Positions 1 to 41,788 of a stretch of 41,788 nucleotides of DNA are shown here, piece by piece. Made by a program: the position numbers and the translations under genes. Numbering within the stretch: position 1 is the stretch's first letter; the number at the start of each line of letters is the position of its first letter. The notes under the pieces were generated by a model that saw only the letters and a program-made list of their open reading frames with translations, searched no databases and was not told the origin of the DNA. Source of the stretch: Dehalococcoidia bacterium (GTDB lineage: Bacteria > Chloroflexota > Dehalococcoidia > Bin125); the NCBI GenBank assembly GCA_022822855.1, contig JAJDYG010000010.1, positions 1 through 41,788 on the forward strand, written 5' to 3'.

Positions 1-516
1 TGGTAGCTCTGGATCCTGCGTCCCCCGTCAGGCCGGGCGCAGGCGGAGCGTGGGCATCGGAAGGGGGAAGGAGCGGGTCCCCGCATGAAGCGGGGACTGG
101 GATCGGGGGGGGTTGGGTGGTTGAGGTGAGGCGGGCGGTGGCTGGCTTGGCGCGCTTGGGTGCCCTGGGCCCCGTGTCCCCCGGTCAAGCCGGGGGCAGG
201 CAAGCACGGGGCATCGGAGGGGGTTGGCGTGTGGGGTTGTTGCTGAGACGGACGGTGTTGCCCTGGCGATGTTGGGTGCTCTGGGCCCCGTGTCAAGCAC
301 GGGGCATCGGAGGGGGAAGGGGCTGGTCTCCGCATGAAGCGGGGACTGGGATCGGGGGGGTTGGGTGGTTGAGGTGAGGCGGGCGGTTCTTGGTGCTGTT
401 TGGCGATGTCTGGCTGCGTGGGGCGGCCCCCTCCGCCGCTTCGCGGCACCTCCCCCAACGGGGGAGGAAATGGGGCTCCGCGGAGGTCTCCAGCGGGGGA
501 GAGCGAAGTATGGTCG
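1..516. repeat. Intergenic repeat block with direct repeats and GC hairpins
   Basis: I see no credible gene here. A segment of about 75 bp at 61-139 recurs almost unchanged at 315-387. Both copies carry a hairpin whose arms end in GGGGAC (77-97 and 326-346). A second hairpin type, arms GCCCCGTG and CACGGGGC around a TCAAG loop, lies at 285-305. An interrupted copy with arms at 169-176 and 205-212 has a 24-bp mini-hairpin (177-200) inserted in its loop. A related 23-bp mini-hairpin is at 21-43. 421-500 belongs to a third, CCCCCTC-rich repeat class. All three classes recur elsewhere in the window, always outside or at the edge of genes. Long open frames across this block are by-products of the biased repeat sequence. 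Confidence 0.8.
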
Positions 517-517
517 C

Positions 518-1477
518 CTAGAGTTCGACGGCGCCGTACTTCTCGCGCAGGGCGGGGACGACCTCGTTGATGTAGACGGCCAGGGCTTCGTCGCTCCAGG
601 GGGCGCGGAGGGCCACGTTGACTCCGGCCGCGCCTGCGTCGCAGTACATGGAGACGCGGTCGAACGCGTCGTCGGGCGTGCCTTGGAGCGCTCCCTCGGA
701 GACCCGATCGGCCTGCTCGCCCCACTGTTCCTCCAGCTTCTGACGGGCGATTTCCGCCTCGGCCTGGGTCGGGCTGAGGTTGAACTGGAGGTTGACGGTG
801 CGGTCGATGGTCGCCGGATCGCGTCCCTGTTCCTCGCAGCGGACATCCAGCACGCCTGACAGGCGGGCGAATTCCTCGGGACCGATGTAGGGCACGTTCC
901 AGCCGTCGCAGTACTGGGCGGCCATGCGCAGAGTCTTGCGCTCGCCGCGTCCGCCGATCCAGAGCGGCATGTGTTCCTGCATGGGACCGGGCTGGTTGGT
1001 CGCGTCGAGCGCGTTGTAGTGGACCCCTTCGAAGGTGGTGCGCTCCTGGGAGAGCATGCCCTTGATGATCTGGGTGCCTTCCTCGAGCATCTCAAACCGA
1101 GTCCCGAGGCTGGGCCAGCCGTAGCCGAAGCCCTCGAACTCCATCTGGTGCCAGCCGGCGCCGAGGCCCGGCTCGATCCGGCCGTTGGAGATGTGATCGA
1201 GGGTCATCAGCGACTTGGCCAGGTAGGCGGGGTTGCGATAGGGCACGCAGAAGACCAGGCAGCCGATCCGCACGCGCTCGGTCTCGGCGGCGATCGTGGC
1301 CATGCAGGTCAGCGCTTCAAAGTGCGGCGACATGCCGTCGACCGGCGGCGCCTCGTAGAAGTGGTCCCAGACCGAGATCCAGTCCATCCCCTGCTCATCG
1401 ATCCATCGCCAGAGTTGGCGCAGATCGCCCATCGCGATGTTTTGCTGTCCGGTGTGAACGCCAAACGACACAGCCAT
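518..1477 (-). CDS. LLM-class (F420-type) flavin/deazaflavin-dependent oxidoreductase
   Basis: A 319-residue luciferase-like TIM-barrel protein of full family length. Visible family signatures are SVWDHF (about residues 35-40), the GLGAGWHQMEF segment (about 104-114) that lies near the cofactor in the family, and the IGGRGERKTL loop (about 175-184). The family uses F420 or FMN for hydride transfer or monooxygenation; the substrate cannot be read from sequence. It is the last gene of a leftward block after an HhH-GPD gene (67-bp gap). It is clearly different from the tandem LLM pair at 36060-37976. The family call is firm; F420 rather than FMN is inferred from similarity to actinobacterial and Chloroflexota F420-dependent members. 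Confidence 0.88.
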   Translation of the reverse strand: MAVSFGVHTGQQNIAMGDLRQLWRWIDEQGMDWISVWDHFYEAPPVDGMSPHFEALTCMATIAAETERVRIGCLVFCVPYRNPAYLAKSLMTLDHISNGRIEPGLGAGWHQMEFEGFGYGWPSLGTRFEMLEEGTQIIKGMLSQERTTFEGVHYNALDATNQPGPMQEHMPLWIGGRGERKTLRMAAQYCDGWNVPYIGPEEFARLSGVLDVRCEEQGRDPATIDRTVNLQFNLSPTQAEAEIARQKLEEQWGEQADRVSEGALQGTPDDAFDRVSMYCDAGAAGVNVALRAPWSDEALAVYINEVVPALREKYGAVEL

Positions 1478-1544
1478 CAGAGACCACTCCCATCAGCGCC
1501 GGGCAACGCCGGCGCACGCAGTCAGTGCAGGGTAACGCTCGGAC

Positions 1545-2072
1545 TCAGTCGGGCAGCTCGACGGGAATCACGTCGCGCCAGCCGGGAATGTCCATGCCGT
1601 AGTAGCGAGCGAGGAGCAGGATCGCGATTTTCTGCTTCGCGGGACCGACGCCGGGCACGCCGCCGAGACGCTTCATGATCGTCCTGGCGTCGGGTTGGTT
1701 GTCCCAGATGTTCTCGGCGTTGTTGTCGTACTCGTCGCGGACGGTGGCACAGGCGGCCTGCACTCGTTTGCCCATCGAGGCGGGGAAGCGGTGAATGGCC
1801 GGCTTTTCGCGGAAGATGGTCAGGAACTCATCCTCGTCCATCTCGGCGATCCGGGCCGGGTCGAGGTGGCCGAGGCGCTGCTTCAGATCGTGCGGTCCGC
1901 CGAACGCCTTGTTCGTCGTGATCTGTTGGTCGAGCACGATCGCGATCAAGAGCGCGTTCGGGTCGTTGGCGAGCAGTTCGTTGGCATCGTCGTTGTTGGT
2001 GAACTTGATCAGCGGCTCGCCTGAGGGCTTGAACTCGGGCGCAAGGTCGACGTACATCTCCGGGTTGCCCAT
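1545..2072 (-). CDS. HhH-GPD-type base-excision-repair-like protein
   Basis: A 175-residue protein resembling the short uncharacterised HhH-GPD family common in Actinobacteria (often labelled HhH-GPD-type base excision DNA repair protein). The helix-hairpin-helix is visible near the C-terminus as RLGGVPGVGPAKQK, followed by a helix ending LLARYYGMD. The N-terminal helical half contains the LLIAIVLDQQIT segment typical of these glycosylase-fold proteins. It lacks the four-cysteine Fe-S loop of Nth/MutY, and I cannot place a catalytic lysine or aspartate with confidence, so glycosylase activity is unproven. The ATG has a GGAG ribosome site just upstream. It sits 18 bp after the small membrane-protein gene and is probably co-transcribed with it. 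Confidence 0.8.
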   Translation of the reverse strand: MGNPEMYVDLAPEFKPSGEPLIKFTNNDDANELLANDPNALLIAIVLDQQITTNKAFGGPHDLKQRLGHLDPARIAEMDEDEFLTIFREKPAIHRFPASMGKRVQAACATVRDEYDNNAENIWDNQPDARTIMKRLGGVPGVGPAKQKIAILLLARYYGMDIPGWRDVIPVELPD

Positions 2073-2090
2073 GGCAGATCTCCAGTGGTC

Positions 2091-2339
2091 TCAGGTGAGT
2101 TTGTCGATCGCGGTCATCACGCCGACCGTCAGGGCCAGAAGCGCAATCATCCAACGGACCAGTCGCAATTCAAGCGCCCGGAGTTCCGCCTTCATATCTG
2201 CGTAGGTGGGGAGCTGGTTGATCTCCGAGGAAAACGCCTCGGCAAATTCACTGGCTGCATCGTCATCACCGCGAAACTTGCGCATCAACGCCGTCCACGT
2301 AGGAACGTTGATTCGACTCGGGATTGGTACGTTCGCCAT
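2091..2339 (-). CDS. Small hypothetical protein with C-terminal membrane helix
   Basis: An 82-residue protein read from the ATG at 2337-2339, with GGGAAG five bases upstream; the open frame extends further 5' but that part looks non-coding. Residues 1-45 are polar and start with a MANVPIPSRI segment. Residues 45-62 are charged and probably helical (ADMKAELRALELRLVRW). Residues about 63-77 are a hydrophobic helix near the C-terminus. This is the architecture of small tail-anchored coiled-coil proteins, and the protein at 17154-17396 is built the same way. No family recognised. It lies between gdhA and the HhH-GPD gene on the same strand. Confidence 0.6.
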   Translation of the reverse strand: MANVPIPSRINVPTWTALMRKFRGDDDAASEFAEAFSSEINQLPTYADMKAELRALELRLVRWMIALLALTVGVMTAIDKLT

Positions 2340-2415
2340 TGCGCTTCCCAGTGTCCGATCAGCTGCCGCTGCTCCTATGTTAGCCGCGATGTGGCCGGTA
2401 GGCATTGGCGCCCGC

Positions 2416-3813
2416 TCAGGGGAAGAGTCCGAGTTCGAGGTAGCTCTGGGCGACCAATTCCAGGGAATAGAGATACGCCGCCGTGCGTAAGTCGGGCAGG
2501 TTGCGCTTGCGGCGCAGGTCGGAGATGCGCTGGTAGGACTCACCCATCGTCTTGGCCAGCGAGTTGTTTACGATGTCGATTTCGGTGGGGCCACGCTCGA
2601 GCATCGCCCGCTCCTGGAGCGGCACGGCGCTGCCTGTGATCGCTTGCATGGTGTCGAGAATGCGGCGGTTCTGCATGTCGGCCGTGCCGGTCAGCATCCG
2701 ATCGAACGAGACGTGCGACAGGTTCTTGATCCACTCGAAGTAGGAGACCGTCACGCCGCCGGCGTTGAGATAGAGGTCGGGAATCAGCGTGATCCCGCGC
2801 TCGCGCAGGATGCGGTCGGCCTCGGGGGTGGTCGGCGCGTTGGCCGCCTCGGCGATGATGCTCGCCCGGATGCGGTCGGCGTTGTCCGCCGTGATCTGAT
2901 GCTCGAGGGCGGCCGGGACGAGGATGTCGCACGGTTGCTCGAGCGTCTCCAGCGAGTTGGCGAAGACCTGTCCGGCGGGGAAGTTGGCGATCCCGCCGTG
3001 GTCCCAGCGATGCCGGGCGATCGCTTCCATGTCCAGCCCGTTCGGGTCGTAGAGGCCGGCGTCGTGCTCGGCGATCCCGACGATCCTGGCGCCATGCTCG
3101 GACAGTTCCCGGGCCGCGTGATAGCCGACGTTGCCCAGACCCTGCACGATCACGCGCTTGCCGTCCAGCCCGGGCGAGCGATCGTGCCCGGCCTCGGGGT
3201 CGGCCAGGCAGTTGATGATTCCGTGAAACACGCCGAGACCGGTCGCTTCGCGCCGGCCGGGAATCCCGTGCAGCGAGAGCGGCTTGCCCGTCACGCAAGC
3301 GAAGTGGTTGATGTCGTGAGGGTTCAGGGTGCGGTAGGTATCGGCGATCCAGGCCATCTCGCGTGCGCTGGTGCCATAGTCGGGCGCGGGCACGTCGATC
3401 GACGGGCCGATGAAGTTGTGCCGGTTGAGCTCGATGACCAGGCGCCGCGTGACCCGCTCGACGAACTCCGGCGAGCGCTGGTACGGATCGATGCAGACGC
3501 CGCCCTTGGCGCCGCCGAAGGGGACATCGACAATCGCACACTTGAACGTCATCAGCGCTGCGAGGCCCTTGACCTCGTCGGCGTCGACCATCGTCGAGTA
3601 ACGGATTCCGCCCTTGGTCGGCAGCCGGTGATGACTGTGCTGCGCTCGGTAGGCCTCGATTACCTCGATGTCCCCGTCGTCGTTCTCGACGGGGAAGGAC
3701 ATCTGGTAGACGTTGTTGCAGGTTTTGACCTGCTCCAGCAGCAGCGGATCAAGCGTCGAGTAGTGCGCAGCCGCCTCGAAGTACTCGCTGAAGTCGTCGT
3801 AGAGCGAGGCCAT
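2416..3813 (-). CDS. gdhA: Glutamate dehydrogenase (Glu/Leu/Phe/Val dehydrogenase family)
   Basis: A 465-residue cytoplasmic enzyme that interconverts glutamate with 2-oxoglutarate and ammonia using NAD(P). The N-terminal domain shows the substrate-binding segment LPTKGGIRY, the PFGGAKGG motif with the catalytic-region lysine, and VPAPDYGTS with the conserved aspartate. The C-terminal Rossmann domain shows VIVQGLGNVG. Length is slightly above the usual 410-450 because of loop insertions such as LADPEAGHDRSPGLDG. Glutamate rather than leucine or phenylalanine specificity is inferred from overall similarity; cofactor preference is not readable. It follows the acyl-CoA dehydrogenase gene on the same strand (54-bp gap), suggesting a shared amino-acid or acyl catabolism transcript. 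Confidence 0.9.
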   Translation of the reverse strand: MASLYDDFSEYFEAAAHYSTLDPLLLEQVKTCNNVYQMSFPVENDDGDIEVIEAYRAQHSHHRLPTKGGIRYSTMVDADEVKGLAALMTFKCAIVDVPFGGAKGGVCIDPYQRSPEFVERVTRRLVIELNRHNFIGPSIDVPAPDYGTSAREMAWIADTYRTLNPHDINHFACVTGKPLSLHGIPGRREATGLGVFHGIINCLADPEAGHDRSPGLDGKRVIVQGLGNVGYHAARELSEHGARIVGIAEHDAGLYDPNGLDMEAIARHRWDHGGIANFPAGQVFANSLETLEQPCDILVPAALEHQITADNADRIRASIIAEAANAPTTPEADRILRERGITLIPDLYLNAGGVTVSYFEWIKNLSHVSFDRMLTGTADMQNRRILDTMQAITGSAVPLQERAMLERGPTEIDIVNNSLAKTMGESYQRISDLRRKRNLPDLRTAAYLYSLELVAQSYLELGLFP

Positions 3814-3867
3814 TCGACTTCTCCGGCGCGCCGCCTGGAACCACCGCCTGGGAACCGTCGCCGAGAA

Positions 3868-5037
3868 TCAGGCGCGAGGCAGGCCCAGGCCGCGCGTCGC
3901 GATGATCCCGCGCTGGATTTCGGACGATCCGCCCGCGATCGTGGCCGGCACCGAGGACATGTACTGCTCGGTGAACCAGCCCTTCATCTGCGCATAGGGA
4001 TCGCCCTTGCGGACCTGTCCGTAGCTGCCCATCGTGTTGATTCCGAAGCGGGCGAAGCGCTGCGACAGTTCGGAGGAGAACATCTTGGCCACCGACGCCT
4101 CGTGGTTGGGGGCGAGTCCGCCCTGCTGCATCGAGAGCACGCGCAGCGACAGCATCCGCGAGACCTCAATGTTGATCGCCGTGTCGGCGACGCCGAGCTT
4201 CGCCTCGCGGGTCGCGTCCGGGTTGTCGTCGAGGTACTCGATGAAGTCCTCGAAGTTGCGGCGCAGGGCGGCGCTGCCCGAAAGAGCGCTGCGCTCGAAG
4301 TCCATCGTCGCCATGCCGACGTACCAGCCGCGGTTCTCTTCGCCGACGCGGTTCTCAACGGGCACGCGCACGTCCTCGAAGAACACCTCGTTGAAGCCAT
4401 GCCCGCCCAGCATGTTGATCAGCGGCCGGACGGTGATGCCGGGCGTCTCCATGTCGATCAGCAGGTAGGTGATGCCGCGGTGCTTGGGAGCGTCGGGATC
4501 GGTGCGGACGAGGCAGAACATCTGGTCGGCGCGGTGCGCGTTGGAGGTCCAGATCTTCTGTCCGTTGATCACGTAGTCATCGCCGTCGCGGACGGCGCGC
4601 GTCTGCAGCGAGGCGAGATCGGAGCCCGAGCCCGGCTCGGAGTAACCCTGACACCAGGCGGCGCGAGCGTTGACGATATCGTCGAGGTACCTGGCTTTCT
4701 GCTCTTCGGTGCCATAGACCAGCAGCGTCGGTCCGACGTAGCCGACCGAGATCAGGTCCGGCCCGGGCACGCGGTGATAGGCGAGTTCCTCGTTGAAGAT
4801 CGCCTGCTCGGCAAAGGAGAGACCCATACCGCCATGCTCCGTCGGCCAGGCGGGCGCGGTCCACTGTTTCGCGGCGAGCTTGGCGCGGATGCCCTGGGCG
4901 AACTCCCAGGCTTCGTCCGAGCCTTCTTCGTCGTTGGAGACGTCGAGGCCGTTCCAGTCCGCGCCGAATTCGTCGCGGATCCAGCCGCGAATCTCGTTCC
5001 GCCATGCTTCCTGATCGGCGTTGAATTCAAAGTCCAT
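3868..5037 (-). CDS. Acyl-CoA dehydrogenase
   Basis: A 389-residue flavoenzyme of normal family length that introduces a double bond between C2 and C3 of an acyl-CoA. The FAD/substrate segment WCQGYSEPGSGSDLASLQT (about residues 128-146), the KIWTSNAH region and the C-terminal signature IAGGSSEIQRGIIATRGLGL are all present. The glutamate in MDFERS occupies the position used as catalytic base in isovaleryl- and long-chain-type members, which is an inference from alignment. Chain-length specificity is unknown. It is the first gene of the leftward block that continues into gdhA. The upstream gap to the anti-sigma gene (5111) is 73 bp. Confidence 0.92.
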   Translation of the reverse strand: MDFEFNADQEAWRNEIRGWIRDEFGADWNGLDVSNDEEGSDEAWEFAQGIRAKLAAKQWTAPAWPTEHGGMGLSFAEQAIFNEELAYHRVPGPDLISVGYVGPTLLVYGTEEQKARYLDDIVNARAAWCQGYSEPGSGSDLASLQTRAVRDGDDYVINGQKIWTSNAHRADQMFCLVRTDPDAPKHRGITYLLIDMETPGITVRPLINMLGGHGFNEVFFEDVRVPVENRVGEENRGWYVGMATMDFERSALSGSAALRRNFEDFIEYLDDNPDATREAKLGVADTAINIEVSRMLSLRVLSMQQGGLAPNHEASVAKMFSSELSQRFARFGINTMGSYGQVRKGDPYAQMKGWFTEQYMSSVPATIAGGSSEIQRGIIATRGLGLPRA

Positions 5038-5110
5038 CGTGCGTCCTCGCTTGACATGATTGGCGCTCGCGCTCTCAATGGCAGTCTACCTGCGACCCGA
5101 GACTCGGACG

Positions 5111-5818
5111 CTAGTGACGAGGGAACTGATAGAGAATGTCGTCCGAGGACGGGCTGCCCTCCGCGCGCGTCGATGGATCGTCTCTCGAGACCGCGAAGCC
5201 AATCAGCGCATCCGGCGATTCGAGGTCGTTGGGATTGACCGACACGGCGGCCCGACCTTCAGCGTCGCGGGTGAACAACGGACCGGGTTCGACCGCCCCC
5301 GACTCCCGCACCAGCCAGAGCTGCCAGACTTCGCCGGCCTCAAGCTCGGGCAGGCCCCAGAAGATCAGAGCGAACAGTCGATCCTCGTAGCGGGGCAGCA
5401 GGACGCCGGTGACTCCGTCCTCGGTTAGCGCGACGGCGCGGCCGGAGATCGGGTCGTCGCCCCGAAACGCGAGGTAACCGAAGATCGTGGCGACGGCAAT
5501 CAGACCGATCAGGAACAGCCAGATCATGCCGCGTCGCGCCGCGCGCAACGTTCCGCGAGAGCGTACCGTCGGCGGGCGCTCAATCCGCGCCCGCTGGATC
5601 AGGCGCTGCTCGAGCCGGGCCTCGACCCTCGTTGGGTCAATGATCAGGCTGGCGCAGGTGACCGCGGCGACGGCGGTCGGCCAGGCCGAGGTCTGCCGCC
5701 GGAGCGCAGGATCCGAGCGGACCGACCGCTCGACCGCGTCGCCCTGAGCCGTGTCGAGCAAGCCCAGGTAGAAGGCGGCGAGCGGCGGTTCGACGGGTGT
5801 CTCGTCGTCGGCGGGCAT
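5111..5818 (-). CDS. Anti-sigma factor, RskA-like
   Basis: A 235-residue single-pass membrane protein. Residues 1-90 form a helical cytoplasmic region expected to bind the partner sigma factor. There is no HxxxCxxC zinc motif, so it belongs to a zinc-free class. Residues about 98-117 form the membrane helix. The extracytoplasmic part shows the RskA C-terminal pattern FALIFWGLPELEAGEVWQLWLV (about 149-170), then VSVNPNDLESPDALIGFAVSRD. Its start lies one base from the stop of the sigma-like gene, as expected for a cognate pair. The partner's DNA-binding region looks eroded, so whether the pair still controls transcription is open. Confidence 0.82.
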   Translation of the reverse strand: MPADDETPVEPPLAAFYLGLLDTAQGDAVERSVRSDPALRRQTSAWPTAVAAVTCASLIIDPTRVEARLEQRLIQRARIERPPTVRSRGTLRAARRGMIWLFLIGLIAVATIFGYLAFRGDDPISGRAVALTEDGVTGVLLPRYEDRLFALIFWGLPELEAGEVWQLWLVRESGAVEPGPLFTRDAEGRAAVSVNPNDLESPDALIGFAVSRDDPSTRAEGSPSSDDILYQFPRH

Positions 5819-5819
5819 C

Positions 5820-6341
5820 TCACAGCGCCTGTCTGCTCAGTCGTCCGCTCTGAATGCTGTCAACCAGCGCGCCGACCGCGGCGTTCAGCGAGTCGTCGTC
5901 GCTGCGCATGCTCTCGAACCAGGCGTCCTCGAGTTGGCGACCCTGGTCGCCCGGCAGACGCAGGATCGCGCGTTGCAACTCGTCGTGGTCAAGCCCATCG
6001 ATCAGATCGGGAAGCGTCGAGTCGGGATTGATCGGGAACGGTTCAAGGTCGAGCGCAGCGAGTTCCGGCGTGACTCCTCTGCGGCGGACGGCCAGCGCCA
6101 GATCTCGGACGATCCGGAGGACATGGACGTCCAGCGCCGCCGACGCCCAGCGATCCGGCTCTGTCCAGATCAGCAGGAAGGCCTCCTCGACGATCTCATC
6201 CGCCCGTTCCGGCCCCGCGATTCGACGCGCCAGTTCCCCGGCAGCCGCGCCGTAGCGGCGGAAGGCGTCGCGCAACGCGATTTCATCGCCTTCGAGGATT
6301 CGCTGGAACAGGTCAGGCGATGCCACGGAGTCGACAATCAA
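5820..6341 (-). CDS. ECF-type sigma factor with degenerate region 4
   Basis: A 173-residue protein. Residues about 10-95 look like sigma region 2: LFQRILEGDEIALRDAFRRYG, then DEIVEEAFLLIWTEPDRW, the usual core-polymerase and -10-recognition helix. Residues 118-173 start like region 4 (LQRAILRLPGDQGRQLEDAWFES), but the helix-turn-helix that normally follows, with a QxEIAxxLGxxxGTVK-type pattern, is replaced by a sequence with no such match. It is SigK-like because the next gene encodes an RskA-like anti-sigma factor. The gene begins five bases after the cupin gene ends, so the three genes form one operon. It may be a functional but divergent factor or a non-DNA-binding regulator. Confidence 0.7.
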   Translation of the reverse strand: MIVDSVASPDLFQRILEGDEIALRDAFRRYGAAAGELARRIAGPERADEIVEEAFLLIWTEPDRWASAALDVHVLRIVRDLALAVRRRGVTPELAALDLEPFPINPDSTLPDLIDGLDHDELQRAILRLPGDQGRQLEDAWFESMRSDDDSLNAAVGALVDSIQSGRLSRQAL

Positions 6342-6346
6342 GTCAA

Positions 6347-6781
6347 TCAGGCTTGCTCGGCCGCGCAGGCTTGTTCGCTGGGGTCGGCGCGCCCGTAGTC
6401 GTCGGCCAGGCGCACGATGTCCTCTGCATCGTCGGGGACCTCAACAGCGATCTCAAGGATGTCGGCGCCCGACGGTCCGGCGCTGAGGCGATGAATCACC
6501 CCGGCCGCAACCTCTTCGCGGCCGGCGGTGCGGAGCGGGATGTCCCGCAAGAGCTCGATGCACGAGCCAACGGTGAGGATCGCCTCACCGCCCAGCAACA
6601 TGAGCGTCTCGCGCTTGAAGCGATGGAACTGAAGCGACAGACGCTGGTTGGGATTGATCCGCAGCGCCTTGATCACCGTATCCGTGGTCCGACTGAGAAT
6701 GAGTTCTTCGCCCCATGGCTTGGCAATGCGTTCCAGGGCCGACCCTGCCAGCGCCGTTGAGGTACCAATGTCGTCTACCAC
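6347..6781 (-). CDS. Stand-alone cupin, phosphomannose-isomerase type II-like
   Basis: A 144-residue single-domain cupin. It matches the C-terminal cupin of bifunctional mannose-6-phosphate isomerase / mannose-1-phosphate guanylyltransferase: a KPWGEE start (about 21-26), QRLSLQFHRFKRET with His53 and Glu58, VIHRL with His97, and the characteristic end DIVRLADDYGR. Only one histidine remains where metal-binding members have HxH, so metal binding is uncertain. It starts at GTG with GGAG upstream. It is the first gene of the cupin / sigma / anti-sigma operon; a link between the cupin and the sigma pair is inferred from position only. Confidence 0.78.
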   Translation of the reverse strand: MVDDIGTSTALAGSALERIAKPWGEELILSRTTDTVIKALRINPNQRLSLQFHRFKRETLMLLGGEAILTVGSCIELLRDIPLRTAGREEVAAGVIHRLSAGPSGADILEIAVEVPDDAEDIVRLADDYGRADPSEQACAAEQA

Positions 6782-6918
6782 GAGGTCTCCTCTGCGCTGC
6801 CCAGTCCACTTGTCTCGCCAGCTCTAACTAGAGTGAGGGTACGAGGGCAGGCGGTGTCGACCAACCGCTGCCCGTCAGACGTTGGACAACACCCGAGTTC
6901 TGGCAACGGGGGAACTGG

Positions 6919-8208
6919 TTGAACGGTCGATTGTTGGCGCTGGTACTGGTGTTGGTCGTCGCGTCCGCCGCCATTGGCGCGGGCGCCGCCCTTCTGCTCC
7001 GGCCAACGGACGATGCCGCGGGAAGCGCCACCCGGGTCAGCGTGGCCGCAACCACGTCGCCGGCGGAACAGTCCGCAGATGTCCCTGGAGATACACAAGC
7101 GTCCCCTACGCGCAACGAGTCTGAGCAGACAGGGTCCCAGGTCGACGCTGTGTCGGGTGCGGGGGCACAGCAATCCCAATCGGCTCCTGAGGACGCTGGA
7201 GAAGTGCAGCAGACGCGGGCGGAAGAGCGTCAGTCGGAGGACAGCCCAGACGCCAATCCGCAGGCCGGCGAGCGCCAGGCCGAAGAAGCCGAGCAACAGG
7301 CCGTACAGGGACAGGCGCAAAGCGAGGAGCCCCAACAGGGAGCCGAAACGGTAGAAGTCGAGCCCGTTCCCGTCGTCCGCGTCGCCCCAGATCTGCTCAT
7401 GCAGGGAGAGGCGTTCGCGCTCACCGTGGAAAGCGAAGCGGCGTCTGCGGTCGTAGCGACCGTTGGCGCGCGAACCTGGAATCTGCTCGAGGCAGAGCCG
7501 GAGGTCTGGTGGACGGTCATCCCCGTTCCGCGCGATGCCGCGACGGGATCGGCGGAGGTCACTGTCGATCTGTACGGCGAAGGAGGCGCCTGGCTGCGCT
7601 CGCTCTCCGCCTCCTACATCGTCCTGGTCAACGCTGCGCCGCTTGAAGAGATCATCCTGGGCGGGACCGGGGCGCCGGCCGACCCTGCCGAGGTGCAGCG
7701 CGATATTGCAGTTCGCTTCCACGATCACATCGCAGTGACCGGTCCACCTCGCTGGGACGGGCCCTGGATCTTGCCGGTCGAGGGCGAGGTCACGGGCGTG
7801 TTCGGCGCTCAGCGTTCCTACGACGGGGTCCAATCCGACGAGTGGCATCACGGCCACGACATCGCCGCGCAGCATGGCGACCCGATCGTCGCACCCGCCC
7901 CGGGAACCGTCGTCTGGACCGGGGAAGTCGTCCTGCACGGCATGGGCGTGATTCTCGATCACGGCGCAGGCGTCTACAGCGGCTATTGGCACATGTCGCT
8001 GCTGGCAGTGCGCGAGGGAATGGAAGTCGCGCCCGGCGACTGGCTGGGCAACATCGGCACCACCGGCCTCTCGACCGGTCCGCATTTGCACTGGGAAGTG
8101 ATCATCCAGGGTGTCGATGTCGATCCCGTCCAGTGGCTGGGCGAAGATCGGCCGCCGCTGCCGGTCGTTGCCGCGGAGCCTGAGGGATCGGCCGATACAC
8201 TCGGATAA
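6919..8208 (+). CDS. M23 (LytM) family metallopeptidase, membrane-anchored or secreted
   Basis: A 429-residue protein starting at TTG with GGGGA six bases upstream. Residues 1-28 are a signal or anchor helix. About 30-165 is a low-complexity Gln/Glu/Ala-rich linker. The middle is beta-rich and unassigned. The C-terminal LytM domain keeps the zinc ligands: H310-x3-D314 in WHHGHD, and H389-L-H391 in GPHLHWEV. The family cuts peptidoglycan cross-bridges or, as degenerate members, activates amidases. Here the metal ligands are intact, so endopeptidase activity is plausible. Its TAA stop shares one base with the ATG of the next gene, indicating translational coupling. It is divergent from the cupin/sigma operon across 137 bp. 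Confidence 0.88.
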   Translation: MNGRLLALVLVLVVASAAIGAGAALLLRPTDDAAGSATRVSVAATTSPAEQSADVPGDTQASPTRNESEQTGSQVDAVSGAGAQQSQSAPEDAGEVQQTRAEERQSEDSPDANPQAGERQAEEAEQQAVQGQAQSEEPQQGAETVEVEPVPVVRVAPDLLMQGEAFALTVESEAASAVVATVGARTWNLLEAEPEVWWTVIPVPRDAATGSAEVTVDLYGEGGAWLRSLSASYIVLVNAAPLEEIILGGTGAPADPAEVQRDIAVRFHDHIAVTGPPRWDGPWILPVEGEVTGVFGAQRSYDGVQSDEWHHGHDIAAQHGDPIVAPAPGTVVWTGEVVLHGMGVILDHGAGVYSGYWHMSLLAVREGMEVAPGDWLGNIGTTGLSTGPHLHWEVIIQGVDVDPVQWLGEDRPPLPVVAAEPEGSADTLG

Positions 8209-9116
8209 TGCCTCAGGCGCCGACGCTGACCGACCGCCCACGGGACTTCGCCTTCGCCCTTGGCGGACAGTTTCCTGATCTCGACGCCGGCGACATCGAA
8301 GTCTCCGAGGAGCCGGACGCGGACCTGGTGCGGGTCGAGTGGGACGGTTGGAGCGCGTTGTTTCCCCAGTCGGAGGCCGCCCTCGCCCGGGTAGCCGCTA
8401 TGTCCTCCCTCATGCCGCATCTGCGCGGTTTCCTCAGCCCGACGGTGCCCGTTTGGGAGCGTTCGAGCGAAACCGGCGACTGGAAGCGCGACTGGCGGGC
8501 CGCCCCGAGGACCGAAGGTCGAGCGCTGAGGCCTGAGCTGATCGTCGAGCAGAATCGAGAGCGGCTGGTCCGCGACCTGGCCACGTTTTTCCACGAGTTG
8601 CACGAGTTCTCGGTCGAGCGAGCCCGCAGCCTCGGCGCGCCCTCGTTCCGCGAGTGGCGAGATGACCACGAGGCGCTGTCGCGCCGATCACTTGCTGTCT
8701 TGCGGCCGCTGGTCAACTGGTCGCAGATCACCTGGGCTCGGCGCTGGTGGTCTCGATTCCTGGAAGACGACGCGCTCTGGAAGATCGAGCCGTCGCTGGT
8801 GCATGGCGGAGTTTCGATCGAACGCTTGCTGGTCGATCCGCTGGTCCAGCAACTCTCGGCGGTGACCGGTTGGCACGGAATGCGAGTCGCCGACCCCGCC
8901 GTCGACTTCGCCCATCTGATCGACGCCTACGGCACGGAACTCGGCTGGCGCATCGTCGAACACTACGGCGAACTCGGCTCCACCGCCGACGCCGCCCTGT
9001 TCCGCCGCATCCGCCTGCAGCAGACGGTGACCCGCTTCCGCAACGTCGTCGACGCCGCGGACCGCGAAGGTACCGACAGCGAGGCCGTGTCCGACGCGAT
9101 CAAGCGGCTGCGCTAG
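8208..9116 (+). CDS. Aminoglycoside/macrolide phosphotransferase-like protein lacking catalytic residues
   Basis: A 302-residue protein with the C-terminal lobe pattern of APH/MPH kinases: LVHGG...LLVDP (about 197-210), then VTGWHGMRVADPAVDFAHLI. In active members the first motif is HGDxxxxN/H and the second is I/V-D-W. Here the catalytic aspartate is Gly201, the following Asn/His is Arg206, and the metal-binding aspartate is replaced by Gly221. Helices around FFHELHEF also fit the family. It is therefore probably a pseudokinase or a repurposed binding protein rather than a resistance enzyme. It overlaps the M23 gene by one base, so the two products are probably made in fixed proportion. Confidence 0.65.
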   Translation: MPQAPTLTDRPRDFAFALGGQFPDLDAGDIEVSEEPDADLVRVEWDGWSALFPQSEAALARVAAMSSLMPHLRGFLSPTVPVWERSSETGDWKRDWRAAPRTEGRALRPELIVEQNRERLVRDLATFFHELHEFSVERARSLGAPSFREWRDDHEALSRRSLAVLRPLVNWSQITWARRWWSRFLEDDALWKIEPSLVHGGVSIERLLVDPLVQQLSAVTGWHGMRVADPAVDFAHLIDAYGTELGWRIVEHYGELGSTADAALFRRIRLQQTVTRFRNVVDAADREGTDSEAVSDAIKRLR

Positions 9117-9461
9117 CCCTCCCTGTCCCATCGAGGCCCCTCTGGTCCCCTCTCCCTCTGGAGACCCGCGCGTACACCGGCTTCCCCCAATAGTGGGAAG
9201 CCGGCCCGTCGGGACTGGAGGGGTTCGGCGGCAGCGCCTATCTGCTAGGGGCGACGGGAAGCCCCCCTCTGCCTACGGCATCTCTCCCCGCGAAGCGGGG
9301 GGAGAGGGGAAAGGGGATTTGCGCGCAGGTCTCCTCTGGAAGAGGGTGAGGGTTCCCCTCTGCCGCCGAGCCAATCAAATGCACTCGCTGACCCACACCA
9401 GCTTTTGGTACCTTGACTTCAGCAACAATGAAACGACGATCGCTCGGAAGGATTACAAATC
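9117..9461. repeat. Intergenic region with terminator-like hairpin and repeat
   Basis: No gene seen in these 345 bp. A 10-bp perfect stem (9177-9186 with 9195-9204, eight-base loop) follows the pseudokinase gene and could end its transcript, although no T-run follows. 9257-9320 is a copy of the CCCCCTCTG / CTCTCCCCGC repeat class, with its own stem 9282-9291 against 9295-9304. The last 80 bp are relatively AT-rich and presumably hold the promoter of the next operon. A TTGACT at 9413-9418 could be a -35 box, but I see no convincing -10 partner. GGAAGGA (9446-9452) is the ribosome site of the VOC gene. Confidence 0.6.
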
Positions 9462-10016
9462 ATGAGTGACGCACCCGCTCGCGCGATGACCCCCGTGGGC
9501 GTCAACCACCTGGTCCTCAACGTGCGCGACATCGAGGTCGCCCACGAGTTCTGGACCGAGGTCATGGGCTTCCGCCACATCGGTTCGCTCAAGCCCCGCG
9601 ATCAACGCTCGATGACCATGCGCTTCTACAACGGCCTCTCCGAGAGCCACCACGATCTCGCCCTCGCCGAGATCATGGGCGACTCCGAGGATTCGGGCGA
9701 CTGGTCGATGGCGCCGCGCCGGCCGGGACTCAACCATCTCGCCGTTCACTACCCGGACCGCGATTCCTGGCTCAAGCAGATTGCTTTCCTCCAGTCCAAG
9801 GGCGTCAAGTTCAACCTGCGCATCAACCACGGGATGACGCATTCGGTCTACATCAACGATCCCGACGGTCACGGCATCGAAGTCCTCTACGAGCTGCCGC
9901 GCGAGCACTGGGAAGGCGACATCGACGGCGCGCTCAACTACGCCGAGGTGCTGCCGACCGAAGGCGATGAGGCGCTCGTCGACGAACCGACGCCCGCCTT
10001 CACCGGCGGCGACTAG
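9462..10016 (+). CDS. VOC-superfamily extradiol dioxygenase-like protein
   Basis: A 184-residue two-repeat VOC protein. The two-His-one-carboxylate metal site of extradiol dioxygenases is visible as His16 (NHLVLNV), His92 (LNHLAVHY) and Glu140 (HGIEVLYELP). His127 in THSVYINDPDGHG sits where catechol dioxygenases have a conserved histidine. It is shorter than classical 290-residue two-domain enzymes but normal for the single-module class. The likely role is ring cleavage of a catechol, with glyoxalase-type chemistry as the alternative. It begins an operon with the HpaB-like hydroxylase 12 bp downstream, which would supply a catechol. Confidence 0.82.
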   Translation: MSDAPARAMTPVGVNHLVLNVRDIEVAHEFWTEVMGFRHIGSLKPRDQRSMTMRFYNGLSESHHDLALAEIMGDSEDSGDWSMAPRRPGLNHLAVHYPDRDSWLKQIAFLQSKGVKFNLRINHGMTHSVYINDPDGHGIEVLYELPREHWEGDIDGALNYAEVLPTEGDEALVDEPTPAFTGGD

Positions 10017-10028
10017 GCGCATCGACCA

Positions 10029-11501
10029 ATGGCCATGCGCGACGGCGCGGCCTACCTGGCCGGGCTGAAGGATCAACGCCGTATCTGGCACAACGGCGTG
10101 CTCGTCGAGGACGTGACCAGCGCGCCCGGCTTCGCCAACGCCGCCCACACGATCGCCGCCTACTACGACTTCCAGTGCGACCCCGCCAACCGCGACCTGG
10201 TCTCCTACGAGGATGAGGATGGCCAGCGCTCGCACCGCTCGTTCAAGATTCCTCGGTCGAAGCAGGACCTGCGCGATCGCGGTGCTGCCTTCGCCGCCTG
10301 GGCCGAACACACCGGCGGTCAGCTAGGACGCGCGCCTGACTACATGAACGCCGCCATCGCTGGCGTCGCCGCGGCCAGGCATCACTGGGGACAGAACGAT
10401 GCCCAGCTCGGTGAACACGCGGTCAGCATCCTTGACCACTGCCGCCGCAACGACGTCTGCCTGACCCACACCTTCATCACTCCGCAGATCGACCGCAAGA
10501 CTCCGCTCGGCGAACAGGAACCGTTCCTCAACGCCGGCGTGGTTAAACGCACGTCGGACAGCATCATCGTGCGCGGAGCGAGAATTCTCGGCACGCTGGC
10601 GCCGTTCTCCGACGAGAACCTGTCGATGGTGCTGCCGATCGTCAAGGGTGAAGCGGAGCTCAAGTACGCGCTCTGCTTCACGATCCCTGTTGACGCTCCC
10701 GGCCTGCACTGGGTCTGCCGCGATTCGTTTGATCCGAATCGCTCAACCCACGACTACCCGATCTCCGGCCGCTTCGAGGAGATCGACACTGTTGCCGTCT
10801 TCGACGATGTCGAAGTGCCCTGGGAGAACGTCTTCGGCTATCAGGACGAGAAGATTCACAACACCGCTCTGATGGTGATGCGCTTCCAGGAATCGCTCGG
10901 CCACCACGTGATTGTCAAGAACGTGGCCAAGACGCGCTTTCTGCTCGGTCTGGCTCACCTGATCGCCGAGAACGCCCAGACCAACTCGTTCATCAACGTC
11001 CAGATCCGGCTCGGTGAGATCGTGACCATGCTGCAGACCTTGGAATCGATCGCTATCGCCGCGGTCGAAGGATCGGTCGAGAACCCGGACAATGGCGTCT
11101 GGTACTGCAACGCCAACGCGATCACGGCCGGGTTGCGGCTCTTCCCCGAGTACTACGTGCAGATCATCGACCACATCAAGCAGATCGGCGGCAGCAACTT
11201 CATGGCCGCGCCATCAGCGGCGAACATGGCAGCCATCACCGAAGCGATCGGTCCCGCCGTCGAGCGCTACTTCCAGGGCGCCGCCGATATGAGCGAAGAA
11301 GGCATTGAGAAGGTTCCACTCTTCCGTCTCGCCTGGGATGTGGTGGGCACATCGCTCGCCGGACGCCAGGAGCTCTACGAACGCTTTTTCTTCGGCGATC
11401 AGCAAGTCTCCAAGTCGCAGTCCTATCTCCGCTTCGACAAGACCGAGGCCATCGACACCGTCCGCCGCCTGCTCGATCCCGACTGGTTGGGCCGGTCTTG
11501 A
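10029..11501 (+). CDS. 4-hydroxyphenylacetate 3-monooxygenase (HpaB) family, large component
   Basis: A 490-residue acyl-CoA-dehydrogenase-fold hydroxylase of the usual HpaB length. Recognisable family segments include the N-terminal LAGLKDQRRIWHNG, the central DNDVCLTHTFI-like region (DVCLTHTFITPQIDRK), IIVRGARILGTLAPF, FDDVEVPWENVF and the C-terminal AWDVVGTSLAGRQELYERFFFGD. The family uses FADH2 from a separate reductase to ortho-hydroxylate phenols. No HpaC-like reductase is in this window, so it must be supplied elsewhere. The exact phenolic substrate cannot be read. Pairing with the VOC protein suggests phenol to catechol to ring cleavage. Confidence 0.88.
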   Translation: MAMRDGAAYLAGLKDQRRIWHNGVLVEDVTSAPGFANAAHTIAAYYDFQCDPANRDLVSYEDEDGQRSHRSFKIPRSKQDLRDRGAAFAAWAEHTGGQLGRAPDYMNAAIAGVAAARHHWGQNDAQLGEHAVSILDHCRRNDVCLTHTFITPQIDRKTPLGEQEPFLNAGVVKRTSDSIIVRGARILGTLAPFSDENLSMVLPIVKGEAELKYALCFTIPVDAPGLHWVCRDSFDPNRSTHDYPISGRFEEIDTVAVFDDVEVPWENVFGYQDEKIHNTALMVMRFQESLGHHVIVKNVAKTRFLLGLAHLIAENAQTNSFINVQIRLGEIVTMLQTLESIAIAAVEGSVENPDNGVWYCNANAITAGLRLFPEYYVQIIDHIKQIGGSNFMAAPSAANMAAITEAIGPAVERYFQGAADMSEEGIEKVPLFRLAWDVVGTSLAGRQELYERFFFGDQQVSKSQSYLRFDKTEAIDTVRRLLDPDWLGRS

Positions 11502-11555
11502 GCGCCACTCATCTGCCGTTGGGATTGATAGGCTGGACAAGCAGCAGAGGGCCTC

Positions 11556-11843
11556 ATGATGACCCGGGACCAGCAGAATTCAGAAGTCATTCGCCAGCCT
11601 GTCCGAAGTGAACCGATCCGTCCGATCGATGTGCAGCGTCCGCCACTCGACTGGGGGGACGAGGAACCGGATTCGTCCTGGGAAGACCTCTACAACAGGG
11701 GTCTGGTCAGTCCACCATATCAAGGCCGTCGGAACGGCCAGACAGTTGCGGCGATCGTTCGTAGCTGGGATCCGCTCGGCTCAGACATCACTGATGAGTA
11801 CCTGATGTGCTTGCTTGGTCGTTGTGACTGTTGTCCGCAGTGA
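11556..11843 (+). CDS. Putative antitoxin partner of VapC-like toxin
   Basis: A 95-residue protein with an AGAGG ribosome site before tandem ATG codons at 11556 and 11559. No DNA-binding domain is recognisable. The stretch SSWEDLYNRGLVSPP (about residues 40-54) resembles the toxin-binding tail of Phd/VapB-type antitoxins. The C-terminus ends in a Cys-rich LLGRCDCCPQ. Its TGA stop overlaps the GTG start of the PIN-domain gene by three bases (GTGA), typical for antitoxin-toxin operons. The antitoxin role is inferred from position and that tail; it could be an N-terminally eroded Phd-like protein. Confidence 0.55.
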   Translation: MMTRDQQNSEVIRQPVRSEPIRPIDVQRPPLDWGDEEPDSSWEDLYNRGLVSPPYQGRRNGQTVAAIVRSWDPLGSDITDEYLMCLLGRCDCCPQ

Positions 11844-12280
11844 GCGGGCGTCGGATCTATCTCGACACGAGCGCGGCAGCCAAGCTGTTGATCAGAGAAG
11901 AACCTGGTGCCGAACTGGCGGCCGAGCTCGTCGCAGGCGCCGACGAGCTCCATACCAGCTTGCTCACCTATCCCGAGACGATTTCAGCGTTGGCAGGGGC
12001 GCGGCGCGATAGGCGGCTGTCCGCGGAGGGGCTGCAGAGTGCCTTGGCCCGATTCGATATTCTATGGCCTCGATTCGAGGTTGTTCAATTCTCGGAGCGA
12101 ATCGCTGGCGACGCAGCTGAATTCATTCTGAGGTTTCCACTCTCCGGTGCTGATGCAGTTCAGATTGCCAGCGCTTTGGAATCGAGTGCCGACGATCCAC
12201 TCACCTTTACCACTTGGGACCGTCGACAGGCTGCAGCCGCTGACTCCTTCGGATTCACTGTCCAACCAACCATCGATTGA
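11840..12280 (+). CDS. VapC-like PIN-domain ribonuclease toxin
   Basis: A 146-residue PIN-domain protein. The acidic active-site set is complete: Asp9 (YLDTSA), Glu46 (YPETISAL), Asp105 (LSGADAVQIA) and Asp127 (TFTTWDRR). Such toxins are Mg-dependent RNases that cut tRNA or rRNA when freed from their antitoxin. I chose the GTG at 11840, which overlaps the upstream stop as GTGA. A TTG at 11831 in the same frame is a less likely start. The gene is followed by the SDR pair on the same strand after 60 bp. Confidence 0.85.
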   Translation: MSGRRIYLDTSAAAKLLIREEPGAELAAELVAGADELHTSLLTYPETISALAGARRDRRLSAEGLQSALARFDILWPRFEVVQFSERIAGDAAEFILRFPLSGADAVQIASALESSADDPLTFTTWDRRQAAAADSFGFTVQPTID

Positions 12281-12340
12281 CCCTGCACGCCTCCCACGCC
12301 TAGCCTCCTCCCGTATCTCGCGATCAGAGATGGGGACGAT

Positions 12341-13255
12341 ATGGGACACCTCGATGGCAAGGTGGCGTTGGTCACCGGCGGCGCCGGTGGGATGGGCTCG
12401 CAGATCTGCAAGGTCTTCGCCGAGCAGGGCGCATCGGTCGTCGCCTGCGACACCGGCTTCGATGTTGAAGGCCGCGCCGGCATGGATCCGTCCAGGGTCC
12501 AGGCTGTGGTCGACGAGATCGTCGCCAATGGTGGGCAGGCCGTCGCCGTCGCCGGCGACATCGCCGACATGGATACCGCCGAACGCGCCGTGCAGACCGC
12601 AATCGAGACCTTCGGCGACCTCGATATCCTCTGCTGCGCGCACGGCATCCTGCGCGAGCGCATGGTCTTCAACATGACCGAGGAGGAGTGGGACGAACTG
12701 GTCCGCATTCACCTCAAGGGTTGCTTCGCGCCGACCAAGTTCGCCGCCATCCACTGGCGCGCCAACCGCGACAAGGGCAACCGCCGGATCATCTACTTCA
12801 CCTCGTCCGCCGGCGTGCGCGGGGAGGCGGGACAGCCAAACTACTCGGCCGCCCATGCCGGCAAGATCGGCCTCTCGCTCTCCAACGCCGAGGCGCTCGA
12901 ACGCTACGGCGTGACGTCCAACTGCATCTCGCCCGCCGCCTCGACGCGGATGACCGACCGCGGCCGCGCGGTCGATCAGAGCGCCGACGCGCCCAGTCTC
13001 AGCGCCGCCGGCACGATGATGGACCCGAGCAACGTCACGCCGGTCGTCACCTATCTCGCCTCCGACGCCTCGGCCGACATCTCGGGCCGCGTCGTGGGCA
13101 CGACCGGCGGGCGGATCACCGTCTGGAGAGAGCCGGAGTGGGAGCAGACGATCTGGAATGTCGACCCATACTGGGACATCGACACCCTCTTCGACCTGAT
13201 TCCGTTGACGTTCGAACTCCAGGGCATGGGCCCGCCTCCGCGCCAGTTCCCCTAG
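12341..13255 (+). CDS. SDR oxidoreductase, HSD17B4/MFE-2-like (copy 1)
   Basis: A 304-residue short-chain dehydrogenase. The NAD-binding TGGAGGMG (12-19) is intact. Sequence around GILRERMVFNMTEEEWDELVRIHLKGCF and NCISPAASTRMT follows the HSD17B4 / multifunctional-enzyme-2 dehydrogenase pattern, suggesting a 3-hydroxyacyl-CoA-type substrate. Ser155 and Tyr168 of the catalytic set are present. However, the YxxxK lysine is His172, and NNAG is replaced by CAHG (99-102). His124 in place of the classical Asn is normal for the HSD17B4 group. A C-terminal extension of about 50 residues follows the core. It is a tandem paralogue of the next gene, which shares all these substitutions. Confidence 0.85.
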   Translation: MGHLDGKVALVTGGAGGMGSQICKVFAEQGASVVACDTGFDVEGRAGMDPSRVQAVVDEIVANGGQAVAVAGDIADMDTAERAVQTAIETFGDLDILCCAHGILRERMVFNMTEEEWDELVRIHLKGCFAPTKFAAIHWRANRDKGNRRIIYFTSSAGVRGEAGQPNYSAAHAGKIGLSLSNAEALERYGVTSNCISPAASTRMTDRGRAVDQSADAPSLSAAGTMMDPSNVTPVVTYLASDASADISGRVVGTTGGRITVWREPEWEQTIWNVDPYWDIDTLFDLIPLTFELQGMGPPPRQFP

Positions 13256-13337
13256 ATGTCGTTTTCCCCCGCACGGCGGGGGAGATGTCGCGGCGCGACA
13301 GAGGGGGCCGCCTCGCTGCTAGTCAAGGAACCTCACG
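13256..13337. repeat. Palindromic repeat between the two SDR genes
   Basis: Two adjacent stems: CCCCCGC (13266-13272) pairs with GCGGGGG (13276-13282), and TGTCGCG (13286-13292) pairs with CGCGACA (13294-13300). It belongs to the same class as 38001-38040. It lies between co-directional paralogues, so it is probably transcribed. It could reduce read-through or stabilise the upstream message; no T-run follows. AGGAA near 13326 is the ribosome site of the second SDR. Confidence 0.7.
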
Positions 13338-14315
13338 ATGACCACCCAGGATCCCGACAACACACCACCATTCGTAGGCCGGAGCGAGCAGAACATGAAA
13401 CACCTCGAGGGCAGAATCTGCATCATCACCGGCGGCGCGGGCGGGATCGGCTCGAATCTCTGCCGCGTCTTTGGCGAGCAGGGCGCAAAGGTTGTTGTCG
13501 CCGACACCGGCTTCGACGTCGAGGGCCGGTTCGGCATGGATGCTTCGAAGGTCGACGCAGTCGTTGAGGAAATCCGCGACGCGGGCGGGGAAGCCGTCCC
13601 CTTCGTCGGCGATGTCGCCGACATGGACACCGCCGAGCGCATGGTTCAGACGGCGATCGACGAGTTCGGTGGACTCGATGTCCTGGTCTGCGCCCACGGC
13701 ATCCTGCGCGAGCGGATGATCTTCAACATGCTCGAGGAAGAGTGGGACGGCCTCGTCCGGGCCCACCTGAAGGGCTGCTTCGCGCCTACCAAGTTCGCCT
13801 CGATCTACTGGCGCGCCAACCGCGAGGGCCAGCATCGGCGCATCATTTACTTCACCTCAGACGCGGGCATCCGAGGCGCAGCCGGACAGCCCAACTACTC
13901 CGCCGCGCACGCAGCCAAGCTGGGACTGATGCGCTCAAACGTGGGAGCGCTCTCGCGTTACGGCGTCACGACAAACTGCATTGCGCCGGGCGCATCGACG
14001 CGGATGACCGACCGCGGGCGCGGGGTTGACGCTTCTGGGCCGGCGCCGTCCGAATCCGCCGCCGGGACCGCCCGCGACCCCAAGAATGTCGCGCCGATCG
14101 TCGCCTGGCTCGCCTCAGACCAGTCCGACGCCGCCAACGGACGCATCTTCGGCGCGAGCGGACACCGCATCTCGCTCTTCTCCGAACCGGTGTTGGAGCG
14201 CTACCTGCACTTCGACGACAACAAGATCGATATCGACGAGTTGTTCGATCTCTGGCCGCACACGCTCGGCGCCGGCGGATTCCCGCGCAACAGCATCCGC
14301 CCTGGCCTGGTCTGA
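13338..14315 (+). CDS. SDR oxidoreductase, HSD17B4/MFE-2-like (copy 2)
   Basis: A 325-residue tandem paralogue of the preceding SDR. From MKHLEGRICIITGG onward it aligns with copy 1 without large gaps, including the DTGFDVEGR insertion, CAHGILRERM, LKGCFAPTKFA and the NYSAAHA segment. The latter again has His where the catalytic lysine should be. The serine in YFTSDAG and the tyrosine are kept. Starting at 13338 (AGGAA upstream) adds 19 residues absent from copy 1; an internal ATG at 13395 would give matching N-termini and is a real alternative. Shared unusual residues argue for duplication after the change and for retained function. Confidence 0.85.
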   Translation: MTTQDPDNTPPFVGRSEQNMKHLEGRICIITGGAGGIGSNLCRVFGEQGAKVVVADTGFDVEGRFGMDASKVDAVVEEIRDAGGEAVPFVGDVADMDTAERMVQTAIDEFGGLDVLVCAHGILRERMIFNMLEEEWDGLVRAHLKGCFAPTKFASIYWRANREGQHRRIIYFTSDAGIRGAAGQPNYSAAHAAKLGLMRSNVGALSRYGVTTNCIAPGASTRMTDRGRGVDASGPAPSESAAGTARDPKNVAPIVAWLASDQSDAANGRIFGASGHRISLFSEPVLERYLHFDDNKIDIDELFDLWPHTLGAGGFPRNSIRPGLV

Positions 14316-14324
14316 CACCTGGCT

Positions 14325-14348
14325 GTTATTGCAATCAGTTGCAATAAC
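14325..14348. promoter_or_regulatory. Zur/Fur-family-like operator candidate
   Basis: A perfect inverted repeat: left arm GTTATTGCAA (14325-14334), spacer TCAG, right arm TTGCAATAAC (14339-14348). It is strikingly AT-rich against its surroundings and lies 46 bp before the start of a zinc-type ABC importer operon. Length and symmetry suit a dimeric metalloregulator. Assignment to Zur rather than MntR or another regulator is inferred from the transported metal. Confidence 0.65.
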
Positions 14349-14394
14349 TCCGCGGGACGCATAATCTGACCCCACGTTGAAGGGGTTAGATTCA

Positions 14395-15393
14395 GTGCGT
14401 AGATTCATTGCTTCGACGTTCCTCCCGACGCTTGTCATCGCGCTCGTCATGGCGCTGGCCTGGCTCGGTTCAGCTTGCGCAGACGAGGCCGAGAGTGACG
14501 ACCTGCTCGTCGTCACGACCGTTGCACCGCTGCGCAGCATCATCGAAGAGGTCGGCGGCGACCGCATCAGCGTCATCGCGCTCGTGCCCGAGGGCACCAA
14601 CAGCCACACCTTCGACCCGCCGCCCTCGGCTGTCGGCGAGATCGAGAAGGCCGACCTGATCATCATCAACGGTCTCAACCTCGAACTTCCGACGCTCGAG
14701 CTGGCGGAAGCCAACGCTTCAGATGACACGCCGATCGTCCTGCTCGGAAACCTCGCCGTCTCCCCCGATGAGTACGTCTTCGACTTCTCCTTCCCTGAAG
14801 AAGGTGGCAACCCGAATCCACACCTCTGGACTGCGCCGCACCTGGCCGTCGAGTACGCAGAGATCGTGCGCGGCGAACTCAGCAAGGTCGACCCCGACGG
14901 CGCTGACTACTACGCCAGCAATGCCGAGCGGCTGATCGCCCGACTCTGGGACTTGGACGACGCGATTGCCGACGTGACCTCTACGATCCCAGAAGCGCAC
15001 CGCAAACTCATCACCTATCACGACTCCTTCCCCTACTTCGCTCCCCGCTACGGATTGGAGATCATCGGTGCGATCCAGCCCTCCGACTTCTCCGAGCCGT
15101 CGCCGCGCGAAGTCGCCGACCTGATCGAGCAGATCCGCGACGCTGGCGTGCCCGCCATCTTCGGCTCCGAGGTCTTCCCTTCGGAAGTGCTCGAGACCAT
15201 TGCCCAAGAAGCCGGAGCGGTGCAGGTTTCAACCCTGTCGGATGATGATCTGCCCGGCGAGCCGGGCGATCCCGAGAACACGCTGGTCGGCATGATGGTG
15301 GAGAATGTGCAAACGATGGTCACCGTTCTCGGCGGCGATGCGTCCGCCCTGGACGGATTCGAGACAGGCAGCACGTGGCAACCGTCGGAGTAG
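14395..15393 (+). CDS. Zinc-type ABC transporter substrate-binding lipoprotein (ZnuA-like)
   Basis: A 332-residue cluster A-I metal-binding protein. I place the start at GTG 14395 because AAGGGG lies nine bases upstream and the signal peptide then begins MRRFIAS. A TTG at 14377 is in frame but has no ribosome site. The signal sequence ends in an imperfect lipobox with Cys28. Metal ligands are visible in NSHTFDPPP, NPHLWTAPH and ITYHDSFPYF, with FGSEVF as fourth. A His at the third site favours Zn over Mn, where that site is usually Glu. There is no His-rich loop in this protein; the acidic/His tail is on the ATPase instead. It is the first gene of the three-gene importer. Confidence 0.88.
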   Translation: MRRFIASTFLPTLVIALVMALAWLGSACADEAESDDLLVVTTVAPLRSIIEEVGGDRISVIALVPEGTNSHTFDPPPSAVGEIEKADLIIINGLNLELPTLELAEANASDDTPIVLLGNLAVSPDEYVFDFSFPEEGGNPNPHLWTAPHLAVEYAEIVRGELSKVDPDGADYYASNAERLIARLWDLDDAIADVTSTIPEAHRKLITYHDSFPYFAPRYGLEIIGAIQPSDFSEPSPREVADLIEQIRDAGVPAIFGSEVFPSEVLETIAQEAGAVQVSTLSDDDLPGEPGDPENTLVGMMVENVQTMVTVLGGDASALDGFETGSTWQPSE

Positions 15394-16247
15394 ATGCGCT
15401 GGTTGAACTGGACGGCGTCGCGCTGGGCTATGAGGGCGTCGTCGCCTTGCGCGATGTCGAGGTGACCATTGCCCCCGGCGAGCTGATCGGCATCGTCGGT
15501 CCCAGCGGGTCCGGCAAGACGACCCTGTTGCGCTCGTTGCTTGGTGAGCCAGAACTGTATGCGGGGACGGCCAGGGTCGCCGACAACACGCGCGTGGGCT
15601 ACGTTCCCCAGGTCGAAACCGTTGACTGGAACTTCCCGATCACCGTCGAGCAGGTCGCCATGCTCGGCAGTTGGCGAACCCGACGCTGGCTGCCCTGGAC
15701 CAGCCGAGCCGAGCGCAGCCGCGCCCGCGTCGTGCTCTCCCAGCTCGGCATCGCCGACCTCGCGGATCGCCCGATTCGCGCGCTCTCTGGAGGCCAGCAG
15801 CAGCGCACGTTCCTCGCCCGAGCGTTGGTCCGCTCGCCGGACCTGTTGCTGCTCGACGAGCCCACCTCAGGCGTCGACATCAAGACCCGGCACGAGATTC
15901 TCCACCAATTGGCTAGCCTCAACACGGCCGGCGTGACCGTCGTGCTGACCACGCACGACCTCAACGGCGTTGCCTCCCACCTGCCCCGCCTGATCGCGCT
16001 GGGTGAGCAGACCGTGCTCGCCGACGGTCCGCCCTCGGAGGTCTTACAGCCCGACATCCTCGAACGCGCCTACGGCCAACCCATGCTCGTCGTCCGGCGC
16101 GGACACGAGACCTACGTGCTACCGGTGCCGGAGGAAGCGCCGGGCGCGCACCCAGACGCCGAACACGACCACGACGACGATGATGATCACGACCACGCCG
16201 AACTGAGCGTGGTCGACGCCCCCGGAGTGGGCGCCGACCATGCTTGA
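15375..16247 (+). CDS. Zinc-type ABC transporter ATPase (ZnuC-like) with His/Asp tail
   Basis: A 290-residue ATPase with Walker A GPSGSGKTT, Q-loop YVPQ, signature LSGGQQQRT, Walker B LLLLDEPTSG and switch histidine in LTTHDL. It starts at GTG 15375, overlapping the binding-protein gene by 19 bases, and ends eight bases inside the permease gene. The last 30 residues carry a run of Asp and His (HDHDDDDDHDHAE), unusual on the ATP-binding subunit and probably a cytoplasmic metal-binding or sensing tail. Zn specificity is inferred from the binding protein and this tail. Confidence 0.9.
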   Translation: MATVGVDALVELDGVALGYEGVVALRDVEVTIAPGELIGIVGPSGSGKTTLLRSLLGEPELYAGTARVADNTRVGYVPQVETVDWNFPITVEQVAMLGSWRTRRWLPWTSRAERSRARVVLSQLGIADLADRPIRALSGGQQQRTFLARALVRSPDLLLLDEPTSGVDIKTRHEILHQLASLNTAGVTVVLTTHDLNGVASHLPRLIALGEQTVLADGPPSEVLQPDILERAYGQPMLVVRRGHETYVLPVPEEAPGAHPDAEHDHDDDDDHDHAELSVVDAPGVGADHA

Positions 16248-17109
16248 GCCCTTCGAGTTCGGCTTCATGCAACGGGCGATGATCGCAGCCACGCTGGTCG
16301 GCGGTGTGACCGCCGCGGTCGGCGTCTTCGTCATCCTCCGACGCCTCGCCTACATCGGGCACGGCCTGGCCCACAGCATCTTCGGCGGAGCGGTCGTCTC
16401 ATTCACCATCGGGTTCAACTTCTTCGTCGGAGCAAGCCTCTGGGGAGCATTCTCCGTCTTTCTGATCAACCAGGCGGCGCGGCGCAGACAGATCGGCGGC
16501 GACGCGGCGATCGGCATCGTCACCACGGCCGCATTCGCGATCGGCATCGCCGTGATTTCGAGAGCCCGCAGTTTCACTCGCGACTTTGAGGCTGCCCTGT
16601 TTGGAGAGATTCTCGGCATCACCAATCAGGACCTGTACGTCACGACGGGGATGATCGTGTTGATCGCGCTGGTGCTGTTCGCGCTGTGGAAGCCGCTTGT
16701 ATTCATCACCTTCGACCACGATGTCGCAACCTCGTACGGCATCTCCGTGCGCTGGGTCGAGGCGATCTTCTCGCTCGCCCTGGCCGCCACCGTCGTGGCC
16801 GCCTTGCAGGTGCTCGGCGTCACTCTAATCGCGGCTGCTCTGGTCATTCCGCCCGTTGTCGCCCGGATGATGACGGATTCGTTCCCCCGGCTCTTCGTGA
16901 TCGCCGTCGTGATCGGCGCGGTCACCGGATTCCTCGGGGTCTATGTGTCCTGGTTTGTCGACGTTTCCTCAGGCGCGACGGTGGTCCTGGTCCAGGCCGC
17001 CGTCTTCGCCCTGACACTCGGCTGGGGGGTGATCGAGTCGCGACGCGGTTTCAGCGCCACTCGTCGCGCCGAGCGGCTGGCCGGACTGGAGCGGTCGCTC
17101 AACGACTAA
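16240..17109 (+). CDS. Zinc/manganese-type ABC transporter permease (ZnuB/MntB-like)
   Basis: A 289-residue polytopic inner-membrane protein of the ABC-3 family with about eight hydrophobic segments. Family landmarks are FMQRAMIAATLVGGVTAAVGVFVILRRLAYIGHGLAHSIFGG near the N-terminus and VLGVTLIAAALVIPPVVARMMTDSF in the second half. The start overlaps the ATPase gene by eight bases, so expression is coupled. It completes a binding protein / ATPase / permease importer. Confidence 0.92.
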   Translation: MLEPFEFGFMQRAMIAATLVGGVTAAVGVFVILRRLAYIGHGLAHSIFGGAVVSFTIGFNFFVGASLWGAFSVFLINQAARRRQIGGDAAIGIVTTAAFAIGIAVISRARSFTRDFEAALFGEILGITNQDLYVTTGMIVLIALVLFALWKPLVFITFDHDVATSYGISVRWVEAIFSLALAATVVAALQVLGVTLIAAALVIPPVVARMMTDSFPRLFVIAVVIGAVTGFLGVYVSWFVDVSSGATVVLVQAAVFALTLGWGVIESRRGFSATRRAERLAGLERSLND

Positions 17110-17153
17110 CCTTCCGTGTCTGCCCTATCGGGTGAGGGTCCCAACGCCTCGGT

Positions 17154-17396
17154 TCAGCCCACCCCGCTCAGAACCAGGCCCATCAGCGCGAGCGTGAGAG
17201 CCAGCATCAGGCCGATGCCCCAGCGCATCCACGCCTGTCCGGTCTTCATCTCCGAGCGCAGGTCGTCGATCCTCTGGTTGAGATCAGAGCGCAGGTCATC
17301 GATTCTTTTGTTGACCTGATCGAGTGATCGCTGGAACTCGCCCGAGCTCACCGGGCGGCTGTCGGGATCAGGAAGCTGCTCGCTGCTCGAGACCAT
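17154..17396 (-). CDS. Small coiled-coil protein with C-terminal membrane anchor
   Basis: An 80-residue protein from the ATG at 17394-17396, with GAGGTG four bases upstream; a GTG three bases earlier is too close to that site. Residues 19-50 are a coiled coil containing a near-exact internal repeat (RIDDLRSDLNQ then RIDDLRSEM). Residues about 58-78 are a membrane helix. No family recognised beyond small tail-anchored coiled-coil proteins. The plan is like that of the 82-residue protein at 2091-2339. The 3' end faces the importer operon. Confidence 0.7.
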   Translation of the reverse strand: MVSSSEQLPDPDSRPVSSGEFQRSLDQVNKRIDDLRSDLNQRIDDLRSEMKTGQAWMRWGIGLMLALTLALMGLVLSGVG

Positions 17397-17572
17397 CACT
17401 CACCTCATCACGTCTACCTAGCATCATATACGAAGCGCTCAGATTTCGGCGTCTATCCGAACCGGTATCCACGCTTAGCTGTCTCGCCTGGGTGGAGCCT
17501 GTGCCCAACGATTGACGGACTGGTTAGAGTCAGAGCCAGCCAATCAATTCGTCGCTCCTATTGAGTCAATCG

Positions 17573-20329
17573 ATGTCCAGCCAGCCCAGTCCAGGCTCCG
17601 CGGATCCCACCGAGGATGCTCCGCCGCTGTTCGATTTGGCGGCCCTCGAAGAGGGACAGCCGCCCCTCGAGCCTGCGGACCTGGTCCGCGTGACGGAGGC
17701 GTTGGCGGAGATTGACGGCCGCTCCGATGGAGGCTGGCTGACCGACTGGCCGAGCCCCGCGCCGGCTGAGACTCCTCCGCCCCTGGCCTCCGGTGTCGCT
17801 GCTCCGGCGCCGACCGCCGATCCCGAGCCTGAGGCTGAGCCGGATCGTCCGCGCCGACGAGCCGCGCCGGTTGAACCGCCGGAACTCGTGGGACTGAGCG
17901 ACCGCGAAGTCGCCCAGCGCATCGAAGGTGGACGTGTCAACCGCGACAGCTCCAAACAGCGCTCCGACCTTGATGTCGTGGTGGCCAACGTCTTCACCTA
18001 CTTCAACCTGGTCCTTTTCGGTCTGATCGGAATCCTGCTGGTGCTGGCGGTCACCGAGCAGAAGACCGATCACCTGCAGGACGCGGCGTTCGTCGGGATG
18101 GTCGTTGTGGCCAACGTCCTGATCGGAACCTTCCAGGAGATTCGCGCGACCCGCAAATTGCGGCAACTAGTCGCGCTGACCGCCCCGACCGCGACCGTGG
18201 TGCGCGGTGGATATGAACAGGAAGTGCCGGCCACCGATGTTGTCGCCGACGATCTTCTCGTCCTCCGGAGCGGAGAGCAGGTTGTTGCCGACGGCCCGAT
18301 CGTCTGGGACGAAGCGGAACTGGATGAATCGATCCTGACCGGCGAGACCAGCTCGGTCCGACGCGGCCCAGGCGACGAGCTGGAGTCCGGAGCCTTCTGC
18401 GTCGGCGGCTCGTGCTACTACCTCGCGACGCGCGTCGGCGACGAATCGCGAGCCGTCCGGGAGACGCGGGACGCGCGGGAACTCAAACGGACCGAGACTC
18501 CGCTTCAGCTTCGCTTCAAGCGGATCCTTGACGGCCTGATCGTCGGCACGGCGATCCTGGGCCTGCTGATTCTGATCTCGTTCATGATCACCGGCCGCGA
18601 GTTCGACGAGGCGGTCAAGGCGACGATCGCAACCGCGACCTCGGTTGTGCCCGAGGGCCTGATGCTCGGCTTCACTGTCGCCTTCGCCGTCGGCGCGCTG
18701 CGCGTCTCGCGGATGGGCGCGATCGTGCAGGACAACACGGCCGTTGAGGCGCTCAACTATCTCGACACGATCTGCCTGGACAAGACCGGCACGATTACTG
18801 CGAACCGGTTGCAGGTCGACGATGTCCGCTGGGCGCCCGGCGGACGCTCGCTCGCCGGTTGGCTCGGCGCGTTTGCGGTCTCGACCTCCGCCAACAACAA
18901 GACGGCCGAGGCGCTGTCGACGGCGTTCGCGGCGCAGACCAATGGCGCGAGCCTGGTCAACGACGAGCCGTTCAACTCCGAGCGACGCTGGAGCGCGGCC
19001 CGTCTGCGCATCGGGACCGAGGAGCGCGTGTTTGTGCTCGGCGCGCCCGAGCGTTTGCTTCGCGCCGACGACGGCGAGGACGATCAGGCTCGATCCGAGT
19101 TGATGTCGGAGTACGAGGTGGCGGCTCAGCGGGGGTTGCGCGGCGTCGTGTTCGCCGAGGCGGCCGGCATGCCGGACGCCGAGACCGACACGCTGCCGCC
19201 GCTGCGGGTCGTCGCGCTGATCACGGTGGCCGACGAACTTCGCGCCGAGATCGCCAATGCGTTCCGGATGATGGACGAGATCGGCATCGAGCCGAAGATC
19301 ATCAGCGGGGACAATCCCGCGACGGTCGCCGCCCTCGTACAACAGCTTGGGATCCGCCTCCAGGGCGGACTGATCACAGGCTCCGCCCTCGAACGACTGA
19401 GCGATGACGAGTTCGCCGATGCGGTCGAGGAGAACTCGGTCTTCGGGCGGATCGCGCCTCAGCAGAAGAAGCGGATCGTCGGCGCATTGCAGTCGAACGG
19501 CCATTACGTCGCGATGGTCGGCGACGGGGCGAACGATGTCCGCGCGCTGCGCCAGGCGGATGTCGGCGTGGCGATGGAATCGGGCGCCAACACGGCCAAG
19601 GGCGTGGCGTCGATTGTACTTCGGAACGACTCGTTTGAGGCGCTGGTCGAGGGTTCGGCGATTGCACAGAGTGTGCTCGGCAATGCCTCGCAACTGTCCA
19701 AGCTGTTCGTGACCAAGAGCTTCTATGCCTTCCTGATCATCTTCATCTCCAACATGATGGGGCTTGAGTTCCCGTTCCTGCCGCGACACGGCTCACTGAC
19801 CGCGCTGTTCACGCTGGGCGTGCCGGCCGTCTTCATCACCCTGACCCGCCCGCCACGCTCGGCCGGGCGCGATTTCCTCTCGTCAACGATGCGCTTCGCG
19901 ATTCCGGCCTCGTTGGCTCTGGCCGTCTCGGCCGTTGCCGTCCACCTGTTGACCGAGGGCATCCTCGGACGACCCGTCGAGGACGCCCGCACCCTCGTTT
20001 CGACCACGATCGGCATCGTCGGGTTGGCCTACATGGTCGAAGTTATTGGGTACCAGGGCGCGACGCGCGACAACCTGATGCGGCCAGCGCTGGTCACCTT
20101 CTTTGGCGTTGCCCTGCTGGGAGTCTTCATCTTGACGCTGTACACGCCGCCGCTGCGCAACTTCTTCGACTTCTCGCCGCTCTCCGGCGCCGAGTGGGCG
20201 ATCGTCGCCTTCGCCGTTGCCGCGGCGCTGGCGGGCAAGTGGGTGCTGTCGACCTACGCGGCGCAGATCATGCGGCGACTGACCGGCCAGGCGTACGAGG
20301 AAGCGGCCTCTCGCGGACGGGCGAACTAG
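17573..20329 (+). CDS. P-type cation-transporting ATPase, CtpE-like
   Basis: A 918-residue HAD-type P-ATPase. The phosphorylation site DKTGT has Asp403, the actuator loop is SILTGET, the hinge is GDGAND (650-655), and the membrane segment before the P-domain is VVPEGLMLGF. The VPEGL motif, the order of helices and YLDTICLDKTGT match mycobacterial CtpE (implicated in calcium uptake) better than metal CPx or MgtA types. Residues 1-105 are an extra Pro/Ala/Glu-rich, probably disordered extension absent from CtpE; a TTG at 17561 would add four more. I read the ion as probably Ca2+, but from family likeness only. It converges on mcl across a palindrome. Confidence 0.85.
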   Translation: MSSQPSPGSADPTEDAPPLFDLAALEEGQPPLEPADLVRVTEALAEIDGRSDGGWLTDWPSPAPAETPPPLASGVAAPAPTADPEPEAEPDRPRRRAAPVEPPELVGLSDREVAQRIEGGRVNRDSSKQRSDLDVVVANVFTYFNLVLFGLIGILLVLAVTEQKTDHLQDAAFVGMVVVANVLIGTFQEIRATRKLRQLVALTAPTATVVRGGYEQEVPATDVVADDLLVLRSGEQVVADGPIVWDEAELDESILTGETSSVRRGPGDELESGAFCVGGSCYYLATRVGDESRAVRETRDARELKRTETPLQLRFKRILDGLIVGTAILGLLILISFMITGREFDEAVKATIATATSVVPEGLMLGFTVAFAVGALRVSRMGAIVQDNTAVEALNYLDTICLDKTGTITANRLQVDDVRWAPGGRSLAGWLGAFAVSTSANNKTAEALSTAFAAQTNGASLVNDEPFNSERRWSAARLRIGTEERVFVLGAPERLLRADDGEDDQARSELMSEYEVAAQRGLRGVVFAEAAGMPDAETDTLPPLRVVALITVADELRAEIANAFRMMDEIGIEPKIISGDNPATVAALVQQLGIRLQGGLITGSALERLSDDEFADAVEENSVFGRIAPQQKKRIVGALQSNGHYVAMVGDGANDVRALRQADVGVAMESGANTAKGVASIVLRNDSFEALVEGSAIAQSVLGNASQLSKLFVTKSFYAFLIIFISNMMGLEFPFLPRHGSLTALFTLGVPAVFITLTRPPRSAGRDFLSSTMRFAIPASLALAVSAVAVHLLTEGILGRPVEDARTLVSTTIGIVGLAYMVEVIGYQGATRDNLMRPALVTFFGVALLGVFILTLYTPPLRNFFDFSPLSGAEWAIVAFAVAAALAGKWVLSTYAAQIMRRLTGQAYEEAASRGRAN

Positions 20330-20405
20330 GGCGTGACTTAGGGGGCGACCCCCCTCAGTCCCTACGGGACAGCTCCCCCCTGGAAGGGGGGAGCGCGAAG
20401 GCTGG
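20330..20405. terminator. Bidirectional terminator-like palindromes between ctpE-like gene and mcl
   Basis: Between convergent stops lie two stems: GTCCC (20358-20362) with GGGAC (20366-20370), and GCTCCCCCC (20372-20380) with GGGGGGAGC (20386-20394), loop TGGAA. This is a member of the window-wide CCCCCTC repeat class. The position suits termination from both sides, though no T-run is present. Confidence 0.55.
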
Positions 20406-21464
20406 CTATTCGCTATACAGATCGGCTAGTTCTGGGTCCTTTTCGGCCAGCATGTCGGCGAGGTCGAGGAGGACCTGGCACTGCTTGTAGGTCGCGTCGT
20501 CCTGCATCTTGCCGTCGACGACCGCGACGCCGCCTGAGCCGCCGGCCTCTTCCATTGCCGCGACGACGCGGCGGGCGAACGAGACCTCGTCCGGGTTGGG
20601 GCGGAAGACGGCCTTGGCGATGGGGATCTGGTTGGGATGCAGCGTCCAGGCGCCGACGCAGCCGAGGATGAAGGCGGCGCGGAACTGGTCCTCGCAACCG
20701 ACGGGGTCGGAGAAGTCGCCGAAGGGTCCGTAGAAGGGATAGATTTCGTTGGCCGCGCAGGCGTCGATCATCCTGGCCAGCGTGTAGTGCCAGGGGTCCT
20801 GGATGTAGGGGGTGCGCGGCGCTGATTCGTCGTTCGGGTCGGCATCGGTGCGGACCACGTAGCCGGGGTGCGGCCCGCCGACGCGGGTGGTCTTCATCCG
20901 CCGCGAGGCAGCGAGATCGGAGGGTCCGAGGCTCATGCCCTGCAGCCGCGGACTGGACTGGGCGATGGCCTCGACGTTGGAGACGCCCTGGGCCGTCTCG
21001 AGGATGGCGTGGATGAGGATCGGCCGGCTGAGGCCGTTGCGCGCTTCGAGTTGGGCGAGCAGCAGGTCGAGGAAGCGGATCTCTTCGGGTCCGTTGACCT
21101 TGGGCAGCATGACGGTGTCGAGGACATCGCCGATCTCGGAGGTCAGCTCGAGCATGTCGTCGAGGAACCAGGGGCTGTCGATGGCGTTGACCCGGGTCCA
21201 GAGCTTCGTCGCGCCGAGGTCGAGGGTCTTGCCCACGTCGATCAATCCGGCGCGGGCCGCTTCCTTGGCGTTGGGCGGGATCGCATCCTCGAGGTTGCCG
21301 AGCAGGATGTCGACGGTCGGGGCGAGCTGGGGCAGGCGGTTGCGGATGCGCTCGTTGGAGGGGTCGAAGAAGTGGATCATCCGTGAGGGGTAGGTGGGGA
21401 TGTCGGATGGCGGGTTGGGGGCGCCGAGCACCAGCGGTCGGAGGAACTGTCGGGGAACGGGCAT
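20406..21464 (-). CDS. mcl: Malyl-CoA / citramalyl-CoA lyase, Chloroflexus type
   Basis: A 352-residue member of the HpcH/CitE-like CoA-lyase family. From memory it follows Chloroflexus aurantiacus malyl-CoA lyase along its whole length: PLVLGAPNPP start, PSRMIHFFDP, ILLGNLEDAIPPNAKEAARAG, ILIHAILETAQG, MSLGPSDLAASRRMKTTRVGG, YPFYGPFGDF, WTLHPNQIPIAK and GKMQDDATYKQ. The Glu and Asp residues in LETAQG and GPSDLAAS supply the Mg site. In Chloroflexus this enzyme cleaves malyl-, beta-methylmalyl- and citramalyl-CoA in the 3-hydroxypropionate bicycle. No other bicycle gene is in the window, so glyoxylate or C5-acid metabolism is equally possible. Identity and symbol are fairly secure; physiological role is not. 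Confidence 0.9.
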   Translation of the reverse strand: MPVPRQFLRPLVLGAPNPPSDIPTYPSRMIHFFDPSNERIRNRLPQLAPTVDILLGNLEDAIPPNAKEAARAGLIDVGKTLDLGATKLWTRVNAIDSPWFLDDMLELTSEIGDVLDTVMLPKVNGPEEIRFLDLLLAQLEARNGLSRPILIHAILETAQGVSNVEAIAQSSPRLQGMSLGPSDLAASRRMKTTRVGGPHPGYVVRTDADPNDESAPRTPYIQDPWHYTLARMIDACAANEIYPFYGPFGDFSDPVGCEDQFRAAFILGCVGAWTLHPNQIPIAKAVFRPNPDEVSFARRVVAAMEEAGGSGGVAVVDGKMQDDATYKQCQVLLDLADMLAEKDPELADLYSE

Positions 21465-21613
21465 GGGATGAACTCCTGGATACAGGCCTGAGCCTATGGC
21501 GGCAGCGAGATAGGCGCAGTGGCGGTCGGCTCGGTGGCGGGCACGGCGGGGCCGGGGTCGGGTGATCGGCCTGCAAGAAAAAAAACGCGCGAGAAAAAAG
21601 AGAACGAGGCGGA

Positions 21614-21964
21614 TTACAAGGGGTCGGCGTCTTCCTCCGGAGATTCCTCGCCTTGCGGGGAGCCCCCCTCTGTCCCCGCATCAAGTGCGGGGCAGGCTAC
21701 TCCGTGACATCTCCCCCCGCTGGAAGCGGGGGGAGATGGGGAAGGGGAGGCGCGGTCGTAGAGGTCTCGGAGTTGGTGTCGGGCGACGTCGTATGGTTCG
21801 GTGGCGAAGTAGAGCTCTTGGTTGAGGCGGGCTCGCTCGGTCGGGGCGAACAGTTCTCGGACGATGGCGTTGAGGGCCTTGAGTCGGATGTAGCCGGGGT
21901 TGTGTGGTTCGGAGCGTCGCCAGAGGCGGTCGATTCTGGCTCGGAAGTGGTAGGGGTTGGGCAT
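21614..21964 (-). CDS. Hypothetical protein with repeat-derived C-terminus
   Basis: A 116-residue reading from the ATG at 21962-21964. Residues 1-71 look like a real, basic helical domain (RARIDRLWRRSEP, LKALNAIVRELFAPTERARL, LYDRA). I recognise no family. Residues 72-116 are translated from an intergenic palindromic repeat (21655-21747), so the original 3' end has been replaced or extended by it. Downstream of its stop, on its own strand, come runs of eight and six T (plus-strand A-runs 21578-21585 and 21594-21599), which may aid termination. Codon use of the first part is like its neighbours. Confidence 0.5.
   Translation of the reverse strand: MPNPYHFRARIDRLWRRSEPHNPGYIRLKALNAIVRELFAPTERARLNQELYFATEPYDVARHQLRDLYDRASPSPSPPASSGGRCHGVACPALDAGTEGGSPQGEESPEEDADPL
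21655..21747. repeat. Composite palindromic repeat with nested mini-hairpin
   Basis: A CCCCCTCTG...GTGACATCTCCCCCC repeat of the class seen at 38001. It is interrupted by a 24-bp mini-hairpin at 21673-21696 (arms CCCCGCA and TGCGGGG around TCAAG, ending CAGG). The outer part contains the stem CTCCCCCCGC / GCGGGGGGAG near 21711-21735. It lies inside the 3' end of the hypothetical gene 21614-21964. Confidence 0.75.
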
Positions 21965-22659
21965 TGGGGGGCTCCTTGTCTTGGAATGCACGTATGTTCT
22001 GATGGTATCGAGGTTTGGAGGAGTGAGACGGTGGATTGCGGGGTGGAGTTGAGGGATCAGCAATGTTGTGTGGCTTGCGTTGCCCCCCTCTGCCTTCGGG
22101 TCGAGCCCGGGGCAGGCTTCGGCATCTCCCCCCAAAAGGGGGAGATAACGGGAAGGGGAGACTGGCGTTGTTGCTGAGGGGGACGGTGTTGTCCCTGGCG
22201 GAGGTGGGTGCTCTGGGTCCCGCGTCCCCTGGTCAGGCCGGGGGCAGGCGGGGCGCGGGGCGTCGGAGGGGGAAGGAGCGGGTCCCCGAATAAATCGGGG
22301 ACTGGATGGGAGCGGAGGGGCAGCGGGGTGTGTTGCTGAGGCGGATGGTGTTGCCGTGGCGGGGCGTGGGTGCTCTGGGCCCCGTGTCAAGCACGGGGCA
22401 TCGGAAGGGGGAGGGGGCAAGCGGGGGGCGTCGGAGGGGGCGGGTCCCCGAATAAATCGGGGACTGCGAATGGGGAGGGGGCGTGAGGATGTTGCTGAAG
22501 CGGGCGGTGTTGCCGTTGCGGGGTTGGGTGCTCTGGGCCCCGCGTCGGGGCGCGGGGCATCGGAAGGGGCGGGGGGATGTGTCGGCTGGTTGGTGGCGCG
22601 TTTATCATCGGTTCGGGCGATCTGGGTGGTCCAGGCGCCAGTTGTGAGGGATGTGAACG
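21965..22659. repeat. Gene-free region with palindromic repeat and a 160-bp tandem array
   Basis: No gene is credible here. 22079-22160 is a CCCCCTCTG-class repeat interrupted by the 24-bp mini-hairpin 22093-22116. From about 22170 a unit starting GTTGCTGA recurs at 22170, 22332 and 22491, giving periods of 162 and 159 bp. Each unit contains the GCCCCGTG/CACGGGGC-type stem (modified copy near 22217-22256; 22379-22399; 22537-22558), and the first two also hold a GTCCCCGA/TCGGGGAC stem (22282-22302, 22444-22464). A diverged unit start occurs at 239. The last 50 bp hold the ribosome site (AGGG 22647-22650) of the next gene. Confidence 0.75.
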
Positions 22660-23532
22660 ATGGCGATCGATCTGACGTTGGGCGCGGTGCTGCCGACCAA
22701 TGAGATTGGCGGGGACCCGTCGGCGATACGCGATTTTGCCCAGGCGGTTGAGGGGATGGGGTTTGACCACCTGTTGATCTACGACCATGTGTTGGGCGCC
22801 GATCCCGCCGTCCACCGGATGACCGGTCCGTACACCGATGAGCATCCGTTCCACGAGGTCTTCGTGACGCTGAGCTTCATCGCCGCGTGTACGCGTGAGT
22901 TGGGCCTGGCGACCTGCGTGCTGGTGCTGCCGCAGCGTCAGACGGCGCTGGTGGCGAAGCAGGCTGCCCAACTGGCCGTGCTCTCGGGGAATCGATTCAG
23001 GCTTGGCGTCGGGAGCGGTTGGAATCACGTCGAGTACGAGGCGCTGGGTGAGAACTTCAAGAATCGCGGGCGACGCCAGGAGGAGCAGATCGAGCTGATG
23101 CGATCTCTCTGGTCCGATCACCTGGTCGACTTCGACGGCGAGTTTCACAAGGTCACGGCAGCCGGGATCGAGCCGCGACCGACGGAGCCGATCCAGGTCT
23201 GGTTCGGCGGCGGGCATGACCGGCAGTTGCGGCGGACGGCGAAGATTGGGGACGGCTGGTTCCCGGTCGGGCCGCCTAATCCGGACTCGGCGGCGATGGT
23301 CGAAGCGCTGCGCGGCTACCTGCGAGATCACGGCCGCGACGCCGAGAACTTCCCGATGGAACCGCAGGCGCAGTTCCGTGGCGGCAACCCGGAGCTGTGG
23401 GTATCGCACGCGGAGAAGTGGGCTGAGCTGGGGGCGACGGCGATCTCTATTGCGACGATGAACGCCGGGCTGCCGGATATCGACGCTCATATTGACGCGG
23501 TGCGACAGTATCGGGAGGCGGTGACGGCGTAG
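22660..23532 (+). CDS. LLM-class (F420-type) oxidoreductase
   Basis: A 290-residue luciferase-like protein of normal length. Visible signatures: HLLIYDHVLG (about 37-46), FRLGVGSGWNHVEYEALG (about 112-129, the family GxGxGW segment) and IQVWFGGGHDRQLRRTAKIGDGWFP (about 177-201). It starts at ATG with AGGG upstream. The substrate is unknown. It stands alone between repeat regions, so its mobility or recent arrival is possible, but its composition is not unusual. Confidence 0.88.
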   Translation: MAIDLTLGAVLPTNEIGGDPSAIRDFAQAVEGMGFDHLLIYDHVLGADPAVHRMTGPYTDEHPFHEVFVTLSFIAACTRELGLATCVLVLPQRQTALVAKQAAQLAVLSGNRFRLGVGSGWNHVEYEALGENFKNRGRRQEEQIELMRSLWSDHLVDFDGEFHKVTAAGIEPRPTEPIQVWFGGGHDRQLRRTAKIGDGWFPVGPPNPDSAAMVEALRGYLRDHGRDAENFPMEPQAQFRGGNPELWVSHAEKWAELGATAISIATMNAGLPDIDAHIDAVRQYREAVTA

Positions 23533-24020
23533 GGTCGGTCGGGCAGCAGCACGCTCACGCCTCGACTTGGGGCCAACGTCATTGCACGCGCGGACCTGGT
23601 TGCTCTGGGCCCCGTGTCAAGTACGGGGCAACGGAATGGTAGATCGGGAGGCGCGGCCTTAGGCCGCGACAACTCGATGGGTGAGCGTGCTGTTGCCCGC
23701 TCGACGGTCGAGCTGATGATGACGGTGTCGATCCGCTCGAAGGTCGAGGTCTGGGCCCCGTGTCAAGCTCGGGGCAACGGAGCATGAGGTCAGTAGGCGC
23801 GGCGCTGTCGGTGACGGGCTAGGGCGCGTTCAGCATGGCGATGAAGTGGGGGGCGTTGTAGGTTGGGGCGCAGCGCGAGAGCCGTCCCAGCTAAAGTCGG
23901 CACTCGCGCTAGGGCGGAGAGTTGTGGTGACTGCCAGTCCAACTCTTCGCCCGCCCGTTGGCACAATACTTCACCGCTGGCGGAGTTGCACCAGTTCCAT
24001 TGTAGTTAGCTTGCGAGGAC
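23533..24020. repeat. Intergenic region with inverted-repeat element and double hairpin
   Basis: No gene seen. Arms of 18 bp with one mismatch (23541-23558 and 23681-23698) bound a segment of about 160 bp. It contains a GCCCCGTG/TACGGGGC stem (23609-23629) and a perfect CGCGGCC-TTA-GGCCGCG palindrome (23652-23668). Another copy of the TCAAG-loop hairpin lies at 23755-23775. A motif GGGCGCGTTCA preceded by TA (23820-23832) resembles the IS end at 41650-41662. Two strong consecutive hairpins follow at 23873-23909 and 23912-23952. The rest, up to the gpmA stop, shows nothing further. Confidence 0.65.
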
Positions 24021-24797
24021 TCAGGAAGCTCGGCCCTGGGCGGCGACGGCGGCGGCCGCCTCTGCTGCGGCTTCTTCGCCGGCGAGGTAGCGACGGTCGA
24101 GGACGTTCATGTCGGGGTCGAGGGTGTAGGCGAGCGGCATTCCGGTGGGGATGTTGAGCTGGGTGATCTCGTCGTCGGAGATTGACTCCAGGTGCTTGAC
24201 GATTGCGCGGATGCTGTTGCCGTGGGCGGCGACGAGGAGACGCTGTCCGCTCTGCAGGGCGGGCGCGATTTCGGACTGCCAGCAGGGCAGGACGCGCTCG
24301 AGGGTGAGCTTGAGCGACTCGGCGGCGGGTAGACGCTCAGCAGCGATCTGGGCGTAGCGGCGGTCGAAGCGGGGGTGGTCGGCGTGGTCGTCATTGAGCG
24401 GCGGCGGCGGGAGGTCGTAGGAGCGGCGCCAGATGTGGACCTGCTCGTCGCCGTGCTGGGCGGCCGTCTCGGCCTTGTTGAGGCCCTGGAGGCCGCCGTA
24501 ATGACGCTCGTTCAACCGCCAATCGCGGTGGACCGGCAGCCAGGGCGCGTCGATCTCGTCGAGGATGATCCAGAGGGTGTGGATGGCGCGCTTGAGCACG
24601 GAGGTCCAGGCGGCGTCGAACTCGATGCCCGCCTCTCGAATCTGCTGCCCGGCGCTGTGGGCTTCTGCGACGCCCTGTTCGGTCAGCGGGACGTCGATCC
24701 AGCCGGTGAAGCGGTTCTCGAGGTTCCATTGACTCTGACCGTGGCGCACTAAGACGAGGTTGGGGACGAGGTTGGGGAGGTTCGTGCGGTCTGTCAT
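24021..24797 (-). CDS. gpmA: 2,3-bisphosphoglycerate-dependent phosphoglycerate mutase
   Basis: A 258-residue histidine-phosphatase-fold enzyme that interconverts 3- and 2-phosphoglycerate in glycolysis. The phosphoacceptor is His19 in [25 protein letters not shown], the Glu97 motif [14 protein letters not shown] and the second histidine, His192, in [12 protein letters not shown] are all intact. Length is normal. An Ala/Glu-rich stretch near the C-terminus ([16 protein letters not shown]) is an expendable extension. It is monocistronic, surrounded on both sides by repeat DNA and IS-end-like motifs. Confidence 0.95.
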
Positions 24798-25123
24798 GGC
24801 TACAGGCTAAGGCGTGTTCACGCTGGCGCCTCTTCCCGTCGCCCCGTGCTTGACACGGGGCCCAGATCTCGACCTTCGAGCAGGGCGATGACGTGACTCT
24901 TGGCTCAGCAGTGGGAGGGCGTCCTCACGCACAAGCATCGAGTTGAGGCCAACGTCGTTCAACGCATGAGCGTGGTTGCTCTGGGCCCCGTGTCAAGCAC
25001 GGGGCGACGATCGCTTGTTGTGGGGCGACGAGCGGGGAACGGATGGCGTCCCGCAAGAGTGTTGGCCGCCTGTACGAACAGGCCCTAGCCTGCGGTTGCT
25101 GGAATCAGCGATGGGGATGCGTC
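24798..25123. repeat. Intergenic repeat region, possible IS-derived remnant
   Basis: No gene seen. TA plus AGGCGTGTTCA (24808-24820) faces GAACAGGCCC plus TA (25076-25087). These resemble the end of the IS5-type element at 41650-41662 and could bound a remnant of about 280 bp. Inside are two TCAAG-loop hairpins in opposite orientations (24841-24861 and 24985-25005). The segment around 24838-24885 is an inverted copy of 23736-23780. GGGGA near 25114 is the ribosome site of the HIT gene. Confidence 0.6.
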
Positions 25124-25486
25124 GTGAGTGATCCAGAGCGTTCGTCCGACACCGTCTTTGGGGCGATTGTGCGGGGTGAGATTCCGGCGGACATCGTCTA
25201 TGAGGACGAGCAGTGCATCGCGTTTCGTGACCTGAACCCGCAGGCGCCGACTCACGTGCTGGTGATTCCCCGAGCTGCGATTTCGGGACTGCAGGAAGCG
25301 GATCGGGCCGATCCATCGCTGCTCGGACACCTGCTGCAGGCGGCGCAGACGGTCGCGCGAGAGGAAGGACTAGAAGACGACGGCTGGAGAGTGGTGGTGA
25401 ACGTCGGCGAGGACGCCGGTCAGACGGTCGCGCATCTGCATCTGCATGTGCTCGGCGGACGGCGGCTGTCCTGGCCGCCGGGCTGA
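25124..25486 (+). CDS. HIT-family (HINT-like) nucleotide hydrolase
   Basis: A 120-residue protein starting at GTG 25124 (GGGGA about seven bases upstream); the open frame continues 5', but that part is repeat DNA. It shows the HINT pattern: TVFGAIVRGEIPADIVYEDEQCIAF, APTHVLVIPR, and the active-site histidine triad His104, His106, His108 (HLHLHVLGGR). It probably hydrolyses nucleoside phosphoramidates or adenylated intermediates. It is 17 bp before livG on the same strand and may be its operon leader, although HINT genes neighbour many unrelated operons. Confidence 0.9.
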   Translation: MSDPERSSDTVFGAIVRGEIPADIVYEDEQCIAFRDLNPQAPTHVLVIPRAAISGLQEADRADPSLLGHLLQAAQTVAREEGLEDDGWRVVVNVGEDAGQTVAHLHLHVLGGRRLSWPPG

Positions 25487-25503
25487 CGGGCTGAGGCCGC
25501 TTG

Positions 25504-26274
25504 ATGGGCGCGCTGCTCGAGGTCAGCGAGCTGGACAAACACTTCGGCGGTCTGCGCGCCTGTGATCGGGCGAGCTTCCAGATCGAGGAGGGCAGGATCG
25601 CGGGGATGATCGGTCCGAATGGGGCGGGCAAGACCACGGCGTTCAACTGCGTCGCGGGGTTCCTCAAGCCAGACGGCGGCACGGTTCGCTTCGCGGGCGA
25701 AGACGTCACCGGTCTGCCGCCGCACCGGATGTTCGACCGCGGCCTGGTGCGGACCTTCCAGATCCCGCAGGGGCTGGAGACGATGACGGTGCTCGAGAAC
25801 CTGATGCTGGCCGGCGAGCAGCAGTCGGGCGAGGCGGTCTGGCGCAACTGGCTGCTGCCCGGCCGGGTGGGCCGGGAAGAGCGACAACTGGAGGCTCGCG
25901 CGCACGAGGTGCTGGAACAGACGCAGCTCGGACACCAGGCGTACATCCGCGCGGGGGCGCTGTCGGGCGGGCAGCGCAAGCTGTTGGAGCTGGCTCGGGC
26001 GCTGATGGCGGAGCCGAAGATGATCCTGCTGGACGAGCCGGGGGCCGGCGTCAATCCGGCCCTGATCCAGCGGCTGGTCGGGCACATCCGTGAGTTGAGC
26101 GAGCGGCTTGGACTGACCTTCCTGATCATTGAGCACAACCTTGATCTGATCCGCCAGCTCTGCGATCCGGTCGTGGTCATGGCCCAGGGACGGGTGCTCG
26201 ATGTCGGCACGCCCGGCGATGTGCTGTCGAATCCCGAGGTCCAGGCCGCCTATCTCACCGGACAACGGACGTGA
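25504..26274 (+). CDS. livG: Branched-chain amino-acid-type ABC transporter ATPase (LivG-like)
   Basis: A 256-residue ATPase. Walker A GPNGAGKTT (37-45), LivG-specific RTFQIPQGL, signature LSGGQRKLLELAR, Walker B MILLDEPGAGVNP and switch IIEHNLD are all present. I use ATG 25504 rather than the TTG immediately before it. It forms one operon with livF, livH and livM. The substrate class (branched-chain amino acids, amides, urea or aromatic compounds) cannot be told from the ATPases. Confidence 0.93.
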   Translation: MGALLEVSELDKHFGGLRACDRASFQIEEGRIAGMIGPNGAGKTTAFNCVAGFLKPDGGTVRFAGEDVTGLPPHRMFDRGLVRTFQIPQGLETMTVLENLMLAGEQQSGEAVWRNWLLPGRVGREERQLEARAHEVLEQTQLGHQAYIRAGALSGGQRKLLELARALMAEPKMILLDEPGAGVNPALIQRLVGHIRELSERLGLTFLIIEHNLDLIRQLCDPVVVMAQGRVLDVGTPGDVLSNPEVQAAYLTGQRT

Positions 26275-26284
26275 TGGGCACAGC

Positions 26285-27046
26285 ATGAGCGAACGAGATC
26301 CCCTGTTCCGGGTGGAAGGGTTCAGCGGCGGGTACGTCGACGGGATCGACATCATCCACGACATCGAGCTGGATCTCTATCGAGACGAGATCCTGACGAT
26401 TATCGGTCCGAATGGGGCGGGCAAGTCGACGCTGCTCAAGGCGATCGTCGGCGCGCTGCCGTTCGAACGTGGGCGGCGCTCGTTCCAGGGTGAGGATGTC
26501 AGCGGCTGGTCGACGCCTCGGATGATCGAGGCCGGGATCGGCTACGTGCCGCAGGTCGACAACGTGTTCACCTCCCTCTCGATCCGCGAGAACCTCGAGA
26601 TGGGCGGCTACATGCGGCGCAGCGGTCTGCAGGAGCGGATCGACGAGGTGCTGGCGATGTTTCCCGACCTCGAACATCGTCCGGGCGAACGTGCCAGCCG
26701 GCTCTCGGGCGGGCAGCGGCAGATGCTGGCGATGGCGCGCGCGCTGATGCTGGATCCGGTGATGTTGTGTCTGGACGAGCCGACGGCGGCTCTCGCGCCT
26801 GCGACGCGGGGCGAACTGTTCGCTCGGATTTACCGGATTCACATGGCGGGCGTGGGCATCCTGATGGTTGAACAGAACGCGACGGAGGCGCTGGTCTGGT
26901 CGGACCGGGGCGTGGTGATGGTCGACGGGGAGAAGGCGCTCGAGGGCAGCGGCACGGAGATGCTAACCAGCCCCGAGGTCGGGCGCGCCTTCCTCGGCCA
27001 GGCTGAGGGCGAGGGGTTCGCGATCGAAGAAGGGATGACGTCATAG
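26285..27046 (+). CDS. livF: Branched-chain amino-acid-type ABC transporter ATPase (LivF-like)
   Basis: A 253-residue ATPase starting at ATG 26285, ten bases after livG. Walker A GPNGAGKST, YVPQVDNVFTSLSIRENLEMG (typical of LivF), signature LSGGQRQMLAMAR, Walker B MLCLDEPTAALAP and switch MVEQN are present. The second ATPase half pairs with LivG. Its stop TAG (27044-27046) overlaps the only plausible initiation site of livH. Confidence 0.93.
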   Translation: MSERDPLFRVEGFSGGYVDGIDIIHDIELDLYRDEILTIIGPNGAGKSTLLKAIVGALPFERGRRSFQGEDVSGWSTPRMIEAGIGYVPQVDNVFTSLSIRENLEMGGYMRRSGLQERIDEVLAMFPDLEHRPGERASRLSGGQRQMLAMARALMLDPVMLCLDEPTAALAPATRGELFARIYRIHMAGVGILMVEQNATEALVWSDRGVVMVDGEKALEGSGTEMLTSPEVGRAFLGQAEGEGFAIEEGMTS

Positions 27047-27957
27047 AAATCGCGCAACTGGTCACGGTCGGGATCATCGTCGGCTCGATCATCGCGCTGG
27101 GCGCGATGGGTCTGACCCTGATCTTTGGCGTGCTCGGGATCGCCGACTTCGCGCACGGCGACAAGATGGGCTGGGGCATGTTCCTGGCCTTTTTCATCGT
27201 CTCGTCGGAGGGCGCCAACCTGGGCTTCGTCGGCGGACGCTTCGGTTCGCTGTCGTTCGGCTGGGGGCTGGTTGTCGGACTGCTCGTGGCGATGATCGGC
27301 GTCGCGCTGATTTCGGTGATCCTGGAGCGGCTCGTCTTCCGTCGGCTGCGGATCACGGGCGGCGGGTTCTTCGTCTTTGCGATCGCCTCGCTGGGCATGT
27401 CGATCATGCTGCGCGCCGTGATTCAACTGATCTGGGGGCCGTCGAACTTCCGCTACAACCCCGGCATCCACCCGGCGATCGAGATCTTGGGCGGGATCAA
27501 AGTGAAGCCGGACCAGTTCTTCATCGTCGGGATCACGGTGCTGGCCGCGGTGCTGCTCTACTGGCTGCTCTATCGGACGCGGTTCGGCAAGGCGATGCGA
27601 GCGACATCCGACAATCCGGCGCTGGCGGAGGCGTCGGGAATCGACACCGACAGGATCAGAACCGGCACCTGGATCATCGCGGGAGTTCTCGGCGCGCTGG
27701 CGGGCGTGATGCTGGGCCTGCAGGCCGAGGTCCGGTTCGACGCGGGGTTCCGCCTGCTGCTGCCCCTGTTCGCGGCCGTGATCCTGGGCGGGATCGGCAA
27801 TCCCTGGGGCGCGTTGATCGGCGGTCTCGGCGTGGGTATCGCGCAGGAGGTCTCGACCGAATGGATCAATACCGGACTCAAGCCGGGGATCCCGTTCGTG
27901 ATCGTGATCGTGGTCTTGCTGTTGCGGCCGCGGGGCCTGTTCGGGCAAGTCCGGTGA
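27043..27957 (+). CDS. livH: Branched-chain amino-acid-type ABC permease (LivH-like), non-canonical start
   Basis: An inner-membrane permease of about 304 residues with eight or so helices. The N-terminal helix IAQLVTVGIIVGSIIALGAMG followed by LGIADFAHGD is the conserved LivH start, and GNPWGALIGGLGVGIAQE is the cytoplasmic loop region. The first in-frame ATG (27106) falls inside the first helix, and no GTG or TTG exists between it and the upstream stop at 27004. The best candidate is ATA at 27043, seven bases after AAGGGA and overlapping the livF stop as ATAG. CTG 27058 is a weaker option. The rest of the gene is intact. Confidence 0.85.
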   Translation: MEIAQLVTVGIIVGSIIALGAMGLTLIFGVLGIADFAHGDKMGWGMFLAFFIVSSEGANLGFVGGRFGSLSFGWGLVVGLLVAMIGVALISVILERLVFRRLRITGGGFFVFAIASLGMSIMLRAVIQLIWGPSNFRYNPGIHPAIEILGGIKVKPDQFFIVGITVLAAVLLYWLLYRTRFGKAMRATSDNPALAEASGIDTDRIRTGTWIIAGVLGALAGVMLGLQAEVRFDAGFRLLLPLFAAVILGGIGNPWGALIGGLGVGIAQEVSTEWINTGLKPGIPFVIVIVVLLLRPRGLFGQVR

Positions 27958-27969
27958 GGGCGCGTTGAG

Positions 27970-29019
27970 ATGGAACAGCTCATCGTGACGCTGGTCACGT
28001 TCGACGGCGCGGTCAACTGGACGGTCGGTTTTCTGACCACGGTGGCGATCTTCGCGATTCTCGCGCTGGCGCTGAACATCCAGTGGAGCGTCGGGATTCT
28101 CAACTTCGGCGTCGCCGCGTTCTTCATGGTCGGGGCGTACGTATCGGCGGTGCTGACTCTGCCGCCGCCCGAAGGGCTCGAGTCCTATGTGGCGGGCTGG
28201 GGGATTCCGATTCCGGTCGGCTGGTTGTTCGCGATGGTGGCCGGAGCGGTGCTGGCGATCCTGCTCGGGATCCCGACTCTGCGTCTGCGCGACGACTTCC
28301 TCGCGATCGCGACGATCGGCGTGGCCGCCATCCTGCGCAGCATCGCCAACTCCGTGGAAGGTCTGGTCAATCGCAGCCGGGGGCTCAACGGCGTCGACGG
28401 GTTTCTCGAGGATCAGGTGCAGGGCGGCGACTACCGCTGGGTTGAGCTGGCCATCGCGCTGGTCGTGCTGATGGCGGTCTACTGGCTGGTGTCGAGGGCG
28501 TCGTCGTCGCCCTGGGGCCGCGCCTTACGCGCGATCCGCGACAACGAGGACACGGCCAAGGCATCGGGCAAGAACACCGTGAAGTTCCGCATGGGCGCGT
28601 TCATCCTGGGCGCGATGCTGATGGGTCTGGCGGGAGCGATCTATGCGCACCGCAGCGGTACGATCTCGCCGCTGACCTTCTCCGACCTGCTGGGCACGTT
28701 CTTCGTCTGGACGATGCTGATTGTCGGCGGCAGCGGCAATCATCGGGGCGCGGTACTGGGTGCGGTGGTCGTCGGATTCTTCTGGTTTGGCACGCCGCTG
28801 ATCCAGGAAAGCCTGCCCGACTGGCTGGGCAGCCGAGTCTTCCAGGTCAGGCAGTTGTTGATCGGGTTGTTGATCGTGGTCTTCCTGCTCTGGCGGCCGC
28901 AGGGTCTGCTGGCCGAGCGCGATCGGGTCAGCCGCTTCGTCAGCCAGGGACCGGACGATCGGCCCGGCGGCGACTCCGGCTCGATCTGGAGACGAGTCCG
29001 CAGCGCGGTCTCGCGTTGA
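27970..29019 (+). CDS. livM: Branched-chain amino-acid-type ABC permease (LivM-like)
   Basis: A 349-residue polytopic permease, second membrane subunit. Landmarks are ALALNIQWSVGILNFGVAAFF near the N-terminus, GIPTLRLRDDFLAIATIG, NRSRGLNGVDGF, SPWGRALRAIRDNEDTAKASGKN and the closing IGLLIVVFLLWRPQGLL. All are typical of LivM. It starts 12 bp after livH and ends only 21 bp before the stop of the convergent binding-protein gene, so the transporter core and its probable receptors are on facing transcripts. Confidence 0.93.
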   Translation: MEQLIVTLVTFDGAVNWTVGFLTTVAIFAILALALNIQWSVGILNFGVAAFFMVGAYVSAVLTLPPPEGLESYVAGWGIPIPVGWLFAMVAGAVLAILLGIPTLRLRDDFLAIATIGVAAILRSIANSVEGLVNRSRGLNGVDGFLEDQVQGGDYRWVELAIALVVLMAVYWLVSRASSSPWGRALRAIRDNEDTAKASGKNTVKFRMGAFILGAMLMGLAGAIYAHRSGTISPLTFSDLLGTFFVWTMLIVGGSGNHRGAVLGAVVVGFFWFGTPLIQESLPDWLGSRVFQVRQLLIGLLIVVFLLWRPQGLLAERDRVSRFVSQGPDDRPGGDSGSIWRRVRSAVSR

Positions 29020-29040
29020 GGCCACGGCTTTAGGCGAACG

Positions 29041-30528
29041 CTAGGGTCCGAAGTCGACCGGGATCCGACGGACGATCTCGATCTCGCCATCGGCGGTAAA
29101 GCGCCAGATGCCGATGGTGAAGCGGGCGATGTCGCCGTTGTCGTCCCAGTCGAGGCTGGAAACCGCGCCCTGGTAGTCGATGTCCTGTCCGCCGGCCAAG
29201 GCCTCGAGCGCCTGCGACAGCGCGGCTGCGCCGATGAGTCGCCCCTCGCCGTCGCTGATCTGACGAAGCTGGTCTCGAATCGCGGGGCCGTCGGTTGATT
29301 GGGCGGCCTGCGCCGCCAACGCCAGCGCGATCGTCGCGTCGTAGACGCCGGGGACGAACGTCACATTGGCGCGCGGCGGCTCGCCCCACATGCGCTCGTA
29401 ACTCCGCTTGAAGAAGCAGGTGGAGTCCGTCTCGGCGCCGAACGTCGGGGACGTACCGATCAGGCGTTGAGCGATCTCCGGGCCCAGGGCGTCGAACAGA
29501 CTCCGGCTCTGACCGCAATCAGCGAGCAAGAAGTCGTCGAAGAGATCGCCTGCCAGTGATTCAGAGATGATCGTGGCGCTCTCCTTCCAACAGCCCAGCA
29601 CGATCAGCCCGCTTGCGCCGCCGGCGGCGACCTGCTCGATCTCGCTGAGGAACGTCACGCCGGCCACGTGATCGATGGGCAGGGCCAGGACGTCACCGTC
29701 AAACTCGCGAACGACTTCGTCGGCCAGGCCGCGACCGTAGGCGTCGTCGCGATAGAGGACGCCGATGCGGTCATGACCTCGGTCCTTGGCCAACTGGGCG
29801 AGCACGAGGCCTTGGCCGGCCGCGTCGGAGGGGGTGGTGCGGAAGAACCAATCGCCGGGATCGGCGGTGGTCAGATCGGGGGATGTCGCCGATGGGCTGA
29901 TCGTCGGAATCTGAAGCGGGTTGGAGAGATGTTCGGAGATGACCAGGGAGCTGGAGCTGAAGGTCGGTCCGACGAAGGCATGCACGCCTTCCTCTTCGAT
30001 GAGGCGCCTGGCCGAGGCGACGATGAACTCCTGATCGAGATTGAAGTCGGCGATGAGGCCGATCACCGGGCGGCCGAAGACTCCTCCCGCCGCATTGAGC
30101 TGGGCAATGGCGAGCTTGAACGCCTGCCGGCGTTCGGCCGCCGCGCCGTGAACCGTCTGCAGCAGCGCGATCTTGAGCGGACCGGGCCCGGTCCGGGTTT
30201 CAGCGAGGGTGATTGGACCGCTGTGATACCAGCGGTCGACATCGGCGTCGGGGAGCAAGAAGCGGGCGTCGGGGGTGATGTACTCACCCCACTCGGAGCC
30301 CGCGCGCTGTTGCAGTGCGACCTCGGTACGGCCGTCGGCCAGTGATCGAGCGGCGATCCGAAGCTCTTCGCTCGACTCGGCCGAGCGGGCGGGCGAGTCG
30401 TCGCCGGAGGCCAGCCGCCAGAGGACGAGGGAAGCCAGGCTGATGGCGACAAGCATCAGCACGGCGACTCCGCCGACTCCAGCAAGGCCGAACTTGGCGG
30501 TGGCGGCCATCTGTCGGGGAGGATTCAC
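29041..30528 (-). CDS. Branched-chain-type substrate-binding protein, membrane-anchored variant
   Basis: A 495-residue periplasmic-binding-protein type I (LivJ-like) protein, longer than the usual 400. Unlike its three neighbours it has no lipobox. Residues about 18-38 form a non-cleaved-looking membrane helix, followed by about 80 extra residues before the binding domain starts near GPLKIALLQTVHG. Family segments include QLNAAGGVFGRPV, VHAFVGPTFSSSSLVISE, FFRTTPSDAAGQGLVLAQLAKDRG and YDATIALALAAQAAQ. It is the last gene of the leftward receptor cluster and faces livM. It could be a tethered receptor or a sensor rather than a transporter partner. Confidence 0.85.
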   Translation of the reverse strand: MNPPRQMAATAKFGLAGVGGVAVLMLVAISLASLVLWRLASGDDSPARSAESSEELRIAARSLADGRTEVALQQRAGSEWGEYITPDARFLLPDADVDRWYHSGPITLAETRTGPGPLKIALLQTVHGAAAERRQAFKLAIAQLNAAGGVFGRPVIGLIADFNLDQEFIVASARRLIEEEGVHAFVGPTFSSSSLVISEHLSNPLQIPTISPSATSPDLTTADPGDWFFRTTPSDAAGQGLVLAQLAKDRGHDRIGVLYRDDAYGRGLADEVVREFDGDVLALPIDHVAGVTFLSEIEQVAAGGASGLIVLGCWKESATIISESLAGDLFDDFLLADCGQSRSLFDALGPEIAQRLIGTSPTFGAETDSTCFFKRSYERMWGEPPRANVTFVPGVYDATIALALAAQAAQSTDGPAIRDQLRQISDGEGRLIGAAALSQALEALAGGQDIDYQGAVSSLDWDDNGDIARFTIGIWRFTADGEIEIVRRIPVDFGP

Positions 30529-30576
30529 AGCGAGGCTCCAAGCCAGCCCCGGGGAGTTGTCCGAGGCAGAGCGAGC

Positions 30577-31830
30577 TTACTCCGCCTCGTAGCTGACGAT
30601 CTCCACGTCTTCGAAGTTGCCGTCCCTGGTGTAGCGCCAGATGCTGCTGTAGCCGGAGGCCAGATCGCCATGCTTGTCCCACTCCATCGCTGTGGCGGCG
30701 CCGACATAATCGATGTCTGCGCCGTCGGCGAGAGTTGCCAGTCCGTGGGCGACGGAATCTGGGCTGGCGATCACTTCGTCTCCCGGCGCGGACGCGATGC
30801 GGCGCAGCTGATCGCGGATCGCCGCGCCGTTGGCCGAGCCGGCGGCCTGGGCCGCGAGGGCCAGGGCGATGGTTGCGTCGTAGGTCTCCTTGACGTACGG
30901 GATCGCGGGCGGGACGCCGTATTCGTCGATGAACGCATCCAGCCAGGCCTCGGCCGACCGGCTGTCGGTCGCCGAAGCCGGGCCGGCGCCGTACATGCCG
31001 GCCAGGTGCTCAGCACCGATCGTTTCGATGAGCTGCAGGCTCTGCGCGCCGTTGCTGAAGACGAACTGGTCGTAGAAGCCCTGCTCAATCGCCTCGCGGA
31101 TCATGATTTCCGCCTCGGGCACGAAAGTGACGACCATGAGCGCCTGAGCGCCGTCGGCGACGGACTGCTGCAGCTCTGCGATGTAGGTCGTCTGCGCCGG
31201 ATCGATCGCCATGCTGACGATCTCGCCTTCCCAGGCGTTCTCGAAGGCGGTCGCGTAGCCCTGCCCCCAGGCGTCGTTGCGGTAGATCAGGCCGACGTTG
31301 TCGAAGCCTCGGTCGGCGGCGACTCGGGCCATGATCGGTCCCTGTGCGGCGTCGGAAAGGGTCGAGCGGAAGAGGAAATCGTCGTCCTCGGCGAGGGTCA
31401 ACTGGGGAGAGGTCGCGGAGGGACTGACCGTCGGTACGGCGGCCGCAGCCGTGATGTCGGTGACCGCCAGGGTGATGCTGCTGGCGGTGCAGCAGACGAA
31501 GGCGTGGATCTTCTCGACCTCGACCAGGCGCCGCGCCTCCTCGGTTGCGATCGTGGGATCCAGCGTGGAATCGGTGACGAACGGCTCGACCGGTTGGCCC
31601 CAGACGCCGCCGGCCGCGTTGATGTGCTTGATCGCCAGGTCGAATCCCTTGCGCATCTCGTTCCCGTACTCGGCGAGGCCGCCGGTGAAGTCGAGCATCA
31701 GGCCGATCTTGAAGGCTTCGGACGGAGCCTCGCTCGATGCCTGTTGCTGTTCGTGATCGGAGCAAGCGGCGGCGAACAAGGTCAAAACCAAGCCGATGAT
31801 CAGCGAGAACGCGAAGGTCGGACGATTCAT
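30577..31830 (-). CDS. Branched-chain-type substrate-binding lipoprotein
   Basis: A 417-residue LivJ-like lipoprotein with signal peptide and lipobox LFAAAC (Cys23), then a short Gln/Ser linker. Domain landmarks are FKIGLMLDFTGGLAEYGNEM, HINAAGGVWGQPVEP, SPSATSPQLTLAEDDDFLFRSTLSDAAQGPI, VGLIYRNDAWGQGYA and ETYDATIALALAAQAAG. It is a paralogue of both flanking genes. It starts ATG with GGAAGGAG upstream. The ligand is unknown; the cluster position next to livGFHM makes that importer the likely partner. Confidence 0.92.
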   Translation of the reverse strand: MNRPTFAFSLIIGLVLTLFAAACSDHEQQQASSEAPSEAFKIGLMLDFTGGLAEYGNEMRKGFDLAIKHINAAGGVWGQPVEPFVTDSTLDPTIATEEARRLVEVEKIHAFVCCTASSITLAVTDITAAAAVPTVSPSATSPQLTLAEDDDFLFRSTLSDAAQGPIMARVAADRGFDNVGLIYRNDAWGQGYATAFENAWEGEIVSMAIDPAQTTYIAELQQSVADGAQALMVVTFVPEAEIMIREAIEQGFYDQFVFSNGAQSLQLIETIGAEHLAGMYGAGPASATDSRSAEAWLDAFIDEYGVPPAIPYVKETYDATIALALAAQAAGSANGAAIRDQLRRIASAPGDEVIASPDSVAHGLATLADGADIDYVGAATAMEWDKHGDLASGYSSIWRYTRDGNFEDVEIVSYEAE

Positions 31831-31957
31831 TGCAGCGGCTCCTTCCGTGGGGTTGAAGTTGGTTCGGAAGGCTCAGGCTCTCGGTCTGCTCAGACGCGCG
31901 GGGCCGGTACACCAATGCTCACCGGGCTGCGACCTGCCAGCGAGTCCTGATCGGTTC

Positions 31958-33313
31958 TCACTGTTCGTAGGGGATGACGCCGGTGTCTTCGATACCGCCG
32001 TCGGCGGTGAAGCGCCAGATGCCGACGTAGCCTCGGGCCAGATCCCCGTTCTCGTCCCATTCGAGTGACTGAGCGGCGCCCTCGTAGTCGATGTCCTCGC
32101 CGTTGCGGGCGGCCTCGAGGCCGAGGCGGATGCTGCCGATGTCGGCCAGCACGAGCTGGCCCGGCGCGCCGCCGATCCGGCGCAGTTGGTCGCGGATCAC
32201 CGCTCCGTCGGTGGACTGCGCGGCCTCGGCGGCCAGCGCGAAGGCGAGCGCAGCGTCGTAGGCCTGCTTGGTGTAGGGGTACGCGTAGGGTCGCTCGTAC
32301 TCGTCGATGAAGGCGGCCTCCCAGAGCAGGGCGGACTCGGTGCCCGGCGCGGTACCGGGGGCGGTGCCGTGCATGTCGGCGAGGTAGTCTGCGCCGATGT
32401 CCTCGATGAGGCTGAAGTTGCGGCTGGTCGGGCCGAAGACAAACTTGTCGTAGAGGTCGTTCTCGATCGATTCACGCAGGATGATCGTGCCTTCGGGCAC
32501 GTAGGCGAGCATGACCAAAGCTTGCGGCTGGTTCTGAAGCGACTGCTGGATCTCGCTGAGGTAGGAGGCCTGCTGCGGGGCGACGGCGACCTTGACGACC
32601 TGACCGCCCCAGCTCTCAACGAACGCCTCGGCGAACGAGTCGGCGATTCCCTGCCCCCAGGCGTCGTCGCGATAGATCACGCCGACGTTCGTGTAGCCCT
32701 GCTCGTTGACCAGTTGGGCCAGCGCCGGACCCTGGACCTTGTCGTTCAGCGTTGCTCGGAAGAGGAAATCACTGTCGGCGGCGACTGCCAGTTGGGGTGA
32801 GGACGATGCCGGGGAGATCTGCGGAATCCCGGCCGGGCCGGTGATGCTCTCGGCGACTGCGATGGTGTTGGTGCTCGAATGCGCGCCGACGATCACGTGC
32901 GCGCCCTCGATATCGATCATCCGCCGGGCCTCTTCGACGGCAATCGTGGGATCGGTGTTGGTATCGCCGATCAAGAATTCGACGGGCTGGCCGAAGACGC
33001 CGCCGGCCTCGTTGATGTGCTTGATCGCGAGCAGAAACCCGTCGCGCATCTCGACACCGATCTCGGCCAATCCGCCGGTCAGGTCGCCGAGGAAGGCGAT
33101 CTTGAGCGGACCCGGCGTCGCGTCCGGTTGCGTCTGCGCGGATTGTTGTTGCGCTTGCCCTTGCTCGGCCTGCTGCTGGGTACTGGCCGTCGCAGCCTGC
33201 TCGGTCGGCTCGTCGCCGTTCGAGCAGGCTGCCAACAGCAAGGCCGCAGCGGTCGCCGCCAGGACGACGAGAGTCGCCGGGCGGAGCATGAGGCCGGTTG
33301 CGTGACGGCTCAC
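31958..33313 (-). CDS. Branched-chain-type substrate-binding lipoprotein
   Basis: A 451-residue LivJ-like lipoprotein: signal peptide with lipobox LLLAAC (Cys30), a Gln/Thr-rich linker (about 31-66), then the type I binding fold starting PLKIAFLGDLTGGLAEIGVEM. HINEAGGVFGQPVEFLIGD, FLFRATLNDKVQGPALAQL, VGVIYRDDAWGQGIADSF and KQAYDAALAFALAAEAAQ match the neighbours. The region that lines the ligand cleft in the family (VHIV/SSTNTIAVAESI, SPASSSPQL) differs from the other paralogues, consistent with a different ligand. It lies 27 bp after the fused gene, in the same transcription unit. Confidence 0.92.
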   Translation of the reverse strand: MSRHATGLMLRPATLVVLAATAAALLLAACSNGDEPTEQAATASTQQQAEQGQAQQQSAQTQPDATPGPLKIAFLGDLTGGLAEIGVEMRDGFLLAIKHINEAGGVFGQPVEFLIGDTNTDPTIAVEEARRMIDIEGAHVIVGAHSSTNTIAVAESITGPAGIPQISPASSSPQLAVAADSDFLFRATLNDKVQGPALAQLVNEQGYTNVGVIYRDDAWGQGIADSFAEAFVESWGGQVVKVAVAPQQASYLSEIQQSLQNQPQALVMLAYVPEGTIILRESIENDLYDKFVFGPTSRNFSLIEDIGADYLADMHGTAPGTAPGTESALLWEAAFIDEYERPYAYPYTKQAYDAALAFALAAEAAQSTDGAVIRDQLRRIGGAPGQLVLADIGSIRLGLEAARNGEDIDYEGAAQSLEWDENGDLARGYVGIWRFTADGGIEDTGVIPYEQ

Positions 33314-33340
33314 TTGATAGCTCAGCGGGCGACCGGCCGG

Positions 33341-35908
33341 TTACTCGGCGAGGTCGAAGGCGGTCACGCTGATCTCGACGATCTCGCCGCCCTCGTAGGC
33401 CCAGACACCGATGTATCCGGAGGTGATGTCGCCGTTCTCGTCCCAGTCGAGCGTGGTCGCTGCACCTTCGAGGTCAACCTCCCAGCCCTGGGCAACGGCC
33501 GCCAGCGCGGCGTCGACGCCCTCGCCGCCGATTGCGTATGGGTCACCCGGCGGTCCGGCGACCGTGCGCAGGCTGTCGCGGATCGCGGCCGGATCGACCG
33601 AGCCGGCGGCCTGCGCGGCCACGCCGATCGCCACGGCCGCGTCGTAGGCTTCCGCGACGAAGGGCAGCGGGCTCAGTTCGCCGTACTCGGCGATGTAAGA
33701 CTCGTTGAAGAGCAGCAAGGCGGGCGAGCCCGGGCCCGGCGAGGGCGCGGTGCCTCTCATGCCTTCGAGGTACTCGCCGCCGATGGCATCGACCAACTCC
33801 TGACTCTTGCTGCCGTCGACGAAGAGGAACTCGTCGAACAGACCTTGCTCAAGCGCCTCGCGGATGAAGATCTCAGCTTCCTGCGGGAACGCGATCACGA
33901 TGAGCACTTCGGCGTCGTTGTCGGCCGCCTGCTGCAGCTCGGCCAGGTAGGTCGCCTGTCGCGGCTCGATCGAGACGACGTTGGCGGCGCCGCCCCAGGC
34001 GTCGTTGAAGGCTTCGGCCAGGCCCTGGCCGTAGGGGTCGTTGAGGAAGATCACGCCGACGTTGCTGTAGCCCTGATCGGCGGCGAGCTGCGCCAGAACC
34101 GGGCCCTGAGCGGCGTCGGAGACGGTGCTGCGGAAGAGGAAGTCGTTGTCCTCGGCGATGGTCAACTGCGGCGAGGTCGCTGACGGAGAGATGACCAGCA
34201 CGCCCGCGTCGGCCGCGACCGACTCCACGACGGCCAGCGTGATCGAGGAGGCCAGCGGCCCGACGATCGCGTGGACGCCTTCGACCTCGATCAGTCGCCG
34301 AGTCTCCTCGGTCGCCTGGGTCGGATCGAGAGCGGTGTCGCCAATCACAAGTTGGACCGGGTGGCCAAGCACGCCGCCGGCGTCGTTGAGCTGCTTGATC
34401 GCCAGATCAACACCGGTCTGGATGCTCGGACCGAACTCGGCCAGCGGGCCGGAGAAGTCGGCCAGCAGTCCGATCTTGAGCGGCTCGTCCGAGACGATCG
34501 GCTCTGCCTGGTCGTCCGCCGACGCGCTGGGCGTGGCCACGATCGGCCCGCCGCTGAGATCGAAGGCGGTCACGCTGACCTCTTCGATCGTCCCCTCGGC
34601 GTACTGCCAGACGCCGATGAAACCGGTCGCGATGTCGCCCGCGGCGTCGAAGTCGACCGAGGTGGATGCGCCGGCGAAGTCGACATCGTCTCTCGCGCGG
34701 ATCGCCGCGAGAGCGTCGGCGACGCCGCTGGCGCCGGCCTGGAACGCGCTGCCCGGCGGGCCCGCGACCGTGCGCAGGCTGTCGCGGATGGCGGCTCGGT
34801 CGTCCTGGCCCGCGTGTTCGGCGGCGAGCGCTACAACGACGGCTGCGTCGTAAGTCTGGGCGACGAACGGTTCGTCCGCGCCCTCCCCGAACTCGGCAGC
34901 GAAGTCTGCTCGGTAGTTGCGCAACGCCTCGGTTTCGGGGCCCGAGACCGGCGCCGTGCCCTGCATGCCGTTCAGGTACTGGCCGCCGATCGCGTCAATC
35001 AGGTCCTGGCTCTTGTTGCCGTCGGTGAAGATGAAGTGGTCGAACAGCCCGTTCTCCAGCGACTCGCGGATGAAGACTTCCGACTCGGGCGGGAAGGCCA
35101 CTGCGATCAACGCCTCCATGCCGCCCTCCGCCGCTTGCTGGAGCTCGGCGAGGTATGAAGTGCGGCCGACCTCGATCGCGACGAAGTTGGCGCTGCCGCC
35201 CCACGAGGCCTCGAAGGCGTCGGCCAGTCCCTGTCCCCAGGCGTCGTTGCGGAACAGGACGCCAACGCGGCTGAGTCCTTGATCGGCCGCCAGTTGGGCC
35301 AGCACCGGACCTTGCGCGGCGTCGGACGGTGAACTGCGGAAGAGGAAGTCGTTGTCCTCCGCGATCGTGAGCTGGGGCGAGGTTGCAGAAGGAGAAACGA
35401 CCAGTACGCCGGCATCGGCAGCGACGGACTCGACCACGGCCAGGGTGATCGAGGACGCCAGCGGCCCGACGATCGCGTGCACGCCCTCGACCTCAATCAG
35501 TCGGCGAGCTTCCTCGGTCGCCTGTGTCGGGTCGAGAGCGGTGTCGCCGAAGACGATCTCAACCGGCTGACCCCAGACGCCGCCCGCGGCGTTGACGTGG
35601 CGGATCGCCAGTTCGAAGCCGCGCTGCATCGAGAGGCCGTACTCGGCCAGTCCGCCCGAGAAGTCGGCCAGGAAGGCAATCTTGAACGGACCATCCACGG
35701 CCGGGGCCGCGGGCTGATCCTGTTGGTCCTGCTGCTGGCGCGCCGGAGCGGCGGTCGTCGTGCTTTGCTGTTCATCCTGCTGCTGTTCCGCGACAGCTTG
35801 TTGCTGCTGCGACTGTTGTTGCTCATCGTCGCTACAGGCGGCGAACAGGCCGACCGCCAGTGCCACCAGCAGGCTCAGGCCGACAATCTTGAGAAGCGAT
35901 GAATTCAC
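33341..35908 (-). CDS. Tandem-fused branched-chain-type substrate-binding lipoprotein (two binding domains)
   Basis: An 855-residue lipoprotein, about twice the family length. Signal peptide with lipobox LFAAC (Cys25), Gln-rich linker (about 30-65), binding domain 1 (about 75-450), linker with PSASADDQAEP, and binding domain 2 (about 477-853). The domains are in register at an offset of 402 residues (1206 bp). Long stretches such as RLIEVEGVHAIVGPLASS and SPSATSPQLTIAEDNDFLFR are shared exactly or nearly so, indicating recent internal duplication or gene conversion. No signal peptide or stop lies between the halves. It is the first gene of the four-gene receptor cluster, preceded by a nested dyad at 35931-35971. 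Confidence 0.9.
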   Translation of the reverse strand: MNSSLLKIVGLSLLVALAVGLFAACSDDEQQQSQQQQAVAEQQQDEQQSTTTAAPARQQQDQQDQPAAPAVDGPFKIAFLADFSGGLAEYGLSMQRGFELAIRHVNAAGGVWGQPVEIVFGDTALDPTQATEEARRLIEVEGVHAIVGPLASSITLAVVESVAADAGVLVVSPSATSPQLTIAEDNDFLFRSSPSDAAQGPVLAQLAADQGLSRVGVLFRNDAWGQGLADAFEASWGGSANFVAIEVGRTSYLAELQQAAEGGMEALIAVAFPPESEVFIRESLENGLFDHFIFTDGNKSQDLIDAIGGQYLNGMQGTAPVSGPETEALRNYRADFAAEFGEGADEPFVAQTYDAAVVVALAAEHAGQDDRAAIRDSLRTVAGPPGSAFQAGASGVADALAAIRARDDVDFAGASTSVDFDAAGDIATGFIGVWQYAEGTIEEVSVTAFDLSGGPIVATPSASADDQAEPIVSDEPLKIGLLADFSGPLAEFGPSIQTGVDLAIKQLNDAGGVLGHPVQLVIGDTALDPTQATEETRRLIEVEGVHAIVGPLASSITLAVVESVAADAGVLVISPSATSPQLTIAEDNDFLFRSTVSDAAQGPVLAQLAADQGYSNVGVIFLNDPYGQGLAEAFNDAWGGAANVVSIEPRQATYLAELQQAADNDAEVLIVIAFPQEAEIFIREALEQGLFDEFLFVDGSKSQELVDAIGGEYLEGMRGTAPSPGPGSPALLLFNESYIAEYGELSPLPFVAEAYDAAVAIGVAAQAAGSVDPAAIRDSLRTVAGPPGDPYAIGGEGVDAALAAVAQGWEVDLEGAATTLDWDENGDITSGYIGVWAYEGGEIVEISVTAFDLAE

Positions 35909-35930
35909 GGCGCACCATCTTTCCTAATGA

Positions 35931-35971
35931 GATCGATAGAGCTTGCTTATGTAAGCGTAATGTTATCGATC
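35931..35971 (-). promoter_or_regulatory. Nested dyad in leader of binding-protein cluster
   Basis: Outer arms GATCGATA (35931-35938) and TATCGATC (35964-35971) are exact inverted repeats centred on 35951. Inside them GCTTA (35945-35949) and TAAGC (35952-35956) form a second inverted repeat with almost the same centre. The dyad ends 23 bases before the start codon of the fused receptor gene, just upstream of its AGGAAAG ribosome site. It could be an operator or an RNA hairpin controlling translation. A weaker inverted repeat CTCGTT/AACGAG lies at 36014-36035. Confidence 0.55.
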
Positions 35972-36059
35972 GCGATTCGGCACGCACCAGCCAAATCACG
36001 ACTCGAAACTCACCTCGTTTATCGAGTGTAACGAGAGCGACGCTGCAGGAAGAACCTGA

Positions 36060-37007
36060 TCAGCTGTCGAACGCGCTCAGAATCTCGGCATCGAACTGCT
36101 CGAAGAGCCGAGGATTGTTCGGGATCGATTCGAAGACGAATCCCTGGATCCCGACCGCCTCGTACTGCTCGAACACCCTGATCAGGTGCTCGGCCGGACC
36201 GATCGGCAGATGTTGCACTTCGTCCTCCGGCATGCCTTCGCCGTGGATCTGTCGCAGCCGGTCGATCTTGTGCTGTTCGTAGACCAGCGCCGGTCGCATC
36301 ACGGTTGTCAAAGTGATCTCCGAGGGATCGCGGCCCGCTTCGGCGCAGTGCCGGTGAATCACCTCGATCAGTCGAGCGACCTCTTCCGGCGTACCGCGGA
36401 TATTGCAGATGTCGCCATGCCGCGCCAGCGTCCGCAGCGTCCGGCGCTCGCCGTTGCCGCCGATCATGATCTGAACGAACCCGCCGGGATGATCGGGATG
36501 CACTCGGGGAGCGAAGGGAGCGTTGTTGAGTTGGTAGTGCTCGCCCTCGTAGTCGACCCTCCCCTCGGAGTGGAGCAACGCGCGGATCAACTCCGTCGCC
36601 TCCTCCAGGCGGTCTGACCGCTCTTTGATCGAGGGGAAGTTCCAACCGTAGAAGCCATGCTCTCGCGCATGCCCTGCTGCGCCGAGTCCCAGAATCGCCC
36701 GCCCACCCGTGTTGTGATCCAACGTTGCGGTCATCTTCGCGACCAGGCTGGGACTCCGATACGTCACCGCCGAGACCAGCGTGCCCAGCATCAGATTCGA
36801 GGTCGCTTCGCCGAGCGCGGCCAGCGTCATCCAGCCCTCGAGCGAATCGCCCGTCTCGTCCATGAAATCCAGCGGCGGGACGAAGTGGTCATAGGTCCAG
36901 GCCGAATGCCAGCGCGTCGCGTCCATCGTCTGCGCCACGTCGCGCATCAGCGAGAAATCGGTCTGGTTGCCGGGGATCTGCGCCCCGAAGGTGAGTCGCA
37001 TGGTCAT
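36060..37007 (-). CDS. LLM-class (F420-type) oxidoreductase, tandem copy A
   Basis: A 315-residue luciferase-like protein, co-linear without gaps with the next gene (about 79% identical by my by-eye count). Shared signatures include AWTYDHFVPP (about 36-45), LVSAVTYRSP, IMIGGNGERRTLRTLARHGDICN and PIGPAEHLI. In the cofactor-proximal segment this copy reads GLGAAGHAREHGF where copy B and most family members have GLGxxWHxxEH, so the Trp and the following Glu are lost. It lies downstream of copy B by 21 bp in one transcription unit and ends 151 bp before the receptor cluster on the same strand. Confidence 0.88.
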   Translation of the reverse strand: MTMRLTFGAQIPGNQTDFSLMRDVAQTMDATRWHSAWTYDHFVPPLDFMDETGDSLEGWMTLAALGEATSNLMLGTLVSAVTYRSPSLVAKMTATLDHNTGGRAILGLGAAGHAREHGFYGWNFPSIKERSDRLEEATELIRALLHSEGRVDYEGEHYQLNNAPFAPRVHPDHPGGFVQIMIGGNGERRTLRTLARHGDICNIRGTPEEVARLIEVIHRHCAEAGRDPSEITLTTVMRPALVYEQHKIDRLRQIHGEGMPEDEVQHLPIGPAEHLIRVFEQYEAVGIQGFVFESIPNNPRLFEQFDAEILSAFDS

Positions 37008-37028
37008 CGTCGCATGCCGTTCCTTGCG

Positions 37029-37976
37029 TCAGTCGTCGAACACGCTCAGCACCAGCTCATCGAACTGCTCATACAGCCGCGGATTGTTCGGGATCGATTC
37101 AAACACGAACCCGCTGATCCCGATCGCCTCGTACTCCTGGAACAGGCTGATCAGATGCTCGGCCGGACCGATCGGCAGACGGGTTCGCTGCTCGTCCGAC
37201 ATGCCCTCGCCGTGGACCTCGCGCAGCCGGTCGATCTTGTGCTGCTCATCCACGAGCGCCGGTCGCATGACCGTGGTCAGGGTGATCTCCGAGGGATCGC
37301 GGCCCGCGTCTCGGCAATGTCCGTGGATCACGTCGATCATCTCCGCCACCTGCTCCGGTGTCCCGCGCACGTTGCAGATGTCCCCGTAGCGGCCCAGCGT
37401 GCGCAGCGTTCGCTTCGCCCCGTTGCCGCCGATCATGATCTCGATCGCCCCGCCCGGATGGTCGGGATGCACGCGCGGCGCAAACGGCGCGTGATCGAGC
37501 CGGTAGTACTTGCCTTCGAACTGCACCGGTCCGTCGGAGCGGAACAACGCCCGAATCAGCGCCGTCGCCTCCTCCAGCCGGTCCGATCGTTCCCGCAGCT
37601 CCGGGAAATCCCAGCCGTAGGCGGCGTGCTCGCGCTCGTGCCAGGCCGCGCCCAGCCCAAGGATCGCCCGCCCGCCGGTGTTGTGATCCATGGTGGCGGT
37701 CATCTTGGCCAGCAGGCCGGGGTTGCGATAGGTCACACCCGATACCAGCGTGCCCAGCATCAGGGTGCTCGTCGCCTCTCCCAGCGCGGCCAGCGTCATC
37801 CAGCCCTCGAGCGAGTCCTGCGTCTCGTCCATGAAGACCAGCGGAGGCACAAAGTGGTCATACGTCCAGGCCGACGACCAGCGCGTCGCGTCCATGGTCT
37901 GCGCCACATCGCGCATCAGCGAGAAATCGGTCGAGTTGCCGGGAATCTGCGCCCCGAACGTCATCCGCATGGTCAT
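37029..37976 (-). CDS. LLM-class (F420-type) oxidoreductase, tandem copy B
   Basis: A 315-residue paralogue of copy A that keeps the canonical GLGAAWHEREHAAYGW segment. AWTYDHFVPP, VSGVTYRNPGLLAKM, IMIGGNGAKRTLRTLGRYGDICN and SGFVFESIPNNPRL are shared. It is the upstream gene of the pair. Its 5' region contains a palindromic repeat (38001-38040). The substrate is unknown. Most probably copy B carries the ancestral activity and copy A has diverged. Confidence 0.9.
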   Translation of the reverse strand: MTMRMTFGAQIPGNSTDFSLMRDVAQTMDATRWSSAWTYDHFVPPLVFMDETQDSLEGWMTLAALGEATSTLMLGTLVSGVTYRNPGLLAKMTATMDHNTGGRAILGLGAAWHEREHAAYGWDFPELRERSDRLEEATALIRALFRSDGPVQFEGKYYRLDHAPFAPRVHPDHPGGAIEIMIGGNGAKRTLRTLGRYGDICNVRGTPEQVAEMIDVIHGHCRDAGRDPSEITLTTVMRPALVDEQHKIDRLREVHGEGMSDEQRTRLPIGPAEHLISLFQEYEAIGISGFVFESIPNNPRLYEQFDELVLSVFDD

Positions 37977-38141
37977 AGAAACTGCTCCTGTATCTTCATT
38001 TCTCCCCCCGCGCAGCGGGGGGAGATGTCACGGAGTGACAGAGGGGGGCTCCCTTCCGTCGCCTCTCCGGTGCTCTCCCGCAGCCTAGTTGCCCTTGTTC
38101 GGAAACGGGTATCGTCGTGATCGAGTTGGTGACCCGGAGGA
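37977..38141. repeat. Palindromic repeat in divergent intergenic region
   Basis: TCTCCCCCCGC (38001-38011) pairs with GCGGGGGGAGA (38015-38025), followed directly by TGTCAC (38026-38031) pairing with GTGACA (38035-38040), then GAGGGGGGCT. This is the clearest uninterrupted copy of the window's CCCCCTC repeat class. It lies between divergent genes, so promoters of both must sit beside it; none is convincing. CGGAGG at 38135-38140 belongs to hicB. Confidence 0.75.
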
Positions 38142-38390
38142 ATGGAGACTGAAGTGGCGAAGCAGTATCGGTTGGCTTACACGATGCGACCGCCGTCCTA
38201 CGACACCGAGGACAAGTATCTGGCGGAAATCCCAGCCCTGCCAGGTTGTAAAGCCTGGGGCGACACCCCAGAGGAAGCGCTCTGGATCCTGGAAAGCGTG
38301 GCGGAGGCATTCATCGACTCGTACAAAGAACGAGGCAAGCCGCTGCCTGAAGAGATCTGCAGGGCCGGGGAGATCGTGGTCGCGGCTTGA
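38142..38390 (+). CDS. hicB: HicB-like antitoxin
   Basis: An 82-residue protein with the partial RNase-H-like HicB fold: DKYLAEIPALPGCKAWGDTPEEALWILESVAEAFIDSYKERGKPLPEE. It has no extra C-terminal DNA-binding domain, as in the short HicB class. The ATG at 38142 is only one base from the GGAGG, so initiation at GTG 38154 (GGAG six bases upstream) is a good alternative. Its stop overlaps the TTG start of the toxin gene (TTGA). It presumably binds and blocks the downstream HicA. Confidence 0.8.
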   Translation: METEVAKQYRLAYTMRPPSYDTEDKYLAEIPALPGCKAWGDTPEEALWILESVAEAFIDSYKERGKPLPEEICRAGEIVVAA

Positions 38391-38596
38391 CCCATCGCGA
38401 ACTCACGCGCAAGCTGCGCCGACTCGGCTGCGAGTTCAACAGACAGGGACGCGGTTCCCATGAGATTTGGTTGAATCCCGTCACGGATACAGAGGCAACT
38501 GTGCCAAACTGGGGGCCCAAAGACCTCCGACCTGGAACGATTCGATCGATTGTCCGTGAACTTGGACTTGAGTGGTCGGAGTTTCGACGCGCCTGA
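38387..38596 (+). CDS. hicA: HicA-like mRNA interferase toxin
   Basis: A 69-residue double-stranded-RNA-binding-fold toxin. The segment LRRLGCEFNRQGRGSHEIWLNP contains the GSH motif with the catalytic histidine, and RPGTIRSIVRELGLEWSEF is the usual C-terminal helix. It starts at TTG 38387, overlapping the hicB stop by three bases. The order is antitoxin then toxin, the reverse of the classical hicA-hicB operon but common in many genomes. It converges on the enoyl-CoA hydratase gene 29 bp away. Confidence 0.82.
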   Translation: MTHRELTRKLRRLGCEFNRQGRGSHEIWLNPVTDTEATVPNWGPKDLRPGTIRSIVRELGLEWSEFRRA

Positions 38597-38625
38597 ATGA
38601 CCGTCGCCAGGGCGGGAGCGTATTC

Positions 38626-39429
38626 TCAGTTGCCCTTGTAGATCGGCGGACGCTTTTCGGCGAACGCTTTCGGACCTTCCTTGAAGTCCTCTGTCTTGCG
38701 AATGTGCGCCGAGAGCAGCTCCTCCATGCGGATACCTTCGTCAATCGGCAATGACAGACCGCGCACCGCCGCCTCCTTGATCGCCCGCTGGGTCAGCGGA
38801 GCGCCGGCGGTCAGCTTCTCGGCCCAGGCGCGGGCCGTTGGCATCACCTCGTCGGCGGGCACGACGCGATTGACCAATCCCACCGTCTCCGCCCGTTGCG
38901 CGTCGATGTGCTCGCCCATCAACAGCAACTCCATTGCCACGGTCCAGGGCAGCTGCCGAGTCAGCCGCTGCGTCGCTCCCAGCGTCGGCACGATGCCTCG
39001 AATCACCTCGGGCAGACCGAACTGGGCATGCTCCGCCGCAATCCTTAGATCGCAGGCCGAGAGCAGCGTCAAACCGGCCGCCAGGCAGTAGCCATTGACT
39101 GCCGCGATCATCGGCTTCCAGATCTGCATCCCGCCGTCAATCGTGTGCCTGAGCGACGGCTGGAAGACCGGCCAGTTGATGTTCTCGGCGCCCGGCCGCG
39201 TCGGGATCGTCTTCTTCAGGTCTGCCCCGGCGCAGAAGGCGCGGTCGCCCGCGCCGGTCACGATGCCGACCCAGATGTCCGGGTTGTCCCGAATCTCAAC
39301 CCAGATGTCCGCCAGCGAGGCGATCAGGTCGGGGTCGAGGGCGTTCATCGCCTCGGGACGGTTGAGAGTGACGGTGGCGACGTGGTCGGAGAGTTCGAAG
39401 GTGGCGGTCTCGGTCGTGAGGTCGGTCAT
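38626..39429 (-). CDS. Enoyl-CoA hydratase/isomerase family protein
   Basis: A 267-residue crotonase-fold protein of normal length. The oxyanion-hole segment AFCAGADL (64-71) and the LPEVIRGIVPTLGATQRL segment with Glu141 are present. The first catalytic glutamate of classical hydratases, expected in the GGGxE position, is Thr121 (AAGLTLLSACD), so plain hydration is doubtful; an isomerase or another crotonase reaction is possible. The N-terminal NRPEAMNAL is typical. Its ATG overlaps the antiporter stop by four bases (ATGA), so it is translated after the antiporter. Confidence 0.88.
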   Translation of the reverse strand: MTDLTTETATFELSDHVATVTLNRPEAMNALDPDLIASLADIWVEIRDNPDIWVGIVTGAGDRAFCAGADLKKTIPTRPGAENINWPVFQPSLRHTIDGGMQIWKPMIAAVNGYCLAAGLTLLSACDLRIAAEHAQFGLPEVIRGIVPTLGATQRLTRQLPWTVAMELLLMGEHIDAQRAETVGLVNRVVPADEVMPTARAWAEKLTAGAPLTQRAIKEAAVRGLSLPIDEGIRMEELLSAHIRKTEDFKEGPKAFAEKRPPIYKGN

Positions 39430-40787
39430 AATGCCGGCAGGCTAACGCCGGCTCCGCCGGGTGACTGTGCGGGATCAGGCTCTTGCGGATCGGCGCTGAT
39501 CAGCCTGCGCACGAACAGGATGAAGACTCCGGTTAAGACGAGGTTGAGCGCGAGCGAGAGCATGGCCACCGTGACAATCGGTCCGCCGATCCCGTAGCTC
39601 AGACTGAGCACGAGCACACCCGCTCCGACTTCGCCGCGCGGCCACATACCGATCGCCAGTGCCAGTCTGTGTCGCCAGGGCGCTTCGCGCCGGTAACAGA
39701 ATGCCGGGAACATCTTACCTAGGTTGCTCAAGACCGTCAGCACGATCACGTGAGAGATGATCGCTCCCCAGCCCATGCTGGGCTGGCTGCTGGTCACGGT
39801 GAGTTCCTTGTCCAGTGTTTGCTCCTGATCGTCGACTGCGTCGGCCGGCGCAGCCGCATGCAAACTGGCGGGCGTAGGCTCGACGTGTTGATCGTCGCCT
39901 TCGAAGATCTGCGGCATGCTCAGCCCAACCACAAGCATGAACACGGCCGACACCCACATCGCGGCGCGCCTTTCGCCCGGTCGTTCGAGCACCTCGTGCA
40001 GATCGTGTTCGACCGCGGCGGCTTCGCTCTCCGGGGTATGCTCAGCGGTCTCAATCTTGCGCCGTCGGGCGAGACACCCCAGCACGAATGCTGGCAGCAG
40101 CACCTCGATGTGGATCGGCACCGAGGGATCAATCACCTTGCTGCCTGCGTAGAGCACTTCGCTGACGGCCACGATGCCGCCCGCGTAAAGCAAGACGAAC
40201 GGCCAGCTCACCGGCATCGTCACCCGGTGCAGCCAGAACCAGGCGATGGCCAGCAGGATCACCATCACGATCACGATCGCGCCAAGCTGCCAGGCCAGGC
40301 CTACGATCAGCATCTTGAGCGGGATCATCAAGAGGACCGTGTCAAGGTCGTCGAAGATAGCCAGGATGCGCGCCTTGCGGAAGAGCCAGGTTGCGCCGAG
40401 TCCGGCCGCCGCGAGCATGCTGAAGAGCACGCCGGCCGAGGTCGGCGCTGCAAACCGCCCCGCCAGCAGCGTCTCCTTCCAGGTATCGAAATCGGCCCAA
40501 AAGCTGGACGGCAGCATGACGAAGACGAAGTAGACCGTGACCAGAATCCAGGGGAACGAAGCCGCCGTGAAGGCGACGAAGTAGTCCCAGCCGTAGGTTC
40601 GAGGCTTCGATTTGTCGATGTGAAACTCGAAGCCGACGTGGACCATGATGAAGGCGAGCCCGACCATCGTGATTACGCGCACGACGGTCGCCACGCCGTC
40701 GTGCGCCTCTCCGGCAAGGGTCGGCAGCGCCTGAGAGAAGCCCAGTCCGATCAACAGGAGAATCGAGTAGACCAGTACCCGCCGCAT
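39426..40787 (-). CDS. Cation:proton antiporter (CPA2-like)
   Basis: A 453-residue polytopic membrane protein from the ATG at 40785-40787; an open frame continues 5', but it runs into the divergent gene. About eleven hydrophobic segments. The signature AIFDDLDT with Asp146-Asp147 (143-150) matches the paired-aspartate motif of electrogenic Na+(K+)/H+ exchangers, and RFAAPTSAGVLFSML precedes it as in CPA2 proteins. A hydrophilic loop of about 50 residues (GDDQHVEPTPASLHAAAP onward) splits the last helices and is unusual. It has no C-terminal nucleotide-binding domain. Coupling to an enoyl-CoA hydratase is odd and may be only positional. Confidence 0.8.
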   Translation of the reverse strand: MRRVLVYSILLLIGLGFSQALPTLAGEAHDGVATVVRVITMVGLAFIMVHVGFEFHIDKSKPRTYGWDYFVAFTAASFPWILVTVYFVFVMLPSSFWADFDTWKETLLAGRFAAPTSAGVLFSMLAAAGLGATWLFRKARILAIFDDLDTVLLMIPLKMLIVGLAWQLGAIVIVMVILLAIAWFWLHRVTMPVSWPFVLLYAGGIVAVSEVLYAGSKVIDPSVPIHIEVLLPAFVLGCLARRRKIETAEHTPESEAAAVEHDLHEVLERPGERRAAMWVSAVFMLVVGLSMPQIFEGDDQHVEPTPASLHAAAPADAVDDQEQTLDKELTVTSSQPSMGWGAIISHVIVLTVLSNLGKMFPAFCYRREAPWRHRLALAIGMWPRGEVGAGVLVLSLSYGIGGPIVTVAMLSLALNLVLTGVFILFVRRLISADPQEPDPAQSPGGAGVSLPAL

Positions 40788-40851
40788 AGGATCGAGCGTA
40801 TATCGCCTCGGCCCAGGTGGCGCGGTGGGATCGGTCAATGTAGGAGGCTGG

Positions 40852-41652
40852 ATGAGAATCATCAGTTGGAACATCGCCGGTCGCGCGGCTCCCTGGGATG
40901 TGGTCGTCGAGATGCTGGAGGCGCGGGAGGTCGACGTTGCGCTGCTGCAGGAAGCTCGGCGCCCGCGGAAGTCGATCGCTGACTTCATTGACGTTGATCC
41001 GGGACCGTGGAACACGGCGGGAGTTGGGGTCAAGCGCGAATGGAAGGCGGCCGTGGTGATGTTGAAAGATCGCCCGGATATGAGCATCCGTTGGATCGAA
41101 GGCAAGTCCATACCCGAGGCGGGCTACCACGAGCTTGCGGTCAGTCGGCCGGGCACGCTGGCGGCTGCGGTTGTGACCCCGGCCGACGGCTTGCCGCTGA
41201 CCGTGGTCTCGATGTATTCGGCCACTGAGGGTTGGACGGAAGAGTCTGGACGTCCGTCGCACAATGCCTGGATCGGCTCAGCCCATCGCCTGATCTCCGA
41301 CCTGTCGCGGCTGGTCGGCAAACGAACGCGGCTGATCGCTGCCGGCGACCTCAACGCCTGGCGTCGGTCCACTTCGATCTTCACGCGTATGGACTCGCTG
41401 GACCTGCCCTGCGTCGGGCCCAACGCTCCCGACGGCGGGCGACAACCCGCAGAGCCTCGTCATCCGGAAGATGTGGCGACGTTCTACCTACCCGCCGAGC
41501 GGGAGCCGGCCTGTGCGACGCAACAGCTGGACTATGTGTTCGCCACGCGCAACATCGCGGAGCGAGTCGAGGTTCGCGCGCAGAATGGCGTCAGCCCCGA
41601 AGATTGGGGCCCATCCGATCACTGCCGCATCCTGATCGAAGTCGCCGACTAG
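40852..41652 (+). CDS. Endonuclease/exonuclease/phosphatase (EEP) family protein
   Basis: A 266-residue EEP-fold hydrolase starting at ATG 40852, four bases after a perfect AGGAGG. The active-site set is visible: Asn7 (ISWNIAG), Glu34 (LLQEARR), the GDLNAW motif, and SDH near the C-terminus (WGPSDHCRILIEV). No signal peptide, so it is probably cytoplasmic; the substrate could be DNA, an inositol phosphate or another phosphodiester. The TAG stop straddles the boundary of an IS element beginning at 41652, so the last residue or two may have been altered by insertion, though the catalytic fold is complete. Confidence 0.85.
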   Translation: MRIISWNIAGRAAPWDVVVEMLEAREVDVALLQEARRPRKSIADFIDVDPGPWNTAGVGVKREWKAAVVMLKDRPDMSIRWIEGKSIPEAGYHELAVSRPGTLAAAVVTPADGLPLTVVSMYSATEGWTEESGRPSHNAWIGSAHRLISDLSRLVGKRTRLIAAGDLNAWRRSTSIFTRMDSLDLPCVGPNAPDGGRQPAEPRHPEDVATFYLPAEREPACATQQLDYVFATRNIAERVEVRAQNGVSPEDWGPSDHCRILIEVAD

Positions 41653-41788
41653 GGCCTGTTCACAGTAACTGCAGCGCGTCCCAGACGAGGGCGAGGTGGA
41701 CGAAGCTGAGGAAGATGACGTCCAGCTTGTCGTAGCGGGTGGCGACCCGGCGGAAGCGTTTGAGCCGGCAGAAGAAGCGCTCGACCTC
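41652..41788 (-). mobile_element. IS5-family insertion sequence, one end (truncated by window edge)
   Basis: The element end GGGCCTGTTCA (41652-41662) follows a TA dinucleotide that may be the duplicated target. The transposase reading frame enters from the window edge and stops within this terminal repeat, a usual arrangement for the IS427-like group of IS5. Similar end motifs occur at 23822, 24810 and 25076-25085 (reverse), suggesting related remnants. Confidence 0.8.
41660..41788 (-). CDS. IS5-family transposase, C-terminal fragment
   Basis: The last 42 residues of a DDE transposase, beginning EVERFFCRLKRFRRVATRYDK at the window edge, then LDVIFLSFVHLALVWDALQLL and a stop. The ER...K...RR.ATRYDK pattern is the conserved region around the third acidic residue of the DDE triad in IS5-family enzymes. 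The start and the first two catalytic aspartates lie outside the window, so integrity is unknown. Confidence 0.88.
   Translation of the reverse strand, partial: EVERFFCRLKRFRRVATRYDKLDVIFLSFVHLALVWDALQLL

What the first reader, a model, noticed from the sequence alone, without database searches (positions are those of the whole stretch)
29041..35908. Five binding domains in four adjacent genes facing one LivGFHM core
Four consecutive leftward genes encode branched-chain-type receptors (one double), directly opposite a single rightward livGFHM operon with 21 bp between the facing stops. Each receptor has a different linker and cleft region, so this may be a multi-ligand uptake or sensing hub built by local duplication. 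Established: one Liv core can use several receptors. Inferred: all five use this core.
Basis: partly seen in the sequence, partly recalled or inferred. Interest (0 to 1): 0.7.

Follow-up and report, generated by a model that had tools for sequence, protein, structure and literature searches.

The report
Five receptor domains, one importer core
In this Chloroflexota genome the only branched-chain-type (Liv) importer core that our searches found faces four receptor genes with five binding domains, the only such domains found in the genome; they likely arose by local duplication and probably let one pump take up several kinds of small molecules, two of the receptors lacking the acidic residue that is predicted to grip an amino group.

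Summary
In detail: four leftward genes with five Peripla_BP_6 domains face livGFHM, 21 bp between the stops. Of 14 other same-genus genomes, 13 keep the facing core. Relatives outside the genus mostly face it with one receptor; the genus has 2 to 5 genes (3 to 6 domains), with a two-domain receptor in all 14 (one on a separate contig). Trees place these receptors in one clade away from receptors of second Liv systems, which supports local duplication. New here: the residue that holds the ligand's ammonium in LivJ (Glu226) is Asp in all 26 outside relatives read, in 28/28 R4 domains and 7/8 R1, but Asn in R2, Pro in R3 and Ala in a paralogue the window lacks. So the receptors split into two predicted ligand classes. 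The double receptor's N-domain has two types that do not follow the core tree. Ligands, and use of the core by every receptor, are inferred. Known kind, new variant.

The parts
25501..26274 (+). livG-type ATPase
   Evidence: best NCBIfam hit LivG, 217.9 bits, below its cut-off of 362
26285..27046 (+). livF-type ATPase (start read at 26285)
27049..27957 (+). livH-type permease; the Pfam match begins at 27070, upstream of the first ATG/GTG/TTG (27106), so the start codon is unclear
27970..29019 (+). livM-type permease
29041..30528 (-). R1 receptor: hydrophobic helix, 60-aa module, one Peripla_BP_6 domain; acid present (Asp337, codon 29518-29520)
30187..30381 (-). R1's module without a Pfam match, dispersed through the genome
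30577..31830 (-). R2 receptor, predicted lipoprotein; Asn260 (31051-31053) at the LivJ Glu226 position
31958..33313 (-). R3 receptor, predicted lipoprotein; Pro295 (32429-32431) at the LivJ Glu226 position, Ser at the Thr102 position; present in all 14 genus loci
33341..35908 (-). R4 double receptor, predicted lipoprotein (855 aa) with two Peripla_BP_6 domains on one anchor; Asp296 (35021-35023) and Asp698 (33815-33817) at the Glu226 position
36060..37007 (-). LLM1, F420-type luciferase-like oxidoreductase, same strand, 151 bp upstream of R4
37029..37976 (-). LLM2, second such oxidoreductase

Best explanation
The locus is one Liv-type ABC importer core (livGFHM) facing four genes for five Peripla_BP_6 receptor domains, and these receptors likely arose by local duplication of one ancestral amino-acid receptor and would all dock on this one core, widening what it imports. 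Steps: (1) shown: the core and the five domains are the only ones of their kind found in the genome. (2) shown: the facing order prevails among the Chloroflexota relatives of this core examined, mostly with one receptor, and these receptors nearly always keep the LivJ-like ligand triad Ser79/Thr102/acid226. (3) inferred from trees: in this genus that receptor multiplied into classes R1, R2, R3, R5 (absent here) and the double R4, held in one order. (4) inferred: R4N, R4C and R1, which keep the acid, bind amino acids; R2, R3 and R5, which keep Ser79 but lack the ammonium acid, bind ligands without a free alpha-ammonium, such as 2-oxo or hydroxy acids. (5) inferred: lipid or membrane anchors hold the receptors at the membrane, where they take turns at LivHM, the double R4 giving two binding sites per anchor.
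For: Five of 5 PF13458 and 5 of 5 PF01094 matches in the genome lie here. The LivM query matches only LivM and LivH in this genome; of 3 PF02653 matches the third sits beside ORFs that read like a sugar-type system (by eye, no family scan). In 7 of 14 genus genomes with the locus (G000, G004, G007, G008, G009, G011, G014) the number of PF13458 matches equals that at the locus (G008 with R5 split over two contigs), and the same 7 show only two LivM-query matches (my comparison by count, one search's list was cut). Six second Liv systems opened carry their own co-directional receptor (L132-L137). Facing receptor: 30 of 35 Chloroflexota/Thermomicrobiota loci against 3 of 40 others. One receptor clade: SH-aLRT 100; R2/R3/R5 together 96/94. 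Column 226: Asp in 28/28 R4 domains, 7/8 R1 and 26/26 receptors of outside relatives that were read; Asn 3/3 R2, Ala 8/8 R5, Pro 14/14 R3. The roles of Ser79, Thr102 and Glu226 are from passages of PMC13103812, a simulation study.
Against: No binding, transport or expression data. The genome is about 95% complete in 42 contigs, so another core could be missing. The core passes no Liv cut-off in NCBIfam, and LivH's best model is the urea permease UrtB (130.0 of 250.3 bits), so the core's own substrate class is open. No co-regulation signal: 0 promoter-like sites. R1 differs in anchor and its orthologues diverge most (51-73% identity to window R1 against 83-91% for R3), so it may have another job. 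Lack of the acid need not mean loss of amino-acid binding: another residue may hold the amine; 7 receptors of other transporters from other phyla also lack it (5 Gly, 1 Ala, 1 Asn), ligands unknown. A docking list for LivJ in PMC6983066 (passages) names Ser79 and Thr102 but not Glu226. One R1 orthologue (L057) has Asn here.
Confidence: 0.66

Rival explanations
1. The receptors are redundant or affinity variants that all bind the same few amino acids, and the array mainly raises receptor dose.
For: Ser79 is kept in all genus classes and Thr102 in all but R3 and single members of R1 and R5. R4N type b and R4C share the commonest residue at every contact column read, and R4N and R4C of the window are nearly identical in part of the first lobe.
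Against: R2, R3 and R5 lack the acid, each with its own residue across its class (3/3, 14/14, 8/8); window domain identities are only 40-52% outside R4.
Confidence: 0.2
2. Some receptors, above all R1 with its membrane helix and extra module, are not transport receptors but sensors or surface proteins that ride in the cluster.
For: R1 has a hydrophobic helix and a dispersed module instead of a lipobox, and is the most divergent class among orthologues. Six other own-genome proteins pair the same module with other domains.
Against: No MCP domain found in the genome; no signalling domain in R1; R1 keeps the acid in 7/8 and Ser79 in 8/8 and holds the slot next to livM in the 8 of 14 genus loci that have it.
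Confidence: 0.12
3. The core is a urea- or amide-type (Urt-like) or other HAAT importer rather than an amino-acid importer, and the receptors follow that substrate class.
For: livH scores best with the UrtB model and livF nearly as well with UrtE as with LivF (173.7 against 175.7 bits), all below cut-off.
Against: livG and livM score best with Liv models; the best PDB sequence matches of R2, R3 and R4 are entries named as amino-acid or branched-chain amino-acid binding proteins; acid226 is kept in R1 and R4.
Confidence: 0.08
4. Each receptor belongs to a different transporter elsewhere and the neighbourhood is incidental.
For: Some relatives have further Liv systems.
Against: None was found in this genome; six such systems opened in relatives carry their own receptor, which falls outside the local clade.
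Confidence: 0.04

Closest known systems
E. coli LivJ/LivK with LivHMGF (hydrophobic amino acid uptake, HAAT; recalled)
   Same: One core served by more than one type-I receptor; same Pfam families of permease, ATPase and receptor.
   Different: Five domains here, in an opposite-strand array, one double and one with a membrane helix; R2 and R3 lack the Glu226 equivalent.
P. aeruginosa DppBCDF with DppA1-A5 (PMC4206461, abstract and passages seen)
   Same: Five receptors for one ABC core, four of them near the core.
   Different: Other transporter and receptor family; no double receptor described in the passages seen.
GlnPQ tandem substrate-binding domains (PMC8025302, abstract and passages seen)
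   Same: Two binding domains in tandem joined by a short linker (14 residues there, 20 in the window).
   Different: GlnPQ domains are linked to the permease and belong to another structural cluster (F-IV); R4 is a free-standing predicted lipoprotein of the LivJ type.
LivJ-type Peripla_BP_6 receptors of known structure (3td9, 4gnr, 3ip5, 1z15)
   Different: Acid at position 226 absent in R2 and R3.

Membership tests
Liv/HAAT ABC importer | Two ABC_tran ATPases and two BPD_transp_2 permeases in one gene row | tested here: met
Liv/HAAT ABC importer | Type-I Peripla_BP_6 receptor with the core | tested here: met
E. coli-type LivGFHM as defined by NCBIfam | Passes the curated cut-off of the LivG/LivF/LivH/LivM models | tested here: not met
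   217.9/362, 175.7/441, 96.7/379, 111.2/366; livH's best model is UrtB at 130.0/250.3. So a Liv-type relative, not named as an orthologue
Liv/HAAT ABC importer | Measured transport of hydrophobic amino acids | not testable with these tools
   no assay
LivJ-type alpha-amino-acid receptor | Ser79, Thr102 and acid226 all present: R4N, R4C, R1 of the window | tested here: met
   (R1 orthologues: acid 7/8, Thr102 7/8)
LivJ-type alpha-amino-acid receptor | Ser79, Thr102 and acid226 all present: R2, R3 | tested here: not met
   pairwise alignments
GlnPQ-like tandem receptor | Two binding domains in one chain | tested here: met
GlnPQ-like tandem receptor | Tandem fused to the permease | tested here: not met
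   R4 is a separate gene with no BPD_transp domain
Multi-receptor single-core system (DppA1-A5 kind) | No other core of that type found in the genome | tested here: met
   genome about 95% complete
Multi-receptor single-core system (DppA1-A5 kind) | Each receptor shown to work through the core | not testable with these tools
   needs genetics or reconstitution

The most novel reading that the evidence does not exclude
A swappable receptor magazine for one pump: a Liv core in sponge-type Chloroflexota keeps its permease nearly fixed while it gains, loses and recombines receptor cassettes in fixed slots, even exchanging single domains of a double receptor between species, and one branch of cassettes lost the ammonium-binding acid once and turned an amino-acid importer into an importer of non-amino organic acids as well.
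Probability: 0.35. Interest if true: 0.68.

Novelty: new variant of a known kind. Interest (0 to 1): 0.52.

Why it matters
It gives a natural series (1 to 6 receptor domains on one conserved core) in which to ask how one ABC importer serves many receptors, and how receptor specificity changes: one column, LivJ-226, separates classes that should bind amino acids from classes that should not. It also offers testable predictions of what these bacteria, probably sponge-associated, eat; the published view (abstract and passages of PMC6306507) stresses amino-acid use and enrichment of luciferase-family oxidoreductases in SAR202 sponge symbionts, and genes of that family sit directly upstream of the receptors here.

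Tried and rejected
Separate transporters for the receptors: rejected for this genome. Chemotaxis or sensing hub: no MCP match. Promoters and terminators: 0 promoter-like sites; 14 terminator-like sites against 6.2 expected, none at the livM/R1 junction; nothing concluded. Recent gene conversion between R4N and R4C: the best DNA repeat between them is only 80% identical, so not claimed. Simple vertical descent of the R4 N-domain types: rejected on the core tree, AU p 4.7e-91 with at least 3 changes. The grouping was chosen after seeing the domain tree, the core tree is poorly resolved (3 of 11 forks starred), and G003 was not in that tree, so I read it as discordance, not as a dated transfer.

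Known precedent for the ligand switch: PDB titles show an Anabaena receptor with a 3-methyl-2-oxo acid in wild type (4obb) and valine in the N280D mutant (4nv3). I could not get the residue alignment (searches did not print it), so whether N280 is position 226 stays open; by interpolation of the aligned ranges it lies within a few residues. The VIA second look covered mainly R4C. R4's domain arrangement is not fixed by the model (pTM 0.49). Papers: five searches listed no paper whose title or abstract describes this array; the library is partial and I opened only passages.

Dropped or special rows: 3 of 103 domains (fragments of L080 and L083) left out of the tree; one search used 81 rows; one search read G008's R5 from a 307-residue fragment, and its near-relative group holds one receptor (L074, 2015) that lies upstream of livG and does not face livM. 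R4C identities cover 11 orthologues; G007 and G008 have a more diverged C-domain (G007 75% DNA). The facing count missed L073, where the overlap limit of my script was exceeded although a receptor faces livM; L070 and L079 end soon after livM; L087 shows no receptor; L091 has a co-directional one. L131 had no LivM frame and was not counted. Three more regions (L138-L140) show a weakly matching receptor on the same strand as a livH-livM pair; they were too partial for the tree.

Full report
Observation. Searches confirm four leftward genes at 29041-35908 with five Peripla_BP_6 domains, facing livGFHM (25501-29019), 21 bp between the stops. I call them R1 (29041-30528), R2 (30577-31830), R3 (31958-33313) and R4 (33341-35908, double). 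Gaps between the leftward receptor genes are 48, 127 and 27 bp; two luciferase-like F420-type oxidoreductase genes lie upstream on the same strand, 151 bp from R4 and 21 bp apart.

Do they share the core? The window is a whole contig of a 2.87 Mb, 42-contig genome, 95% complete. PF13458 finds 5 domains and PF01094 the same 5, all here. PF02653 finds LivH, LivM and one more permease that lies among ORFs that read like a sugar-type system (by eye); the LivM query matches only LivM and LivH in this genome. So no other Liv permease was found for these receptors. Across the genus, 13 of 14 other genomes hold the LivM orthologue at 89-96% identity; G013 does not. By count, in 7 of the 14 genomes with the locus (window included) the PF13458 matches equal those at the locus, and exactly those 7 show only two matches to the LivM query (one search's list of places was cut, and G008's R5 is split over two contigs). 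Six further Liv systems opened in other genomes each have their own co-directional receptor. This makes use of one core by all receptors the likeliest reading, but it is not shown.

What is the core? All four genes match Pfam families of Liv-type importers, but none reaches an NCBIfam cut-off of a Liv or Urt model: livG and livM score best with Liv models, livF almost equally with LivF and UrtE, and livH best with the urea permease UrtB. 'Liv-type' is therefore a family label, not a tested substrate.

How old is the arrangement? A scan for LivM relatives gave 76 loci. By script, 33 of 75 with a readable LivM face a receptor: 30 of 35 in Chloroflexota/Thermomicrobiota, 3 of 40 elsewhere (one of them, L082, without a phylum label), where 32 of 40 have a co-directional receptor. 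Of the 35, 13 are of the window's genus (2-5 facing genes, with a double where the contig reaches; G008's double is on another contig, L141). Of the other 22, 14 face with one gene, 3 with two (L067, L074, L083) and 5 counted as none (see Tried and rejected). The nearest loci are titled Chloroflexota or Dehalococcoidia MAGs; their contig lengths equal those of the genus genomes. Several isolate prefixes suggest sponge samples, which is recall, not a call.

Local duplication. In a tree of 100 domains, the receptors of the genus and of its nearest relatives form one clade (77 rows, SH-aLRT 100), while receptors of second Liv systems of the same genus lie far outside. A second tree (81 rows, bootstrap/SH-aLRT) gives classes R3 (100/100), R2 (100/100), R1 (100/99), R5 (100/100) and R2+R3+R5 together (96/94). 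Over the 14 genus loci: R3 14, R4 14, R1 8, R2 3, R5 8; the window lacks R5. Reading outward from livM, every locus fits the order R1, R2, R3, R5, R4 (listed). DNA between window and 12 relatives runs at 77-89% for the core genes (G003's contig lacks livG and most of livF). Domain identity of R1 to its 7 orthologues is 51-73%, of R3 to its 13 83-91%.

Ligand site. In LivJ, passages of PMC13103812, a simulation study, state that the carboxylate is bonded to Ser79 and Thr102 and the ammonium to Glu226, with Tyr202 also bonded; a docking list in PMC6983066 (passages) has Ser79, Thr102 and Tyr202 but not Glu226. Mapped through the alignment to 1z15, column 226 is Asp in R4N 14/14, R4C 14/14 and R1 7/8, but Asn in R2 3/3, Ala in R5 8/8 and Pro in R3 14/14. 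Outside the genus it is Asp in 26 of 26 receptors that were read from the facing-type loci and their neighbours on the tree: 12 near, 7 deep, 4 of L067, and L084, L089, L091. Ser79 is kept in every genus class; Thr102 is Ser in R3 14/14. Separate pairwise alignments agree: R2 Asn against Asp of 4gnr and 3td9, R3 Pro against Asp of 3td9, R1 Asp against Asp of 4gnr. On the 81-row tree the fewest acid/non-acid changes is 2. The simplest reading is one loss of the acid at the base of R2/R3/R5, and one in a single R1. Against over-reading: 7 receptors from other phyla also lack the acid (5 Gly, 1 Ala, 1 Asn), and their ligands are unknown; the second Liv systems of the genus have Glu 6/6.

Double receptor. 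R4's lipobox Cys and both acid positions are invariant in an alignment of the window's R4 with 46 of the 120 homologues listed. Of those 120, 117 are at least 785 aa long (only proteins of 0.55-1.75 times the query's length were candidates). Models: R4 mean pLDDT 84.2, pTM 0.49; R1 85.3, pTM 0.75; both match LivJ-like structures. The R4 N-domain has two types: a (window, G003, G004, G007, G008, G011) and b (8 others); window against type b is 66-70% identical, while the C-domain of 11 orthologues is 83-94% and that of G007 and G008 more diverged. Against its nearest core relative G002 the window's R4 DNA is 75% in N and 88% in C; against G004 and G011 84% in both. Type a is not one clade on the core tree. 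This suggests domain exchange or conversion within R4, of unknown date.

R1 module. The 60 residues between R1's hydrophobic helix and its domain have no Pfam match, are shared by R1 orthologues and a receptor of another genus, and give 18 matches in the genome and 7-44 in each of the 14 other genus genomes (19 of 61 genomes searched; counts may be low where candidates were capped). Six own-genome proteins opened show it after a hydrophobic stretch, mostly before regions that read like sugar-type receptors, one like a Cu/Zn superoxide dismutase (by eye). R1 thus looks like a Liv receptor mounted on a lineage-specific surface stalk.

Known kinds. One core with several receptors is known: LivJ/LivK (recalled) and DppA1-A5 (PMC4206461, abstract and passages). 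Tandem domains are known in GlnPQ (PMC8025302, abstract and passages). PMC6306507 (abstract and passages) reports amino-acid use and enrichment of luciferase-family oxidoreductases in SAR202 sponge symbionts. The combination here, a facing array with a free double receptor and a class-specific lack of the ammonium acid, was not described in the listings of five searches. Verdict: real and conserved, a new variant of a known kind; the ligand-class prediction is its most testable part.

Noticed in passing
window 30187-30381 (-): A 60-aa module without a Pfam match, with 18 matches in this genome and 7-44 in each of 14 same-genus genomes; in the six own-genome proteins opened it follows a hydrophobic stretch and precedes varied domains.
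   Followed up: partly
window 34506-35700 (R4 N-domain): Two types of R4 N-domain in the genus that do not follow the tree of the transporter core; the window differs from its nearest core relative G002 in this domain (75% DNA) but not in the C-domain (88%).
   Followed up: partly
window 36060-37976 (-): Two F420-type LLM oxidoreductases (78 and 83% identical in two DNA repeats) directly upstream of R4; one or two such genes are seen there in all 14 genus genomes.
   Followed up: partly
window 27049-27106 (+): livH similarity and open frame extend upstream of the first ATG/GTG/TTG (27106); the codon at 27049 is ATC, and 10 of 13 genus relatives show the same 283-aa reading, so an unusual start codon or a shorter protein is possible.
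   Followed up: partly
L148, L149, L150, L151 (own genome, contigs C40, C18, C36): Four own-genome proteins join the R1 module to regions that read like sugar-type receptors; such receptors may be another expanded set (by eye).
   Followed up: no
window 14377-17109 (+): Three consecutive ORFs read like a ZnuABC/MntABC-type metal importer (binding protein, ATPase, permease); read by eye, no family scan.
   Followed up: no
L067:5340-6848 (-): In a relative of another genus a receptor with the R1-type module lies upstream of livG instead of facing livM, besides a facing double receptor.
   Followed up: no
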